Origin: an uncultured cyanobacterium
Lineage (GTDB): Bacteria; Cyanobacteriota; Cyanobacteriia; Cyanobacteriales; Microcystaceae
Direction: 5' to 3'
DNA length: 50,249 bases
NCBI GenBank assembly: GCA_903887375.1
Contig: CAISPN010000018.1
Coordinates: 1 to 50,249, forward strand
Shown: one piece after another, positions 1 to 50,249 of the stretch
How positions within the stretch are numbered: the stretch's first letter is position 1
How the letters are laid out: each line of letters begins with the position of its first letter
Program-made: the position numbers and the translations under genes
The notes under the pieces: generated by a model
Told to the model about the DNA's origin: nothing
Database searches by the model: none
The model's input: the letters and a program-made list of their open reading frames with translations, nothing else

Positions 1-228
1 CAGGCTGTTAGAGCTATTTATTTACCTGGGGATACCTTGGAGCTGAAAATACTCAAGTTAGGCAAAGAGCCAACTCAAGGGATTGGCTATTTAGAAGATG
101 GGACTATGGTCGTTGTAGAAGAAGGTAAGGACTATTTAGGTGGTAGTGAAGTCAGGGTGATCGTAACTTCGGCTTTGCAGACTGCTGCTGGTAGAATGAT
201 CTTTGCTAAAGTACCTGTTTTAGTCTAA
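1..228 (+). CDS. PIN/TRAM-domain protein (YacL-like), C-terminal part
   Basis: The frame is open from the first base of the window, so the gene starts upstream and only its last 75 residues are here. They match the TRAM-type end of cyanobacterial PIN/TRAM proteins (YacL-like): a LPGD segment, GIGYLEDGTMVVVE, then VTSALQTAAGRMIFAK. PIN domains are RNase-fold domains and TRAM is an RNA-binding beta-barrel; the PIN part lies outside the window. A shorter start at base 37 is possible but would cut into the conserved TRAM strand, so I read this as a truncated gene. The next gene begins one base after the stop, which suggests co-transcription. The family call is firm; substrate and role are not established from sequence. 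Confidence 0.85.
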   Translation, partial: QAVRAIYLPGDTLELKILKLGKEPTQGIGYLEDGTMVVVEEGKDYLGGSEVRVIVTSALQTAAGRMIFAKVPVLV

Positions 229-229
229 G

Positions 230-1051
230 ATGCCCTTACTACCTTCGATTATCATAGCTTTGAGCTGCCCCTCTGAGCCAGTTCTCTCGCGCTTGCAGCG
301 ATATAGTGTCACCAAAACAGGTGAAACTTTAACTACAATAGCTCAAATCTATAATCTTTCTCCTCAAACACTAGAGAGGTTTAATCCCAATTTGGGTGAA
401 AAAGTACTGCCAATTAATACGACAGTTACAATTCCTCCAGTTAATGGAATGCCTATTCAAGCCCCTGAGGGTTCTTCTTGGCAGGACTTGTCCAACTACT
501 ATGGGATTAGAGCTGATGTTTTATTTGAGCTCAATGGCTGTCAAAAAAAACCATCTGTTGTCTTTATCCCCAGCTTCTCTAATCAAACTTTACCAGTGAA
601 GCCAAAAGTTAGTAACTATACTGGATTTTCGGGCTATCCCTTACCTAAAATAGCTAAAATCGGCTTGAGCTATGGTTGGCAAAATAAAAAATTTGCCCAA
701 AAAGATCAAGGTAAGTTTTTTCACAGCGGCATAGATCTACTAGCTGATTTTAATAGCCCAGTTTTGGCAGTAGACAATGGGACTGTCGTCTATGCTGGAG
801 TAGAGAAGGGTTACGGTAAGCTAATTATCATCAATTACAATGGAGTATTGCAGAGTCGTTATGCCCAGTTGAACCAAATTAAGGTCAAAATAGGCAGCTC
901 AGTAAAAGCAGGACAAGTCATAGCTACTGTTGGAGTCAGCGGGGATCCTGATATAACACCAACTCATCTGCATTTTGAAGTTCGCCTCAAGCAGCCTGTG
1001 GGATGGATTTCTCAAGATCCTATGTTGTATTTGGTTCAAAAAACTCAATAA
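230..1051 (+). CDS. LysM/M23 (LytM-type) peptidoglycan endopeptidase-like protein
   Basis: This is a 273-residue protein with a short hydrophobic N-terminus, a LysM repeat (about residues 24-73), a second weaker LysM-like repeat (about 77-120) and a C-terminal LytM/M23 domain (about 140-270). M23 domains cut peptide cross-links of peptidoglycan with a zinc ion. The zinc motif HxxxD (H165, D169) and the HLH motif (H246, H248) are present. The usual YxHL motif reads Y-A-Q-L, so the other catalytic histidine is Gln213. It may therefore be a weak or inactive enzyme, or a regulator of the EnvC/DipM kind. The N-terminus lacks the basic residues of a classical signal peptide. The start codon lies one base after the preceding stop, suggesting translational coupling with the PIN/TRAM gene. 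Confidence 0.85.
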   Translation: MPLLPSIIIALSCPSEPVLSRLQRYSVTKTGETLTTIAQIYNLSPQTLERFNPNLGEKVLPINTTVTIPPVNGMPIQAPEGSSWQDLSNYYGIRADVLFELNGCQKKPSVVFIPSFSNQTLPVKPKVSNYTGFSGYPLPKIAKIGLSYGWQNKKFAQKDQGKFFHSGIDLLADFNSPVLAVDNGTVVYAGVEKGYGKLIIINYNGVLQSRYAQLNQIKVKIGSSVKAGQVIATVGVSGDPDITPTHLHFEVRLKQPVGWISQDPMLYLVQKTQ

Positions 1052-1130
1052 TGTCTGATGCTAGGATGCTTTAATATGGATCCAAAGACTGTCCAAATCC
1101 AGTCTTGCTCAAAATACTGCTGGACTTACG

Positions 1131-2483
1131 ATGACTTCTATCGTACCTTCTCAAGCCAAAACTCAAGAAAATTCCTCTCGTTCTTTGTCAACTGGTAACT
1201 CTACTATTTTTAGTTTTTCTGAAAAAATAGAATCTATTGATCTACTGAAATTTTTAAAAAGAGTTTCTCAATATTATCCACTTCATTTTTATTGGGAAAA
1301 TCAACAGCAACAAGAGTCAATCTTAGCCTATGGAGTGGCTGAATATTTCCTTCTAGATCAAGGAGATAGATTTTATGAATCACAAAAATTTTTAGATGCT
1401 TGTTTTCAGCGAATAGTCCCATTAGGAAAATGTTTTCCTCATCTATTTTTTAGCTTTACTTTTTTTGAACCTACGCAACAATTTCAACCAAGCCCTACAG
1501 TTTTTTTGCCTATTTATGAGATAGTATGCAATCAAGATACTTATTATTTAATTATTAATGTAACTAAAGATAAACAAGATAGTCTATCAATGCTGCGCCA
1601 GCAATTTTTTGATCATTTAGCAGAAAGCTTGACTTTTGAATCTTTCGATTATCCCGTAAGATCACCATCTGATTTGAGCTTTAATACTTCGATTGATTTT
1701 ATTACAGCAGTAGAGTCAGTACTGCGCTCTATTGATGAGCAGAAAATCAGCAAAGTTGTCTTGGCCCATGCTCTAGATATCTATGCCAAGAGTAACTTCA
1801 ACATAGTAGATATTCTAGAGCAATTAAGGTTACAGCATAGGGACTGTCATATTTTTTCCTTTGGCAATAGCCACGATGAAGCATTCTTAGGGGCAACTCC
1901 TGAGCGCTTAATTAGTATCAGAAATAGACTATTGCTCACCGATGCGTTAGCTGGTTCAATCCCCAGGGGAAACAATACTCAGCAAGATTATCTATTAGCC
2001 CAACAATTGCTAAATAGTGAAAAAGAAATCAGAGAACATCAAGCTGTTAGCAATTTTATCTATGAAAGTTTGCAGCAGTTGGGTTTGCAACCACAGTGCT
2101 CCAAACTCCAAATTTTGAGACTCTCTAATATTCAGCATCTGTGGACTTCAATCTATGCCCATTTACCAACTTCAATCAAAGCTCTAGAAATTTTACAAAA
2201 GTTGCATCCTACTCCTGCTGTAGCTGGTGTACCTACTAATGTTGCCTGTGAGCGAATCCGAGAGCATGAAAAATTTGATAGGGGTCTCTACGGGGCGCCT
2301 TTGGGTTGGATAGACTATCAGGGAAATTGTGAATTTATAGTAGGTATAAGATCTGCCCTGATTCAGAGAAACCATGCGCGGCTCTACGCCGGAGCTGGGA
2401 TTGTCGCAGGTTCAGATCCCTATAAAGAATTGGCTGAAATTGAATTGAAGTTTCAGGTCTTATTAAAAGCTTTGGGTTATTAG
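1131..2483 (+). CDS. menF: Isochorismate synthase
   Basis: The protein converts chorismate to isochorismate, the first committed step of the menaquinone/phylloquinone pathway; cyanobacteria need phylloquinone in photosystem I. The 450 residues have a variable N-terminal half and a conserved chorismate-binding C-terminal half. The latter includes KISKVVLAHA near residue 200, FLGATPERL, LLTDALAGSIPRG, a HPTPAVAGVP stretch, and YAGAGIVAGSDPYKELAEIE near the end. These fit the isochorismate/anthranilate synthase family, and the length fits MenF/EntC enzymes. The 79 bases before the ATG show no strong ribosome-binding site. No other men gene lies nearby. Salicylate or anthranilate synthesis is less likely in this setting. 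Confidence 0.92.
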   Translation: MTSIVPSQAKTQENSSRSLSTGNSTIFSFSEKIESIDLLKFLKRVSQYYPLHFYWENQQQQESILAYGVAEYFLLDQGDRFYESQKFLDACFQRIVPLGKCFPHLFFSFTFFEPTQQFQPSPTVFLPIYEIVCNQDTYYLIINVTKDKQDSLSMLRQQFFDHLAESLTFESFDYPVRSPSDLSFNTSIDFITAVESVLRSIDEQKISKVVLAHALDIYAKSNFNIVDILEQLRLQHRDCHIFSFGNSHDEAFLGATPERLISIRNRLLLTDALAGSIPRGNNTQQDYLLAQQLLNSEKEIREHQAVSNFIYESLQQLGLQPQCSKLQILRLSNIQHLWTSIYAHLPTSIKALEILQKLHPTPAVAGVPTNVACERIREHEKFDRGLYGAPLGWIDYQGNCEFIVGIRSALIQRNHARLYAGAGIVAGSDPYKELAEIELKFQVLLKALGY

Positions 2484-2636
2484 ATCTAGAGGTGTCATTA
2501 GATATTAAAATTATTAATGGTAAATAATTATTATAATAAAAAAGTTAGCTCAAAGGGCATTGTCGGTAAACCTAGCTGATTGGGTTACAATCAGGATCGG
2601 CTCATTTAAGAAAAAAACAATAATTCCTGATAAAAA

Positions 2637-3194
2637 ATGTTTGCTAAAGTTCCGTTGGCTCTGTTAGGTTTGAGTATTGGCAGTGTATTGACTGTTGTGG
2701 GTTTTGTGGCCTATGCTACGGGTAATTCGACGCTTAATTTAGCAGGTTTTTTCTACGGAATACCTTTGTTATTAGGTGGTTTAGCGCTCAAGGCGGCAGA
2801 ATTAAAGCCCATTGCTTTCAGTGTGCCAACTTCTAAAGAAATTCTAACTTTACGTAAAACACAGGCAACTGCAACACAAAAACAGATTATCAAGGATGTC
2901 ACCCGTTATAGATATGGACAAGAAGCTCACCTAGATGAAGCTCTCCAGAAAGTGGGGCTTAGGCCTACTGACGAGGAGAGGCCTGTTTTGATTTCCTTGA
3001 GAGAAACTGCTATAGATGGTTGCTACAGCTTGGTTTTAGAATTTGATTCACCGCTGGTTTCTTTAGAGATCTGGCAAGAGAAAAAAGAAAAAATAGAAAA
3101 GTTCTTTGGACCAGGCATTGTGGTGAAAATTGAGCAAGTAGAGCAAAGCCGAATAGATTTATCAATGATAGCTTTAGATTTAAAAGAAAAGTAA
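2637..3194 (+). CDS. DUF2854 conserved membrane protein
   Basis: The protein has 185 residues. Two hydrophobic segments lie at the N-terminus (about 5-27 and 33-52, the second including GFFYGIPLLLGGLALKAAELKP split by a short turn). A soluble part follows with VTRYRYGQEAHLDEALQKVG and a conserved LEFDSPLVSLEIWQEKKEKI segment. This pattern is that of DUF2854, a family found across cyanobacteria and plant plastids with no settled function. The soluble domain probably faces the cytoplasm. The last 15 bases overlap the end of the convergent glycosyltransferase gene. The 150-base upstream gap holds a 7-bp inverted repeat (2576-2594) but no other clear signal. Confidence 0.85.
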   Translation: MFAKVPLALLGLSIGSVLTVVGFVAYATGNSTLNLAGFFYGIPLLLGGLALKAAELKPIAFSVPTSKEILTLRKTQATATQKQIIKDVTRYRYGQEAHLDEALQKVGLRPTDEERPVLISLRETAIDGCYSLVLEFDSPLVSLEIWQEKKEKIEKFFGPGIVVKIEQVEQSRIDLSMIALDLKEK

Positions 3195-4463
3195 AGTTTG
3201 AGTAATTCTCTCTAACTCCAAATCAGAAGAATTCTCATTACTCCAGAGAGCTAGCTCTTTACTCAATCTATGTACAAAATATTCCTGAGTACTGCTATGG
3301 TTCGAGTCTTGGATTATTTGAGCAAATTCTAGAAATGATTTTGCATATAGATTGGGATCATGATTTGTCTGTAGCCAGAGCTGACCGTTTTCGCCCATTG
3401 TTCTATATATTTCCGGATTATTGAGAAACTCTTTAAGATGTCTGTGAATATCTTCAATCTCATGATTGACTCTGACAAAGCCAACGGTATTTTCTGGCAG
3501 TTCTTCATACCAACCAATCTGGGTTACCAAGCTAGCTAAAGCGTGACTCCAGATGCGCAGTTGACTTCCAGAAGCTTCTCCCATAGTTGGATATCTCAAA
3601 TTAAAAGCCAAATCAGCTCTATTGAGAGCTAACTCTAGAGTATTTTCATCCACAAAACCATGTAGCTTTACCATATTAGCTAAAGCTAGTTTGTTAATTT
3701 TAGAAGTTATAAGATCCTCATTGGCTACCTCTCCATAAATATCTAGCCTGAAATATTCTTTGAGAGAAAAACTAGCTAAAGCTTCTAAAATCAAATCTAA
3801 ACAACGATTGGCTCCTAAATAGCCAAAAATTACTAATTGATAAAATTGCTGCTGTTTTGGGGAGCTTTTTGATCTTGAGATATTGGGATAGGGAAGTGGT
3901 ATAAAACTAACTGGCTTTTCATTTTCTTGCCTTAAGTCTTTAAATGCGCTCAAACTATGGGTGACAACGGCCAGAGAATTTTTCAGCGCTAAAGGAGTCA
4001 GGGGATAATTTGCACCCATGAACTCAGTAGAGAGTTGACCTTGCCAGAACTGTTCTACTATTTGTTCGCATTCATCGCCATAATAGTACTGCATATTGGA
4101 CAGATAGCCATCTCTATCTTCGCTATTTTTATACAGAGCGGCAAAAAAATGTTGAAGTCGCAAATCATGCAGAACAACTACACCGGGGCACTTACAGCTT
4201 ACTTGCCATATAGGTCCATGAAAATCAGGATTATTGCCAATATGATACACATTGAGATCTCCTTGGTTGATTTTTTTCCAAGGTAAATTGCCTAATTGAT
4301 AGGAATTAACTTTAAAATCATGATTAATTGCCGAATCGTAAATCAACTGGTCAGTCCACAATTCAATCTCACAATATTTACCAAAAGCAGGTAAAACCCG
4401 CATTGTATATTGTGCTATATCAGTTTTGGCAGGAGGTAAAGGGGAAAACCAATTAATTTTCAT
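3180..4463 (-). CDS. Glycosyltransferase (GT4-like, GT-B fold)
   Basis: This 427-residue protein opens with INWFSPLPPAKTDIAQYT, typical of GT-B glycosyltransferases that act on nucleotide sugars. A middle Rossmann part contains LVIFGYLGANRCLDLILEAL and VKLHGFVDENTLELALNRAD. The family-4 acidic motif region follows as LAFNLRYPTMGEASGSQLRIW (E-x7-E is imperfect). It is the last gene of a three-gene minus-strand run; the previous gene ends 10 bases before its ATG. It probably adds a sugar to an exopolysaccharide, lipopolysaccharide or glycolipid. Donor and acceptor cannot be read from sequence. Its 3' end overlaps the DUF2854 gene by 15 bases. Confidence 0.82.
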   Translation of the reverse strand: MKINWFSPLPPAKTDIAQYTMRVLPAFGKYCEIELWTDQLIYDSAINHDFKVNSYQLGNLPWKKINQGDLNVYHIGNNPDFHGPIWQVSCKCPGVVVLHDLRLQHFFAALYKNSEDRDGYLSNMQYYYGDECEQIVEQFWQGQLSTEFMGANYPLTPLALKNSLAVVTHSLSAFKDLRQENEKPVSFIPLPYPNISRSKSSPKQQQFYQLVIFGYLGANRCLDLILEALASFSLKEYFRLDIYGEVANEDLITSKINKLALANMVKLHGFVDENTLELALNRADLAFNLRYPTMGEASGSQLRIWSHALASLVTQIGWYEELPENTVGFVRVNHEIEDIHRHLKEFLNNPEIYRTMGENGQLWLQTNHDPNLYAKSFLEFAQIIQDSNHSSTQEYFVHRLSKELALWSNENSSDLELERITQTLLFF

Positions 4464-4473
4464 TGTTTGTCAA

Positions 4474-5517
4474 TCATGCTAGAAGTTTTTTAACAACGTT
4501 TTTCCAGTTAATACCCAACGATTGATAATAACTATAAGCTGCTTTACCCAATTTTTCGCTCCATTGGCGATTTTCCCAAAGCTCGTCAATGGCAGCGGCT
4601 AAATTTTCAGCATTTGGTTGGGCAATCAATCCTGTTTCTCGATCGCGCACAAACTCTAAAGGTCCACCAGAATCTTGACAAGTTACTATAGGCTTAGAAG
4701 ATAACATTCCTTCAAGGGTAATATAGCCATAATCTTCTTCATATGGTGGATAAATTACAGCTAAAGCCTTTGAGTAATAGTTGATTTTTTCTTGCTCAGT
4801 TATTTTTCCTAAAAATAAAACTCTTTGTTCTAGTCCCAATTTTTCAATCTTTGCTTCTAACTCTTTAAAATAATCTCCTTCTACTTGTCCGGCAAATATG
4901 ACCTTAACTGGATTTTTAGTTTTGCCAAGGGCTTCAATAACTAGATCTTGGCGTTTGCTAGGATTGATTCTACTGGGATAAAAGAAATAACCTTCTTCGC
5001 TTTGGCAATGGAATAATTCAGCATTTTGAGGTGGATGATAAAGGGGATCTGCTTGAACACGATTGAATTTTTTTAGTCTATTTACAACATTTTGAGAGTT
5101 GCCAAAAATCGCTCTAGATTCAGCAAATACTTTATTATCAGCCTGGATTATACTATTGCGAATCTGCATACCATTGGGGTGAACTTCTAAATCACCATAG
5201 CGAGTTCCCCATAGCTCATAAGCCTGACGATGCTGATGGAGCAGCCAAATCACCTTAGAGTGATGAGGAATAAGATAAGCTGGAAATTTTAAAGCAATGA
5301 GGCGATCTATTTTTTGTCCATTGGAATGAGAGAGATCCAACAGTCGAGAAATCAACATTGAATCTAATATGCGCTCTGAGGGAGAATATTGAAAAGGTAT
5401 GGTTACTATTTCTGATTCATGTCCTTGAGATAAGAGAGCTTTATTGAGCTCTGCGGCATGAATTTCTGCGCCTCCATAGACAAAGGGAACCTGAACTGTA
5501 GCAATAACAACTCTCAT
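4474..5517 (-). CDS. Glycosyltransferase family 4
   Basis: The 347-residue protein has the full GT4 layout. The N-terminus MRVVIATVQVPFVYGGAEIH has the glycine-rich acceptor-side loop. The donor-side domain begins at FFYPSRINPSKRQDLVIEAL, followed by VIFAGQVEGDYFKELEAKI and RVLFLGKITEQEKINYYSKA. The E-x7-E catalytic region is PPYEEDYGYITLEGMLSSKP. Family members are retaining transferases using nucleotide sugars such as UDP- or GDP-hexoses. The ATG overlaps the end of the coiled-coil gene by 4 bases (ATGA-type coupling), so the two are made together. The linked surface-polysaccharide role is inferred from context. Confidence 0.9.
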   Translation of the reverse strand: MRVVIATVQVPFVYGGAEIHAAELNKALLSQGHESEIVTIPFQYSPSERILDSMLISRLLDLSHSNGQKIDRLIALKFPAYLIPHHSKVIWLLHQHRQAYELWGTRYGDLEVHPNGMQIRNSIIQADNKVFAESRAIFGNSQNVVNRLKKFNRVQADPLYHPPQNAELFHCQSEEGYFFYPSRINPSKRQDLVIEALGKTKNPVKVIFAGQVEGDYFKELEAKIEKLGLEQRVLFLGKITEQEKINYYSKALAVIYPPYEEDYGYITLEGMLSSKPIVTCQDSGGPLEFVRDRETGLIAQPNAENLAAAIDELWENRQWSEKLGKAAYSYYQSLGINWKNVVKKLLA

Positions 5518-6053
5518 GATTTTTTTTTAATCTCCAGCTTTAGAGATAATAATTCGGCTTCTTGATGGGCTAGTTGATTGTGACAATTGTTTAGCTGTGT
5601 TATGGCTTGTTCCAAGCGTAGGGATAATTCTATTACTTCGGCTGATAAGGCTTGATTTTCTCTCATTTGAGAGCGCATATTTTCAAATTCAGATAATAAA
5701 TATTGATCTAAGTAGAGAGATTGTCGCAGCGATGATAGTACGTTGTAATTGACTTCTCTTTGATCTTTGAGAATTATATTAAAAAGTCTAAGAACGATTT
5801 TTTGAAAAGGTCTCAGTACAAAAAAGGGAAACCTGAGATATTTTGCTGGTATATTCTCTCTTGCATTGGCTCTTGAAGCTGCAGTATCTATTAAACGCTT
5901 GATACTAGAGAGTTGGCCAGACATTGTCGATATCTCAGCAGGAGAAGAATTATCAAACTTGTTCCCTTTAGATCTTTGCCAAGATATATCCCTGCGGATC
6001 TTGTGCATTAATTGGCTTGCATTAATCTCAGGGAGAGCAACTTCGGTTTTCAT
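5514..6053 (-). CDS. Coiled-coil protein of glycosyltransferase operon, unknown function
   Basis: I do not recognise a named family for this 179-residue protein. The N-terminal half is basic and contains a short LRFPFFVLRPFQKIVLRLFN stretch (about residues 72-91), perhaps membrane-associated. The C-terminal third is a predicted coiled coil rich in Leu, Glu and Gln (about 115-179, including LEQAITQLNNCHNQLAHQEA). Similar short modules with an MHKIRxDI-like start occur at the front of surface-polysaccharide glycosyltransferases and methyltransferases, so it may be a split-off scaffold domain. It is first in the operon and overlaps the next gene by 4 bases, which supports a role with the two transferases. 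Confidence 0.65.
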   Translation of the reverse strand: MKTEVALPEINASQLMHKIRRDISWQRSKGNKFDNSSPAEISTMSGQLSSIKRLIDTAASRANARENIPAKYLRFPFFVLRPFQKIVLRLFNIILKDQREVNYNVLSSLRQSLYLDQYLLSEFENMRSQMRENQALSAEVIELSLRLEQAITQLNNCHNQLAHQEAELLSLKLEIKKKS

Positions 6054-6111
6054 AAGATAGAGAGAAAAGGCAAACTCTTAAATTTTCTAATTCAATATAC
6101 CATATTAAAAA

Positions 6112-7539
6112 CTATAAGATAGCTTCCTGTATTGAGCCAGATATTTTTTGAAAAGACGCAATTACTTCATTGAACTGATTCCAATCATCTTTTTGGCTGA
6201 TATCTTGCCATAGAGATTCAATTAAAGGCCTTAAGGGAACATTAGAAAAATTATTCCTATCAAGTTGAGCTTTAACTTTCTCTCTGGTTGATTGCTCCAG
6301 AAAATAATGATAGACATCTTTCCAATTTTGCCAGATTCCAGCTTGGGTCAACTCGATATTTTTTAGAATATTGGCACTATCTTCAAACCAGTCCAGATTA
6401 AACTCCCTATTGAGCAAATTGAAAAATTCATGGTAGCCGATCTGAGTTTCTAAGAGCAAATCGCAGGTTTTTTGCACTAATTTAACTCCATCGTTATTTT
6501 GTTCTAATCCGAGTTTTTTGAGCATCAAAAAGGAGTAATGCTGATAGTAATGTGTTTCAAATTGAGAAAGTCCATTAGCCAGCTCGTCTTTTGGTATAAC
6601 CAGGCTAAGAGGAACTTGAAGCATTTCTAAGTTCAAATGACAGATATAAGGCTGATTTCCATAGCTATAGCGACCAGTAGAATCAAAATAAGCAGCAGTA
6701 AAATTAGGATTAAAAGTGGGGATGAAAGCATAGGGACCATAGTCAAAGCTCTCTCCTGTAATTGACATGTTGTCTGTATTGAGAACGCCATGGCAAAAAC
6801 CAGCAGCCATCCACTGGGCGGCTAATTGAGCTACCCTTTTTACTAACTCAGCATAAAAAACTACAAAAGCATCTTTTTGTTTAGCTATCTCAGGATAATA
6901 AGTCTCAATCACATGAATTAATAACTTTTCAATCAGATCAGGTCTTTGTAAATAATGAAGTCGCTCAAAAGTACCAAAGCGTATGTGGGAGCGGCTAAAG
7001 CGAACCATGACTGAAGATCTAGTAGGAGATGGCTCATCGCCTCGCCAGAGAGATTCTCCAGTTTCTATCAAACTTAAGCATCTGGAAGTATTTACACCCA
7101 TAGCATATAGCGCTTCAGAAGCAATGACCTCTCTGACTCCACCTTTGAGGGTCAAACGACCATCGCCATTGCGCGAATAGGGTGTTTGTCCAGAACCTTT
7201 AGTCCCAAAATCATACAATATGCCATCATTTCCTCTGACTTGACCATAGAGAAAACCTCGTCCATCTCCTAAATCGCTATTGTAATAGCCAAATTGATAG
7301 CCGTGATAGCGCAAAGCCAGCAATGGTCTAATTGATTCAAATAAGCCAAAAGCTTCAATAAAGTCATCGTCTTTGACAGATTCCATGCTGTAGCCTAGAA
7401 TTGGTAGCAAATGGTCATTACGAAAACGTAACTTTTGCTGAGGGAATTTGGCAGCTTCTACTATATCATAGTACTCTTGTCCAAGATTTTCTACTGCCGG
7501 TTCGTAATTAAGTAACAGAAATGGATTGGTCATAGTCAA
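6112..7539 (-). CDS. selO: Protein adenylyltransferase SelO (YdiU/UPF0061)
   Basis: SelO is a pseudokinase-fold enzyme that transfers AMP from ATP to Ser, Thr or Tyr of proteins and takes part in redox stress responses. The 475-residue length fits bacterial SelO. Conserved blocks are [71 protein letters not shown] and [20 protein letters not shown]. The last includes Asp256, the proposed catalytic base, and the metal-binding DYGP region. There is no selenocysteine or conserved C-terminal Cys of the eukaryotic type. The start lies 35 bases from the divergent CRR7-like gene, so the two probably share a very compact bidirectional promoter. Confidence 0.93.
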
Positions 7540-7574
7540 AAATTTCTAGTATTTATTTAATAAGTTACTAAATT

Positions 7575-7832
7575 ATGTCAAGTTACTCCCTACATCAAGA
7601 AGATTACTATGTAATCCTACAGCCTGAATTACCGGAAGAAATTCTCACTAAAGAGGAGTTAGTAGAAAAGCTATCGAATCTTTTAGAGAATTTCCCCGAT
7701 TCAGCTCCTGGTGAACTTGCCAAATTTAGTGATCTTGGAGAGAGAGCACTTTTTTTGCGAGATAACTACTGCCAGTGGGATATAGCACAGGGCGAGTATT
7801 TACAGTGGTATGCCATTCGTTTGGAAAAGTAA
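7575..7832 (+). CDS. CRR7-like protein (NDH-1 assembly factor family)
   Basis: The 85-residue protein matches the chlororespiratory reduction 7 family (CRR7). It starts with a HQEDYYVILQPELPEE segment, has a central TKEELVEKLSNLLE helix and ends in the typical QGEYLQWYAIRLEK. In plants CRR7 is needed for the chloroplast NDH complex; in cyanobacteria the family is common but less studied. The protein is small, soluble and acidic. It is divergent from selO, and its stop is one base from the end of the convergent flavodiiron gene. Confidence rests mainly on the C-terminal motif. Confidence 0.75.
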   Translation: MSSYSLHQEDYYVILQPELPEEILTKEELVEKLSNLLENFPDSAPGELAKFSDLGERALFLRDNYCQWDIAQGEYLQWYAIRLEK

Positions 7833-7833
7833 T

Positions 7834-9567
7834 CTAATAAAAAGTTCCAGATTTGCGATGATGGATTGCCGTGATTCCTTCGCCTAAAACCTTACCTTGT
7901 TCGGTTGTGGCATATATCAACCAGTGATCACCGCATTCCATGCGATCTTGAACTTGACATTCTAAATATGCTAGGGATTGATTGAGAATTGGATGGCCTT
8001 TTTGGCTAGTTGTAATATCTACGCCAACAAAGCGATCTTCTCCTGGGGCAAAAGACTTCAAAAAGTGTTTCATTAATCCTACATATTGCCCCTCGGCTAG
8101 AATATTGACCACAAATGAATCTCCCTTATGTAGTAAAGATTCTACTGCTCGCTCTTTGGCTACAGCCACAGTAATTCCGGGTGGGTTAAAGGTCGCTTGA
8201 GTTACCCAGGAGGCAACCATTGCCCCTTTAATTTCTCCCTGTTGGCAAGTAACAATGCAGAGCGATCCTACTATGCGTCCTAGGGCTTGTTCTGTCTTGG
8301 CAGTCTGTGAATCAACCACAGATCCGCGAGCTTTACGAGAGCGCTGCATTTTTTTCAAAGACTGTGCAAAGTCAGTACCAGCTTCCTCACAGGTTTTTAA
8401 AATCGCTTCATCGGGTTTAAATTTAACCCGGATAGTCTCAAAGCCAAAACGGTAGCCAGCATCTTTAAATTTATTTTCAAGAATGTCAATTGCCTCTCCA
8501 CTCCAGCCATAGGAACCAAAAACCCCCACAATTTTGGTTTTATCTGAATTACCCAAAGCAATACCTAAAGCTGTTTGCACAGGGGTGGGCATATGACCGC
8601 CTAGAGTGGGAGAGCCAAAAATAAATCCAGAACAGAGATCAATACTATCTTTGATCTGTTCGGGATCTGTGGCTTCAGCATTGATGCACTCTACCTGGAT
8701 TCCACTTTTGCTGATTCCTCTTGCTATTGCTTGAGCCAAAATTGCGGTATTGCCGTAGGCTGAAGCGTAGATGAGGGCAACTCTAGAATCCTGTTGCTTC
8801 TGGGCTCTCAGCCAGAAATTGTAATCTTTGGTCAGATCAATTAGTCCATATTTGACTAGAGGTCCATGACCTGTAGCGTAAAGATTAGCGGATTTAAGGG
8901 AGATTTTTTCGAGAGCCGTTTCCACCTGTTGGGCTTGAGATGCCATCAGACAATCGAAATAATATCTTCTATCTTCTTCATAGACAGCCCAACCCTCATC
9001 GAGAACCTGCTGACCACATACATGAGAGCCAAAAAATTTGTCACTAAAGAGAACTTTTGTCTTTGGATCGTAGCTACACATTTCATCAGGCCAGCGGGGT
9101 AAGGGAGTTGGTATGAACTCTAAGCAATGCCCTAACCCTAAATCGAGAGTTTCATCACCCCGGATGATCATAATTTCTGGATTTAAGTTACTTTCGCTTT
9201 CTTTGAGAATATTGCGCAAGTAAATTGAGCCAGGATTAGATGTGATGATCTTGACCTGCGGTGCCAGAGCAAGAAAGGCTTTCAAGGTAGCAAAACGATT
9301 GGGATTGATATGACCCAAAATGATGTAGTCAACTTTTAGCAGATCAAATCTGGATTGAAAGGCCATCAAAAATTCTGCAGAGAAAGATTCCCCTGGAGGA
9401 TCAATCACTGCCAGTTTAGTTCCTTGGATTACATAGGAATTGGCGGTAGTTCCCCTTTGTAAACCGTACTCTATTTCAAATTTAAGTCTTTGCCAAGTTC
9501 TTGATCTTAAAACTGTCGTGCCAGTATCTATCTCATGTACTTGTACATCGCGTTGTTGTGTATTCAT
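7834..9567 (-). CDS. Flavodiiron (diflavin) protein, class A (Flv1/Flv2-like)
   Basis: Cyanobacterial flavodiiron proteins reduce oxygen to water as electron sinks behind photosystem I or II. The 577 residues contain a metallo-beta-lactamase-like domain (about 30-255), a flavodoxin domain (about 260-405, starting RVALIYASAYGNTAILAQAI) and a flavin reductase domain (about 430-577). The diiron motif HxExDH reads H86-I-N88-P-N90-R91, so three ligands are changed. That is the pattern of class A members (Flv1, Flv2), which work with a canonical class B partner (Flv3, Flv4). No partner gene lies in the window. It is the last gene of a minus-strand operon and its ATG overlaps lepB by 4 bases. Flv1 versus Flv2 cannot be settled here. 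Confidence 0.93.
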   Translation of the reverse strand: MNTQQRDVQVHEIDTGTTVLRSRTWQRLKFEIEYGLQRGTTANSYVIQGTKLAVIDPPGESFSAEFLMAFQSRFDLLKVDYIILGHINPNRFATLKAFLALAPQVKIITSNPGSIYLRNILKESESNLNPEIMIIRGDETLDLGLGHCLEFIPTPLPRWPDEMCSYDPKTKVLFSDKFFGSHVCGQQVLDEGWAVYEEDRRYYFDCLMASQAQQVETALEKISLKSANLYATGHGPLVKYGLIDLTKDYNFWLRAQKQQDSRVALIYASAYGNTAILAQAIARGISKSGIQVECINAEATDPEQIKDSIDLCSGFIFGSPTLGGHMPTPVQTALGIALGNSDKTKIVGVFGSYGWSGEAIDILENKFKDAGYRFGFETIRVKFKPDEAILKTCEEAGTDFAQSLKKMQRSRKARGSVVDSQTAKTEQALGRIVGSLCIVTCQQGEIKGAMVASWVTQATFNPPGITVAVAKERAVESLLHKGDSFVVNILAEGQYVGLMKHFLKSFAPGEDRFVGVDITTSQKGHPILNQSLAYLECQVQDRMECGDHWLIYATTEQGKVLGEGITAIHHRKSGTFY

Positions 9568-10112
9568 ATAGAACCTATAGTATTAAAAGGAAAAAAGCGC
9601 ACAATAGCTTTACCTATAACATTCTCAATAGGCAAAAAGCCCCATACATGAGAATCATTGCTGTTATTGCGATTGTCTCCCATCACAAAGAGCTCTCCTT
9701 GGGGAACTGTCAACGGAGGCAATTGGTAGTGAGGTGGAGAAAAAATATAATCTTCTTCTAGGGATTCGCCGTTGCGATAGACTTTGCCTTGCTTTACTTC
9801 TACGGTATCACCACTTACTGCCACAACCCTTTTGATAAAAGCTTTAGCTTTGTCATAGCCTAAATTCTGCAGTTGCTTGGGCGGCTCAAAGACAATAATA
9901 TCTCCCCAGCGGGGGGGATGAAAATGATAAGACAATTTTTCTATAACCAATCTATCTCCCTGATGTAAAGTAGGTAGCATTGAATCAGAAGGGATATAGC
10001 GAGGCTCGGCAATGAAGCTTCGGATCACCAAGGCCAATATGGTAGAAATCAAGATAATTTTAAAGCTCTCTAGGATTTGGTCGCGCCAATTATTGGAGTT
10101 TTTGTTTTCCAT
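9564..10112 (-). CDS. lepB: Signal peptidase I
   Basis: This membrane serine protease removes signal peptides from exported proteins. The 182-residue protein has one N-terminal transmembrane helix (about 16-34, FKIILISTILALVIRSFIA) and the catalytic box PSDSMLPTL with nucleophile Ser44. The general base is Lys94 in FIKRVVAVSGD, and the C-terminal box VMGDNRNNSNDSHVWG is present. The length fits short cyanobacterial type I signal peptidases. The ATG immediately follows the mazG stop with no intervening base, and the stop overlaps the flavodiiron start. The three genes are therefore almost certainly co-transcribed. Confidence 0.95.
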   Translation of the reverse strand: MENKNSNNWRDQILESFKIILISTILALVIRSFIAEPRYIPSDSMLPTLHQGDRLVIEKLSYHFHPPRWGDIIVFEPPKQLQNLGYDKAKAFIKRVVAVSGDTVEVKQGKVYRNGESLEEDYIFSPPHYQLPPLTVPQGELFVMGDNRNNSNDSHVWGFLPIENVIGKAIVRFFPFNTIGSI

Positions 10113-10922
10113 TTATTTTGTTTCCTCTTGCTTTAGCTTAGCCTTTGCACTATGCCAAAGTGATTCTAGTTGTTCTAAGGTATATTCTTCTAAGGGCTTA
10201 TCTATTTGGGATTCTATCTGCGCAAGCCTCTTGATGAATCTCTCGCTTGTTCCGGTAAGTCCCGCTGAGGGGTCTAAATCATACCAGCGAGCTATATTAA
10301 TACAAGTAAAGAGCAGATCCCCAAGTTCTGATTCTTGATGTACTTTATCTTGGCTTTTCAGGGACTCTTTGAATTCTGCTAGTTCTTCTTCAAATTTTTC
10401 CCAGACTCCTTGAACATTTTCCCACTCAAACCCCCAACTAGCTGCCTTGCGCGATATTTTACTGGCAGAGATTAAAGGAGGAAGAGTATTGAGATATTTG
10501 GCTAATTGTTGAGATGGTCTTAAACGTGTTTCTTGGGCTTTGATTTTCTCCCAATTTTGTCCAATTTGTTCAATATTTTCAACCTGAAGCTCTGCAAAGA
10601 CATGGGGATGCCGACGGATCATTTTCTCTGTAATTGCTTGGGCGATATCTTCGAGGGTGAATATTTCTTTTTCACTGGCAATTTGAGCCTGCAATACAAT
10701 CTGTAAGAGGAGATCGCCAAGTTCTTCGACCATTGCCCCAGCTTCACCGGATTTAATAGCAGCTACTGTTTCATAAGATTCTTCTAAAATATAGGGCGTT
10801 AGGCTCTCTGGAGTTTGTTCTAAGTCCCAGGGGCAACCGGCAATAGGATCGCGCAGTTTGGCAATTACCTCTATCAATTTACCCAATGCTTCTAAAGTAT
10901 TGGACTGGGTTGAATTATCCAT
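10113..10922 (-). CDS. mazG: Nucleoside triphosphate pyrophosphohydrolase MazG
   Basis: MazG hydrolyses nucleoside triphosphates to monophosphates and pyrophosphate, cleaning nucleotide pools. The 269-residue protein has two MazG helices sets. The first (about 25-125) includes CPWDLEQTPESL, ILEESYETVAAI and MVEELGDLLLQIV, with the acidic EExxE/ExxD metal site. The second (about 150-265) includes EEELAEFKES and ESELGDLLFTCINIARW. This two-domain form is usual for E. coli-type MazG. It sits between the DUF2227 gene (10 bases upstream) and lepB (directly abutting). Confidence 0.95.
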   Translation of the reverse strand: MDNSTQSNTLEALGKLIEVIAKLRDPIAGCPWDLEQTPESLTPYILEESYETVAAIKSGEAGAMVEELGDLLLQIVLQAQIASEKEIFTLEDIAQAITEKMIRRHPHVFAELQVENIEQIGQNWEKIKAQETRLRPSQQLAKYLNTLPPLISASKISRKAASWGFEWENVQGVWEKFEEELAEFKESLKSQDKVHQESELGDLLFTCINIARWYDLDPSAGLTGTSERFIKRLAQIESQIDKPLEEYTLEQLESLWHSAKAKLKQEETK

Positions 10923-10932
10923 GCAAAATTAC

Positions 10933-11466
10933 CTAACGAGATTGCTTTTTTTTCTTTTTGGGACTATTGATTTTTTTTAAACTAGAGCCTAGCCAATCAC
11001 TGACTGAATGACTCATAGACCCTAACTCTAATCCTACCAAAGAAGCGATGAGCTCCCATAAATGCTTATGTGCCAGAAAATCAAAAGAGCTCTGTAGAAT
11101 TTTGCTTAAATCCCAGGTGATTTTATGGACAAGGCTATAGCTCAATGCCACAACAATAAAACAGATTACTAAGACATTGAGCAGATACCAAAGCCTAACC
11201 AAGGTGCCTATCAATGGACCATGTGAGATAAACGAACGATGTCGCATAGACCTTTGGTAGGGATTCCAAATCCAGCGCAATATTCCCCAGCGGGCATATT
11301 GTACAGATTTAATATCGAGATCTGGACCAAACATAAACCCACTAAAGAGAAAAGATAGTGATATCGCCACTACTATATTCCATTGTTTGGTGAGATAGAA
11401 GCTGCTTGCTCCTATTACCGGAAGAAGAAACCAAGTGATTTGATCATGGCGACGACCTGAAGGCAT
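10933..11466 (-). CDS. DUF2227 putative metal-binding membrane protein
   Basis: The 177-residue protein starts MPSGRRHDQITW and carries three to four hydrophobic segments (about 13-35, 36-50, 88-112 and near 140). Conserved polar residues include FGPDLD, a WNPYQRSMRHRSFISHGP block and LGSMSHSVSDWLGS. This is the DUF2227 family, annotated as putative metal-binding because of the conserved His and Asp residues, and reminiscent of YdjM-like membrane hydrolases. The C-terminus is very lysine-rich. No function is established. It is the first gene of the mazG-lepB-flavodiiron operon. Confidence 0.8.
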   Translation of the reverse strand: MPSGRRHDQITWFLLPVIGASSFYLTKQWNIVVAISLSFLFSGFMFGPDLDIKSVQYARWGILRWIWNPYQRSMRHRSFISHGPLIGTLVRLWYLLNVLVICFIVVALSYSLVHKITWDLSKILQSSFDFLAHKHLWELIASLVGLELGSMSHSVSDWLGSSLKKINSPKKKKKQSR

Positions 11467-11523
11467 GAATTACTAAGTTGCTTTTTTTGCTAAGATTATG
11501 TTAATATAACAAAGTTAGATTAT

Positions 11524-11595
11524 GGGCGGTTAGCTCAGCGGTAGAGCTCCTGCCTTACAAGCAGGCTGTCATAGGTTCAAATCCTATACCGCCCA
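11524..11595 (+). tRNA. tRNA-Val (anticodon UAC)
   Basis: A full cloverleaf can be drawn. The acceptor stem is GGGCGGT with ACCGCCC and discriminator A at 11595. The D stem is GCTC/GAGC. The anticodon stem CCTGC/GCAGG encloses CTTACAA, with TAC at 11556-11558. The T arm is ATAGG-TTCAAAT-CCTAT. The 3' CCA is not encoded. It lies 11 bases before purU on the same strand. Confidence 0.96.
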
Positions 11596-11606
11596 TCTTT
11601 TTCAAT

Positions 11607-12467
11607 ATGAAATCAGATTTACCTACAGCAACTTTGCTGGTTTCTTGTCCTGACCAAAAAGGTTTGGTAGCCAAGATTGCCAATTTTATCTATAGTAACG
11701 ATGGCAATATTATCCATGCTGACCAACATACCGATTTTAATACTGGATTATTTTTGACCCGTGTTGAATGGCAACTAGATGGGTTTGTTCTATCTCGTGA
11801 GGAAATTGCTCCAGCTTTTGCTCAATTTTCCGCTTGCTTTGGAGCTAAATGGCAACTATTTTTCTCAGATCGCAAACCTCGTATTTCGATCTGGGTTAGC
11901 AAGCAGGAGCATTGTCTTTTGGATCTGCTATGGCGCTCTAGATCTGGTGAATTTGCCGTTGATGTGCCTTTGATTATTAGCAATCATCCCGACCTTAAGT
12001 ATATCGCCGATCAGTTTGGTATTGATTATTGTCATATACCAATTACTAAAGATAATAAGTCCCAGCAAGAAGCCCAGCAATTGGAGATATTGCAAAAGTA
12101 TCAAATAGATTTAGTTGTTTTGGCTAAATATATGCAGGTAATTACACCAAATTTTATTAATCAATTTGGAGAGATAATCAATATACACCATTCTTTCTTA
12201 CCAGCATTTGTCGGTGCTAATGCCTATCAAAAAGCTTATCAAAGGGGTGTAAAAATTATAGGCGCTACTGCTCACTATGTGACTGATGATCTAGATGCAG
12301 GGCCAATTATTGAACAAGATATTATCAATATTAGCCATCGAGATGATGTCAAAGATTTAATCTGTAAAGGAAAAGATCTCGAAAAACTTGTTCTTGCCAG
12401 GGCAGTCAAGCTACATCTTCAAAATAGAATTTTAGTCTATGGCAATCGGACAGTTGTCTTTAAATAG
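11607..12467 (+). CDS. purU: Formyltetrahydrofolate deformylase
   Basis: PurU hydrolyses 10-formyltetrahydrofolate to tetrahydrofolate and formate, balancing one-carbon pools. The 286-residue protein has an N-terminal ACT domain (about 8-85, starting ATLLVSCPDQKGLVAKIANF) and a C-terminal formyltransferase-fold domain (about 90-285). Motifs seen are LVVLAKYMQVITPNF, EIINIHHSFLPAFVGANAYQ, GATAHYVTDDLDAGPIIEQD and a final RTVVF. The IHHSFLP histidine and the D in DDLDAGP are the expected catalytic residues. The gene follows the tRNA-Val closely and is followed by a hairpin terminator. Confidence 0.96.
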   Translation: MKSDLPTATLLVSCPDQKGLVAKIANFIYSNDGNIIHADQHTDFNTGLFLTRVEWQLDGFVLSREEIAPAFAQFSACFGAKWQLFFSDRKPRISIWVSKQEHCLLDLLWRSRSGEFAVDVPLIISNHPDLKYIADQFGIDYCHIPITKDNKSQQEAQQLEILQKYQIDLVVLAKYMQVITPNFINQFGEIINIHHSFLPAFVGANAYQKAYQRGVKIIGATAHYVTDDLDAGPIIEQDIINISHRDDVKDLICKGKDLEKLVLARAVKLHLQNRILVYGNRTVVFK

Positions 12468-12496
12468 CAGGGTTTTGTACTATTGCTTTTTTAAAA

Positions 12497-12527
12497 GCCA
12501 CCTAAGTTTAGTAGATGGCTTCTTTTT
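12497..12527 (+). terminator. Rho-independent terminator after purU
   Basis: GCCACCTA (12497-12504) pairs with TAGATGGC (12512-12519) apart from one C-A mismatch, with a 7-base loop. A T-rich tract follows at 12520-12527. It lies 30 bases after the purU stop. Confidence 0.7.
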
Positions 12528-12554
12528 TATCTCTTACTTATAAAGTAAACCAGT

Positions 12555-12704
12555 TTAGTGCGACTGTTTTATATTAAGCTCGCAGTGAATACCTATACAT
12601 CTCTTGCCAAAGACTTGTTGAAAAAAGCTTGTGTCTTTTTTTTCTGCCTGAGATCTCGCTGTTTCTAGCGTAACAACTTTTGGGTTTTTAATCTTAACGA
12701 ACAT
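12555..12704 (-). CDS. Small protein of unknown function (49 aa)
   Basis: This is a 49-residue ORF starting MFVKIKNPKVVTLETARSQ and ending with a Cys-containing tail (FGKRCIGIHCELN). It does not match a family I know. The ATG at 12704 is chosen because a good ribosome-binding site, GAGGT, sits 7 bases upstream; a longer reading of 75 codons would run into the repeats and lacks such a site. There is no membrane segment or signal peptide. The basic front and short Cys tail could suit a regulatory or peptide-precursor role, but nothing proves this. Two ~58-bp repeats lie just upstream and probably carry its control region. It is convergent with purU. Confidence 0.45.
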   Translation of the reverse strand: MFVKIKNPKVVTLETARSQAEKKDTSFFQQVFGKRCIGIHCELNIKQSH

Positions 12705-12725
12705 TATATTTACCTCAATTTGACT

Positions 12726-12784
12726 TTTTGTGACATTCGATACTTTTTCTCGACTATTTTTATTGTATGAAAATAGCGACAAAA
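12726..12784. repeat. 58-bp repeat, copy A (proximal to small ORF)
   Basis: This 59-base unit begins TTTTGTGACATTCGATAC and ends ATAGCGACAAAA. The two ends are imperfect inverted copies of TTTTGTNNC. It matches copy B at both ends, with a variable middle. It ends about 21 bases before the ATG of the minus-strand small ORF, so it may act as an operator. Confidence 0.7.
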
Positions 12785-12803
12785 TCCTGACTGGAGCTTC
12801 ATA

Positions 12804-12861
12804 TTTTGTAACATGCGATACTTTTCTGTGGTTTTTTCACTGTGGAGATATAGTGACAAAA
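12804..12861. repeat. 58-bp repeat, copy B (distal to small ORF)
   Basis: This 58-base unit begins TTTTGTAACATGCGATAC and ends ATAGTGACAAAA. The first 22 bases differ from copy A at two positions, and the last 12 at one position. Copy start points are 78 bases apart. Confidence 0.7.
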
Positions 12862-13103
12862 GGGTTTTAGGTGCTTATTAAAAAAGCTCCATTCACTGTT
12901 GGTTATTATGATCTATAGAATTCAAATATTATATTTTAGAGAGAAGCTCAGTAGTAAGAGAACAATATCAATGGACATGAAAAAGCAAGTCCAGATAAAA
13001 ACGTATGCTCGTGCCAGTTGAATATATAAGTGGAAAAGGTGTTGTCTGTTATTGACTTTAAACAATTATTATGAAAGAGCAGCAGAAAAAAATTTCATAA
13101 TTC
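12862..13103. other. Intergenic stretch, no clear gene
   Basis: With the repeats this makes about 400 bases without a convincing gene. It is AT-rich and contains only a weak 38-codon reading frame from about 12909 without a ribosome-binding site. No hairpin terminator or tRNA is seen. It probably holds the promoter of the following membrane protein gene. Confidence 0.5.
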
Positions 13104-13751
13104 ATGATTATAAATAACGATATTTTTGGTGAAATTGCTTCTATTATTTCTAGTGTCTTCATTGTATCGGCAAATTTAGAATACATTCTTAAAGTTCGAA
13201 ACAAAGAAGTTGCTCCGAGGTTAGCTAGCTGGTCAATCTGGACAGTGGCGACGTTGGTCGGGGCTATCAGCACAGCACTTGATCACCAATTGCCTGCAAC
13301 TATTTTTGGTATTATTCTGGCGGTAACCAATGGAACTGTAGTTTTCTTCGGCTGGAGAGATGGCGATCGAAAGCTAACCCGTTTAGATTATTTTGCCATA
13401 CTTATTGGCACTCTGGGAATCATCCTGCTTTCTAGTGCCATCGTTTTTCCAGGTTCGATACCTTTAATAGCGGTTGTTATCTCTACTATTGTCACTGATG
13501 TCATTGCATTTATACCAACTTATATAAACGCACTAAAAGGCAATGAATTACCAGGACCTTATGTGAAGTATGCTATAGCATCTGCCTTGATCATTTGCGC
13601 TGCCAACTTCTCTGAAATCCTTGGTATAATCTATCCTTTTTATATATTTTTTTCGTGCAGTTTCGCCGCTTGGCTATCGATGAGAAAACAAAACCAATTA
13701 TTTTCAAAAAAATTAGGACGCTCAAGGTTTGTCCGTCGCTTGAAACGCTAA
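13104..13751 (+). CDS. Polytopic membrane protein, PQ-loop/SWEET-like (tentative)
   Basis: The 215-residue protein has about seven hydrophobic helices. It looks like two similar halves: YILKVRNKEVAPRLASWSIW after the first helix, and YINALKGNELPGPYVKYAIA after the fourth or fifth. This spacing recalls PQ-loop/SemiSWEET-type carriers, where a proline-containing helix is followed by a SW.W-type segment. The proline-glutamine signature itself is not exact, so the family is tentative. The C-terminus is strongly basic (KKLGRSRFVRRLKR), consistent with a cytoplasmic tail. The start has no clear ribosome-binding site. It precedes the GH17-GT2 gene on the same strand, but a 193-base gap with its own candidate control site separates them. 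Confidence 0.55.
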   Translation: MIINNDIFGEIASIISSVFIVSANLEYILKVRNKEVAPRLASWSIWTVATLVGAISTALDHQLPATIFGIILAVTNGTVVFFGWRDGDRKLTRLDYFAILIGTLGIILLSSAIVFPGSIPLIAVVISTIVTDVIAFIPTYINALKGNELPGPYVKYAIASALIICAANFSEILGIIYPFYIFFSCSFAAWLSMRKQNQLFSKKLGRSRFVRRLKR

Positions 13752-13849
13752 CGTTTTATCTCTTTGTGAGAACTGATATCGTCTGTATATTCTAGCTTGA
13801 TTATTTTTTGGCTTTTTGTGTTTTTTGGTCTAAATATAATGCTGTAAAT

Positions 13850-13879
13850 CTTATCTCAAATTTAACCAAATCTTAACCC
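13850..13879 (+). promoter_or_regulatory. Candidate Pho box (SphR/PhoB-type direct repeats)
   Basis: Three 8-base units spaced by 3 bases are seen: CTTATCTC (13850-13857), TTTAACCA (13861-13868) and CTTAACCC (13872-13879). The cyanobacterial Pho-box unit is PyTTAAPyPy(T/A). The middle unit matches fully and the third misses one base; the first is weaker. It lies 65 bases before the ATG of the GH17-GT2 gene. Confidence 0.45.
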
Positions 13880-13944
13880 GGTATTTTGAATTAAGGTTTA
13901 GAATCGTTTCGTGGAATAAAATACAGAAACAAACAAAATGTTTT

Positions 13945-16587
13945 ATGAAGCGTCAACCGGTTCTTAAAAAGAAGTATTACAAAACTTATCACCACAACAT
14001 TAGAAGAACCAAACAAGCCATTTATAAACAATCCCCGCTCCAAATTCTTACTATTATTTCTGTGGTGTTGATGCTCAACATTTTGGTCTGGGAAGTAGTT
14101 AATTTACCATCTACTGATTATCAGGAATGGAATGGTGTGATTAAAGGATTATCCTTTAGCCCCTATCGTGATAAATATAATCCACTAGAGCAAGATTATC
14201 CAATGGCACGGGAAATTGCCGAAGATGTCCATCTGATTGCTCCCCATGTAGGAGAGATTCGTACCTATAGCTCCCTACATGGGCAAGAAAATATTCCAGC
14301 ATATGCCTTAAAAGAAGGGCTGCGAGTCACTCAGGGTGCATGGGTGGGTAAACCAACTGACAATAACCTTTTTGAACTGCAAAGTCTGGTGAAATTGGCT
14401 AATACCTATTCCAACATCCATAGGGTGGTGGTGGGAAATGAATCGCTGCATCGGGCAGATGAAACTGTAGATGAATTGATTGATATGATACGCTATGTCA
14501 AAAGCCGTGTCCATGTACCAGTGAGCACAGCTGAGCCGTGGGATATATGGATTAAAAACCCAAGTCTTGTGGACGAGGTTGATTTTATTACCATCCACAT
14601 ACTACCTTATTGGGAAGGCAAACCCTTAGATAAGGCTTTAGCTTACTCTATGCAACGTTATAACGAAGTAGCCAAAGCCTTCCCCGGCAAGCCAATTGTG
14701 ATCGGTGAAATTGGCTGGCCAAGTTCTGGGCAGTGGAATTATGGTGCCGAGCCAAGTCAAGTCAATCAAGCGCATTTTATCCGCAATTTTTTGAATATTG
14801 CCAACCAACGCAAACTCGATTACTTTATTGTAGAAGCCTTTGACCAAACTTGGAAAAGTCAGATTGAAGGCAGTGTGGGGGCAAATTGGGGCTTATGGGA
14901 TAGAAGCGGTGAAGCCAAGTTTCCGTTAATCGGCAAAATCAAAGAAAGCAGGCAATGGACTCGTGATTGTGCCATAGCGATACTATCTGCTTTACTACCT
15001 TTGTGGTTGTTTATGCGTAATGCGAAACATTTACACTTGCGGGGGCAGCTTTTCTATCTCAGTTTGATTATGGCGATTATTTCTCTTCTGATAAGTAGTA
15101 TTGTAACGGCGCAACACAACGCTTATACTACTGGTCAGAGTTTTGCCTGGAGCGGGTTGGTACTGTTTCAGGTTTTTCTTTTTGCGGTGATGTTGGTTAA
15201 TGGGCTAGAGTTCACCGAGATGCTCTGGACCCGAGAGTGGAAGCGCAGCGTTACGGCAATTAAAGGCCATCAACAGTATTATCCCAAAGTTTCGATTCAT
15301 ATTCCCTGTTATAACGAGCCACCGCAGATGGTTAAGGCGACCCTAGATGCGATTGTTGCTATGAACTATCCCCATTATGAAGTGCTGGTAGTAGATAATA
15401 ACACCAAGGATGCGGCTGTATGGGAGCCTATTAAAGACTATTGTCAGCAATTAGGCAGCGCATTCCGTTTTTTTCATTTACCCCAATGGCCGGGGTTTAA
15501 AGCTGGAGCCCTGAACTTTGCCTTAAGTCAAACTTCCCGTGATGCCGAGATTATTGCTGTAATTGACAGCGATTATCAGGTGCAACCCGATTGGTTAATC
15601 AGTTTGGTTCCAGTGTTTGCCCAACCAGAGGTTGGCTTTGTTCAGTCTCCTCAAGATTATCGAGATTGGCAAGATAACCACTTTAAAACCATGTGTTATT
15701 GGGAATATGCAGGCTTTTTTCATATTGGCATGGTAATCCGTAACGAACGCAATTCCATCATCCAGCATGGCACAATGACAATGATCCGCAGTACCGCCCT
15801 ACATCAAGTAAAAGGTTGGGCGCAATGGTCTATTTGTGAGGATGCTGAGTTGGGCTTGAAATTGTTTGAAAACAAATGGCAGTCATATTACATCAACAAA
15901 AGTTTTGGACAAGGACTTATTCCGGATTCCTTTGCCGATTACAAATCACAGCGTTTTCGCTGGGCATATGGGGCGATGCAGATCATGAAAGAACATGTTG
16001 CGTTTTTTAAGCTAGAGCGAAAGGAATTGACGCTCGCACAGAAATATCACTTCATCGCAGGTTGGTTGCCATGGCTAGCCGATGCTGCAAATGTTGTGTT
16101 TGTCCTAGGTTCGCTTTTGTGGTCTATTTTGCTGCTTTGCAAATGGGTTGAGTTCCCGCCTGAAGTTTTTTTGTGGCCAACTTTGGGGGTATTTTTGTTC
16201 AAATTCGCCAGCAATTTTTTGATTTATGCCTTTAAAATCAAGGCTAAAATTAAGGATATCCTGGGCGCGACAATCGCCAGCACTGCCCTTAGTCATGTGG
16301 TTGGGCTTGCCATACTTCAGGGGCTATTTACCTGCGACAAGCCATTTTTCCGTACTCCAAAATGCAAAAATAAACCTGCCTGGTATCAGTCCTTTGTCAT
16401 GGCGCGTGACGAATGGGTGCTTTTGCTGGCTTTGCTGTTCTGTGGACTCGGCGTGATTGTTAAATATACTGGGGAAAATAAACAAGCGACCTTGTGGACA
16501 GGGATGCTTACAGTTGAGAGCTTACCTTACCTGTCGGCTATAATCATGTCTTTTATAAATGTGTGGCAACCAGCCCCAAAAAAATAG
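13945..16587 (+). CDS. GH17-GT2 fusion: membrane beta-glucan synthase-like protein
   Basis: The 880-residue protein fuses two carbohydrate enzymes. After a basic N-terminus and one membrane helix (about 33-52) comes an extracytoplasmic GH17 domain (about 60-335). It has the acid/base motif GNE (Glu166) and the nucleophile motif GEIGWPS (Glu255). Three membrane helices follow (about 345-425), then a cytoplasmic GT2 domain with D484, D541/D543, the CED acid D633 and Q669-RFRW, the signature of processive synthases. About five more helices end the protein. NdvB-like proteins of this build make or remodel beta-1,3/1,6-glucans, so a cyclic or branched glucan is likely. The gene looks richer in G+C than its neighbours, hinting at transfer. 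A Pho-box-like array precedes it. Confidence 0.88.
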   Translation: MKRQPVLKKKYYKTYHHNIRRTKQAIYKQSPLQILTIISVVLMLNILVWEVVNLPSTDYQEWNGVIKGLSFSPYRDKYNPLEQDYPMAREIAEDVHLIAPHVGEIRTYSSLHGQENIPAYALKEGLRVTQGAWVGKPTDNNLFELQSLVKLANTYSNIHRVVVGNESLHRADETVDELIDMIRYVKSRVHVPVSTAEPWDIWIKNPSLVDEVDFITIHILPYWEGKPLDKALAYSMQRYNEVAKAFPGKPIVIGEIGWPSSGQWNYGAEPSQVNQAHFIRNFLNIANQRKLDYFIVEAFDQTWKSQIEGSVGANWGLWDRSGEAKFPLIGKIKESRQWTRDCAIAILSALLPLWLFMRNAKHLHLRGQLFYLSLIMAIISLLISSIVTAQHNAYTTGQSFAWSGLVLFQVFLFAVMLVNGLEFTEMLWTREWKRSVTAIKGHQQYYPKVSIHIPCYNEPPQMVKATLDAIVAMNYPHYEVLVVDNNTKDAAVWEPIKDYCQQLGSAFRFFHLPQWPGFKAGALNFALSQTSRDAEIIAVIDSDYQVQPDWLISLVPVFAQPEVGFVQSPQDYRDWQDNHFKTMCYWEYAGFFHIGMVIRNERNSIIQHGTMTMIRSTALHQVKGWAQWSICEDAELGLKLFENKWQSYYINKSFGQGLIPDSFADYKSQRFRWAYGAMQIMKEHVAFFKLERKELTLAQKYHFIAGWLPWLADAANVVFVLGSLLWSILLLCKWVEFPPEVFLWPTLGVFLFKFASNFLIYAFKIKAKIKDILGATIASTALSHVVGLAILQGLFTCDKPFFRTPKCKNKPAWYQSFVMARDEWVLLLALLFCGLGVIVKYTGENKQATLWTGMLTVESLPYLSAIIMSFINVWQPAPKK

Positions 16588-16853
16588 TAATTCTTGGTTA
16601 AATCAAAAAGAAAATAAAAGATTATGTTACAAAAAAGATCTGTGTGATTCTTCAAGAAAGAGAGCAACCTTCATAGGGTTAGGCCTAGAATGAAAGTAAA
16701 AATGGATCACAATTTTTTTCCCTAGCAAACATTGCAAGCAAAATATTGCCTATAAATTTTCGCTATTTATTCATTATTACTGATTTGAAGTAACAATATA
16801 ATTTTCATTCCAGTATATGTTTAAATTAATCGAGGTTCTCTTAAACTAAAACA

Positions 16854-17930
16854 ATGAGGCATAGCGGAAAGCACAAGATCTTTGTTGGTATGGCTGCTGG
16901 TGTGGGTAAAACCTTCAAAATGCTTGAAGAAGCCCACAATCTAAAGCAGGAAGGAACTGATGTGGTCATTGGTCTACTAGAGACACATGGTCGCAAGGAA
17001 ACTGCAGATAAAGTCTCTGGTTTGGAAATAATTCCTCGCAAAGAGATTACCACCTACAATGGAGTCTGTTTGAGTGAAATGGATACAGAGGCAATTCTGC
17101 TGCGCCGCCCTGATCTGGTTTTGATCGATGAGTTAGCGCATACTAATGTCCCTGGTTCGCTGCGAGAAAAACGCTATCAAGATGTTGAATATATTCTTGC
17201 TCAGGGTATTGATGTTTATTCTACGGTTAATATCCAGCACCTGGAAAGCTTAAATGATTTAGTAGCCAAGATTACTGGTGTAGTCGTCCATGAGAGAATT
17301 CCCAATTATTTGCTCGAGCAGTCTGATGAAGTGGTAGTAGTTGATGTTACACCAGAAACTCTCGAAGAGCGTTTACTAGAGGGCAAAATCTATCCTCCAA
17401 ACCAAGTAGATCGCGCTTTGCTCAATTTTTTTCAGCGTCGTAATTTGATTGCCTTAAGAGAGCTCTCTTTAAGAGAGGTTGCTGATAATGTAGAAGAAGA
17501 AGCCTATGAAAATGTGGCAACTTCCCTAGTTTGCAATATCCGTGAAAGAGTTCTAGTCTGCGTTTCAACTTATCCTAATGCTCTGCAACTAATTAGACGA
17601 GCATATCGCTTGGCGAACTATATGCATGCCCCTCTTTATGCTCTCTATGTTGAAGATCCAGATCGCTTTTTGAGTAAACAAGAGAGTTTACATATTGAAT
17701 CTTGTAAGCATCTACTCAATGAATTTGGGGGTGAGTTTCTTCGTCTTGCTGATTACAATAAAGCCAAAACCATCGCGCTAATTGCTCACCAGCATCGCAT
17801 TACTCAAATTGTAATTGGAGAAACTCAACAGCCTCGCTGGAAAATTTTCCTGAAGGGCTCTTTAATACAAGAGCTTTTAAAATCACTCAAAGATATCGAT
17901 ATACACATTATTGCCACTAGTAATAAATAG
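16854..17930 (+). CDS. KdpD-like sensor N-terminal protein (no kinase core)
   Basis: The 358 residues match only the N-terminal cytoplasmic part of KdpD, the potassium sensor. The KdpD domain (about 5-215) has Walker A GMAAGVGKT (12-20), GLLETHGRKETA, LVLIDELAHTNVPGS and YSTVNIQHLESLND. A universal-stress-protein-like domain follows (about 220-355, starting RVLVCVSTYPNALQLIRRAY). The four membrane helices and the histidine kinase domain are absent and the frame ends cleanly, so this is not a recent break. Similar truncated KdpD proteins are known in Anabaena. No kdpABC or kdpE lies nearby. In other bacteria the USP domain of KdpD binds cyclic di-AMP, so a potassium/c-di-AMP role is possible. 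Confidence 0.9.
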   Translation: MRHSGKHKIFVGMAAGVGKTFKMLEEAHNLKQEGTDVVIGLLETHGRKETADKVSGLEIIPRKEITTYNGVCLSEMDTEAILLRRPDLVLIDELAHTNVPGSLREKRYQDVEYILAQGIDVYSTVNIQHLESLNDLVAKITGVVVHERIPNYLLEQSDEVVVVDVTPETLEERLLEGKIYPPNQVDRALLNFFQRRNLIALRELSLREVADNVEEEAYENVATSLVCNIRERVLVCVSTYPNALQLIRRAYRLANYMHAPLYALYVEDPDRFLSKQESLHIESCKHLLNEFGGEFLRLADYNKAKTIALIAHQHRITQIVIGETQQPRWKIFLKGSLIQELLKSLKDIDIHIIATSNK

Positions 17931-17967
17931 TCTTTTGCTAGTGGATTTATATTGTTTTGTAATCTAT

Positions 17968-17985
17968 ATCACATCGATATGTGAT
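17968..17985. promoter_or_regulatory. Inverted repeat ATCACAT-N4-ATGTGAT
   Basis: Perfect 7-bp arms surround CGAT. The arms are in the opposite order to a CRP site (TCACA first). It lies between the KdpD-like gene and the repeat protein and could be an operator or a short transcript hairpin; there is no T tract. Confidence 0.35.
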
Positions 17986-18081
17986 CCTTGTCTTAATCTG
18001 CGCCTTTGTTTGACCGATATTTGTTGATTGTCAAAATAAGTTGTAAAATCTTGATCCAGAATATCAAATTTGTTTTACTAT

Positions 18082-18107
18082 TTAACTAGGATACGTATCC
18101 TAATTAA
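18082..18107. promoter_or_regulatory. 26-bp palindrome upstream of the repeat-protein gene
   Basis: TAGGATACGTATCCTA (18087-18102) is a perfect 16-bp palindrome. One mismatched base pair follows, then matching TTAA on each side. It lies 28 bases before the ATG at 18136, a place where a dimeric repressor would act. No regulator is identified. Confidence 0.45.
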
Positions 18108-18135
18108 ATATTAGTATATTAATAATTGCAGAGTA

Positions 18136-19566
18136 ATGACTCAACTCAATTTAAAGCAGGGTTTGTTTAACCGCTATAGCAGCGATACGGTCACAAACAT
18201 CAATAGCGCAACTAATCAAGATGTGACGGCTATATACAATAGCGCTACTATAGTCACCGGTATTGGCAGTGACCAAATTGTTGGGGTTGCTAATTTACTA
18301 GATAGTCTCGTTTCTGCAACTACAACTACGACAACCACCACTAGTTCTTGTGGTGGTTCCTATTCCTGTGGATCCTATGATACTGACTTTTCAGCAACTG
18401 GGGTCTGGAACAATGGTGGCTCGATAACTTTCGGTTCTGGTGTTGACCTGCTCAGTGGAACTGCCAATGTGACTGTTACCGGTGCTAACAAGTATGAGGT
18501 TGATTCTATTGGTTTTGACAATTATGGTTGCTATGCCTCTGTAGTTTTTGGCGATGGCAACGACCAGGTAATTGGCAATTCTAATATCACTGTCAATGTT
18601 GATACTACAGCCAATCTTCTCTCTACAGGTATTGAAAACTACAGAGGGACAATCAAAACTGGAGGTGGTACTGATTCAATTACTGGCAATTCAGTAGTTA
18701 CCCTAAGCACTACCAACGTGCCCAATGTATTCGCTGTCGGTATTGATAACCACTATGGCGACATCACTATGGGTGGTTGTAGTGGTGATGATCAAATAAT
18801 AGGCACTGCTACTATTAGTACGTCTGGCGGTGGGATTATTCCCGATGCTGTTGTTGCTTCACCTGCGACTACTACGGCTTCCCCCAGTTGCACTACAACG
18901 ACAACAACTACTACATCTGGTTGTGGTGGTGGTTCTTATACTCCTCCTTTGAATGCTTCTGTTGATACTATAGGTCTTGAGAACTATTCTGGTACTATCA
19001 CCTTGGGAAATGGTAACGATACTCTCTCTGGCATAGCCACTATTAATGGCGGTGCCAATGGAGCAGTTGGTATTTACAATACCGGTTCAATTTCCCTAGG
19101 CAATGGTACTGATACAGTCTCTGGTATTGCTAGTGTCACAGGTGGAACCTATGCCTTGGGTCTATACAACAGTGGCACCATAGCTTTTGGTACTGGAGCT
19201 GATACTTTAATCGCCCGGGCCTCGATTACCGGTTTGGCTCCGCAAGCTGTCACTATTGATGGTCGTGGTACAATTACCATGAGTGGTACAAAGAACTACT
19301 TTAGTGGTTTTGGTAACCAAACAGTGCTTGCCGGTTCTACCAACAACTATTCCTATTGTGGTGGCTATAGCCAAAATACGACAACCAATCAAAATACAAT
19401 CGATTTAAGTTTTGTTACTCAAGCTAGCATGGGTATCACCTTGGGTAGCTACAACACCAACACAGTTGCCTTTAACTATGCTGGTGCTACTATGAAGACC
19501 TCTGGTTTTAACAACTTTATCTTTGCTGATGGTACTTATACTTATTCTCAGCTAAAATCCCACTAA
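18136..19566 (+). CDS. RTX-like beta-roll repeat protein, probably secreted or surface
   Basis: The 476-residue protein is built from eight to nine degenerate units with the core pattern GI-N-x-G-x-I-x-x-G-x-G-x-D-x-(I/L)-x-G-x-A. Clear examples are ITLGNGNDTLSGIATI, ISLGNGTDTVSGIASV and IAFGTGADTLIARASI. The GxGxD element recalls calcium-binding RTX nonapeptides and related parallel beta-roll repeats. Two low-complexity inserts stand out, each a run of threonines followed by a Cys/Gly/Ser cluster (near residues 62-78 and 252-270). There is no N-terminal signal peptide, as expected if a type I system recognises the C-terminus, but none is in the window. No enzymatic domain is visible. The function may be adhesive or S-layer-like. 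A strong terminator follows. Confidence 0.6.
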   Translation: MTQLNLKQGLFNRYSSDTVTNINSATNQDVTAIYNSATIVTGIGSDQIVGVANLLDSLVSATTTTTTTTSSCGGSYSCGSYDTDFSATGVWNNGGSITFGSGVDLLSGTANVTVTGANKYEVDSIGFDNYGCYASVVFGDGNDQVIGNSNITVNVDTTANLLSTGIENYRGTIKTGGGTDSITGNSVVTLSTTNVPNVFAVGIDNHYGDITMGGCSGDDQIIGTATISTSGGGIIPDAVVASPATTTASPSCTTTTTTTTSGCGGGSYTPPLNASVDTIGLENYSGTITLGNGNDTLSGIATINGGANGAVGIYNTGSISLGNGTDTVSGIASVTGGTYALGLYNSGTIAFGTGADTLIARASITGLAPQAVTIDGRGTITMSGTKNYFSGFGNQTVLAGSTNNYSYCGGYSQNTTTNQNTIDLSFVTQASMGITLGSYNTNTVAFNYAGATMKTSGFNNFIFADGTYTYSQLKSH

Positions 19567-19582
19567 ATTTAAATACAGATAC

Positions 19583-19618
19583 AAAAAATCTCCCTATTGC
19601 AGAATGGGGAGATTTTTG
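19583..19618. terminator. Strong bidirectional hairpin terminator
   Basis: AAAAATCTCCC (19584-19594) pairs perfectly with GGGAGATTTTT (19607-19617), and inner bases extend the stem (one G-T pair) to a GCAG loop. The flanking A and T runs make it able to stop transcripts from both sides: the repeat protein on plus and the small ORF at 19648-19740 on minus. Confidence 0.85.
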
Positions 19619-19647
19619 TTTGAGTATCTAGAATTCTATAATGGGAA

Positions 19648-19740
19648 TTATTTGGCTCTGCTTAAAAAAATAGCAGCCAAGATAATTAATCCCAATAAGC
19701 AGAGGGGAACAGCTAAACTAGCTGCATCATATTTAGTCAT
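19648..19740 (-). CDS. Putative 30-aa single-helix membrane peptide
   Basis: The minus strand encodes MTKYDAASLAVPLCLLGL followed by a strongly hydrophobic run and a short basic end (SRAK). It looks like the tiny one-helix subunits of photosynthetic complexes, but does not match PetN, PetG, PetL, PsbT, PsbM or PsaM as I know them. Its ATG abuts the ATG of the divergent plus-strand fusion gene, so any ribosome-binding site would sit inside that gene's first codons; only a weak GAG is seen. The 3' end is followed by the bidirectional terminator, which supports transcription on this strand. Moderate doubt remains because such a short frame can occur by chance. Confidence 0.4.
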   Translation of the reverse strand: MTKYDAASLAVPLCLLGLIILAAIFLSRAK

Positions 19741-22197
19741 ATGCTCATTCAAGAAATAGCCATTTGGTTAAAAGAACGTAGTGCTCTTAATATCTTAGAT
19801 CAGGCAACTCTTCTAGAGCTAGCGCCTGAACTTGAGAGCCGTTCTTTTGCCTCTCAGCAAAATGTCGTCACAGAAGGCACATATCCCGACGGGCTCTATA
19901 TTCTAGTATCCGGGCGATTAGAAGATCAAAAAGCAAATGTTAGTCTTCTTAGCGGTGCGGTGATCAATCTCCAAGAGCTACTTTTAGATCAAGCAATAAG
20001 CTCAAATATATTAACTCTTAATGAAGCAGAGCTCTGGTACATAGATAGGGAAAAATTTGTAGCCTTTGCCGATACACATCCTGAACTTGGTTTGAAGTTT
20101 ACTCAAAAACTTGCCAATGATCTCGAAGAGTTAGCTTCTCAACTATCTTTTGAACAAGAAAGGCAAACTATTTTAAGGCCTTATCTGGTCAATAGGGCAA
20201 AGCGCGGTATTGTCGGCAAAAGTAGCTATGCAACTAGATTGCGCTCACAAATTCAAGCATCTTCCCACAATAGAGAGCCAGTTTTGATATTTGGTGAGCC
20301 CGGCTTAGAGAAAGATAACATGGCAGCTTTGATTCATTTTGGTTCTGATGATCGCCATGAGCCAATCGTCAAGGTTGACTGTGCTAGTTTACAATCTAAT
20401 GGCTTTGAGCTCCTAGGTAAATTTGGCGCAAAGATGGGCTTATTAGAAGCCCTCAAAAAAGGGACATTGATTCTCAATAATATCCAAGAGCTTCCTCGTG
20501 AGTTGATTCCGGTAATCATTGAGCTATTACAAAAAGGCAGCTATTGCCCTATAGGTGGACAGAAAAAGCAATCCCAAGCTCGCATTATCATGATTTCAGA
20601 AAATGCCATTCCCAATGTAGATAGGATAGTCAAAAATATTATCAAGGTACCTCCTCTGCGAGTAAGAAAGGCAGATATTAATTACCAGGTTGATTACTAT
20701 CTCAATATCATCTGCTCACGTAAAGGTATTAACAAGATCGAAGTGTCTCCTGAGGCTTTACGCCGTTTGCAAGCCTATGATTTTCCCAATAATTTAAGAG
20801 AGCTAGAAAATTTAGTAGAAAGGGCTGTTACGCAGCTTTCGGGCGGCAATGTGATCACCGAGGAAATCATCTGGCCCTCACAGGGCAAAAAGAAACAATT
20901 GCGTTTTAACCTTCTCAACGCTTATCCAGCCTTGCGCAGTTTTCTTCATAGTTCTTGGTATCCCGAAAGAATCAACTATGGCTTTACAACAGTAGCTTTT
21001 GCTTTAATTGTTGCCATTTTATTCTTAGGTCCTCAAAATAGAGCTGAAAATTTTGCCCTCAATCTCTTTTGGGCTTGGTGGTGGCCATTGTCACTGCTAG
21101 CTTTTCCCTTTCTAGGTAGGATTTGGTGTGCCTTTTGTCCCTTTATGATCTATGGGGAGATTGTTCAAAAACTTTCGCTATATTTTTTTCCTAGAGAGCT
21201 GAAAAAATGGCCCAGAGTAACTGCAGAAAAATGGGGAGGCTGGTTTATCTTTGCTCTATTTGCTCTGATTTTGCTATGGGAAGAACTCTGGGATCTGCCT
21301 AATACTGCTTATCTTTCAGCTTGTTTGTTACTGTTAATTACTGCAGGAGCGATCATTTTTTCGGTGATCTTTGAACGTAGGCTTTGGTGCCGTTATCTCT
21401 GTCCTATTGGTGGAATGAACGGAATGTTCGCCAAACTCTCTATGACTGAATTGCGAGCGCAGCAGGGAACTTGTTCGGCCGAATGTACTACATATCAGTG
21501 CTACAAGGGTGGGCCAGCCAAAGGTGAAGGTTTAGCTACTGATGGTTGTCCACTCTATTCTCATCCTGCTCAGTTGAATGACAACAGAGATTGTGTATTG
21601 TGTATGACCTGTTTAAAAGCCTGTCCACATCGCTCGGTAGAACTAAATTTGCGTCCACCTGCTATAGAACTGTGGACTTCGCATTTACCGCGCATTTATG
21701 AAGTCGCGCTTCTTTTTTTGCTTCTTGATGTTGTTTTTCTGCATCATCTGGACGATATTTTGCCTGATTGGGATTTGAGCAAATTCTCTATCCATGCAGG
21801 AATATCTATACTGATTTTGGCATTACCGGCTATTTTGCCCATTTTGGCCAGTCGATTAGCCCAAAGCGAGCAAATTTCCTGGGTTAAATTAGCTTATGGT
21901 TATCTTCCAATAGTTCTAGCTGCTAATCTTGCTCATTATCTAAACTTAGGATTATCTGAAGCAGGCAGGATAATTCCAGTAAGCTTTGCTACTTTTGGTT
22001 TATCAAAAGCAAATTTGCCTATCTTGGTAGCAGATCCTGCTGTTATTAGCTTTTTACAGGGAGTGACTTTGCTAGTAGGATTACTTTGTTCTGTTATTGT
22101 AGCTATCAATATTGCCAAAGGAGCTTGGAGAAAGCTCCTACCTCAACATTTTGCTAGCTTGCTTCTTACAGTGTCGCTTTGGCAGGTGATTGTGTAA
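19741..22197 (+). CDS. Fusion: CNB-like domain, degenerate sigma-54-type AAA+, NapH-like membrane ferredoxin
   Basis: The 818-residue protein has three parts. Residues 15-140 resemble a cyclic-nucleotide-binding fold but lack the FGE...R phosphate cassette. Residues 150-380 resemble a sigma-54 activator AAA+ domain. Walker A is altered (GEPGLEK, 185-191), Walker B reads GTLILNNI (241-248) with NN in place of DE, and the GAFTGA loop is gone. The arginine region PPLRVRKADI is kept. Residues 405-818 form a membrane part with about eight or nine helices and NapH/CcoG-type motifs WCAFCP (C463, C466), WCRYLCP (C550, C554) and a [4Fe-4S] cluster CxxCxxCxxxCP (618-629). Cyanobacteria lack sigma-54, so the AAA+ domain is probably a structural or signalling relic. 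A redox-sensing or electron-transfer role at the membrane is inferred. Confidence 0.8.
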   Translation: MLIQEIAIWLKERSALNILDQATLLELAPELESRSFASQQNVVTEGTYPDGLYILVSGRLEDQKANVSLLSGAVINLQELLLDQAISSNILTLNEAELWYIDREKFVAFADTHPELGLKFTQKLANDLEELASQLSFEQERQTILRPYLVNRAKRGIVGKSSYATRLRSQIQASSHNREPVLIFGEPGLEKDNMAALIHFGSDDRHEPIVKVDCASLQSNGFELLGKFGAKMGLLEALKKGTLILNNIQELPRELIPVIIELLQKGSYCPIGGQKKQSQARIIMISENAIPNVDRIVKNIIKVPPLRVRKADINYQVDYYLNIICSRKGINKIEVSPEALRRLQAYDFPNNLRELENLVERAVTQLSGGNVITEEIIWPSQGKKKQLRFNLLNAYPALRSFLHSSWYPERINYGFTTVAFALIVAILFLGPQNRAENFALNLFWAWWWPLSLLAFPFLGRIWCAFCPFMIYGEIVQKLSLYFFPRELKKWPRVTAEKWGGWFIFALFALILLWEELWDLPNTAYLSACLLLLITAGAIIFSVIFERRLWCRYLCPIGGMNGMFAKLSMTELRAQQGTCSAECTTYQCYKGGPAKGEGLATDGCPLYSHPAQLNDNRDCVLCMTCLKACPHRSVELNLRPPAIELWTSHLPRIYEVALLFLLLDVVFLHHLDDILPDWDLSKFSIHAGISILILALPAILPILASRLAQSEQISWVKLAYGYLPIVLAANLAHYLNLGLSEAGRIIPVSFATFGLSKANLPILVADPAVISFLQGVTLLVGLLCSVIVAINIAKGAWRKLLPQHFASLLLTVSLWQVIV

Positions 22198-22221
22198 GTT
22201 TTTTTTAGGGTTAATAAAAAA

Positions 22222-22243
22222 AGGGGAAAGTTTACTCTCCCCT
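22222..22243 (-). terminator. Terminator of the minus-strand exported protein gene
   Basis: AGGGGA (22222-22227) pairs with TCCCCT (22238-22243). Read on minus, the stem is followed by a seven-base T run (A run at 22216-22222 on plus). It serves the gene ending at 22267; the plus-strand side lacks a T tract. Confidence 0.65.
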
Positions 22244-22266
22244 GGTTGTAAACTAACTTGATTGAT

Positions 22267-22902
22267 TTACCACATACCTCTAACTGGTTGAGGAGCTGGC
22301 TCAGGAGCGGCTTGAACAGGAGCGGGAGCTTCAGTACGCTGAACTTCTGTGCGGCGTATAGGCTGCTGCACCGGCGCAGTTTCAGTAGTAGTAAGATCTA
22401 CATTGCTGGTTTTAACAGCAGTGTATTTTGGGAATTTCTCGCTATCTGCAACTGCAATAACTCTATTGCCGCTTACATATACCGTTTTACCTTCTTTAAG
22501 ATAAATATTATTGCCACGTTGAACTGTGGTGACTTCACCATCATTAAGTTTAACAGTCACAATAGGTCCAACTATACCCACAACTCTGCCAACTCTGGAG
22601 ATACCGTCAATACGACCATCAGTGACAGCTACATAATCTCCTTGGTTTAGATTCATTGCCCGGGCATCTTCAGGGGAAACTTGTATATCTTCGCTTTGAC
22701 CGTTTCTATAGATTACAGTTGCAGTAGAGCCATTCATCTCGGAAATCCAACCAACCCTGGTGGTTCCTTGTGCAACTGTGCCATAAGTATTTTGTCCGTA
22801 ACCAGTAGCAGGCTGAACAGTTTGAGCAAAAACTGGGGCTAGAGTTGCACCAGATAAAGAAATTGATAAACTAGTGATACAAAATAATTTTTCTAGTTTC
22901 AT
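22267..22902 (-). CDS. Exported protein of unknown function, proline/alanine-rich tail
   Basis: The 211-residue protein has a clear signal peptide (MKLEKLFCITSLSISLSGAT..., cleavage likely after VFA at about residue 26). The middle (about 45-155) is built of short beta-strand repeats with the pattern GWISEMNGSTATVIYRNGQ, GRVVGIVGPIVTVKLNDGE and KEGKTVYVSGNRVIAV, resembling small SH3/KOW-like barrels. The tail (about 170-211) is rich in Pro, Ala, Gln and Glu and ends RGMW. I do not recognise a named family. It is likely periplasmic or on the outer surface. It is divergent from the L,D-transpeptidase gene, with which it shares a promoter region containing a TTGTATACAA palindrome (22960-22969). 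Confidence 0.7.
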   Translation of the reverse strand: MKLEKLFCITSLSISLSGATLAPVFAQTVQPATGYGQNTYGTVAQGTTRVGWISEMNGSTATVIYRNGQSEDIQVSPEDARAMNLNQGDYVAVTDGRIDGISRVGRVVGIVGPIVTVKLNDGEVTTVQRGNNIYLKEGKTVYVSGNRVIAVADSEKFPKYTAVKTSNVDLTTTETAPVQQPIRRTEVQRTEAPAPVQAAPEPAPQPVRGMW

Positions 22903-23040
22903 TTTGGCTTTTCCTCCTAATCTGGAAAAATGATTGCTTCAATACTAACTCTATATTTTTTGTATACAATTTAGCAGAAACTTTTACTAATGTATAATGT
23001 TTTGTATGCTTTTTTAGTACGTTATTGGAGATTGGGTGTT

Positions 23041-23571
23041 GTGATTGATAAAAAATTTATACAAACTATACAATGTTCTTTGTTGATGATCTTGTTTTCT
23101 GGCGGTTTGGGAATTAATCATGCGGTAGCCCAGCAAGCCTCTTCGGTAGTTCAGGCGCAAACAGCTTCTCTCAATAAAGAAAATACTGTTTATTTGCTTC
23201 TCAAGTTGCACGAAAGAAAGCTTTATGTTTATCAAGGAGACAAGGTGATTGCTAGCTACCCAGTGGCAGTTGGGAAAAAGGGCTGGGAAACTCCTACTGG
23301 TTCTTTTCAAGTTCTCCAAATGCTGCGTAACCCTTCTTGGCAAAATCCTTTCAATGGTACTGTCATTCCAGCTGGCGCAGAAAACCCCTTAGGTGAGCGC
23401 TGGATTGGTTTTTGGTCTGATGGAAAAAATACTATTGGCTTTCATGGTACTCCAGGAGAGAACTTAATCGGGCAAGCTGTCTCTCATGGCTGTGTTAGGA
23501 TGCGCAATTTAGATGTTAAGTCTTTATTTGAGAAGGTTCGAGTTGGTACTACAGTAGTTGTCCAAAATTAA
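23041..23571 (+). CDS. L,D-transpeptidase (YkuD family)
   Basis: YkuD enzymes make 3-3 cross-links in peptidoglycan or attach proteins to it. The domain starts near VYLLLKLHERKLYVYQGDKV and ends with the catalytic motif SHGCVRMRN (His149, Cys151, counted from this start). I choose the GTG at 23041 because GGAG lies about 11 bases upstream and the result is a normal signal peptide (basic start, hydrophobic LLMILFSGGLG, cleavage after AVA). An ATG at 22990 would add 17 residues without a ribosome-binding site. The mature protein is about 145 residues, a single catalytic domain. It works in the periplasm. Confidence 0.88.
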   Translation: MIDKKFIQTIQCSLLMILFSGGLGINHAVAQQASSVVQAQTASLNKENTVYLLLKLHERKLYVYQGDKVIASYPVAVGKKGWETPTGSFQVLQMLRNPSWQNPFNGTVIPAGAENPLGERWIGFWSDGKNTIGFHGTPGENLIGQAVSHGCVRMRNLDVKSLFEKVRVGTTVVVQN

Positions 23572-23595
23572 TCAGCTAAAAGATTTTAATTTCTA

Positions 23596-24492
23596 GTGAA
23601 AGAATATACATTCTATACGGTTGATGTATTTACCGATAAGCTCTTTGGCGGCAACCCTCTAGCTGTTTTTCCCGCTGCCTCTGGTTTAAGTTCAGCTCAA
23701 ATGCAAAAGATAGCTAGAGAATTTAATCTCTCTGAGACTGCGTTTATTCTCCCTAGTCAAAGGACTGATGCCACTTGTGCTCTAAAGATATTTACTCCTG
23801 GTGGTGAGCTGTTATTTGCCGGCCATCCTACCATTGGATCTGCTTTTGTTTTGGCTATCACTGGCCAAGTTTGTGCAAAGGAAAATTCTACAACTATCTT
23901 TCTCGAAGAAGGAATAGGAATAGTGCCTGTCAAAATTGTCTTTCGATCTGGAGACTTGCCTGTATATGCCGAGCTGTCCGCTGCCCAGATGCCAGAATAT
24001 GGCAATCAGCAGTTGCCTCTTCTTGATCAACTAGCTGCTATGCTTTCTTTAAATTGCCAAGATCTCCTGCAAGCCCAAGCGATCTCTTGCGGACTACCTT
24101 TTGTCTTTGTTCAACTCAGTAGTAGAGAAAGTTTAAAGAAGGCTCAACTTCAATTAGAGCTCTGGCAGCAGTTGCTAGCAGATTGCTGGGCTTCATCTGT
24201 GTATTTGTTTTATCGAGATGGTGAGCAAATCAATGCCCGCATGTTTGCTCCTGGATTAGGCATCAGAGAAGATCCAGCTACTGGTTCGGCTGCAACGGCT
24301 CTAGCTGGACTTCTCTGCAAAGATTATCTTCAAAGTGATGGGACTTTGCTCTGGAAAATAGAACAGGGTATAGAAATAGATCGCCCCAGTTTCTTACAGC
24401 TTGAAGCTGATATTCAAGGAGGAAATATCACAGCAATAAGGGTTGGAGGCTCCTGCGTTTTGGTGACGCAAGGGATCTTTAAAATCAATTAG
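23596..24492 (+). CDS. PhzF family isomerase/epimerase-like protein
   Basis: The 298-residue protein has the PhzF fold of two similar halves. Motifs are [20 protein letters not shown] at the start, LSETAFILP (with the conserved catalytic Glu region), [20 protein letters not shown] and [17 protein letters not shown] near the end. PhzF proteins isomerise phenazine precursors; most homologues, including cyanobacterial ones, act on unknown small molecules. The gene starts with GTG 24 bases after the L,D-transpeptidase stop. It shares its last 4 bases (TTAG) with the convergent pgi gene. Confidence 0.9.
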
Positions 24493-26081
24493 TTAGTCTC
24501 AAAAATCACTTGTAAACTATCAGGCAAAGAGCGATCGCCTAGTAATTTTATGCCTCGTTTGTTGGCTTCAAGATGCCGCAGGATTAGATAAACTGTTTCA
24601 ATCTCTTCATCAGCTTGGATCTTTTGGGCTATGGTTTTGAGATCTAGAGTTTCATTGCTAGATTTAAGCAAAGCAAGAACTTTCTTTTGCAGCTCTAAAA
24701 TAGCCGCTGCTGCCTTTTTGCCAGCCTCGACCCCTGGTTGATGATAGGCGTTGATATTGACAAGAGAAGCATAGAAACCAACAGCGCGCTCATAAAGGGC
24801 TATCAAGGCTCCTACCAAACGTGGATTGACTTCGGGAATCGTGATTGTAATTGAATCTCGAGCGTTTTCGTAAAGAGCGGCTCTGGTACCTTGCAGGAAG
24901 CCCGAGAGATAGTCTCCTGATGTGATACCTGGCTCTAGTTCAAGGGATTTGCCTAGGCGATCTTCTAGAACTTCAATAAAGGTAATAAAGAAATTAGGAA
25001 CCCCTTCGCGCAATTGCTGGACATAGGCGTGCTGGTCAGTCGAACCTTTGTTACCATAAACGGCAATCCCTTGATGAACTATATTGCCATCAAGATCTCG
25101 CTCTTTTCCTAGAGATTCCATCACTAACTGTTGTAAATAACGACTAAAAAGCAGCAGGCTGTCTTTATAGGGCAAAATTACCATATCTTTTTTACCCTTG
25201 CCATCTGTAGCATGGTACCAAGATAGTGCAAGTAGGGCAGCTGGATTTTGTTTTAAGTCATGGATGCGCGTGGCTATATCCATTTCTTTTGCACCTGCAA
25301 GCATTTGATGGATATCAATTCCCTGTAAAGCTGCAGGCAATAGTCCTACTGCTGATAATTCCGAGGTTCTTCCTCCAACCCAATCTAACATGGCAAAAGA
25401 TGCCAACCAGCCCTGCTCAAGTGCGTATCGATCTAGCATGCTATCGGGCATAGTAATAGCAACGGCATATTTACTAAAATCCAGAGTATTTTTTTGGTAA
25501 AAGTATTCGACCTCTTTCATTCCATTGCGTGTCTCAGGTGTTCCACCTGATTTGCTGATTACTAGAACCAATGTGCTAGCAAGATGTGGCTTAAGTTTAG
25601 TCAAAATCTTATCCAGACCTAGGGGATCTAAATTATCAATAAAATCAATCTCCATCAAAGGAAACTCACTAGCCAAGGCCTGAGCGACAAATTCGGGACC
25701 TAAAGCGGAACCACCAATGCCAATTGATAAAATATTGGTGAATTTATCTCTAGATGGGGGTTTAATATGACCTGTATGAACTTGCTTGGTAAAAGTATCT
25801 ATTTTTTCTAAGACGGTTTCGATTTGTTCTTTGAACTCCTTAGTTGGAGCCAATTGAGGATCTCTCAACCAATAATGCCCAACAGCGCGGCCTTCATCAG
25901 GATTGGCGATTGCGCCAGCTTCTAGGGCATCCATTGCTTTAAAGGCATCTTGAAATTTGCCAGAGAGCTTTTGTAGCAGATCCTCGTTGAATCCCATGCG
26001 GCTGACATCAAGATATAGTCCCAATCCTTGATTGTAGTACAGCCAATATTTATAACGTTGCCAGAGGGCTATCTTATCCAT
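24489..26081 (-). CDS. pgi: Glucose-6-phosphate isomerase
   Basis: This enzyme interconverts glucose-6-phosphate and fructose-6-phosphate in glycolysis, gluconeogenesis and the pentose phosphate pathways. The 530-residue protein has the SIS-domain motifs [74 protein letters not shown] and the late [11 protein letters not shown] helix. The length fits the cyanobacterial type. The start codon is about 16 residues before the first conserved region. It is convergent with the PhzF gene, sharing four bases. The only full GCGATCGC (HIP1) site I noticed falls within it, near 24531. Confidence 0.96.
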
Positions 26082-26225
26082 AATTTTTCTCTTCGTTCAA
26101 ATTTTACAAATTTATAAACTTTGCTGCTCTAGCTAGCTTACAATAGTTGATTGTTGTTATGACCGTGAGTAAGTTTACCCTTATTTTTACGTCTTTAATT
26201 GTAACTTTGATATCACTCACTATTT

Positions 26226-26867
26226 ATGTCACATCTCAATTTATACTTTTTGCGCCATGGAGAAACTCTCTCTAGTCAATCTGGGACCTACTGTGGCATT
26301 TTGGATATAGACTTAACTGGTGAAGGTTATCTCATGGCCCAGGATTTTGCCTCTGCTTATCAGGATATGGCTTGGCAAGCGATCTATGCTAGTCCGCTCA
26401 AACGTACTCAAATGACTGCTAAGCCACTTGCTGAGCATTTGGGACTAAAGATTGAGATTAAAGAAGGTTTAAGAGAAATTTACTATGGCCAGTGGGAAGG
26501 CAAAACCCCAGAGGAAGTTAATAGTCATTTTCATGATGATTATGTGAGCTGGCTAGCTGATCCCGGCTGGAATAGTCCAACTGGAGGTGAGAAAGGGATC
26601 GACATTGCTAGGCGCAGTTCTGAGGTCATCGAAGAAATTCAAAAGACTCACCATCAAGGAAATATCTTGATAGTTTCACACAAAGCTACTATTCGCATTA
26701 TGCTGTGTTCTCTCCTAGGCATAGATCTTGGCCGATTTAGAGATCGTATTGGTATTCCTGTAGCATCTTTGAGTATTGTGGAAATTGGCGAAAGAGGACC
26801 TCTGGTTAAGGTTATGGGCGATCGTTGTCACTTAAGAGCTGAACTTAGAGCACGTCACGGTAGTTAA
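26226..26867 (+). CDS. Histidine phosphatase family protein (phosphoglycerate mutase-like)
   Basis: The 213-residue protein has the branch-1 histidine phosphatase set: FLRHGET with the phosphoacceptor His, SPLKRTQMTAKPLAEHLG, the acid in LREIYYGQWEG, and the second His in VSHKATIRIML. Family members include cofactor-dependent phosphoglycerate mutases, alpha-ribazole phosphatase (CobC) and, in some cyanobacteria, metal-independent phosphoserine phosphatase. The sequence does not decide among them; cobS lies 16 kb away. A possible promoter box TACAAT is visible around 26140. The 144-base upstream gap also contains a weak 38-codon frame (see rejected items). Confidence 0.9.
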   Translation: MSHLNLYFLRHGETLSSQSGTYCGILDIDLTGEGYLMAQDFASAYQDMAWQAIYASPLKRTQMTAKPLAEHLGLKIEIKEGLREIYYGQWEGKTPEEVNSHFHDDYVSWLADPGWNSPTGGEKGIDIARRSSEVIEEIQKTHHQGNILIVSHKATIRIMLCSLLGIDLGRFRDRIGIPVASLSIVEIGERGPLVKVMGDRCHLRAELRARHGS

Positions 26868-26938
26868 TAATAAGAATAATATTGTTATTATTAATTATCT
26901 AAATTAAACGAATCAAAAGTTAAGGTAAGGTTAAAGAT

Positions 26939-27313
26939 ATGCTCACACCAGTTGATACGATTAAAATATTCCAAAAACAACCTGGAAATATTAAATTTCC
27001 TGCAGGCACAATTATTTTCAATGAAGGCGAGCCGGGTGATACTATGTTTGGAATTATCAGTGGTGAAGTGGAGTTTAGTCTCAACGATCAAATCATTGAA
27101 AGTCTCTATGCAGGAGATATTTTTGGCGAGGGAGCCTTGATAAATACTGAGCATAAAAGATTATCTAAAGCTGTTGCCAAAAACGATTGTGAGCTGGTTA
27201 GCCTCGATAAAGATCATTTTATCTTTGCTGTCCAAGAAACTCCTTTATTTGCCTTGGAAGTAATGCGCAGTCTTTCAGTTAGACTGCGCAACCTGAAACA
27301 GCATTTGGTTTAA
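26939..27313 (+). CDS. Stand-alone cyclic-nucleotide-binding domain protein
   Basis: The 124-residue protein is a single CNB domain without a DNA-binding domain. It has the strand pattern GTIIFNEGEPGDTMFGIISG and a phosphate-binding cassette region GDIFGEGALINTEHKRLSKA, where the FGE glutamate is kept. The arginine that contacts the nucleotide phosphate is shifted (HKRLSKAVA instead of xRxASAxA), so binding is uncertain. A helical tail (LEVMRSLSVRLRNLKQHLV) ends the protein. Single-domain proteins of this type are frequent in cyanobacteria and are presumed partners of other signalling proteins. It ends 15 bases from the convergent Gly/Met/Pro-rich gene. Confidence 0.82.
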   Translation: MLTPVDTIKIFQKQPGNIKFPAGTIIFNEGEPGDTMFGIISGEVEFSLNDQIIESLYAGDIFGEGALINTEHKRLSKAVAKNDCELVSLDKDHFIFAVQETPLFALEVMRSLSVRLRNLKQHLV

Positions 27314-27328
27314 GGTTGCGTTCAGGAT

Positions 27329-27658
27329 CTATTTAGGTAAACCTGGCATACCTCCCATACCGGGCATGCCGGGCGCTCCCATACCAGGCATACCAGTCAT
27401 GCCTCCCATACCAGGCATGCCTGTTCCCATTGCGGGAAGACTAGGAGTTCCTGATTTGGAAGTTTGATTTTGTTTTGAAGAATTCTTATCAGAGCTCTGG
27501 GTCTTTTGATTTGACTTTGTAGTATCTCCATCGGTGGAGTTTGTTGCATCGGCGGGCTTTAATTTTTGGGCTGATGGAATCGATGGTAGTGTTTGAGCCT
27601 GGACTGGTAGGCTGGCTAGTACGGCTAGGCTTAAGAAACAAAGAAGAATTGGTTTCAT
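27329..27658 (-). CDS. Exported Gly/Met/Pro-repeat protein
   Basis: Start ATG 27658 is chosen because it opens a textbook signal peptide (MKPILLCFLSLAVLASLPVQA, cleavage after QA) and has GGAG about 12 bases upstream; a longer frame from 27709 lacks this. The mature part is about 88 residues: a polar Ser/Lys/Thr/Asn/Gln-rich middle, then a repetitive end of MPGMGG, TGMPGMG, APGMPGMG and GMPGLP units. No enzymatic domain is present. Methionine-rich exported tails sometimes bind copper or silver, or can act as oxidant scavengers, but this is only a suggestion. I do not recognise a family. Confidence 0.68.
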   Translation of the reverse strand: MKPILLCFLSLAVLASLPVQAQTLPSIPSAQKLKPADATNSTDGDTTKSNQKTQSSDKNSSKQNQTSKSGTPSLPAMGTGMPGMGGMTGMPGMGAPGMPGMGGMPGLPK

Positions 27659-27730
27659 AAATAAATATCTCCAAATGATGAAAATCATGTCCACTTTAAG
27701 GATAAACAAAGATTATCCAACTTGCTCAAA

Positions 27731-28558
27731 TTAACCAAAGTTCTTCATGGTTTGTAAATTGAGCATTTGGTTTAATTTTCCGCTGCGATAGCCCTCAAGA
27801 TCTAGAGTTATATAGACAAAACCAAAGGAGTGAAATTTTGAACTTAGGGCTGCGATATCCTCTTTGTTTATAAAATCTTTAATTGCTTCAGCGGGTAATT
27901 CAATTCTGGCTACATCATCTTGAGAGCGAACTCTGACATTGCGATAACCAAGACTGCGCAGATAAATTTCAGCTTTTCCTACTCGCTCAAGTTTGGCTTG
28001 AGTAATCTGCTCACCGTAAGGAAAACGAGAGCTCAAACAAGGCGAAGCTGGCTTATCCCACCAAGGTAAACCTAGTTTTTGAGAAAGTTCTCTGACTTGG
28101 ACTTTGCTCATGCCTACTTCTGCCAAGGGAGAGCGAACTCCTCTTTCTCTAGCTGCCTGTACACCAGGTCGGTAATCTGACAAGTCATCTAAATTTACCC
28201 CATCTACAACGTAGGGATAACCTCTTTGTTGAGATATTTTTTTGAGATGATCATGTAATTCACTTTTACAAAAGTAACAACGGTTAACAGGATTGGAACT
28301 GTAATTAGGATTTTGCATTTCCTGGGTTTCAATTACTTCATGCTTTATGCCTATTAACTTGGCTTGATTTTTAGCTTCTTCCAATTCTTCCTGTAGTAGA
28401 GAAGGTGAGGCTGCTGTTATGGCAATTGCGCGATCACCAAGAATCTTATAAGCTAAGTAACAGACAAGTGCGCTGTCAACTCCTCCGGAAAAGGCAACTA
28501 TGGCTTTGGACATCTGTGAGAATATTTGTTCTAGTTGCGTCAATTTTTCTTCTAACAT
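27731..28558 (-). CDS. larE: LarE family ATP-dependent sulfur transferase
   Basis: LarE adds sulfur to the pyridinium cofactor precursor of lactate racemase and related nickel-pincer enzymes. The 275-residue protein has the PP-loop SGGVDS (24-29), followed by NRCYFCKSELHDHL, VVDGVNLDDLSDYRPGVQAA, and SPLAEVGMSKVQVRELSQKL. The PASPCLSSRFPYG motif carries the cysteine that donates sulfur in sacrificial LarE types. No larA, larB or larC lies in the window, so the target may be elsewhere or another molecule. It is followed by the exported repeat protein and preceded by a histidine kinase, both on the same strand. Confidence 0.92.
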   Translation of the reverse strand: MLEEKLTQLEQIFSQMSKAIVAFSGGVDSALVCYLAYKILGDRAIAITAASPSLLQEELEEAKNQAKLIGIKHEVIETQEMQNPNYSSNPVNRCYFCKSELHDHLKKISQQRGYPYVVDGVNLDDLSDYRPGVQAARERGVRSPLAEVGMSKVQVRELSQKLGLPWWDKPASPCLSSRFPYGEQITQAKLERVGKAEIYLRSLGYRNVRVRSQDDVARIELPAEAIKDFINKEDIAALSSKFHSFGFVYITLDLEGYRSGKLNQMLNLQTMKNFG

Positions 28559-28580
28559 TTCCTCTCAAGTTGTCTAATTA

Positions 28581-29693
28581 CTAATATCTGTTTGGGTTTG
28601 GATTTAGGGGCATTGTCAGGGTAAAACAACTTCCCTTGCCTTTCTCTGAGATTAAGCTAATCTCTCCCCCATGTAGTCTAGCTAATTTACGAGATAGAGC
28701 CAAGCCTAGGCCAGTTCCCTTTTCCTCGGACCTACTAAAACCTTTAGCTTGACCAAAGGGCTTGAAGAGTTTTTCCATTTCTGCAGGATCGATTCCAATG
28801 CCAGTATCTATTATCGAAAAAAGAATATTACTGCCCTGGCGTTGAACTGTCAGGGTAACTGAGCCTTTATTGGTGAATTTGACTGCATTGGATAATAGAT
28901 TAACTAAAATTTGTTTAAGTCTTCCTGCATCAGCTTTGCAAAAGCTCACATCTGGTTCGATGGCAAAATTTAATTCTAAGCCTTTTTCAACACTTCTGGG
29001 TTCTACCATACAAATAGCAGAGCGGCAGATATCTTCGATTTCTATGGTTTCCCAAAATAACTCTTCTTGATTAGAATCAATTTTAAATATATCCAAAAAA
29101 TTATTTACTAAATCTAAAAGATACTCACCAGAATTGACAATATTTTGAACATATTGTTTTTGTTTGCTATTGAGCTTTCCATATACTTCTTGATTTAGCA
29201 TTTTAGAAAAGCCCAAAATTGCCACCAAAGGGGTTCTTAGTTCGTGGTGTATGTTAGGAAGAATTTCACTACCTTCGAGGTCTGTAGGTTCAATTTGGCT
29301 CAAAAACGTAGCCCATTGTCCAAGTATATCTTTTAAAATTTCTAGTTGTTTAATGGAGAAAGAATCTGGAGAATCATGATAGAGTGCCAAAGCTCCAAAT
29401 AATTTACTGTCTTTGTGTATTGGGAGAATTAGCATATCTTTCTTTTGTCCATTGAAATTTGGATAAGAGAAATCATCTCCTTTTTCTAAGGATATTGTAT
29501 GTTCTTTTACTATTGCTTGAAAGGAGATTAAGAAAGATTGTGAAACCTTAGAAGAAGCATGAATGATCTTGCATAGGTGAGGATTATCAATCCACAATAT
29601 CCAATCTCGAATATTTAACAAATTTAGCAAGATCTTATCGGTTCTTCCTAAAATACCATTTTTGCCATAGAAAATTTGCTGTTCTGTAATCAT
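28581..29693 (-). CDS. GAF-domain sensor histidine kinase
   Basis: The 370-residue protein has an N-terminal GAF-like sensor domain (about 20-135, no membrane helices). A dimerisation/phosphoacceptor domain follows with HHELRTPLVAILGFSKML (His150). The ATPase domain is complete: N box LKQILVNLLSNAVKFTNKGS, G1 box IIDTGIGIDP, F box MEKLFKPFGQ and G2 box GTGLGLALSRKLARLHGG. It is therefore an active cytoplasmic kinase. No response regulator gene is adjacent. It lies 15 bases after an ABC-2 permease gene and 22 bases before larE. The signal sensed is unknown. Confidence 0.92.
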   Translation of the reverse strand: MITEQQIFYGKNGILGRTDKILLNLLNIRDWILWIDNPHLCKIIHASSKVSQSFLISFQAIVKEHTISLEKGDDFSYPNFNGQKKDMLILPIHKDSKLFGALALYHDSPDSFSIKQLEILKDILGQWATFLSQIEPTDLEGSEILPNIHHELRTPLVAILGFSKMLNQEVYGKLNSKQKQYVQNIVNSGEYLLDLVNNFLDIFKIDSNQEELFWETIEIEDICRSAICMVEPRSVEKGLELNFAIEPDVSFCKADAGRLKQILVNLLSNAVKFTNKGSVTLTVQRQGSNILFSIIDTGIGIDPAEMEKLFKPFGQAKGFSRSEEKGTGLGLALSRKLARLHGGEISLISEKGKGSCFTLTMPLNPNPNRY

Positions 29694-29708
29694 TAGATTA
29701 AATTACAA

Positions 29709-30482
29709 TTAAAACTCACGTCTGGAAAATATAACAATACTTATTACTAACAATACTAAGGTATAAATTACAGCGTAAGATAGGTCAAGAAATAGGGAAG
29801 CACCTTCGAAATGATCCCCATAGAATGCCCTGTTTTTTAAATTTAATCTTTCTAGATCAGGTAGAAACAAATAAAGACTATGGAGTATATTTATAAGAGT
29901 TTGGTTTTTGCCAAATCTCCCCAAGCTGAATAAATCTGAGCTAAGATGTCCAGCCAAATAAATTCCTAATGTCAATAGAGCCGCCAAAAGTGAACTAGTA
30001 AAAGACCCAAAAAGTAGAGCAAAAGCTATTAAAATAGCAACCTCTAAAAGAAGGAAAGATTGTGCTAGTAATATGCCGGTAAAGTTGTATGTATCTTTGA
30101 AGATATACAAGCCAACCAACAAAAGCAATGTCATGGAAGCTATCAAAACTAACTGAACAAATAAAAGACCTATATGTTTGCCAAAAACTATCTCAGCTCT
30201 ACTGATTGGTTTAGGTAGTAATGATAGGATGGTGCGCTTGTCAATTTCCTTGTTGAGTAGTCCTGAACCTATAAAAATAGCAATAAATACACTAGATAGA
30301 GATGTAAAAGCCAAGCCAAAATCAAAAAGTATTTTGGATTGGTTACCCAGAGAAACCCGGGGTAGCAGGATTACAGCTATCACCATTAAGATAGCATAAA
30401 AAACAATAAAGTACAGAAGATTTTCTCTGACTATCTCGCGAAAAACGTTACTGGCTATTGCTTTGATTCTTTGTAAGCTCAT
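29709..30482 (-). CDS. ABC-2 type transporter permease
   Basis: The 257-residue protein has six hydrophobic helices typical of ABC-2 permeases, with the NosY/GldF-like loop LSLLPKPISRAEIVFGKHIG after the second helix. An N-terminal RIKAIASNVFREIVRENLLY segment precedes the first helix. The C-terminus is a last helix ending SIVIFSRREF. Cyanobacterial homologues are annotated as ABC transporter permeases with unknown substrates. No ATP-binding subunit gene is next to it, so its partner must be encoded elsewhere. It lies between pgk (68 bases upstream) and the histidine kinase. Confidence 0.85.
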   Translation of the reverse strand: MSLQRIKAIASNVFREIVRENLLYFIVFYAILMVIAVILLPRVSLGNQSKILFDFGLAFTSLSSVFIAIFIGSGLLNKEIDKRTILSLLPKPISRAEIVFGKHIGLLFVQLVLIASMTLLLLVGLYIFKDTYNFTGILLAQSFLLLEVAILIAFALLFGSFTSSLLAALLTLGIYLAGHLSSDLFSLGRFGKNQTLINILHSLYLFLPDLERLNLKNRAFYGDHFEGASLFLDLSYAVIYTLVLLVISIVIFSRREF

Positions 30483-30501
30483 ATTTTTAACATAGCAAAG
30501 T

Positions 30502-30525
30502 GGCTAGAAGTTTTATCTCCTAGCC
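30502..30525 (-). terminator. Weak hairpin between pgk and the permease
   Basis: GGCTAG (30502-30507) and CTAGCC (30520-30525) form a perfect 6-bp stem with a 12-base loop. Read on minus, only a short T-rich stretch follows (ACTTTG), so it may attenuate rather than end transcription from pgk. Confidence 0.35.
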
Positions 30526-30550
30526 TCTAAAGAAATTTATTGTCAGGTTA

Positions 30551-31756
30551 TTATGCTTCGTCTAGCGCAGCAATTCCAGGTAGAATTTTACCTTCTAATA
30601 GTTCTAAGCTTGCTCCACCACCAGTAGAAATATGGCTCATCTTATCAGCAACTCCGACTTTTTCTACAGCCGCAACTGAATCACCACCGCCAATGATGGT
30701 GATGACTCCTTGTGGTGTCAAATCGGCCAGGGTGCGAGCAATTGCCTCAGTACCAGTAGCAAACTTGTCAAATTCAAACACTCCCATAGGTCCATTCCAA
30801 ATTACGCTCTTGCATTGCTTCAAGGCATTTTGGAAGGTTTTTACTGAATCAGGACCGATGTCTAGACCCATCCAGCCATCTGGGATATTTTCGATACTGA
30901 CAATTTTGGATTCGGCATCAGCAGCAAATTTGTTGGCGACCACTACATCAGTTGGCAGAAGTAACTCAACTCCTTTTTCTTTAGCTAGAATTTCTAATTT
31001 GCTAGCTAGCGCTAATTGGTCTTCCTCTACGAGTGAATTTCCCACTGAGAGTCCGCGAGCTTTGTAGAAGGTGAAAATCATCCCACCACCTATTAAAAGC
31101 TTGTCACACTTTGAAAGTAAAGTTTCAATTACAACAATTTTGCTAGAGACCTTAGATCCGCCCACAATCGCCGCAAGGGGACGTCGGGGATTTTCAATAG
31201 CATTTTGGAGATAATTGAGTTCTTTTTCGATTAAATAACCAGCTACAGAAGGACTCAGGTATTTAGTAACTCCTTCAGTAGAAGCATGGGCCCGGTGGGC
31301 AGTACCAAATGCGTCATTGACATAGACATCAGCATTAGCTGCTAGAAGTTTGGCAAATTCAGGATCATTTTCCTCTTCTTGAGCATAGAACCGGACATTT
31401 TCCAGTATTGCTACTTGCCCGTTTTGTAGGCTGTTTACAGCAGATGTAGCTGCTTCACCAACGCAATCTTGAGCAATCACAACTTCTTTGCCTAAAAGCT
31501 CGCCCAAGCGCAAAGCGGCAGGTTTTAAGCGCATAGTCTCATTGACTTTACCCTTGGGACGACCAAAATGACTAGCAAGAACTACCTTGGCATCTTTGGC
31601 AATCAAATCCTGAATAGTTGGAAGCGCTGCGCGGATTCGGGTATCATCAGTGATATTTCCATTGGCATCAAGTGGTACATTGAAATCAACCCTGACCAAC
31701 ACACGCTTTCCGGCTAGATCTTCTTTTGATAAATTGGCTAATGTTTTCTTGGACAT
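30551..31756 (-). CDS. pgk: Phosphoglycerate kinase
   Basis: PGK interconverts 1,3-bisphosphoglycerate and 3-phosphoglycerate, in the Calvin cycle and glycolysis. The 401 residues have the usual two domains. Key motifs are [16 protein letters not shown], the substrate-binding [48 protein letters not shown] and the nucleotide-binding [11 protein letters not shown] with a final [14 protein letters not shown]. The divergent universal stress protein gene starts 118 bases away. The gene is likely the head of a minus-strand unit that continues weakly into the permease and kinase. Confidence 0.98.
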
Positions 31757-31874
31757 TGCTTTAATTTTCTCCCAAATTTATTTTTTCACATACAAAAGAT
31801 TAAATCAGTCTGTTGCCTCCTTGACAATTGTTAATCTAGAAAATGTAGGAATCATATTTTTGTAGAGAGGCTCT

Positions 31875-32282
31875 ATGTTTAAGACCGTATTATTTCCCGT
31901 AGATTCTTCTAAGGATTCTCTTGAGGCAGCCCAGGTAGTTGCTGAGTTGGTCAAAAGTTGTCACAGCCGCCTATACTTACTCTCGGTAGTTGAGATTGAA
32001 ACTGCTGGTAAGCACAGAGAATCAACAATGCAATCTCCTGAAGAAGTTGCCATGCTTCTTAAGGGGGTAAAGGCATTCTTTGCTGAAAGGGGTGTGGAAA
32101 CTGAACTATTAGAAAGACAGGGAATTCCTTCTTTTATGATTTGTGATGTTGCTGATGAGATTGCTGCAGACTTGATCGTCATGGGTTGTCGTGGTTTAGG
32201 GCTCACTAGTGAGGGATTGGCTGAAAGTGTCACCTATCGCGTGGTCAACCTGTCACCTTGTCCGGTTTTGGTTGTACCGTAA
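31875..32282 (+). CDS. Universal stress protein family protein
   Basis: The 135-residue protein is a single UspA domain. It begins MFKTVLFPVDSSKDSLEAAQ and ends with a nucleotide-loop-like region MGCRGLGLTSEGLAESVTYR followed by SPCPVLVV. The ATP-binding consensus G-x2-G-x9-G-(S/T) is only partly kept (the final G-S/T reads AESV), so it may be a non-ATP-binding type. A ribosome-binding site GAGAGG precedes the ATG. Such proteins act in stress tolerance in the cytoplasm. It lies between pgk and the phycobilisome linker gene and has no obvious link with either. Confidence 0.92.
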   Translation: MFKTVLFPVDSSKDSLEAAQVVAELVKSCHSRLYLLSVVEIETAGKHRESTMQSPEEVAMLLKGVKAFFAERGVETELLERQGIPSFMICDVADEIAADLIVMGCRGLGLTSEGLAESVTYRVVNLSPCPVLVVP

Positions 32283-32385
32283 AGATTTGTAAGAAATTTT
32301 AATAAATATTCTTTGGATGTCCCCACTCCCTTATGATCAAGAGGAAAGTTTTTTTAAAATCCTTTGAGATTATGGAGGTTTAATC

Positions 32386-33816
32386 TTGGCTATTCCTCTT
32401 TTGGACTATGCACCGAGTTCACAGAACAATCGGGTTGCTGGTTACGAAGTGGGTGGGGATGAGCAGCCCATAGTTTTTACTACGGCAAATCTTCCTTCTT
32501 CTACTTCTCTAGATCAACTCATTGAAGCCGCATATCGTCAGATCTTCTTTTCTGCTTTTAAAACAGATCGTGACTCCGTTCTAGAATCGCAATTGCGCAA
32601 TGGCAGAATCAGCACCCGTGATTTCATTCGTGGCTTGCTCCTTTCTGCAACTTACAAAGAAAATTTCTTTGATAAAAACAGTAACTACGGCTTCGTTGAA
32701 CAGACTGTTCGCCGAGTTTTAGGACGCGATGTTTATAGCGAACAAGAAAAGATCGCTTGGTCTATTGTTGTTGCTACTAAGGGTATCCAGGGTTTTGTAG
32801 ATCAGCTTCTCGATTCTGATGAGTATCTCGAGAATTTTGGCTATGATACTGTTCCCTACCAACGTCGTCGCGTAATTTCTGGTCGTAACAATGGCACGGT
32901 TCCTTTCAACATCAAGTCAATTGGGGATAATCGTGGCACTGGTAAAAAACTAGAATTCGATCAGATCGTTTGGCAAAATACTAATGCAGTCAGTCAAAAG
33001 GTTGAATCTAAACTTCCTCTGTTGAACTACGCTCCTACAAGTCAAAATGTAAGGGTTCGTGATATTGCAGTAGGTTCAGACGAGTCTTCCAAAATCTTTA
33101 CGACTGAAAACGTTTCTTTTAGTGGTCTGATTAATCGTGATGGCAAGCCCAAGGTTTTCAACAATGTAACTGTTGCTTCCTTGAGTGAATTAGATGAAGT
33201 AGTTGAAGCTGCCTATCGTCAAATTTTCTTCTATGCCTTCAAATCAGATCGCCAAAGTGTCTTAGAGTTAAAATTCCGTAACCGAGAAATCACAACTCGT
33301 GATTTTATTCGTGGCTTGTTACTTTCTGAAACTTATAAAGATAGTTTCTACGACAAAAACAGTAATTACCGTTTCGTGGAATTGACTGTACAAAAAGTTC
33401 TTGGCCGTTCTGTCTATAGCCAAAGAGAAAAAATTGCTTGGTCTATCGTGGTAGTAAATAAGGGTATTGCCGGTTTTGTTGATGAACTTCTCAATTCCCA
33501 GGAGTACCTAGAAAACTTCGGTTATGACAAGGTTCCTTATCAACGTCGTCGAGTTGTATTTGGCCGCTCTCAAGGTGAAAGACCTTTTGATATTAAATCT
33601 CCTCGTTACGACGGTTACCACCGCGGTATTATTGGCTTCCCACAGATCATTTGGCAAAACGAAGTTCGCACTTTTGTTCCACAAGAGCGCCAACCTCAAG
33701 CAGGTAATCCAGCTCTTTATAAAGAGATGGCATCTCGTTTAAGTTTGCCTAATATCAGCGCTCCCAATGTTTCAGCCTCTAGCATAGACTACCTATCTCT
33801 GGTACCTCGTCGCTAA
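32386..33816 (+). CDS. Phycobilisome rod-core linker with two tandem linker domains (CpcG-type)
   Basis: Rod-core linkers attach phycocyanin rods to the allophycocyanin core. The start is a TTG with a strong GGAGG seven bases before it. The CpcG-type beginning [16 protein letters not shown] appears at residue 2 and again near residue 210 as [15 protein letters not shown]. Each is followed by a full linker domain with [19 protein letters not shown], NSNYxFVExTV, KIAWSIVV and [17 protein letters not shown]. The 476-residue protein is therefore an internal duplication of a normal ~240-residue CpcG. A short C-terminal tail rich in Pro, Ser and Asn follows. Most CpcG proteins have one domain; multi-domain rod-core linkers are known from Gloeobacter. 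It could join two rods or make an unusual rod-core geometry. Confidence 0.93.
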
Positions 33817-33823
33817 GGTATTG

Positions 33824-33872
33824 AACTAAAAGGTGACACTGTGGCATAAGGGCTGCTTGTTGCCTTTTAGTT
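33824..33872. terminator. Long inverted repeat between linker and antiporter genes
   Basis: AACTAAAAGG (33824-33833) pairs perfectly with CCTTTTAGTT (33863-33872) around a 29-base spacer. It could form a large hairpin ending the linker transcript and overlaps the stop codon of the convergent cax gene. The loop is long, so terminator action is uncertain. Confidence 0.45.
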
Positions 33873-34941
33873 AGGGGTGTAAATAAAAAGCAAAACCCAA
33901 AACTGAATAGAAAATTAGCAATAAAATACCTTCTAGCCAGTTGGAATTGCCATCTGAGCTAATAGAGTTAATAATCAGCACTGAAGAAACTGCTGCAAAT
34001 ATTACAAACACGTTGAATTCTAGCGTCAACGGTGTTTTCATAAATAAACTAATTAAAACCAAAATTGGTGTAACAAAGAGGGTTATCTGTAAGGTTGAAC
34101 CAATTGCTACAGAAACGGCTAGCTCCATCTGGTTTTTTGTTGCTGCTGATATGCAGGTGATATACTCTACAATTCCCGAAAATAAAGGCAGCAAAAAAGT
34201 TCCAGTGAATAATTCACTAAAACCTACAATTTTAATTGTTTCTTCTAGGTTACCAACTAATATTTCAGAGATTATTACCAGAAAAACCGTTAAGCTCAAT
34301 AATTTAGCTATTTGTTTACCCATGCTTATAGAATGAGTTTCTATAGATTCTGGATTTTCTAGTAGAAGTAATGCTTCTTCATCTTTACGCTTTTTGTTAA
34401 AGAAAAATATAGTCAAAGCGTAAAATATCAGCAGTAATAAAGAAGCGGCATAAGAAAAACGCTGTATTTGTACTTCTGGTAAACCATGCGTTGAGGTCAA
34501 ATGAATTGCACTAGGGGTTACTAGTACCAATACTGATAGTAGTAGTGCTGAGGCATTCAATCTAGCTATTTCGGGATGAAAGGTCTGCTCTTTAAAACGT
34601 ATACCCCCCAAAAACATAGAAAGACCCAAGCCAAGGAGCAAATTAGCTATCACAGAGCCTAAAATACTTGCCTTGACTACCTCAATCAAGCCAGATCTTA
34701 AGGCGACTATGGAGACCACCATTTCGGTTAAGTTGCCAAAAGTTGCATTTAACAATCCCCCAAAGGTAGGCCCTATAACAAGGGCTATCAACTCAGTTGT
34801 TTCGGCAATCAGCGCTGCTAGTGGTATGATTGCCAAAACAGACAGAAGAAAAACCAACACATGATTTAAATGCAACCACTGAGCCAATAAAGTAATAGGC
34901 ACAAAGATCAGCATCAATTTGACTATCTTATCTATTGACAT
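33871..34941 (-). CDS. cax: Calcium/proton antiporter (CaCA/Cax family)
   Basis: The 356-residue protein has about eleven hydrophobic helices. It carries the Cax repeats: GPTFGGLLNATFGNLTEMVV in the first half and FSGIVEYITCISAATKNQME with VSVAIGSTLQITLFVTPILV in the second. The acidic Glu in each repeat (GNLTE, GIVEY) forms the ion path. An acidic loop (KRKDEEALLLLENPES) separates the halves. Family members export Ca2+ in exchange for H+ and help at alkaline pH or salt. The gene lies 16 bases downstream of the 45-residue membrane ORF and petN, so the three may be co-transcribed. Confidence 0.93.
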   Translation of the reverse strand: MSIDKIVKLMLIFVPITLLAQWLHLNHVLVFLLSVLAIIPLAALIAETTELIALVIGPTFGGLLNATFGNLTEMVVSIVALRSGLIEVVKASILGSVIANLLLGLGLSMFLGGIRFKEQTFHPEIARLNASALLLSVLVLVTPSAIHLTSTHGLPEVQIQRFSYAASLLLLIFYALTIFFFNKKRKDEEALLLLENPESIETHSISMGKQIAKLLSLTVFLVIISEILVGNLEETIKIVGFSELFTGTFLLPLFSGIVEYITCISAATKNQMELAVSVAIGSTLQITLFVTPILVLISLFMKTPLTLEFNVFVIFAAVSSVLIINSISSDGNSNWLEGILLLIFYSVLGFAFYLHP

Positions 34942-34957
34942 AACTATTTTGATTGTC

Positions 34958-35095
34958 TTATCTCAATCGTTTATCTCTATCTTGTCTTCTCCTATCTCGC
35001 CACTCCATGGTAGTTAGATAGAGAATTCCTCCACTGACAACGAACAGAAGAGCTAAGGCAACTACAAATAAAGTATTTAATAAAGTGATTTCCAC
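34958..35095 (-). CDS. 45-aa single-helix membrane protein downstream of petN
   Basis: A GTG start at 35095 gives a 45-residue protein: one hydrophobic helix (about residues 4-28, LLNTLFVVALALLFVVSGGI) followed by YLTTMEWRDRRRQDRDKRLR, a highly charged tail. It is in the same frame as petN, one codon after the petN stop, so translation is probably coupled. The size and build fit the small accessory subunits of photosynthetic NDH-1 such as NdhP, but I cannot confirm the family from memory. It could also be a small cytochrome b6f or photosystem protein. The cax gene starts 16 bases after its stop. The helix plus basic tail and the tight packing make a chance frame unlikely. Confidence 0.65.
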   Translation of the reverse strand: MEITLLNTLFVVALALLFVVSGGILYLTTMEWRDRRRQDRDKRLR

Positions 35096-35098
35096 ACA

Positions 35099-35188
35099 TT
35101 AAAATCCATTGCGCGCCCAAACAACCATAGCGATAGACCAGGAAAATAGAGCCAACATGGTAGCCCAACCGAGAGAGATGGTGTCCAT
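35099..35188 (-). CDS. petN: Cytochrome b6f complex subunit PetN
   Basis: The 29-residue peptide [20 protein letters not shown] continues to MVVWARNGF. It matches PetN closely in length, in the LGW and SWSIAMVVW motifs and in the RNGF end. PetN is a one-helix subunit (formerly ycf6) that stabilises the cytochrome b6f dimer in the thylakoid membrane. Its start is 174 bases from hpsA, which is divergent; a perfect CRP-type site lies between them. Another small membrane ORF and a Ca2+/H+ antiporter gene follow on the same strand. Confidence 0.96.
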
Positions 35189-35251
35189 AAATTTTTTTGA
35201 TATTTTAAGATTACATTGAACATAATAACTCTTTTTATCCCATACTCGGCA

Positions 35252-35267
35252 TGTGATTTGAGTCACA
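35252..35267. promoter_or_regulatory. Perfect CRP/SYCRP1-type site TGTGA-N6-TCACA
   Basis: TGTGA (35252-35256), six bases, TCACA (35263-35267), matching the CRP consensus exactly; longer flanks CTCGG/CCGAG also pair. It lies about 100 bases before hpsA and about 65 bases before petN on the other strand. A GATAAT box at 35315-35320 could be the hpsA -10. Confidence 0.6.
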
Positions 35268-35362
35268 AAGATACCGAGGATTCTTTAAGTTGGAGATTAT
35301 GGATAAAATAAAGGGATAATAGTAAACAATTCTAGTTTCTTGATCAAAATTCATCTAAAGCG

Positions 35363-38300
35363 ATGAAAAACTGGGGAGCGTTTTTGAATCTGACAATAAA
35401 GCTGCTATCAAAAATATTTAAGAGATTGGATTTAAGAAATAAGAATTTTGTTGTAAATATATTTCGCAGATTCCTAAAATCTTCACTTCGGGGCTACCAA
35501 AGAGGCTTTATCTTACCTGTAGTACTCTTTTTAGCTGTCATTATTACTTTGATAACTGCAACTGTACTTACTAGATCTAGCAATAGGGCAGTTGAGGTAA
35601 TAGGGGATAAAAAAGCCAATATAGTTTTGAATTCAGCGACTCCGGCAATTGAAAGAGCTAGAGCCAAGCTGCAATATCTTTTTGGGCAAGATCCCCGTTT
35701 TTCTTCTGGATTGCCTGGGGATGCTCAGCTTCAGAAGATGTTGCTCAATACCTATCCCCCTGTTCAATCGCCTAACCCCTATATCTTTTCAGATGAAGTA
35801 CAACTAGATGTAAATGGTGATGGTGTTCTAGATCCAGCTTGGTCTTTTGCTTCTGATACTAACGGCGATGGCAAAAAAGAAACAGTAGCCTATGTTATTC
35901 ACTCCAATGTTACTGCAACCGTTGCAGGTACAACCTATAATCGCACTAGTAATGACACTAATAAATCTACCAATTTAATTGTTAGAGGTGGTCCTGCAAC
36001 TCTTGCTCAGCAAGGTTCTAGCCCTAATTGCAGTGGTAGCTCATCATCTAATTTTAGTGGTTGGGATCCTGTTAGTAGCTCTAATGTTCACAGAACATTT
36101 CAGGTAGATGCCATATCTCTTTCCCCATCTGATGTCAACAATAAAGGGGCAATTTCAACTCTAGAGCTTCTACAAGATAGACAAGCTGAGCTTGGCAACA
36201 AGTGGGGAGCTTGGTTTCGCTATGATTTGGAGCTTCACCCAGCCGCGGCCTTTCTATGGAACGGAGCAATACATACCGAAGGAAATCTTATTGTCACTGG
36301 AACAGGTGGCAGTGCAACTGCTGATCCTGTCAATAATAAGGGTGTTCACTTTTATTTAATTAGCTCTCCGGCATCTTGTCTGTACACCAAAACCAACTCG
36401 GAAATAACCCTAGCTGGTAATGCTGATGGTTCGGTTTCTCCATCTGATAATATTTACTTTTTGGGACAACTTGCCTCAGGTTCGATCAGAGATGGTACAT
36501 TTGTCGGGAATAACGTGCTCTTTGATCTTTTTTCTCAAGTAAATTTGATCAATACTGGTTCTGGCAATTATTATGTGCCCAGTCAAATATATACTATGGC
36601 TGGTAATCAGAGTACTGCTACTGCTAACCCCTTTACCTATGATTCGACAGCGGGTTCTTCCTCGATTACAGATCCCTCTTCACTGTCTGTAGATCCGCTG
36701 ATTTTGCAAACACAGGGCATCAATCAGTCCCGTGTCTCAATTAATGGAAAATTTGATGGAACTGGAGCCCGCGATACCACAAATTGGACCACCCAGTCAC
36801 TACCTGTCAAGTATGGTCGTGTTCTTAATTCATCTTCTACTGCACCATATGTTGATGATACTTACCGCGCTGATGATCGCTATGGTCCTAAACCAAAATA
36901 TACTCAGCTAATCTCTATTCCTTCTACCAATAAAGTAGGAGATACTATACCTGTCTTAGACCCTAACTATACTACCCTTACTCAGTTAAGTGTGCTAGAT
37001 CCTGTTGGCAGTAGTGGTTTAGATGGTTATTGGGAAAGAAGAGCTTGGGGTTCAGGTTTGAGGGTTATAGTTGGACAGCGCTTGGATCTGGGTAATCCTT
37101 ATGGTTGGGGGGGTCCACTATCTATCGATCCGCTGTATCCTCCAACGACATTCGCTTCTACTAGAGCTCATGAGCTAAAGCAGTTCAAGACGCTGCGAGA
37201 TAACTTAGCTGCAGTTCAAGCTACAGCAATCTACCATGCCAACAATGCTAACTACAATGGGGACTTTCCTAAAGCTTGTTTAGCGACTGTTGCTCATCCA
37301 GGCACTTCTAGCACTTTGTCCAATAGTACCAATTTTGGTTATTTTTTAGGTGCAACAAGTTTAACTAAAACCAATTTTTTTACTGGCAATGGTACTAATG
37401 GCTGGGAATTTGATGCACCTTCTGGTAATAGCTCAACCCAGTTTGCTACCAATATCTCTCTAGCTAACCCATTAGGCAAAGCTTTAAGAAATCTAGCTCA
37501 TTTTGCAGGAGATCCTAAGGGCGCTTTTCCTCCGGTGCAAGAGACTTCGGGTAATATTGTCCATCCTTATCCTAATTTGATGATGTGGGGCGATTTTTCC
37601 AATTTAAGAGGCGCTCTTAAAATTCTCGATGCTGGTACTAGTTACAGCAACTTGAGCCTAGCTGATCGCACTACAATTCAAACTGCAGCCTGTAACTTGG
37701 GAATGCTGGCTTACAACATCAATAGTTTACAAGCCTCCTATGTCAAAGGTTTAAATGGTGTTATTGATACTTTTGCCCCAGAAGCTTATAACTCTATCCT
37801 CTTGGGCACTGCTACACCACAAACAACCACAGCAACTAATTATATCGATAGTAGCAAATCCTCAGGTGGTAGCCTTAATCTGCTGGGACAGGGGTTGTTT
37901 AGTCTTATGGATGGAGTGACCAGCAAGCAAATTGGCTTAGATTCTAGTGGTAATGGCGCAGTATGTACCTATAATAGTTCCAGCAAAACCTACTCTGGTG
38001 GGACGACCTGCCCAACTTCTACCTATAGCCTCAACTACTTTAAGCAATTTACAGCCAAGCAGTGGCTTGATGCGCTCAATATCCTTCAAGGTGGCACCGC
38101 AAGTACCACTTTAACAAGTACCAATGCTACGATGATTTACGCGCGTCAATTACTGGCTGAAATTCAGCCCTATCAACAACTGGTTCGCGATAGAGCTTAT
38201 GGTTTTGCCCCCAATAATGGCAATAATGTTTATTTAAGTCCTACTTCTGGGACTTCTGCTAGTTACAATTCGAATACAGCAACCTACACTGTCCCGGCTA

Positions 38301-40351
38301 ATATTAATGCAAATATTATTGCCAACAACACCCTTACTCTGTTTTGTGATCCTGCAACCTTTGCTAGCACAACAGTTGCAAGCAATATAGCCTTGGCTGA
38401 GGCTTTTTGTTCACCAGGTGAAAAGCCAAATTCCTCTACTAAATATCCTTCTTTTATTCCCAAATATCCTTCTCTGCATTATATATTTCCCATAGCTGAT
38501 CACTATCATGATGGTACTAAAGGACCTAATGTAGGCAGCACCACTGTAACTTACCAAATAGCTAGCCAGCCCAGCTCAGAGCCTTATGTTTCTGATACCT
38601 ATATCTCCAGTAGCGCTGTAAATGGTACTAGCTCTAACGGTGGCTATGTCTATCTTGCTGTACAAGGTGGCGGAGTCAATAATATTGCTATTGATGGAAC
38701 ATCTAGCAATCAAGTCTCCATTTCTCCTCGGGCTCAGTCTTCTTGGCAACTACCGTATAGTACCACTACAACTTCTCCCTATACGATGTTCAACTCTAAT
38801 GGCGGCTCTACTACCATCTCTGGTCTAACGGTCACTAGATCCAATGTCATTACAAATGGTTCAACACCAGTAGCTGTGTCTTTTCTCGATAAAGGGACTT
38901 TCAATGCCAGAGAGTTGCTTGCCACAAGAGTACTAGATGTAGATCTAGATCTCTTGAGAAATTCCAATAGTAATCTTAGCAGTGATTATTGGTTGCCAAA
39001 ATCTGGGATTATCTATGCCTTTAGAGAAGATGCGATGCGTGAAGATGGCATTGCTAGACCTCAAGATAGTTCTTATTCCAGTTGTGGTAATGTTACCAGT
39101 ATTCTTACTAGTACCTGTTACATGAATGCCGTAAGTACCTCCATTCCGGCTGATCCTCCTAATTACAATGTAAATGGTATCAGTATAAAGCCTGTTGATT
39201 TATTTCCCGATCCAGATCGCAGGGTTAACGGTTTCAGGCTCAATAACGGCTTGGATATTAGAAGGCCTCTAGCTACTACTGATTCGAGTTATCTCAATGG
39301 GATGACTTTTATAACTGATAACCCACTTTACATAAAGGCTCAGTCAGATAGCAGCGGTAGTGGAGCCTTTAATCTGCACAATGACGCTACTTCAACTAGT
39401 GGTACCTTAACTAGAATTGAGGAGTTTACCAATCTTCTGCAAAATAATTGGAGTAATTTTTATAATACGTCGAATGGTTCAAACAACCGAGCTACCGCTA
39501 ATCCCAAATTTGCTACTGCCAATGACACATGGAGACCAGTAGAACTTGTAGCTGATGCTATAACTATGCTGTCTCAGAACTTTGTAGATGGAACTATAGA
39601 TAATGGAATGATTACATCATCTTACCAGCCATCTTTTGGACAAATTAACTATCCAGTTACTGCTTCAGGTGGCACTACATTCAATGTAGCTCAATGGATA
39701 AGAGAAGATGGCTCGGTTTCAACCAATCTCTCTAGTGCTGCCCCAATTTTGATTTCAAAAGATGGTGCTCCTGTCTATTGTGCTACTGTGGCAACTACTT
39801 GTTTGTCAAGCAATATTCAGCAATATGGAAGAGAGAGTACAGCTCCACAATCTTTTCTACCAATTGTGCTTTCTAGGGTTCCTAATACAACGCTTCCTCC
39901 TACTTCTTCTCGCTTTAATTTCACCGCAGTAGGTGCCATAATTCCCTCGCGAAAATACAATGCTTATGGAGGATTTCGCAATTTTCCCAGACTTCTAGAG
40001 AACTGGGGCAGTACTAATCTTTATCTTTCGGGTGCCTTTATTCAGCTCAATTTTAGTAATTATGCCACTGGTTTATTTGATCATGATGCTTGGGAGCCAG
40101 GCAGCAGTCCAGTGTTGAGTGAGTATTTTCCCTATTATTCCCCCCCCCCTACTCGCGCCTGGGGATATGATGTGGGCTTGCAGATTGCCCCAGCTGGACC
40201 ATTGGCTCAGCGTTTTATTGCTCCTAGTAATAACTATAGTGAGTCTTATCGTTCGCTTTCGTTAAATGATCCATACATTAAGAAACTTCGCTGTGCAAGT
40301 GCACCAAAGGGTTCGATTACTCAAATAGACCCATCGGCCTCCTGCCCTTAA
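35363..40351 (+). CDS. hpsA: HpsA-type hormogonium polysaccharide pseudopilin-like protein
   Basis: The 1662-residue protein has a basic N-terminus and one membrane helix (about 48-70) starting at RGFILPVVLFLAV, a type IV pilin-like leader with G-F before the hydrophobic stretch. The pilin Glu5 is replaced by Val. The rest is a very large exported domain rich in Ser, Thr, Asn, Gly and Tyr, with the NSATPAIERARAKLQYLFGQ region just after the helix. Length, leader and the following pseudopilin genes match HpsA, which in Nostoc punctiforme is needed for secretion of hormogonium polysaccharide and gliding. It is the first gene of a four-gene operon. A ten-base C run lies near its end. Confidence 0.88.
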   Translation: MKNWGAFLNLTIKLLSKIFKRLDLRNKNFVVNIFRRFLKSSLRGYQRGFILPVVLFLAVIITLITATVLTRSSNRAVEVIGDKKANIVLNSATPAIERARAKLQYLFGQDPRFSSGLPGDAQLQKMLLNTYPPVQSPNPYIFSDEVQLDVNGDGVLDPAWSFASDTNGDGKKETVAYVIHSNVTATVAGTTYNRTSNDTNKSTNLIVRGGPATLAQQGSSPNCSGSSSSNFSGWDPVSSSNVHRTFQVDAISLSPSDVNNKGAISTLELLQDRQAELGNKWGAWFRYDLELHPAAAFLWNGAIHTEGNLIVTGTGGSATADPVNNKGVHFYLISSPASCLYTKTNSEITLAGNADGSVSPSDNIYFLGQLASGSIRDGTFVGNNVLFDLFSQVNLINTGSGNYYVPSQIYTMAGNQSTATANPFTYDSTAGSSSITDPSSLSVDPLILQTQGINQSRVSINGKFDGTGARDTTNWTTQSLPVKYGRVLNSSSTAPYVDDTYRADDRYGPKPKYTQLISIPSTNKVGDTIPVLDPNYTTLTQLSVLDPVGSSGLDGYWERRAWGSGLRVIVGQRLDLGNPYGWGGPLSIDPLYPPTTFASTRAHELKQFKTLRDNLAAVQATAIYHANNANYNGDFPKACLATVAHPGTSSTLSNSTNFGYFLGATSLTKTNFFTGNGTNGWEFDAPSGNSSTQFATNISLANPLGKALRNLAHFAGDPKGAFPPVQETSGNIVHPYPNLMMWGDFSNLRGALKILDAGTSYSNLSLADRTTIQTAACNLGMLAYNINSLQASYVKGLNGVIDTFAPEAYNSILLGTATPQTTTATNYIDSSKSSGGSLNLLGQGLFSLMDGVTSKQIGLDSSGNGAVCTYNSSSKTYSGGTTCPTSTYSLNYFKQFTAKQWLDALNILQGGTASTTLTSTNATMIYARQLLAEIQPYQQLVRDRAYGFAPNNGNNVYLSPTSGTSASYNSNTATYTVPANINANIIANNTLTLFCDPATFASTTVASNIALAEAFCSPGEKPNSSTKYPSFIPKYPSLHYIFPIADHYHDGTKGPNVGSTTVTYQIASQPSSEPYVSDTYISSSAVNGTSSNGGYVYLAVQGGGVNNIAIDGTSSNQVSISPRAQSSWQLPYSTTTTSPYTMFNSNGGSTTISGLTVTRSNVITNGSTPVAVSFLDKGTFNARELLATRVLDVDLDLLRNSNSNLSSDYWLPKSGIIYAFREDAMREDGIARPQDSSYSSCGNVTSILTSTCYMNAVSTSIPADPPNYNVNGISIKPVDLFPDPDRRVNGFRLNNGLDIRRPLATTDSSYLNGMTFITDNPLYIKAQSDSSGSGAFNLHNDATSTSGTLTRIEEFTNLLQNNWSNFYNTSNGSNNRATANPKFATANDTWRPVELVADAITMLSQNFVDGTIDNGMITSSYQPSFGQINYPVTASGGTTFNVAQWIREDGSVSTNLSSAAPILISKDGAPVYCATVATTCLSSNIQQYGRESTAPQSFLPIVLSRVPNTTLPPTSSRFNFTAVGAIIPSRKYNAYGGFRNFPRLLENWGSTNLYLSGAFIQLNFSNYATGLFDHDAWEPGSSPVLSEYFPYYSPPPTRAWGYDVGLQIAPAGPLAQRFIAPSNNYSESYRSLSLNDPYIKKLRCASAPKGSITQIDPSASCP
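40140..40149 (+). repeat. Poly-C tract (C10) inside hpsA
   Basis: Ten consecutive C bases fall in hpsA codons for S-P-P-P, about 68 codons before the stop. Such runs slip during replication; a change of one or two bases would shift the frame and replace the last part of the protein. Confidence 0.75.
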
Positions 40352-40361
40352 GAGGATGAAT

Positions 40362-41030
40362 ATGTTGCAATTTATCAAAAAACATCCCAAAGGCTCAATT
40401 TTGATTGAGGCAATAGCTGCTTTGACAATTTTGGCAATTATTACCGCTATCACTGCTCCGGCTATCTTAATAGCACTGCTAACAAGAGTAGAATCTAAAA
40501 GAATATCTCAAGCTCGCCAATTGGCCCAGCAACAGGTAGATAGTATTCAGCAGTTACTTGCCAATAGTGAATCATATAGCAATTCGTCTTTGCCACCTTC
40601 TACTGGCAGCACTTCAACTAGTAATCTTACTTCTACTGCTGCTCCTAGCGATATTTCTACTTGCACTAATATTCCTTGCTCTACTTCAGCCCAAGCTGCT
40701 ATTGTCACTCTTAACAATACAAATTTTGTTGTCCAGACCTTTAGAACTACCGGAGTCAATAGAAATGCTATCGATTCTACTATAGCTGCTGGCTCAAGCC
40801 TTAATGTTCCAGTAGCTTTTCGCCTAGGAGTTCGTGTCTATGGTCCAAGAGCAATAACTTATTTCCAAAAAGGTGGAGCATTGCAATCGGCAGAAAGTTC
40901 TAGCAGTACTGGGCTTCAATCGAGCCAAGTTAATGAGGCTCAGTATCCCTTGGCTACTCTCTATGTCAATGTGGTCAAAAGCAATCTGAGCAAGAGCCAG
41001 GCTGCCTATACACAATTATTGACTCAGTAG
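40362..41030 (+). CDS. hpsB: Pseudopilin HpsB
   Basis: This is a type IV pilin-like protein with leader KHPKG followed by SILIEAIAALTILAIITA. The G at -1 and Glu5 of a prepilin peptidase substrate are both present. The helix leads into RVESKRISQARQLAQQQVDS and a Ser/Thr-rich exported domain. The start at 40362 is chosen because AGAGG sits six bases before it; the ATG at 40356 would leave no spacing. The mature protein is about 210 residues. HpsB-D are minor pilins for hormogonium polysaccharide secretion in filamentous cyanobacteria. It follows hpsA almost directly. Confidence 0.85.
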   Translation: MLQFIKKHPKGSILIEAIAALTILAIITAITAPAILIALLTRVESKRISQARQLAQQQVDSIQQLLANSESYSNSSLPPSTGSTSTSNLTSTAAPSDISTCTNIPCSTSAQAAIVTLNNTNFVVQTFRTTGVNRNAIDSTIAAGSSLNVPVAFRLGVRVYGPRAITYFQKGGALQSAESSSSTGLQSSQVNEAQYPLATLYVNVVKSNLSKSQAAYTQLLTQ

Positions 41031-41045
41031 TGGGGGCGCGCTCTT

Positions 41046-42143
41046 ATGTTTGAATTTATTTTGAGGGTCTATTTGAGCAGCTACAGTAAATTTAGAAAAG
41101 CCTTTACTTTACCGGAGCTCTTGTTAGGGGTCTTTATTGCTCTATTGCTTCTGGGCTCTTTGCTTAGTGTATTAATTAATCTGCTGATCCAAGAGAGAAA
41201 TGAGCAAATTCTCACCGAAACTCAAAACAATATGGAAAGGGCTATGAGATTCATGGCAGAAGATATTCGCCAAGCAGTCTATGTCTATGATTTTCAACAA
41301 ACTCCTACCAATACAGGTTCTACTGGTACATATACTAATGGCAATAAGCTTCCTTATCCTTTGGTGGGTATACCTACTGGTCTTATTGCAGCCAATTACA
41401 TACCCATTATTGCTTTTTGGAAAATTACTCCTTTGACTGATGGAGTTTTGACAGGTCTCAACTGTGGCACTCTCTCGAATAGTTCCTACATCTCAGAAAA
41501 TAATCCACAGATAGCTAATGGAGCACTGAGCTATCAAGGGGAATGCAATGCCTTGCTTTATCGCAGGAAAATGATGTCTTTAGTTGTTTACTTTCAAAAA
41601 ATCAATGCTGGGGATAGTACTGATAGTAGTTGGCGTGGAAAATCTAGAATTTTGCGCTATCAATTTGATAAATATAACCCATCTACAACTCCTACCACTC
41701 GTAATGCTGGTTTTATTGATCCCACATATAGTTCAAATTACGCCAACTGGCCTGAGAATAATAGCCAAACTAATTTACAAAATAGCTTACCTACGACTAC
41801 AAGTACCAACCCAACTGTATTGATAGACTATGTAGATGATCCGAAAAGTACAGTTGATACCAAATTTCCTGCCTGTGATTCTTCTCAAACTAGAATTCCT
41901 GATAATCTTTCTACAGCTTCTTATAGTACGAGTTTTTATGTCTGTGTGACCACATTGAGTACAAAATCAGCTCAAGGAAGCTGGTCTTCTCCTGCTGGTC
42001 AAAACCAAGTAGTTAGCATTTACTTGCGAGGCAATGCATCTGGCTTTCCTGGACTGCAGGTTATTACAGGTACTAATAATAGTGTTTTAGCGCCGCTATC
42101 TACTAAAGTAAATATCAGAGGTGTAATCAATGAAAACTATTGA
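41046..42143 (+). CDS. hpsC: Pseudopilin HpsC
   Basis: The 365-residue protein has a prepilin-type leader (SYSKFRKA, then FTLPELLLGVFIALLLLGSL) with Glu5 in place, and Ala instead of Gly at -1, which is less common. After the helix comes EQILTETQNNMERAMRFMAED, resembling PilW/GspJ minor pilins, then a long Ser/Thr/Asn-rich exported domain with several cysteines. Gene order and content match HpsC. It begins 15 bases after hpsB and overlaps the next pseudopilin gene by 14 bases, so translation is probably coupled. Confidence 0.85.
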   Translation: MFEFILRVYLSSYSKFRKAFTLPELLLGVFIALLLLGSLLSVLINLLIQERNEQILTETQNNMERAMRFMAEDIRQAVYVYDFQQTPTNTGSTGTYTNGNKLPYPLVGIPTGLIAANYIPIIAFWKITPLTDGVLTGLNCGTLSNSSYISENNPQIANGALSYQGECNALLYRRKMMSLVVYFQKINAGDSTDSSWRGKSRILRYQFDKYNPSTTPTTRNAGFIDPTYSSNYANWPENNSQTNLQNSLPTTTSTNPTVLIDYVDDPKSTVDTKFPACDSSQTRIPDNLSTASYSTSFYVCVTTLSTKSAQGSWSSPAGQNQVVSIYLRGNASGFPGLQVITGTNNSVLAPLSTKVNIRGVINENY

Positions 42144-42729
42144 TCTGGGTATTAAAAAGCCAAAATCATCTGGTTTTACTCTAGCAGAGACTCTGGTAGT
42201 AATAATACTAGTTGGCATTATTGCTTCTTTGGCAGTTCCCAATTTTTTCAAATTTATCGCCAACTATACCCTCAAAAGTTCCGCCAATGATCTTTATCAA
42301 GCAATTTCTCGGGCTCAGGCTTATTCAGTCCAAAGAAGAGAAAACTGGCAGTTTAGCTTGCGAAGTAGCAGCGGGGTGTTGCAATATGCTGTCCATAAGG
42401 CAACTTTAGATCCTAATACCAATGCAACTAGCGTACAGTGGAATAGTTTACCTTCTAATATCAATCTCAATAGTGAGACTAATTTGAGCCAGCCAACAAG
42501 TGGAATTTATCAAGTTTGCTTTAGTGATCAAGGATTGCCCAGTACCCCAAGTGGATCTCCTCAATCTTGCACTTATCCAGCCAGTTTTAATGCCCCTCAA
42601 CAGATCACTCTCGGTATCTCAGGCTTAGCTCAATACAGAAGATGTATTATTATTTCGACTCTTTTAGGCGCCTTAACAACTGGGCAAGAGCAAGCAACTC
42701 CAAACAGTAATGGAAAATCTTGCTACTGA
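42130..42729 (+). CDS. GspH/FimT-like pseudopilin (HpsD position)
   Basis: The 199-residue protein has a complete prepilin leader: basic KKPKSSG followed by FTLAETLVVIILVGIIASLA, with Gly-1 and Glu5. The next part, VPNFFKFIANYTLKSSANDL with YQAISRAQAYSVQRRENW, is the GspH/FimT pattern of minor pilins. The C-terminal domain is exported and has four cysteines that may form disulfides. It overlaps hpsC by 14 bases and is the last gene of the operon. Position suggests HpsD, but the name is not certain. It ends two bases from the convergent cobS. Confidence 0.85.
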   Translation: MKTIDLGIKKPKSSGFTLAETLVVIILVGIIASLAVPNFFKFIANYTLKSSANDLYQAISRAQAYSVQRRENWQFSLRSSSGVLQYAVHKATLDPNTNATSVQWNSLPSNINLNSETNLSQPTSGIYQVCFSDQGLPSTPSGSPQSCTYPASFNAPQQITLGISGLAQYRRCIIISTLLGALTTGQEQATPNSNGKSCY

Positions 42730-42731
42730 TC

Positions 42732-43490
42732 TTAAATATGTCGTAATAAAACGCTGGTAATACATAAAAAAATCGTCTCGCTCCATTCCACAACAGCGCC
42801 GTAAGTATCCCCAGTATGACCTTTAAACTGGCGAAAAAAATACCGGCTAAGCCAAAAACTAATTAATATTCCTATCAGCCCTAAAATTAAACCTATTTTT
42901 CCTCCTGCTAGAGAAGCAAAGATCAGGCAAGTTAGTCCGAGAATTAAGTCCTCGGGAGCTTTGAGAAAAAATTTGTGAAAAGCTCCTTTGCCATTAGGTC
43001 TTAAGTAAGGGTAGAGTGCAATTGAAATCAACTGTCCCCAACGACCCCAGCCTGCAGATAAAATCAGAACTAAGCCCCTGTGACTATTCAAATCAAATAG
43101 GGCAGAAACTTTTAAAAGTAATAGTAGAATTGCTGCTATGACTCCATAGGCTCCTACATGGCTATCTCGCATCACATCTAGTTTCCTTTCACTGGAAACT
43201 GCCATACCATCGGCTGTATCAATTACACCATCTAGGTGCAATCCCCCCGTCAAAAATAACCAAAATGCTACAATTAAAACACTAGCTAAAAATCTCGGGC
43301 AGTCTATTATTTCCAACAGGAGATCTATAAAACTTAAAATTGCTCCTAAAATCAACCCAACCAGGGGAGACCAGCGAGCAATCCGCCGCAGATCGATCAG
43401 CCAGAAGTCCGGAAGTGGTAACATGGTATAAAAGACAATAGCTCCTAGGAAAGATCCCAGTGATTCTTTAAGCAATTTGAACCGCTTCAT
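42732..43490 (-). CDS. cobS: Adenosylcobinamide-GDP ribazoletransferase (cobalamin synthase)
   Basis: CobS joins adenosylcobinamide-GDP with alpha-ribazole (or its phosphate) in the last steps of cobamide synthesis. The 252-residue protein is an integral membrane enzyme with about six to seven helices. It has FYTMLPLPDFW near the start and the metal-binding GGLHLDGVIDTADGMAVSSE motif, followed by MRDSHVGAYGVIAAILLLLL and a late GHTGDTYGAVVEWSE. These are the conserved CobS signatures. No other cob genes are in the window. Cyanobacteria usually make pseudocobalamin, so adenine may be the natural lower base. Confidence 0.95.
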   Translation of the reverse strand: MKRFKLLKESLGSFLGAIVFYTMLPLPDFWLIDLRRIARWSPLVGLILGAILSFIDLLLEIIDCPRFLASVLIVAFWLFLTGGLHLDGVIDTADGMAVSSERKLDVMRDSHVGAYGVIAAILLLLLKVSALFDLNSHRGLVLILSAGWGRWGQLISIALYPYLRPNGKGAFHKFFLKAPEDLILGLTCLIFASLAGGKIGLILGLIGILISFWLSRYFFRQFKGHTGDTYGAVVEWSETIFLCITSVLLRHI

Positions 43491-43504
43491 TCATCTCTAC
43501 CATT

Positions 43505-43945
43505 GTGAAGAAAATGAGTCAAAAACCATCTCCTTGCATTATAGATTGGGGTACAGTAGTCAATAAAGAAGATATGCGCCGCCTACTTAATGATTTGAGC
43601 AGGGTGCAATACCAACACAATCTAGAAGGCAAATTACAGTCTGAAGGAGAAGGTTGGATTATGGAGATCTTTTTAGATCCTCAGCAAGCCACACTCATTG
43701 CTAATCATACCTTGTATCTCAATTTACAGAGTTTTGATTATTTGGAAATCGGCCAGACTCCTCAGCAGGAGACATGCTTTGATCTCATCCAGGATCAAAG
43801 GACGTTGAGAATAATTCCTCTTTCCAATCCTCTAAAAGATCAAGAAAATGCTCCAGCTCTCGATGATGCTACTTTAGAAGAAATGGTCACTCGTGTGCTC
43901 TCTTCTAAGTGGGATCTTTCATTGGATGACGACGAGTCCTTTTAA
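43505..43945 (+). CDS. Conserved cyanobacterial protein of unknown function
   Basis: I do not recognise a named family for this 146-residue protein. It is soluble and acidic, with [20 protein letters not shown] near the start, a [20 protein letters not shown] segment and a very acidic end ([11 protein letters not shown]). A GTG at 43505 and an ATG at 43514 (MSQKPSP) are both possible starts; neither has a strong ribosome-binding site. The last 20 bases overlap the start of tgt, which suggests coupling with queuosine synthesis or simply compact packing. No signal peptide or membrane helix is visible. Confidence 0.7.
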
Positions 43946-45032
43946 ATTTACACAGCAAGCTAGCTGTCCAGAAACAAAAGCTAGAGTCGGTCTTTGGTCT
44001 ACTCCACATGGAGTAGTAGAGACCCCCCGTTTTATGCCTGTAGGGACAGTTGGCACAGTCAAGGGTTTAACTTCAGTGCAACTTCAAGAGACTGATGCCC
44101 AGATGATCCTTGCTAATACATACCATTTGCACCTCCAGCCGGGTGAAGAAATTATTGAAAAAGCAGGAGGTTTGCATCGTTTTATGGATTGGTCTGGGCC
44201 TATCCTGACTGATTCTGGCGGGTTTCAAGTTTTTAGTCTGAGTAATCTGCGTCAAATCAAAGAGCAAGGGGTTACCTTTAAATCTCCCAGAGATGGAAGA
44301 CTTATATCGCTCACTCCAGAGCGCTCAATCGAAATACAAAATCGATTGGGCGCTGATGTAATCATGGCTTTTGATGAATGTCCGCCAGGGCAGAGCGATT
44401 GGCATGCGGTACATATGGCTACGCAAAGAACTTATCGTTGGTTGCTGCGCTGCATTGAAGCACATCAAAGGACTCAAGAGCAGGCCCTGTTTGGTATAGT
44501 CCAAGGGGGCGTTTATTTAGATCTGCGCAAAGAATGTGCCGAGTCTTTGGTTTCTTTAGATTTACCTGGCTATGCTATTGGCGGGGTTAGTGTGGGAGAA
44601 GCGCCTGAATTAATACATCAAATAGTAGAATTTACCGCTCCTTTGTTGCCTGCCGATAAGCCTCGCTATCTTATGGGTGTGGGAACCTATCGTGAGATGG
44701 CCAAGGCTGTCGCTGCTGGAATTGACCTTTTTGACTGTGTCATACCAACTCGCTTGGGAAGGCATGGCGCTGCTTTGGTACAAGGTGAGCGTTGGAATCT
44801 CAAAAATGCCTCTTTTCGCGAAGATTTCACCTCTCTAGATAGCAATTGTCCCTGTTATACTTGTCAAAATGTTTCTAGAGCCTATCTGAGTCATTTAATC
44901 AGATCTAAAGAAATGCTGGGGTATATTTTGCTATCTCTGCACAATGTGACAGAACTAGTAAGTTTTACCAAAAAGATGAGAGAATCTATTATTGAAGGAA
45001 ACTTTGTACAGAAATTTGGACATTGGTTTTGA
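43926..45032 (+). CDS. tgt: tRNA-guanine transglycosylase
   Basis: Tgt exchanges guanine 34 of GUN-anticodon tRNAs for preQ1 on the way to queuosine. From the ATG at 43926 the protein has 368 residues and begins [20 protein letters not shown], the normal family start; an ATG 33 bases earlier would add an unconserved tail. Motifs include [12 protein letters not shown] with the active-site Asp, [24 protein letters not shown], the TRLGRHGAA anticodon-binding region and the zinc site [17 protein letters not shown]. Its first bases overlap the preceding gene, and its end overlaps the frame of the next one. Confidence 0.96.
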
Positions 45033-45763
45033 TTTTGCAGACCACTAATATGCTCACTACTCCTCAAAAAACCGATGTTTTGGGATTGCCTATTCATCTT
45101 TTACCAGACTATCCCAGTTGGATAATGCAACGCTCTAGCAAGAATTTGGGATCTCATATCATCACCCTCAATTCTGAAATGGCTATGTTGGGGCAAAAGG
45201 ATGAAAAAATTGCTCAAGTTGTTCGACAGGCAGAATTGGTGATTCCTGATGGCTCTGGTGTGGTTTTGTATCTTAGGCTCAGGGGATTCAAGCAAAAAAG
45301 AGTCCCTGGCATTGAATTAGCGCAAGATTTAATTGAGAAATTTGCCCCTCTAGGACCTATAGCCTTTTATGGAGGAAAGCCTGAAGTGATTGAAGCGGCT
45401 GCTAAGGCTTGGCGTGAAAAAATACCTGATATTAATCTACTGGTATCGGATGGTTATTTGGATGAACAGCAACAGCAGCAATGGAGCCAAACTCTACAAA
45501 AAGTTCAGCCAGTTCTCATTTTGGTTGGTTTAGGTATTCCTCGCCAGGAATATTGGATAAGAGATCATCGGCAAATTTGTCCTCAAGCAGTATGGATAGG
45601 AGTTGGCGGTAGTTTTGATATCTGGTCTGGTACCAAAAAAAGAGCTCCTCGATTGCTTAGAGATAATAATCTAGAATGGTTTTATCGTCTTTATCAAGAA
45701 CCCTGGCGCTGGCGCAGAATGCTTGTGTTGCCAGCTTTTTTTCTGCGCTGTTTTTTGGGTTAG
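45023..45763 (+). CDS. WecG/TagA/CpsF family glycosyltransferase
   Basis: This family transfers N-acetylmannosaminuronate or ManNAc to lipid-linked sugars; other members glucosylate surface glycans. The 246-residue frame has [20 protein letters not shown], the [14 protein letters not shown] segment, [13 protein letters not shown], the glycine turn [45 protein letters not shown] and [16 protein letters not shown]. The start may instead be the ATG at 45050 (MLTTPQK), because the first nine codons lie over the tgt stop and are not conserved. Acceptor unknown. In this location it may serve cell-surface polysaccharide together with rfbC. Confidence 0.9.
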
Positions 45764-45769
45764 AAATAA

Positions 45770-46531
45770 TTAAACTTTAGTTAGTATTTCTATACCATCT
45801 TCGGTGACGGCAATAGTATGTTCAAACTGAGCTGAAAGTTTGCGATCTTTGGTAACTGCAGTCCATCCATCACTGAGAACTTCGGCTTGCCAAGAGCCTT
45901 CATTGATCATTGGCTCTATGGTGAAGACCATGCCTGGACGGATTTTTTTGCCCCTGCCTCGTACCCCATAGTGAGGAATTTGGGGCTCTGTGTGAAATAT
46001 ATTGCTAATTCCATGTCCTACAAAATCGCGCACGACTGAAAATCCTTGAGCTTCGGCATATTCTTGAATAGCAGCGCCAATATCCCCGATTCTGCCTCCT
46101 ATAGATACTGCTTCTATTCCTAGTCTGAGACATTCTTCAGTTACTTTGACTAACTTTTTAGCAGTTGGGGAAGGCTCTCCTACTAAAAAGGTGCGTGAGG
46201 TATCACCATAGTAACTATCTACAATCAAAGTGACATCTACATTGATAATGTCACCGTCTTTCAAAATCTCCTTGCTGTTGGGAATGCCATGGCAAATCAC
46301 TTCATTGACACTTGTGCAAATTGATTTAGGAAAACCCTTATAGTTTAAAGGCGCACTGACTGCGCCATGCTCTTGAGTCCAGCGTTCGGCTTCATCATTT
46401 AGCCAAAGAGTGCTAACTCCTGGTTTAACTAGAGGGGCAAGGTGATCCAATAGTTGAGCAGAAAGAGAACCAGCTCGCCGCATTTTGTCAATTTCACGTT
46501 TAGAAAGCAATGTAATAGTTTCGTTGCCCAT
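45770..46531 (-). CDS. map: Methionine aminopeptidase, type I
   Basis: Map removes the initiator methionine from new proteins. The 253-residue protein has all five metal ligands in order: the first Asp in DIINVDVTLIVDSYYGDTSR with the second Asp in YGDTSR, the His in VGHGISNIFH, the Glu in FTIEPMI and the last Glu in FEHTIAVTEDG. The substrate His is in VICHGIPNSKE. There is no N-terminal SH3-type zinc finger, so it is the short bacterial form. Cyanobacteria often have several map genes. It is convergent with the WecG-family gene, six bases apart. Confidence 0.95.
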   Translation of the reverse strand: MGNETITLLSKREIDKMRRAGSLSAQLLDHLAPLVKPGVSTLWLNDEAERWTQEHGAVSAPLNYKGFPKSICTSVNEVICHGIPNSKEILKDGDIINVDVTLIVDSYYGDTSRTFLVGEPSPTAKKLVKVTEECLRLGIEAVSIGGRIGDIGAAIQEYAEAQGFSVVRDFVGHGISNIFHTEPQIPHYGVRGRGKKIRPGMVFTIEPMINEGSWQAEVLSDGWTAVTKDRKLSAQFEHTIAVTEDGIEILTKV

Positions 46532-46671
46532 TGAGAATTACAAACAGATGGTTTATATTTTCTATTTTAGAGGTATCTGTCTGGATAATGTTCGGTTATA
46601 CGACTAGTGAAATAGCAGATAATCGATTTAGGATTGGATGAGGGATAAGAGAGAATTTAGGGGCAGTTTTT

Positions 46672-48944
<2,273 letters not shown>

Positions 48945-49055
48945 TTAACCTTTTTTTTGATAATACAGTTTTGTCAATTCTAGAATCGCATATTTCAGTG
49001 CCCTAGCTAACTACTTGAGCCCGTGATAGCATTAAAACATAGGGGAAGTAGCTCA

Positions 49056-49556
49056 ATGAATAAAAGAGATTTTCTGAAAACCACCACCACTACAACAATA
49101 CTTGCCTATTTGTCCTATTATTTACCTGGGAGGGAAAAACCAGTTATGGCAACTGAGAAAGAGCATCAATTTCCGATTGAAAAAACAGAACAACAGTGGA
49201 AAGAAACCCTAAGTTCTGAAGAATTTAATGTTCTGCGTAAACATGGCACCGAAAGGGCAGGAACCAGCCCACTTGATAAAGAACACCGTAATGGGACATT
49301 TCTCTGTGCTGGCTGTCAATCTGCTTTGTTTTCTTCTGAGACAAAGTTTGACAGTGGAACTGGCTGGCCTAGTTTCAATGCTTCATTAGAAGGAAGTGTC
49401 GAAACTACAATCGATAAATCCCTCTTTATGAGCAGAGTTGAAGTTCATTGCAGCCATTGTGGTGGGCATTTGGGACATGTGTTTAATGATGGACCAAAAC
49501 CTACGGGTAAGCGCTATTGCATGAATGGAATTGCCCTCAAGTTCGTACCTAGTTAA
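49056..49556 (+). CDS. msrB: Peptide-methionine (R)-S-oxide reductase, exported form
   Basis: MsrB repairs methionine-R-sulfoxide in proteins. From the ATG at 49056 (GGGGAAG about ten bases upstream) the protein has 166 residues; an upstream GTG would add only 11. The leader MNKRDFLKTTTTTT with a short hydrophobic ILAYLSYYLPG resembles a lipid-free Tat-like or membrane-anchoring signal, so this copy probably works outside the cytoplasm. The domain (about 43-166) has WKETLSSEEFNVLRKHGTER, zinc cysteines C84/C87 and C132/C135, FDSGTGWPSF and the catalytic RYCMNG (Cys155). It shares its last four bases with rfbC. Confidence 0.93.
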   Translation: MNKRDFLKTTTTTTILAYLSYYLPGREKPVMATEKEHQFPIEKTEQQWKETLSSEEFNVLRKHGTERAGTSPLDKEHRNGTFLCAGCQSALFSSETKFDSGTGWPSFNASLEGSVETTIDKSLFMSRVEVHCSHCGGHLGHVFNDGPKPTGKRYCMNGIALKFVPS

Positions 49557-50098
49557 TAAGTTTCGGCACTTTTTAAAGGAGAACCTATTCTGTCTTTTGT
49601 AGACAAAATGGGTTCTCCTTCTATATCAGGCCATTGTATCGCTACATCAGGATCGTTCCAAAGTAGAGTTCTTTCATGTTCAGGGGCATAGAATTCGGTA
49701 GTTTTATAGAGAAATTCAGCCATATCAGAAAGCACAAGGAAGCCATGAGCAAAGCCTGCAGGTATCCAAAATTGTCTCTTATTTTCGGCGCTTAAGATGC
49801 AGCTTTCCCATTGTCCAAAGGTTGCTGAATCTCTTCTCATATCTACAGCTACATCAAAAACCTCTCCTTTGACTACGCGAACTAGTTTAGCCTGGGGTTG
49901 CTGAATTTGATAGTGCAGTCCTCTCAAGACATTACGACTAGATGAGGAATGATTATCCTGTAAAAATTCGCAAGTAATGCCAGTAGCCTCTTTAAAGGTT
50001 TTTTTGTTATAGCTTTCGAGAAAGAAACCTCGCTCATCGCCAAAAACTCGAGGCTCTAAAATTAAAACTTCCGGGATCTTGGTTTCAATAACTTTCAT
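49553..50098 (-). CDS. rfbC: dTDP-4-dehydrorhamnose 3,5-epimerase
   Basis: RfbC/RmlC epimerises dTDP-4-keto-6-deoxyglucose on the way to dTDP-L-rhamnose for surface polysaccharides. The protein has 181 residues from the ATG at 50098. A longer frame would run through the rRNA terminator and is rejected. Motifs are VLILEPRVFGDERGFFLESY, FLQDNHSSSSRNVLRGLHYQ with the catalytic His, LVRVVKGEVFDVAVDMRRDS, QFWIPAGFAHGFLVLSD and the final part with DIEGEPILSTKD. It is transcribed in the same direction as the upstream rRNA genes, separated by their terminator. No other rhamnose gene lies in the window. Confidence 0.95.
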   Translation of the reverse strand: MKVIETKIPEVLILEPRVFGDERGFFLESYNKKTFKEATGITCEFLQDNHSSSSRNVLRGLHYQIQQPQAKLVRVVKGEVFDVAVDMRRDSATFGQWESCILSAENKRQFWIPAGFAHGFLVLSDMAEFLYKTTEFYAPEHERTLLWNDPDVAIQWPDIEGEPILSTKDRIGSPLKSAETY

Positions 50099-50136
50099 CT
50101 TTTGAATCGTTGGTAATAAAGAAATATAGAGCAAAC

Positions 50137-50175
50137 AAAAAAGACCACAAATCTTTGGGAAGAGTGGTCTTTTTT
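50137..50175 (-). terminator. rRNA operon terminator
   Basis: AAAAAAGACCAC (50137-50148) and GTGGTCTTTTTT (50164-50175) form a perfect 12-bp stem with a 15-base loop. On the minus strand the T run comes last, about 12 bases after the 5S rRNA 3' end. Confidence 0.9.
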
Positions 50176-50186
50176 GAAAGAATAAT

Positions 50187-50249
50187 CCTGGCATCGAACT
50201 ATTGTCCCAGCCGGCTACCCGACAAGTATCTTGGTCGCTACTGAGTTTC
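50187..50249 (-). rRNA. 5S ribosomal RNA, 3' part
   Basis: The minus strand from the window edge reads GAAACTCAGTAGCGACCAAG, then a middle with GGGTAGCC, and ends GATGCCAGG. This is the second half of a cyanobacterial 5S rRNA. The 5' half lies outside the window. It is followed by a strong terminator, so it is the end of an rRNA operon. Confidence 0.88.

What the first reader, a model, noticed from the sequence alone, without database searches (positions are those of the whole stretch)
19741..22197. CNB-like domain + pseudo-sigma-54 AAA+ + NapH-type membrane ferredoxin in one protein
The protein fuses a regulatory front with a polyferredoxin membrane module. The AAA+ part has lost the GAFTGA loop and Walker B (NN for DE), and Walker A is altered. 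Cyanobacteria have no sigma-54, so the front cannot be a normal activator. A redox module that signals through a dead AAA+ and a CNB fold would be new.
Basis: partly seen in the sequence, partly recalled or inferred. Interest (0 to 1): 0.7.

Follow-up and report, generated by a model that had tools for sequence, protein, structure and literature searches.

The report
Cyanobacterial membrane iron-sulfur protein with pseudo-AAA+ head
Many cyanobacteria carry one protein that joins a worn-down gene-regulator ATPase to an iron-sulfur membrane electron carrier, and it is often co-inherited with a tiny 30-residue membrane peptide, so it looks like an uncharacterised membrane redox machine mislabelled as a nitrogen regulator.

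Summary
Window 19741-22197 (+) encodes one 818-aa protein: degenerate CNB, sigma-54-activator-type AAA+ with lid, then a NapH/NosR-like membrane module with 12 invariant cysteines. It is no artefact: the 80 named loci kept (best of 520 relatives) all hold the fusion. GAFTGA, both Walker B acids and the arginine-finger stretch are gone; Walker A is mildly altered (Lys in 107 of 107 rows). No complete rpoN was found in 244 genomes of the phylum; one genome has a lone sigma-54 DNA-binding domain.

Two things change the picture. A sister subfamily keeps an intact P-loop, and 7 of its 10 CNB-bearing loci have cysK directly beside it. And a 30-aa single-helix peptide is encoded head-to-head with the window gene (19648-19740, -). 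Its family occurs (E <= 1e-5) in 33 of 53 genomes with this subfamily and 0 of 191 without; in 9 of the 33 it is not near the fusion gene.

Best reading (0.45): a membrane iron-sulfur oxidoreductase, often with a small helical partner, whose former activator head is a nucleotide-binding or scaffolding regulator. Function is inferred. 'Signalling through a dead AAA+ and CNB' stays possible; the CNB is the least conserved part and missing in some members.

The parts
19741..22197 (+). Fusion gene, 818 aa: CNB-like / pseudo-AAA+ with lid / membrane iron-sulfur module
   Evidence: ORF; domains; relatives
19840..20079 (+). Degenerate CNB-like domain (residues 34-113)
   Evidence: Pfam cNMP_binding 31.2 bits, cut-off 27.5; lowest mean identity
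20209..20604 (+). Pseudo-AAA+ domain (residues 157-288)
   Evidence: Sigma54_activat 61.4 bits; best Foldseek rows NtrX, NtrC1, PspF
20293..20319 (+). Walker A remnant GEPGLEKDN (residues 185-193)
   Evidence: K191 and D192 in 107 of 107 subfamily-1 rows; position 190 E 94, G 9, Q 4
20410..20433 (+). Site of the deleted GAFTGA (L1) loop (residues 224-231)
   Evidence: alignments
20476..20481 (+). Walker B acids replaced by Asn-Asn (residues 246-247)
   Evidence: NN 104, SN 2, TN 1 of 107 rows
20659..20874 (+). AAA+ lid domain (residues 307-378)
   Evidence: AAA_lid_14 50.8 bits
20956..22191 (+). Membrane iron-sulfur module, read as nine membrane helices (residues 406-817)
   Evidence: model m4d15b8243167, pTM 0.82, mean pLDDT 81; two shorter helices taken as amphipathic, my reading; 12 Cys invariant in 107 of 107 rows
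21127..21141 (+). First membrane cysteine motif CX2CP (C463, C466)
   Evidence: invariant
21388..21405 (+). Second membrane cysteine motif CX3CP (C550, C554)
   Evidence: invariant
21472..21627 (+). Two putative [4Fe-4S] motifs (C578, C582, C587, C603; C618, C621, C624, C628)
   Evidence: invariant; mostly pLDDT under 50 in the model
19648..19740 (-). Divergent small ORF, 30 aa, one predicted membrane helix; its start codon abuts that of the fusion gene
   Evidence: family; co-occurrence; codon-position pattern

Best explanation
It is a membrane-bound iron-sulfur oxidoreductase of the NapH/NosR kind that exchanges electrons between the quinone pool and a cytoplasmic partner through two [4Fe-4S] clusters on the cytoplasmic face. 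The former sigma-54-activator AAA+ domain has lost its transcription loop and its hydrolysis residues and serves as a nucleotide-binding or purely structural regulatory head that assembles or gates the redox module; the CNB-like domain is an optional further part. In much of subfamily 1 a 28-38 aa single-helix peptide, encoded head-to-head with it in the window, works with it as a small subunit or regulator. Shown: architecture, conservation, motif losses, lack of a complete rpoN in the genomes searched, co-inheritance of the peptide. Inferred: electron transfer, quinone as partner, cluster binding, nucleotide binding, physical association.
For: Conservation is highest in the Fe-S part (mean pairwise identity 0.91) and the first membrane half (0.81), against 0.62 for AAA+, 0.63 for the lid and 0.45 for CNB (83 non-redundant rows); all 12 cysteines in 107 of 107 rows. 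Unfused relatives of the membrane module exist (Deinococcus ficus 29%; L131, 473 aa, 27%). No DNA-binding domain in the Pfam scan. Transcription loop and hydrolysis residues lost; no complete rpoN. Small-peptide family at E <= 1e-5: 33 of 53 genomes with subfamily 1, 0 of 191 without; 36 of 55 against 0 of 43 in the closer sample at E <= 1e-4. In 9 of the 33 it is over 10 kb away (4) or on another contig (5), so this is not mere neighbourhood. For comparison cytochrome bd had 35 of 53 inside and 28 of 191 outside, NiFe hydrogenase 14 of 53 and 18 of 191. Sister subfamily: cysK directly next in 7 of its 10 CNB-bearing loci; two of the ten have Hdr-like genes and one of these an SQR-like gene. 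PMC5928378 (passages) reports that NapH membrane segments were proposed as a quinol-oxidising domain and that NosR-type proteins first named transcriptional regulators were later placed in electron transfer.
Against: No activity, redox partner or complex is shown. The second membrane half (0.62) is no better conserved than the AAA+ domain, and the AAA+ domain still has 42 of 150 columns at 95% or more, more than a passive linker needs. No conserved neighbour of 70 aa or more: the best other cluster is in 10 of 80 named loci, some with short flanks. Twenty of 53 subfamily-1 genomes lack the peptide at the threshold; a widened profile tried on 29 such genomes from both samples added two, so the peptide is not obligate or is missed. 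The first cysteine motif is CX2CP, not the CX3CP described for NapH, NosR and RdhC. One fusion-bearing genome (G199) has a sigma-54-type DNA-binding domain. No solved relative of the module was found by profile or Foldseek (decides nothing).
Confidence: 0.45

Rival explanations
1. Redox sensor: the membrane iron-sulfur module senses quinone, sulfide or oxygen state, and the pseudo-AAA+/CNB front relays it to transcription or to a partner enzyme.
For: A regulatory-type front is kept and fairly well conserved. Activator relatives with a damaged GAFTGA occur elsewhere: PMC3162934 (passages) names VpsR, DhaR and YplP. Sister-subfamily genes lie by cysK and other genes of a sulfide type. A gene at what seems the same place in Synechocystis, slr1529, is called ntrX in print.
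Against: No DNA-binding domain in the Pfam scan; CNB degenerate and missing in some members; no conserved neighbour; NtcA-type sites upstream not enriched (6 of 79 against 9.3% in shuffles); conservation is highest in the Fe-S part.
Confidence: 0.22
2. Assembly or maturation factor: like NosR or CcoG (CcoG recalled), the module delivers electrons or metal for building another membrane enzyme, and the AAA+ head acts as a scaffold.
For: NosR is described as acting both in activation of NosZ and in electron transfer (PMC5928378, passages); an AAA+ head would suit a chaperone-like role; the gene has no conserved neighbours.
Against: Hydrolysis residues are lost in subfamily 1, which argues against active remodelling; no client gene co-localises.
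Confidence: 0.2
3. Subfamily 1 is a slowly decaying former regulator of little function.
For: Patchy: 62 of 244 genomes match at E <= 1e-30, sister groups included; AAA+ motifs degraded.
Against: 56-81% identity in relatives, 12 of 12 cysteines invariant in 107 rows, uninterrupted frame, co-inherited peptide.
Confidence: 0.05

Closest known systems
NapH / NosR / RdhC membrane modules
   Same: membrane core with two Cys-Pro motifs, followed (NapH, NosR) by two [4Fe-4S] motifs, as described in PMC5928378 (passages)
   Different: first motif is CX2CP; five further helices after the Fe-S part (my reading); fused to a CNB/AAA+ front; under the curated napH_ cut-off (43.8 against 213 bits); no FMN domain in the Pfam scan
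Sigma-54 enhancer-binding proteins (NtrC, NtrX, PspF, NifA)
   Same: AAA+ fold and lid
   Different: no GAFTGA loop, no Walker B acids, shortened arginine-finger stretch, no DNA-binding domain found, no complete sigma-54 in the genomes searched
Activator relatives with a damaged GAFTGA (VpsR, DhaR, YplP; TyrR recalled)
   Same: AAA+ of the same family without an intact sigma-54-contacting loop (PMC3162934 passages)
   Different: those are soluble DNA-binding regulators (recalled); this one is membrane-bound with an iron-sulfur module
Synechocystis slr1529 ('ntrX', nitrogen assimilation regulatory protein)
   Same: probably the same gene: genomes L118 and L119 have it beside pyrG- and leuD-like genes, and L118 also near desaturase-, pdxH-, scpA- and ffh-like genes, the order I recall for slr1529 (genes named by eye)
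   Different: rests on gene order and recalled locus tags; its sequence was not compared
Small single-helix subunits of membrane redox complexes (CydX, CcoQ, PetN kind, recalled)
   Same: 28-38 aa, one helix, seen at the threshold only in genomes with the large protein
   Different: no Pfam family and no convincing NCBIfam or PDB match; association not shown

Membership tests
Sigma-54 enhancer-binding protein | AAA+ domain of the Sigma54_activat family | tested here: met
   61.4 bits, cut-off 20.2; Foldseek
Sigma-54 enhancer-binding protein | GAFTGA loop | tested here: not met
   deleted in the window and in the 30 orthologues printed and the sister rows; the two reference activators have GSFTGA and GAYTGA
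Sigma-54 enhancer-binding protein | Walker B Asp-Glu | tested here: not met
   NN 104, SN 2, TN 1 of 107
Sigma-54 enhancer-binding protein | Walker A lysine | tested here: met
   107 of 107; the glycine before it is replaced in 98 of 107
Sigma-54 enhancer-binding protein | arginine-finger segment (position recalled from PspF) | tested here: not met
   segment shortened against the solved activators and in the alignments
Sigma-54 enhancer-binding protein | sigma-54 in the genome | tested here: not met
   own genome: no match for PF04963 or PF04552. Phylum: PF04963 over cut-off in 0 of 244 and 0 of 98; PF04552 in 2 of 244, of which G199 has the fusion and a lone 202-aa DNA-binding-domain protein. 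Controls positive in 4 of 14. A genome with a GAYTGA activator (G184) also showed no PF04963, so sensitivity is not perfect or that genome is odd
Sigma-54 enhancer-binding protein | C-terminal DNA-binding helix-turn-helix | tested here: not met
   none in the Pfam scan at E <= 1; the membrane module follows the lid
Cyclic-nucleotide-binding regulators | CNB fold | tested here: met
   31.2 bits, cut-off 27.5
Cyclic-nucleotide-binding regulators | phosphate-binding cassette (GE...R; motif recalled) | tested here: not met
   absent by inspection of the rows
NapH/NosR-type membrane ferredoxin | two CX3CP motifs | tested here: not met
   second is CX3CP, first is CX2CP, both invariant
NapH/NosR-type membrane ferredoxin | two C-terminal [4Fe-4S] motifs | tested here: met
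   eight Cys invariant in 107 of 107, the first motif with unusual spacing; cluster binding itself not tested
NapH | score over the curated napH_ cut-off | tested here: not met
   43.8 against 213.05 bits
NosR / RdhC | FMN-binding domain | tested here: not met
   no such family among the 12 at E <= 1
NapH/NosR-type membrane ferredoxin | quinol oxidation and electron transfer | not testable with these tools
   needs biochemistry

The most novel reading that the evidence does not exclude
Cyanobacteria turned a sigma-54-activator ATPase into the allosteric head of a membrane iron-sulfur oxidoreductase: nucleotide state read by a catalytically dead P-loop domain gates electron flow between the quinone pool and the cytoplasm, together with a 30-residue helical subunit; a sister branch with an intact P-loop is the sulfide-adapted version.
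Probability: 0.3. Interest if true: 0.78.

Novelty: new variant of a known kind. Interest (0 to 1): 0.58.

Why it matters
A conserved membrane redox protein of many cyanobacteria seems to hide behind the name 'nitrogen assimilation regulatory protein'. If the reading is right, it adds an uncharacterised component to cyanobacterial electron transport, shows a transcription ATPase recruited as the head of a redox enzyme, and gives a 30-residue partner peptide that makes the complex directly testable in laboratory strains.

Tried and rejected
Sequencing fusion: rejected. Conserved neighbours of 70 aa or more in 80 named loci: none above 10 of 80. NtcA control upstream: 6 of 79, chance 9.3% from mononucleotide shuffles. 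Co-distribution with cytochrome bd or NiFe hydrogenase: enriched, but with many exceptions, and neither passes in the window's own genome. Solved relatives of the membrane module: only weak ferredoxin matches by profile, none by Foldseek or in the viral library; VIA-align gave matches up to Z 7.3, mostly over model residues 304-454, and decides nothing. The tiny peptide in Pfam, NCBIfam and PDB: no convincing match. The first alignment was wrong because minus-strand loci were not turned; redone. Full-length model: good N-half, poor C-half; the C-half was remodelled alone. The hit in G063:C28 is a canonical activator on a contig that looks foreign by eye and was dropped as a homologue.

Limits. 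Subfamily 1 in the phylum sample was told from sister groups by score, by hand (53 of the 62 matching genomes). The peptide threshold (1e-5) was set after seeing the list: at E <= 0.1, 62 of 244 genomes match, 35 with and 27 without subfamily 1; every match outside has 20.2 bits or less, against 28 or more for the best match of each of the 33 kept and 22.3 for G253. The best outside match in a short frame with the start of the helix is G157, 38-aa frame, E 0.005. The 107 rows hold repeats of the same genomes (83 at 90% identity). In one search one picocyanobacterial row (L158) was labelled 2a by an N-terminal length rule; the tree groups it with the other four. Subfamily 1 as one group is weakly supported (33/89); the tree holds 13 of the 20 subfamily-1 rows I named, as the rest were not in the file. 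The codon-position test is biased towards coding because cores were picked by an amino-acid pattern. Fisher tests treat genomes as independent; genus- and family-level tables give p 5e-6 and 5e-5. Genome lists were typed by hand.
Full report
What is there. The window lies in a 2.93-Mb genome whose relatives are cyanobacteria. ORF 19741-22197 (+) encodes 818 aa without interruption. Pfam finds a CNB-like domain, a Sigma54_activat AAA+ domain, its lid, and Fer4_5 membrane-ferredoxin matches; NCBIfam finds NapH similarity far below the curated cut-off (best 25 of 35 families shown). The closest solved sequences to the AAA+ part are sigma-54 activators, and Foldseek on the full-length model agrees (50 of 1711 rows seen).

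It is a real, conserved fusion. In 98 relatives, 66 have a match; 55 carry the window's own subfamily at 56% identity or more (tallied). A profile of the family matched 62 of 244 genomes across the phylum at E <= 1e-30; one of these, G184, matches only by an activator domain with GAYTGA and LDE (row EBP_L168).

State of the motifs. Across 107 subfamily-1 rows, the Walker A lysine and the following Asp are invariant, the preceding position is E 94, G 9, Q 4, and Walker B is NN 104, SN 2, TN 1. The GAFTGA loop is deleted and the stretch of the arginine fingers is shortened. All 12 cysteines of the membrane module are invariant. The first membrane motif is CX2CP rather than CX3CP. Mean pairwise identity by part: CNB 0.45, AAA+ 0.62, lid 0.63, first membrane half 0.81, Fe-S part 0.91, second membrane half 0.62.

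Sigma-54. PF04963 exceeded its cut-off in 0 of 98 relatives and 0 of 244 genomes, with 4 of 14 controls positive; one match in G056 stayed below the cut-off. PF04552 exceeded it in 2 of 244: G290, 23.1 bits against 22.8, and G199, 62.1 bits in a 202-aa ORF. G199 carries the fusion, so a lone sigma-54-type DNA-binding domain and the fusion coexist there; whether they are linked is unknown. PMC3162934 (passages) states that sigma-54 and its activators were absent from all 29 cyanobacteria then sequenced and that databases over-call activators by ignoring GAFTGA.

Sister groups. A second subfamily is about 39-43% identical over the full length and 46-52% over the membrane module. It has GKT in 14 of 15 rows, the 15th being gapped, and Walker B DN in 11 of 15. 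Ten loci carry its CNB form (L122-L126, L136, L137, L164, L165 and the split L167); cysK is directly next in seven (not L126, L164, L165) and was not clustered in any of the five CNB-less loci (L127-L130, L163). On the two plasmids, L136 has annotated cysteine synthase, Q(B) protein, b6f iron-sulfur subunit, DsrE and rhodanese genes, and L137 has cysteine synthase, Q(B) protein, PetC and a pyridine nucleotide-disulfide oxidoreductase. L125 has HdrA-, HdrC-, HdrB- and SQR-III-like genes, all below curated cut-offs, and a cysK above it; L164 shares the Hdr-like set. A third, picocyanobacterial group of five CNB-less forms has GEPGLEKDN with varied Walker B. The tree of 35 rows supports the picocyanobacterial group (100/100) and the second subfamily (100/98); subfamily 1 is one side of a branch with weak support (33/89).

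The membrane module. A model from 31 sequences has pTM 0.82 and mean pLDDT 81, the Fe-S loop being poorly modelled. With the front in the cytoplasm I read four membrane helices before and five after the Fe-S part, all cysteine motifs then lying on the cytoplasmic side. No solved relative was found.

A small partner. Head-to-head with the window gene is an ORF of 30 codons on the minus strand (19648-19740 with its stop), MTKYDAASLAVPLCLLGLIILAAIFLSRAK; the two start codons abut. An HMM over all small ORFs found members adjacent and divergent in 34 of 80 named loci and within 2 kb in 6 more, none in 40; three of those 40, missed through the length filter, were then seen by eye (L064, L085, L097). 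Two of the 80 loci have less than 330 bp upstream. At genome level, with E <= 1e-5, the family occurs in 33 of 244 genomes, all among the 53 with subfamily 1 and none among the 191 without. In the closer sample it is 36 of 55 against 0 of 43 at E <= 1e-4. In 9 of the 33 genomes it lies over 10 kb from the fusion gene on the same contig (G013, G105, G119, G199) or on another contig (G025, G053, G067, G148, G180; two of these near a contig end); such copies sit among varied genes. G085 has two fusion genes and two small ORFs, one beside each. A widened profile tried on 29 subfamily-1 genomes lacking it and 29 genomes without the fusion added G128 and G253 among the former; the best match among the latter was E 0.008 inside a 515-aa frame. 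Codon positions vary 0.27, 0.08 and 0.55, as expected of a coding sequence, with the selection bias noted under Tried and rejected.

Link to a model organism. In two genomes of one genus (L118, L119) the gene lies next to pyrG- and leuD-like genes; in L118 desaturase-, pdxH-, scpA- and ffh-like genes follow (named by eye). From memory this is the neighbourhood of Synechocystis slr1529. In print slr1529 is called ntrX or nrtX, 'nitrogen assimilation regulatory protein': ratio 0.29 after 3 uM copper in a table of repressed genes (PMC4182526, passage); negative values in an iron-deprivation table and an mRNA/antisense pair of class I (PMC3516471, passages); a deletion mutant among six with the largest metabolite changes at 72 h (PMC5318462, passage). 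No printed description of the architecture turned up in searches, which cover open-licence papers only.

How it most likely works. The best-conserved part is the Fe-S and first membrane half, relatives of which occur without the front; the front has lost residues needed to drive sigma-54 but keeps its P-loop lysine. I therefore read it as a membrane iron-sulfur oxidoreductase with a pseudo-AAA+ regulatory head and, in about six of ten subfamily-1 genomes, a small helical partner. PMC5928378 (passages) offers a precedent: NosR-type proteins were first named transcriptional regulators and later placed in electron transfer, and NapH's membrane part is proposed to oxidise quinol. Electron partners, nucleotide binding and complex formation are inference.

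Noticed in passing
window 19648-19740 (-): 30-codon ORF head-to-head with the fusion gene; a family of tiny single-helix peptides found, at the threshold used, only in genomes with subfamily 1.
   Followed up: yes
L188:3415-4023 (G199:C1): 202-aa protein with a sigma-54 DNA-binding domain (62.8 bits) and no other sigma-54 part found, in a cyanobacterium that carries the fusion.
   Followed up: partly
L125, L164: Sister-subfamily genes in clusters with Hdr-like genes; L125 also has SQR-III-like, rhodanese-like, NrdG-like, cysK and psbA genes.
   Followed up: partly
L177, L178, L182, L186: In four genomes the tiny peptide gene lies by the same two genes (named by eye LapA-like and ScpA-like), perhaps an older place.
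   Followed up: partly
L161:6675-9546, L162:6403-9298: In two picocyanobacterial genomes the CNB-less form overlaps the end of an upstream SDR-like gene (named by eye) by a few bases, suggesting translational coupling.
   Followed up: no
L132:5592-6953 (G063:C28): A canonical sigma-54 activator (GESGTGKE, GSFTGA, LFLDE) in a cyanobacterial assembly without a PF04963 match; neighbours look foreign by eye, so perhaps contamination.
   Followed up: partly
L168 (G184): An activator-type protein with GAYTGA and LDE in a genome of the phylum without a PF04963 match over the cut-off.
   Followed up: no
L167:3039-5758 (G274:C175): A sister-subfamily gene split into two frames at the AAA+ domain: a natural split or an assembly error.
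   Followed up: no
window 26939-27313 (+): A stand-alone 124-aa protein that by eye looks like a single CNB domain.
   Followed up: no
window 18136-19566 (+): Repetitive 476-aa ORF with threonine runs just upstream of the fusion gene.
   Followed up: no
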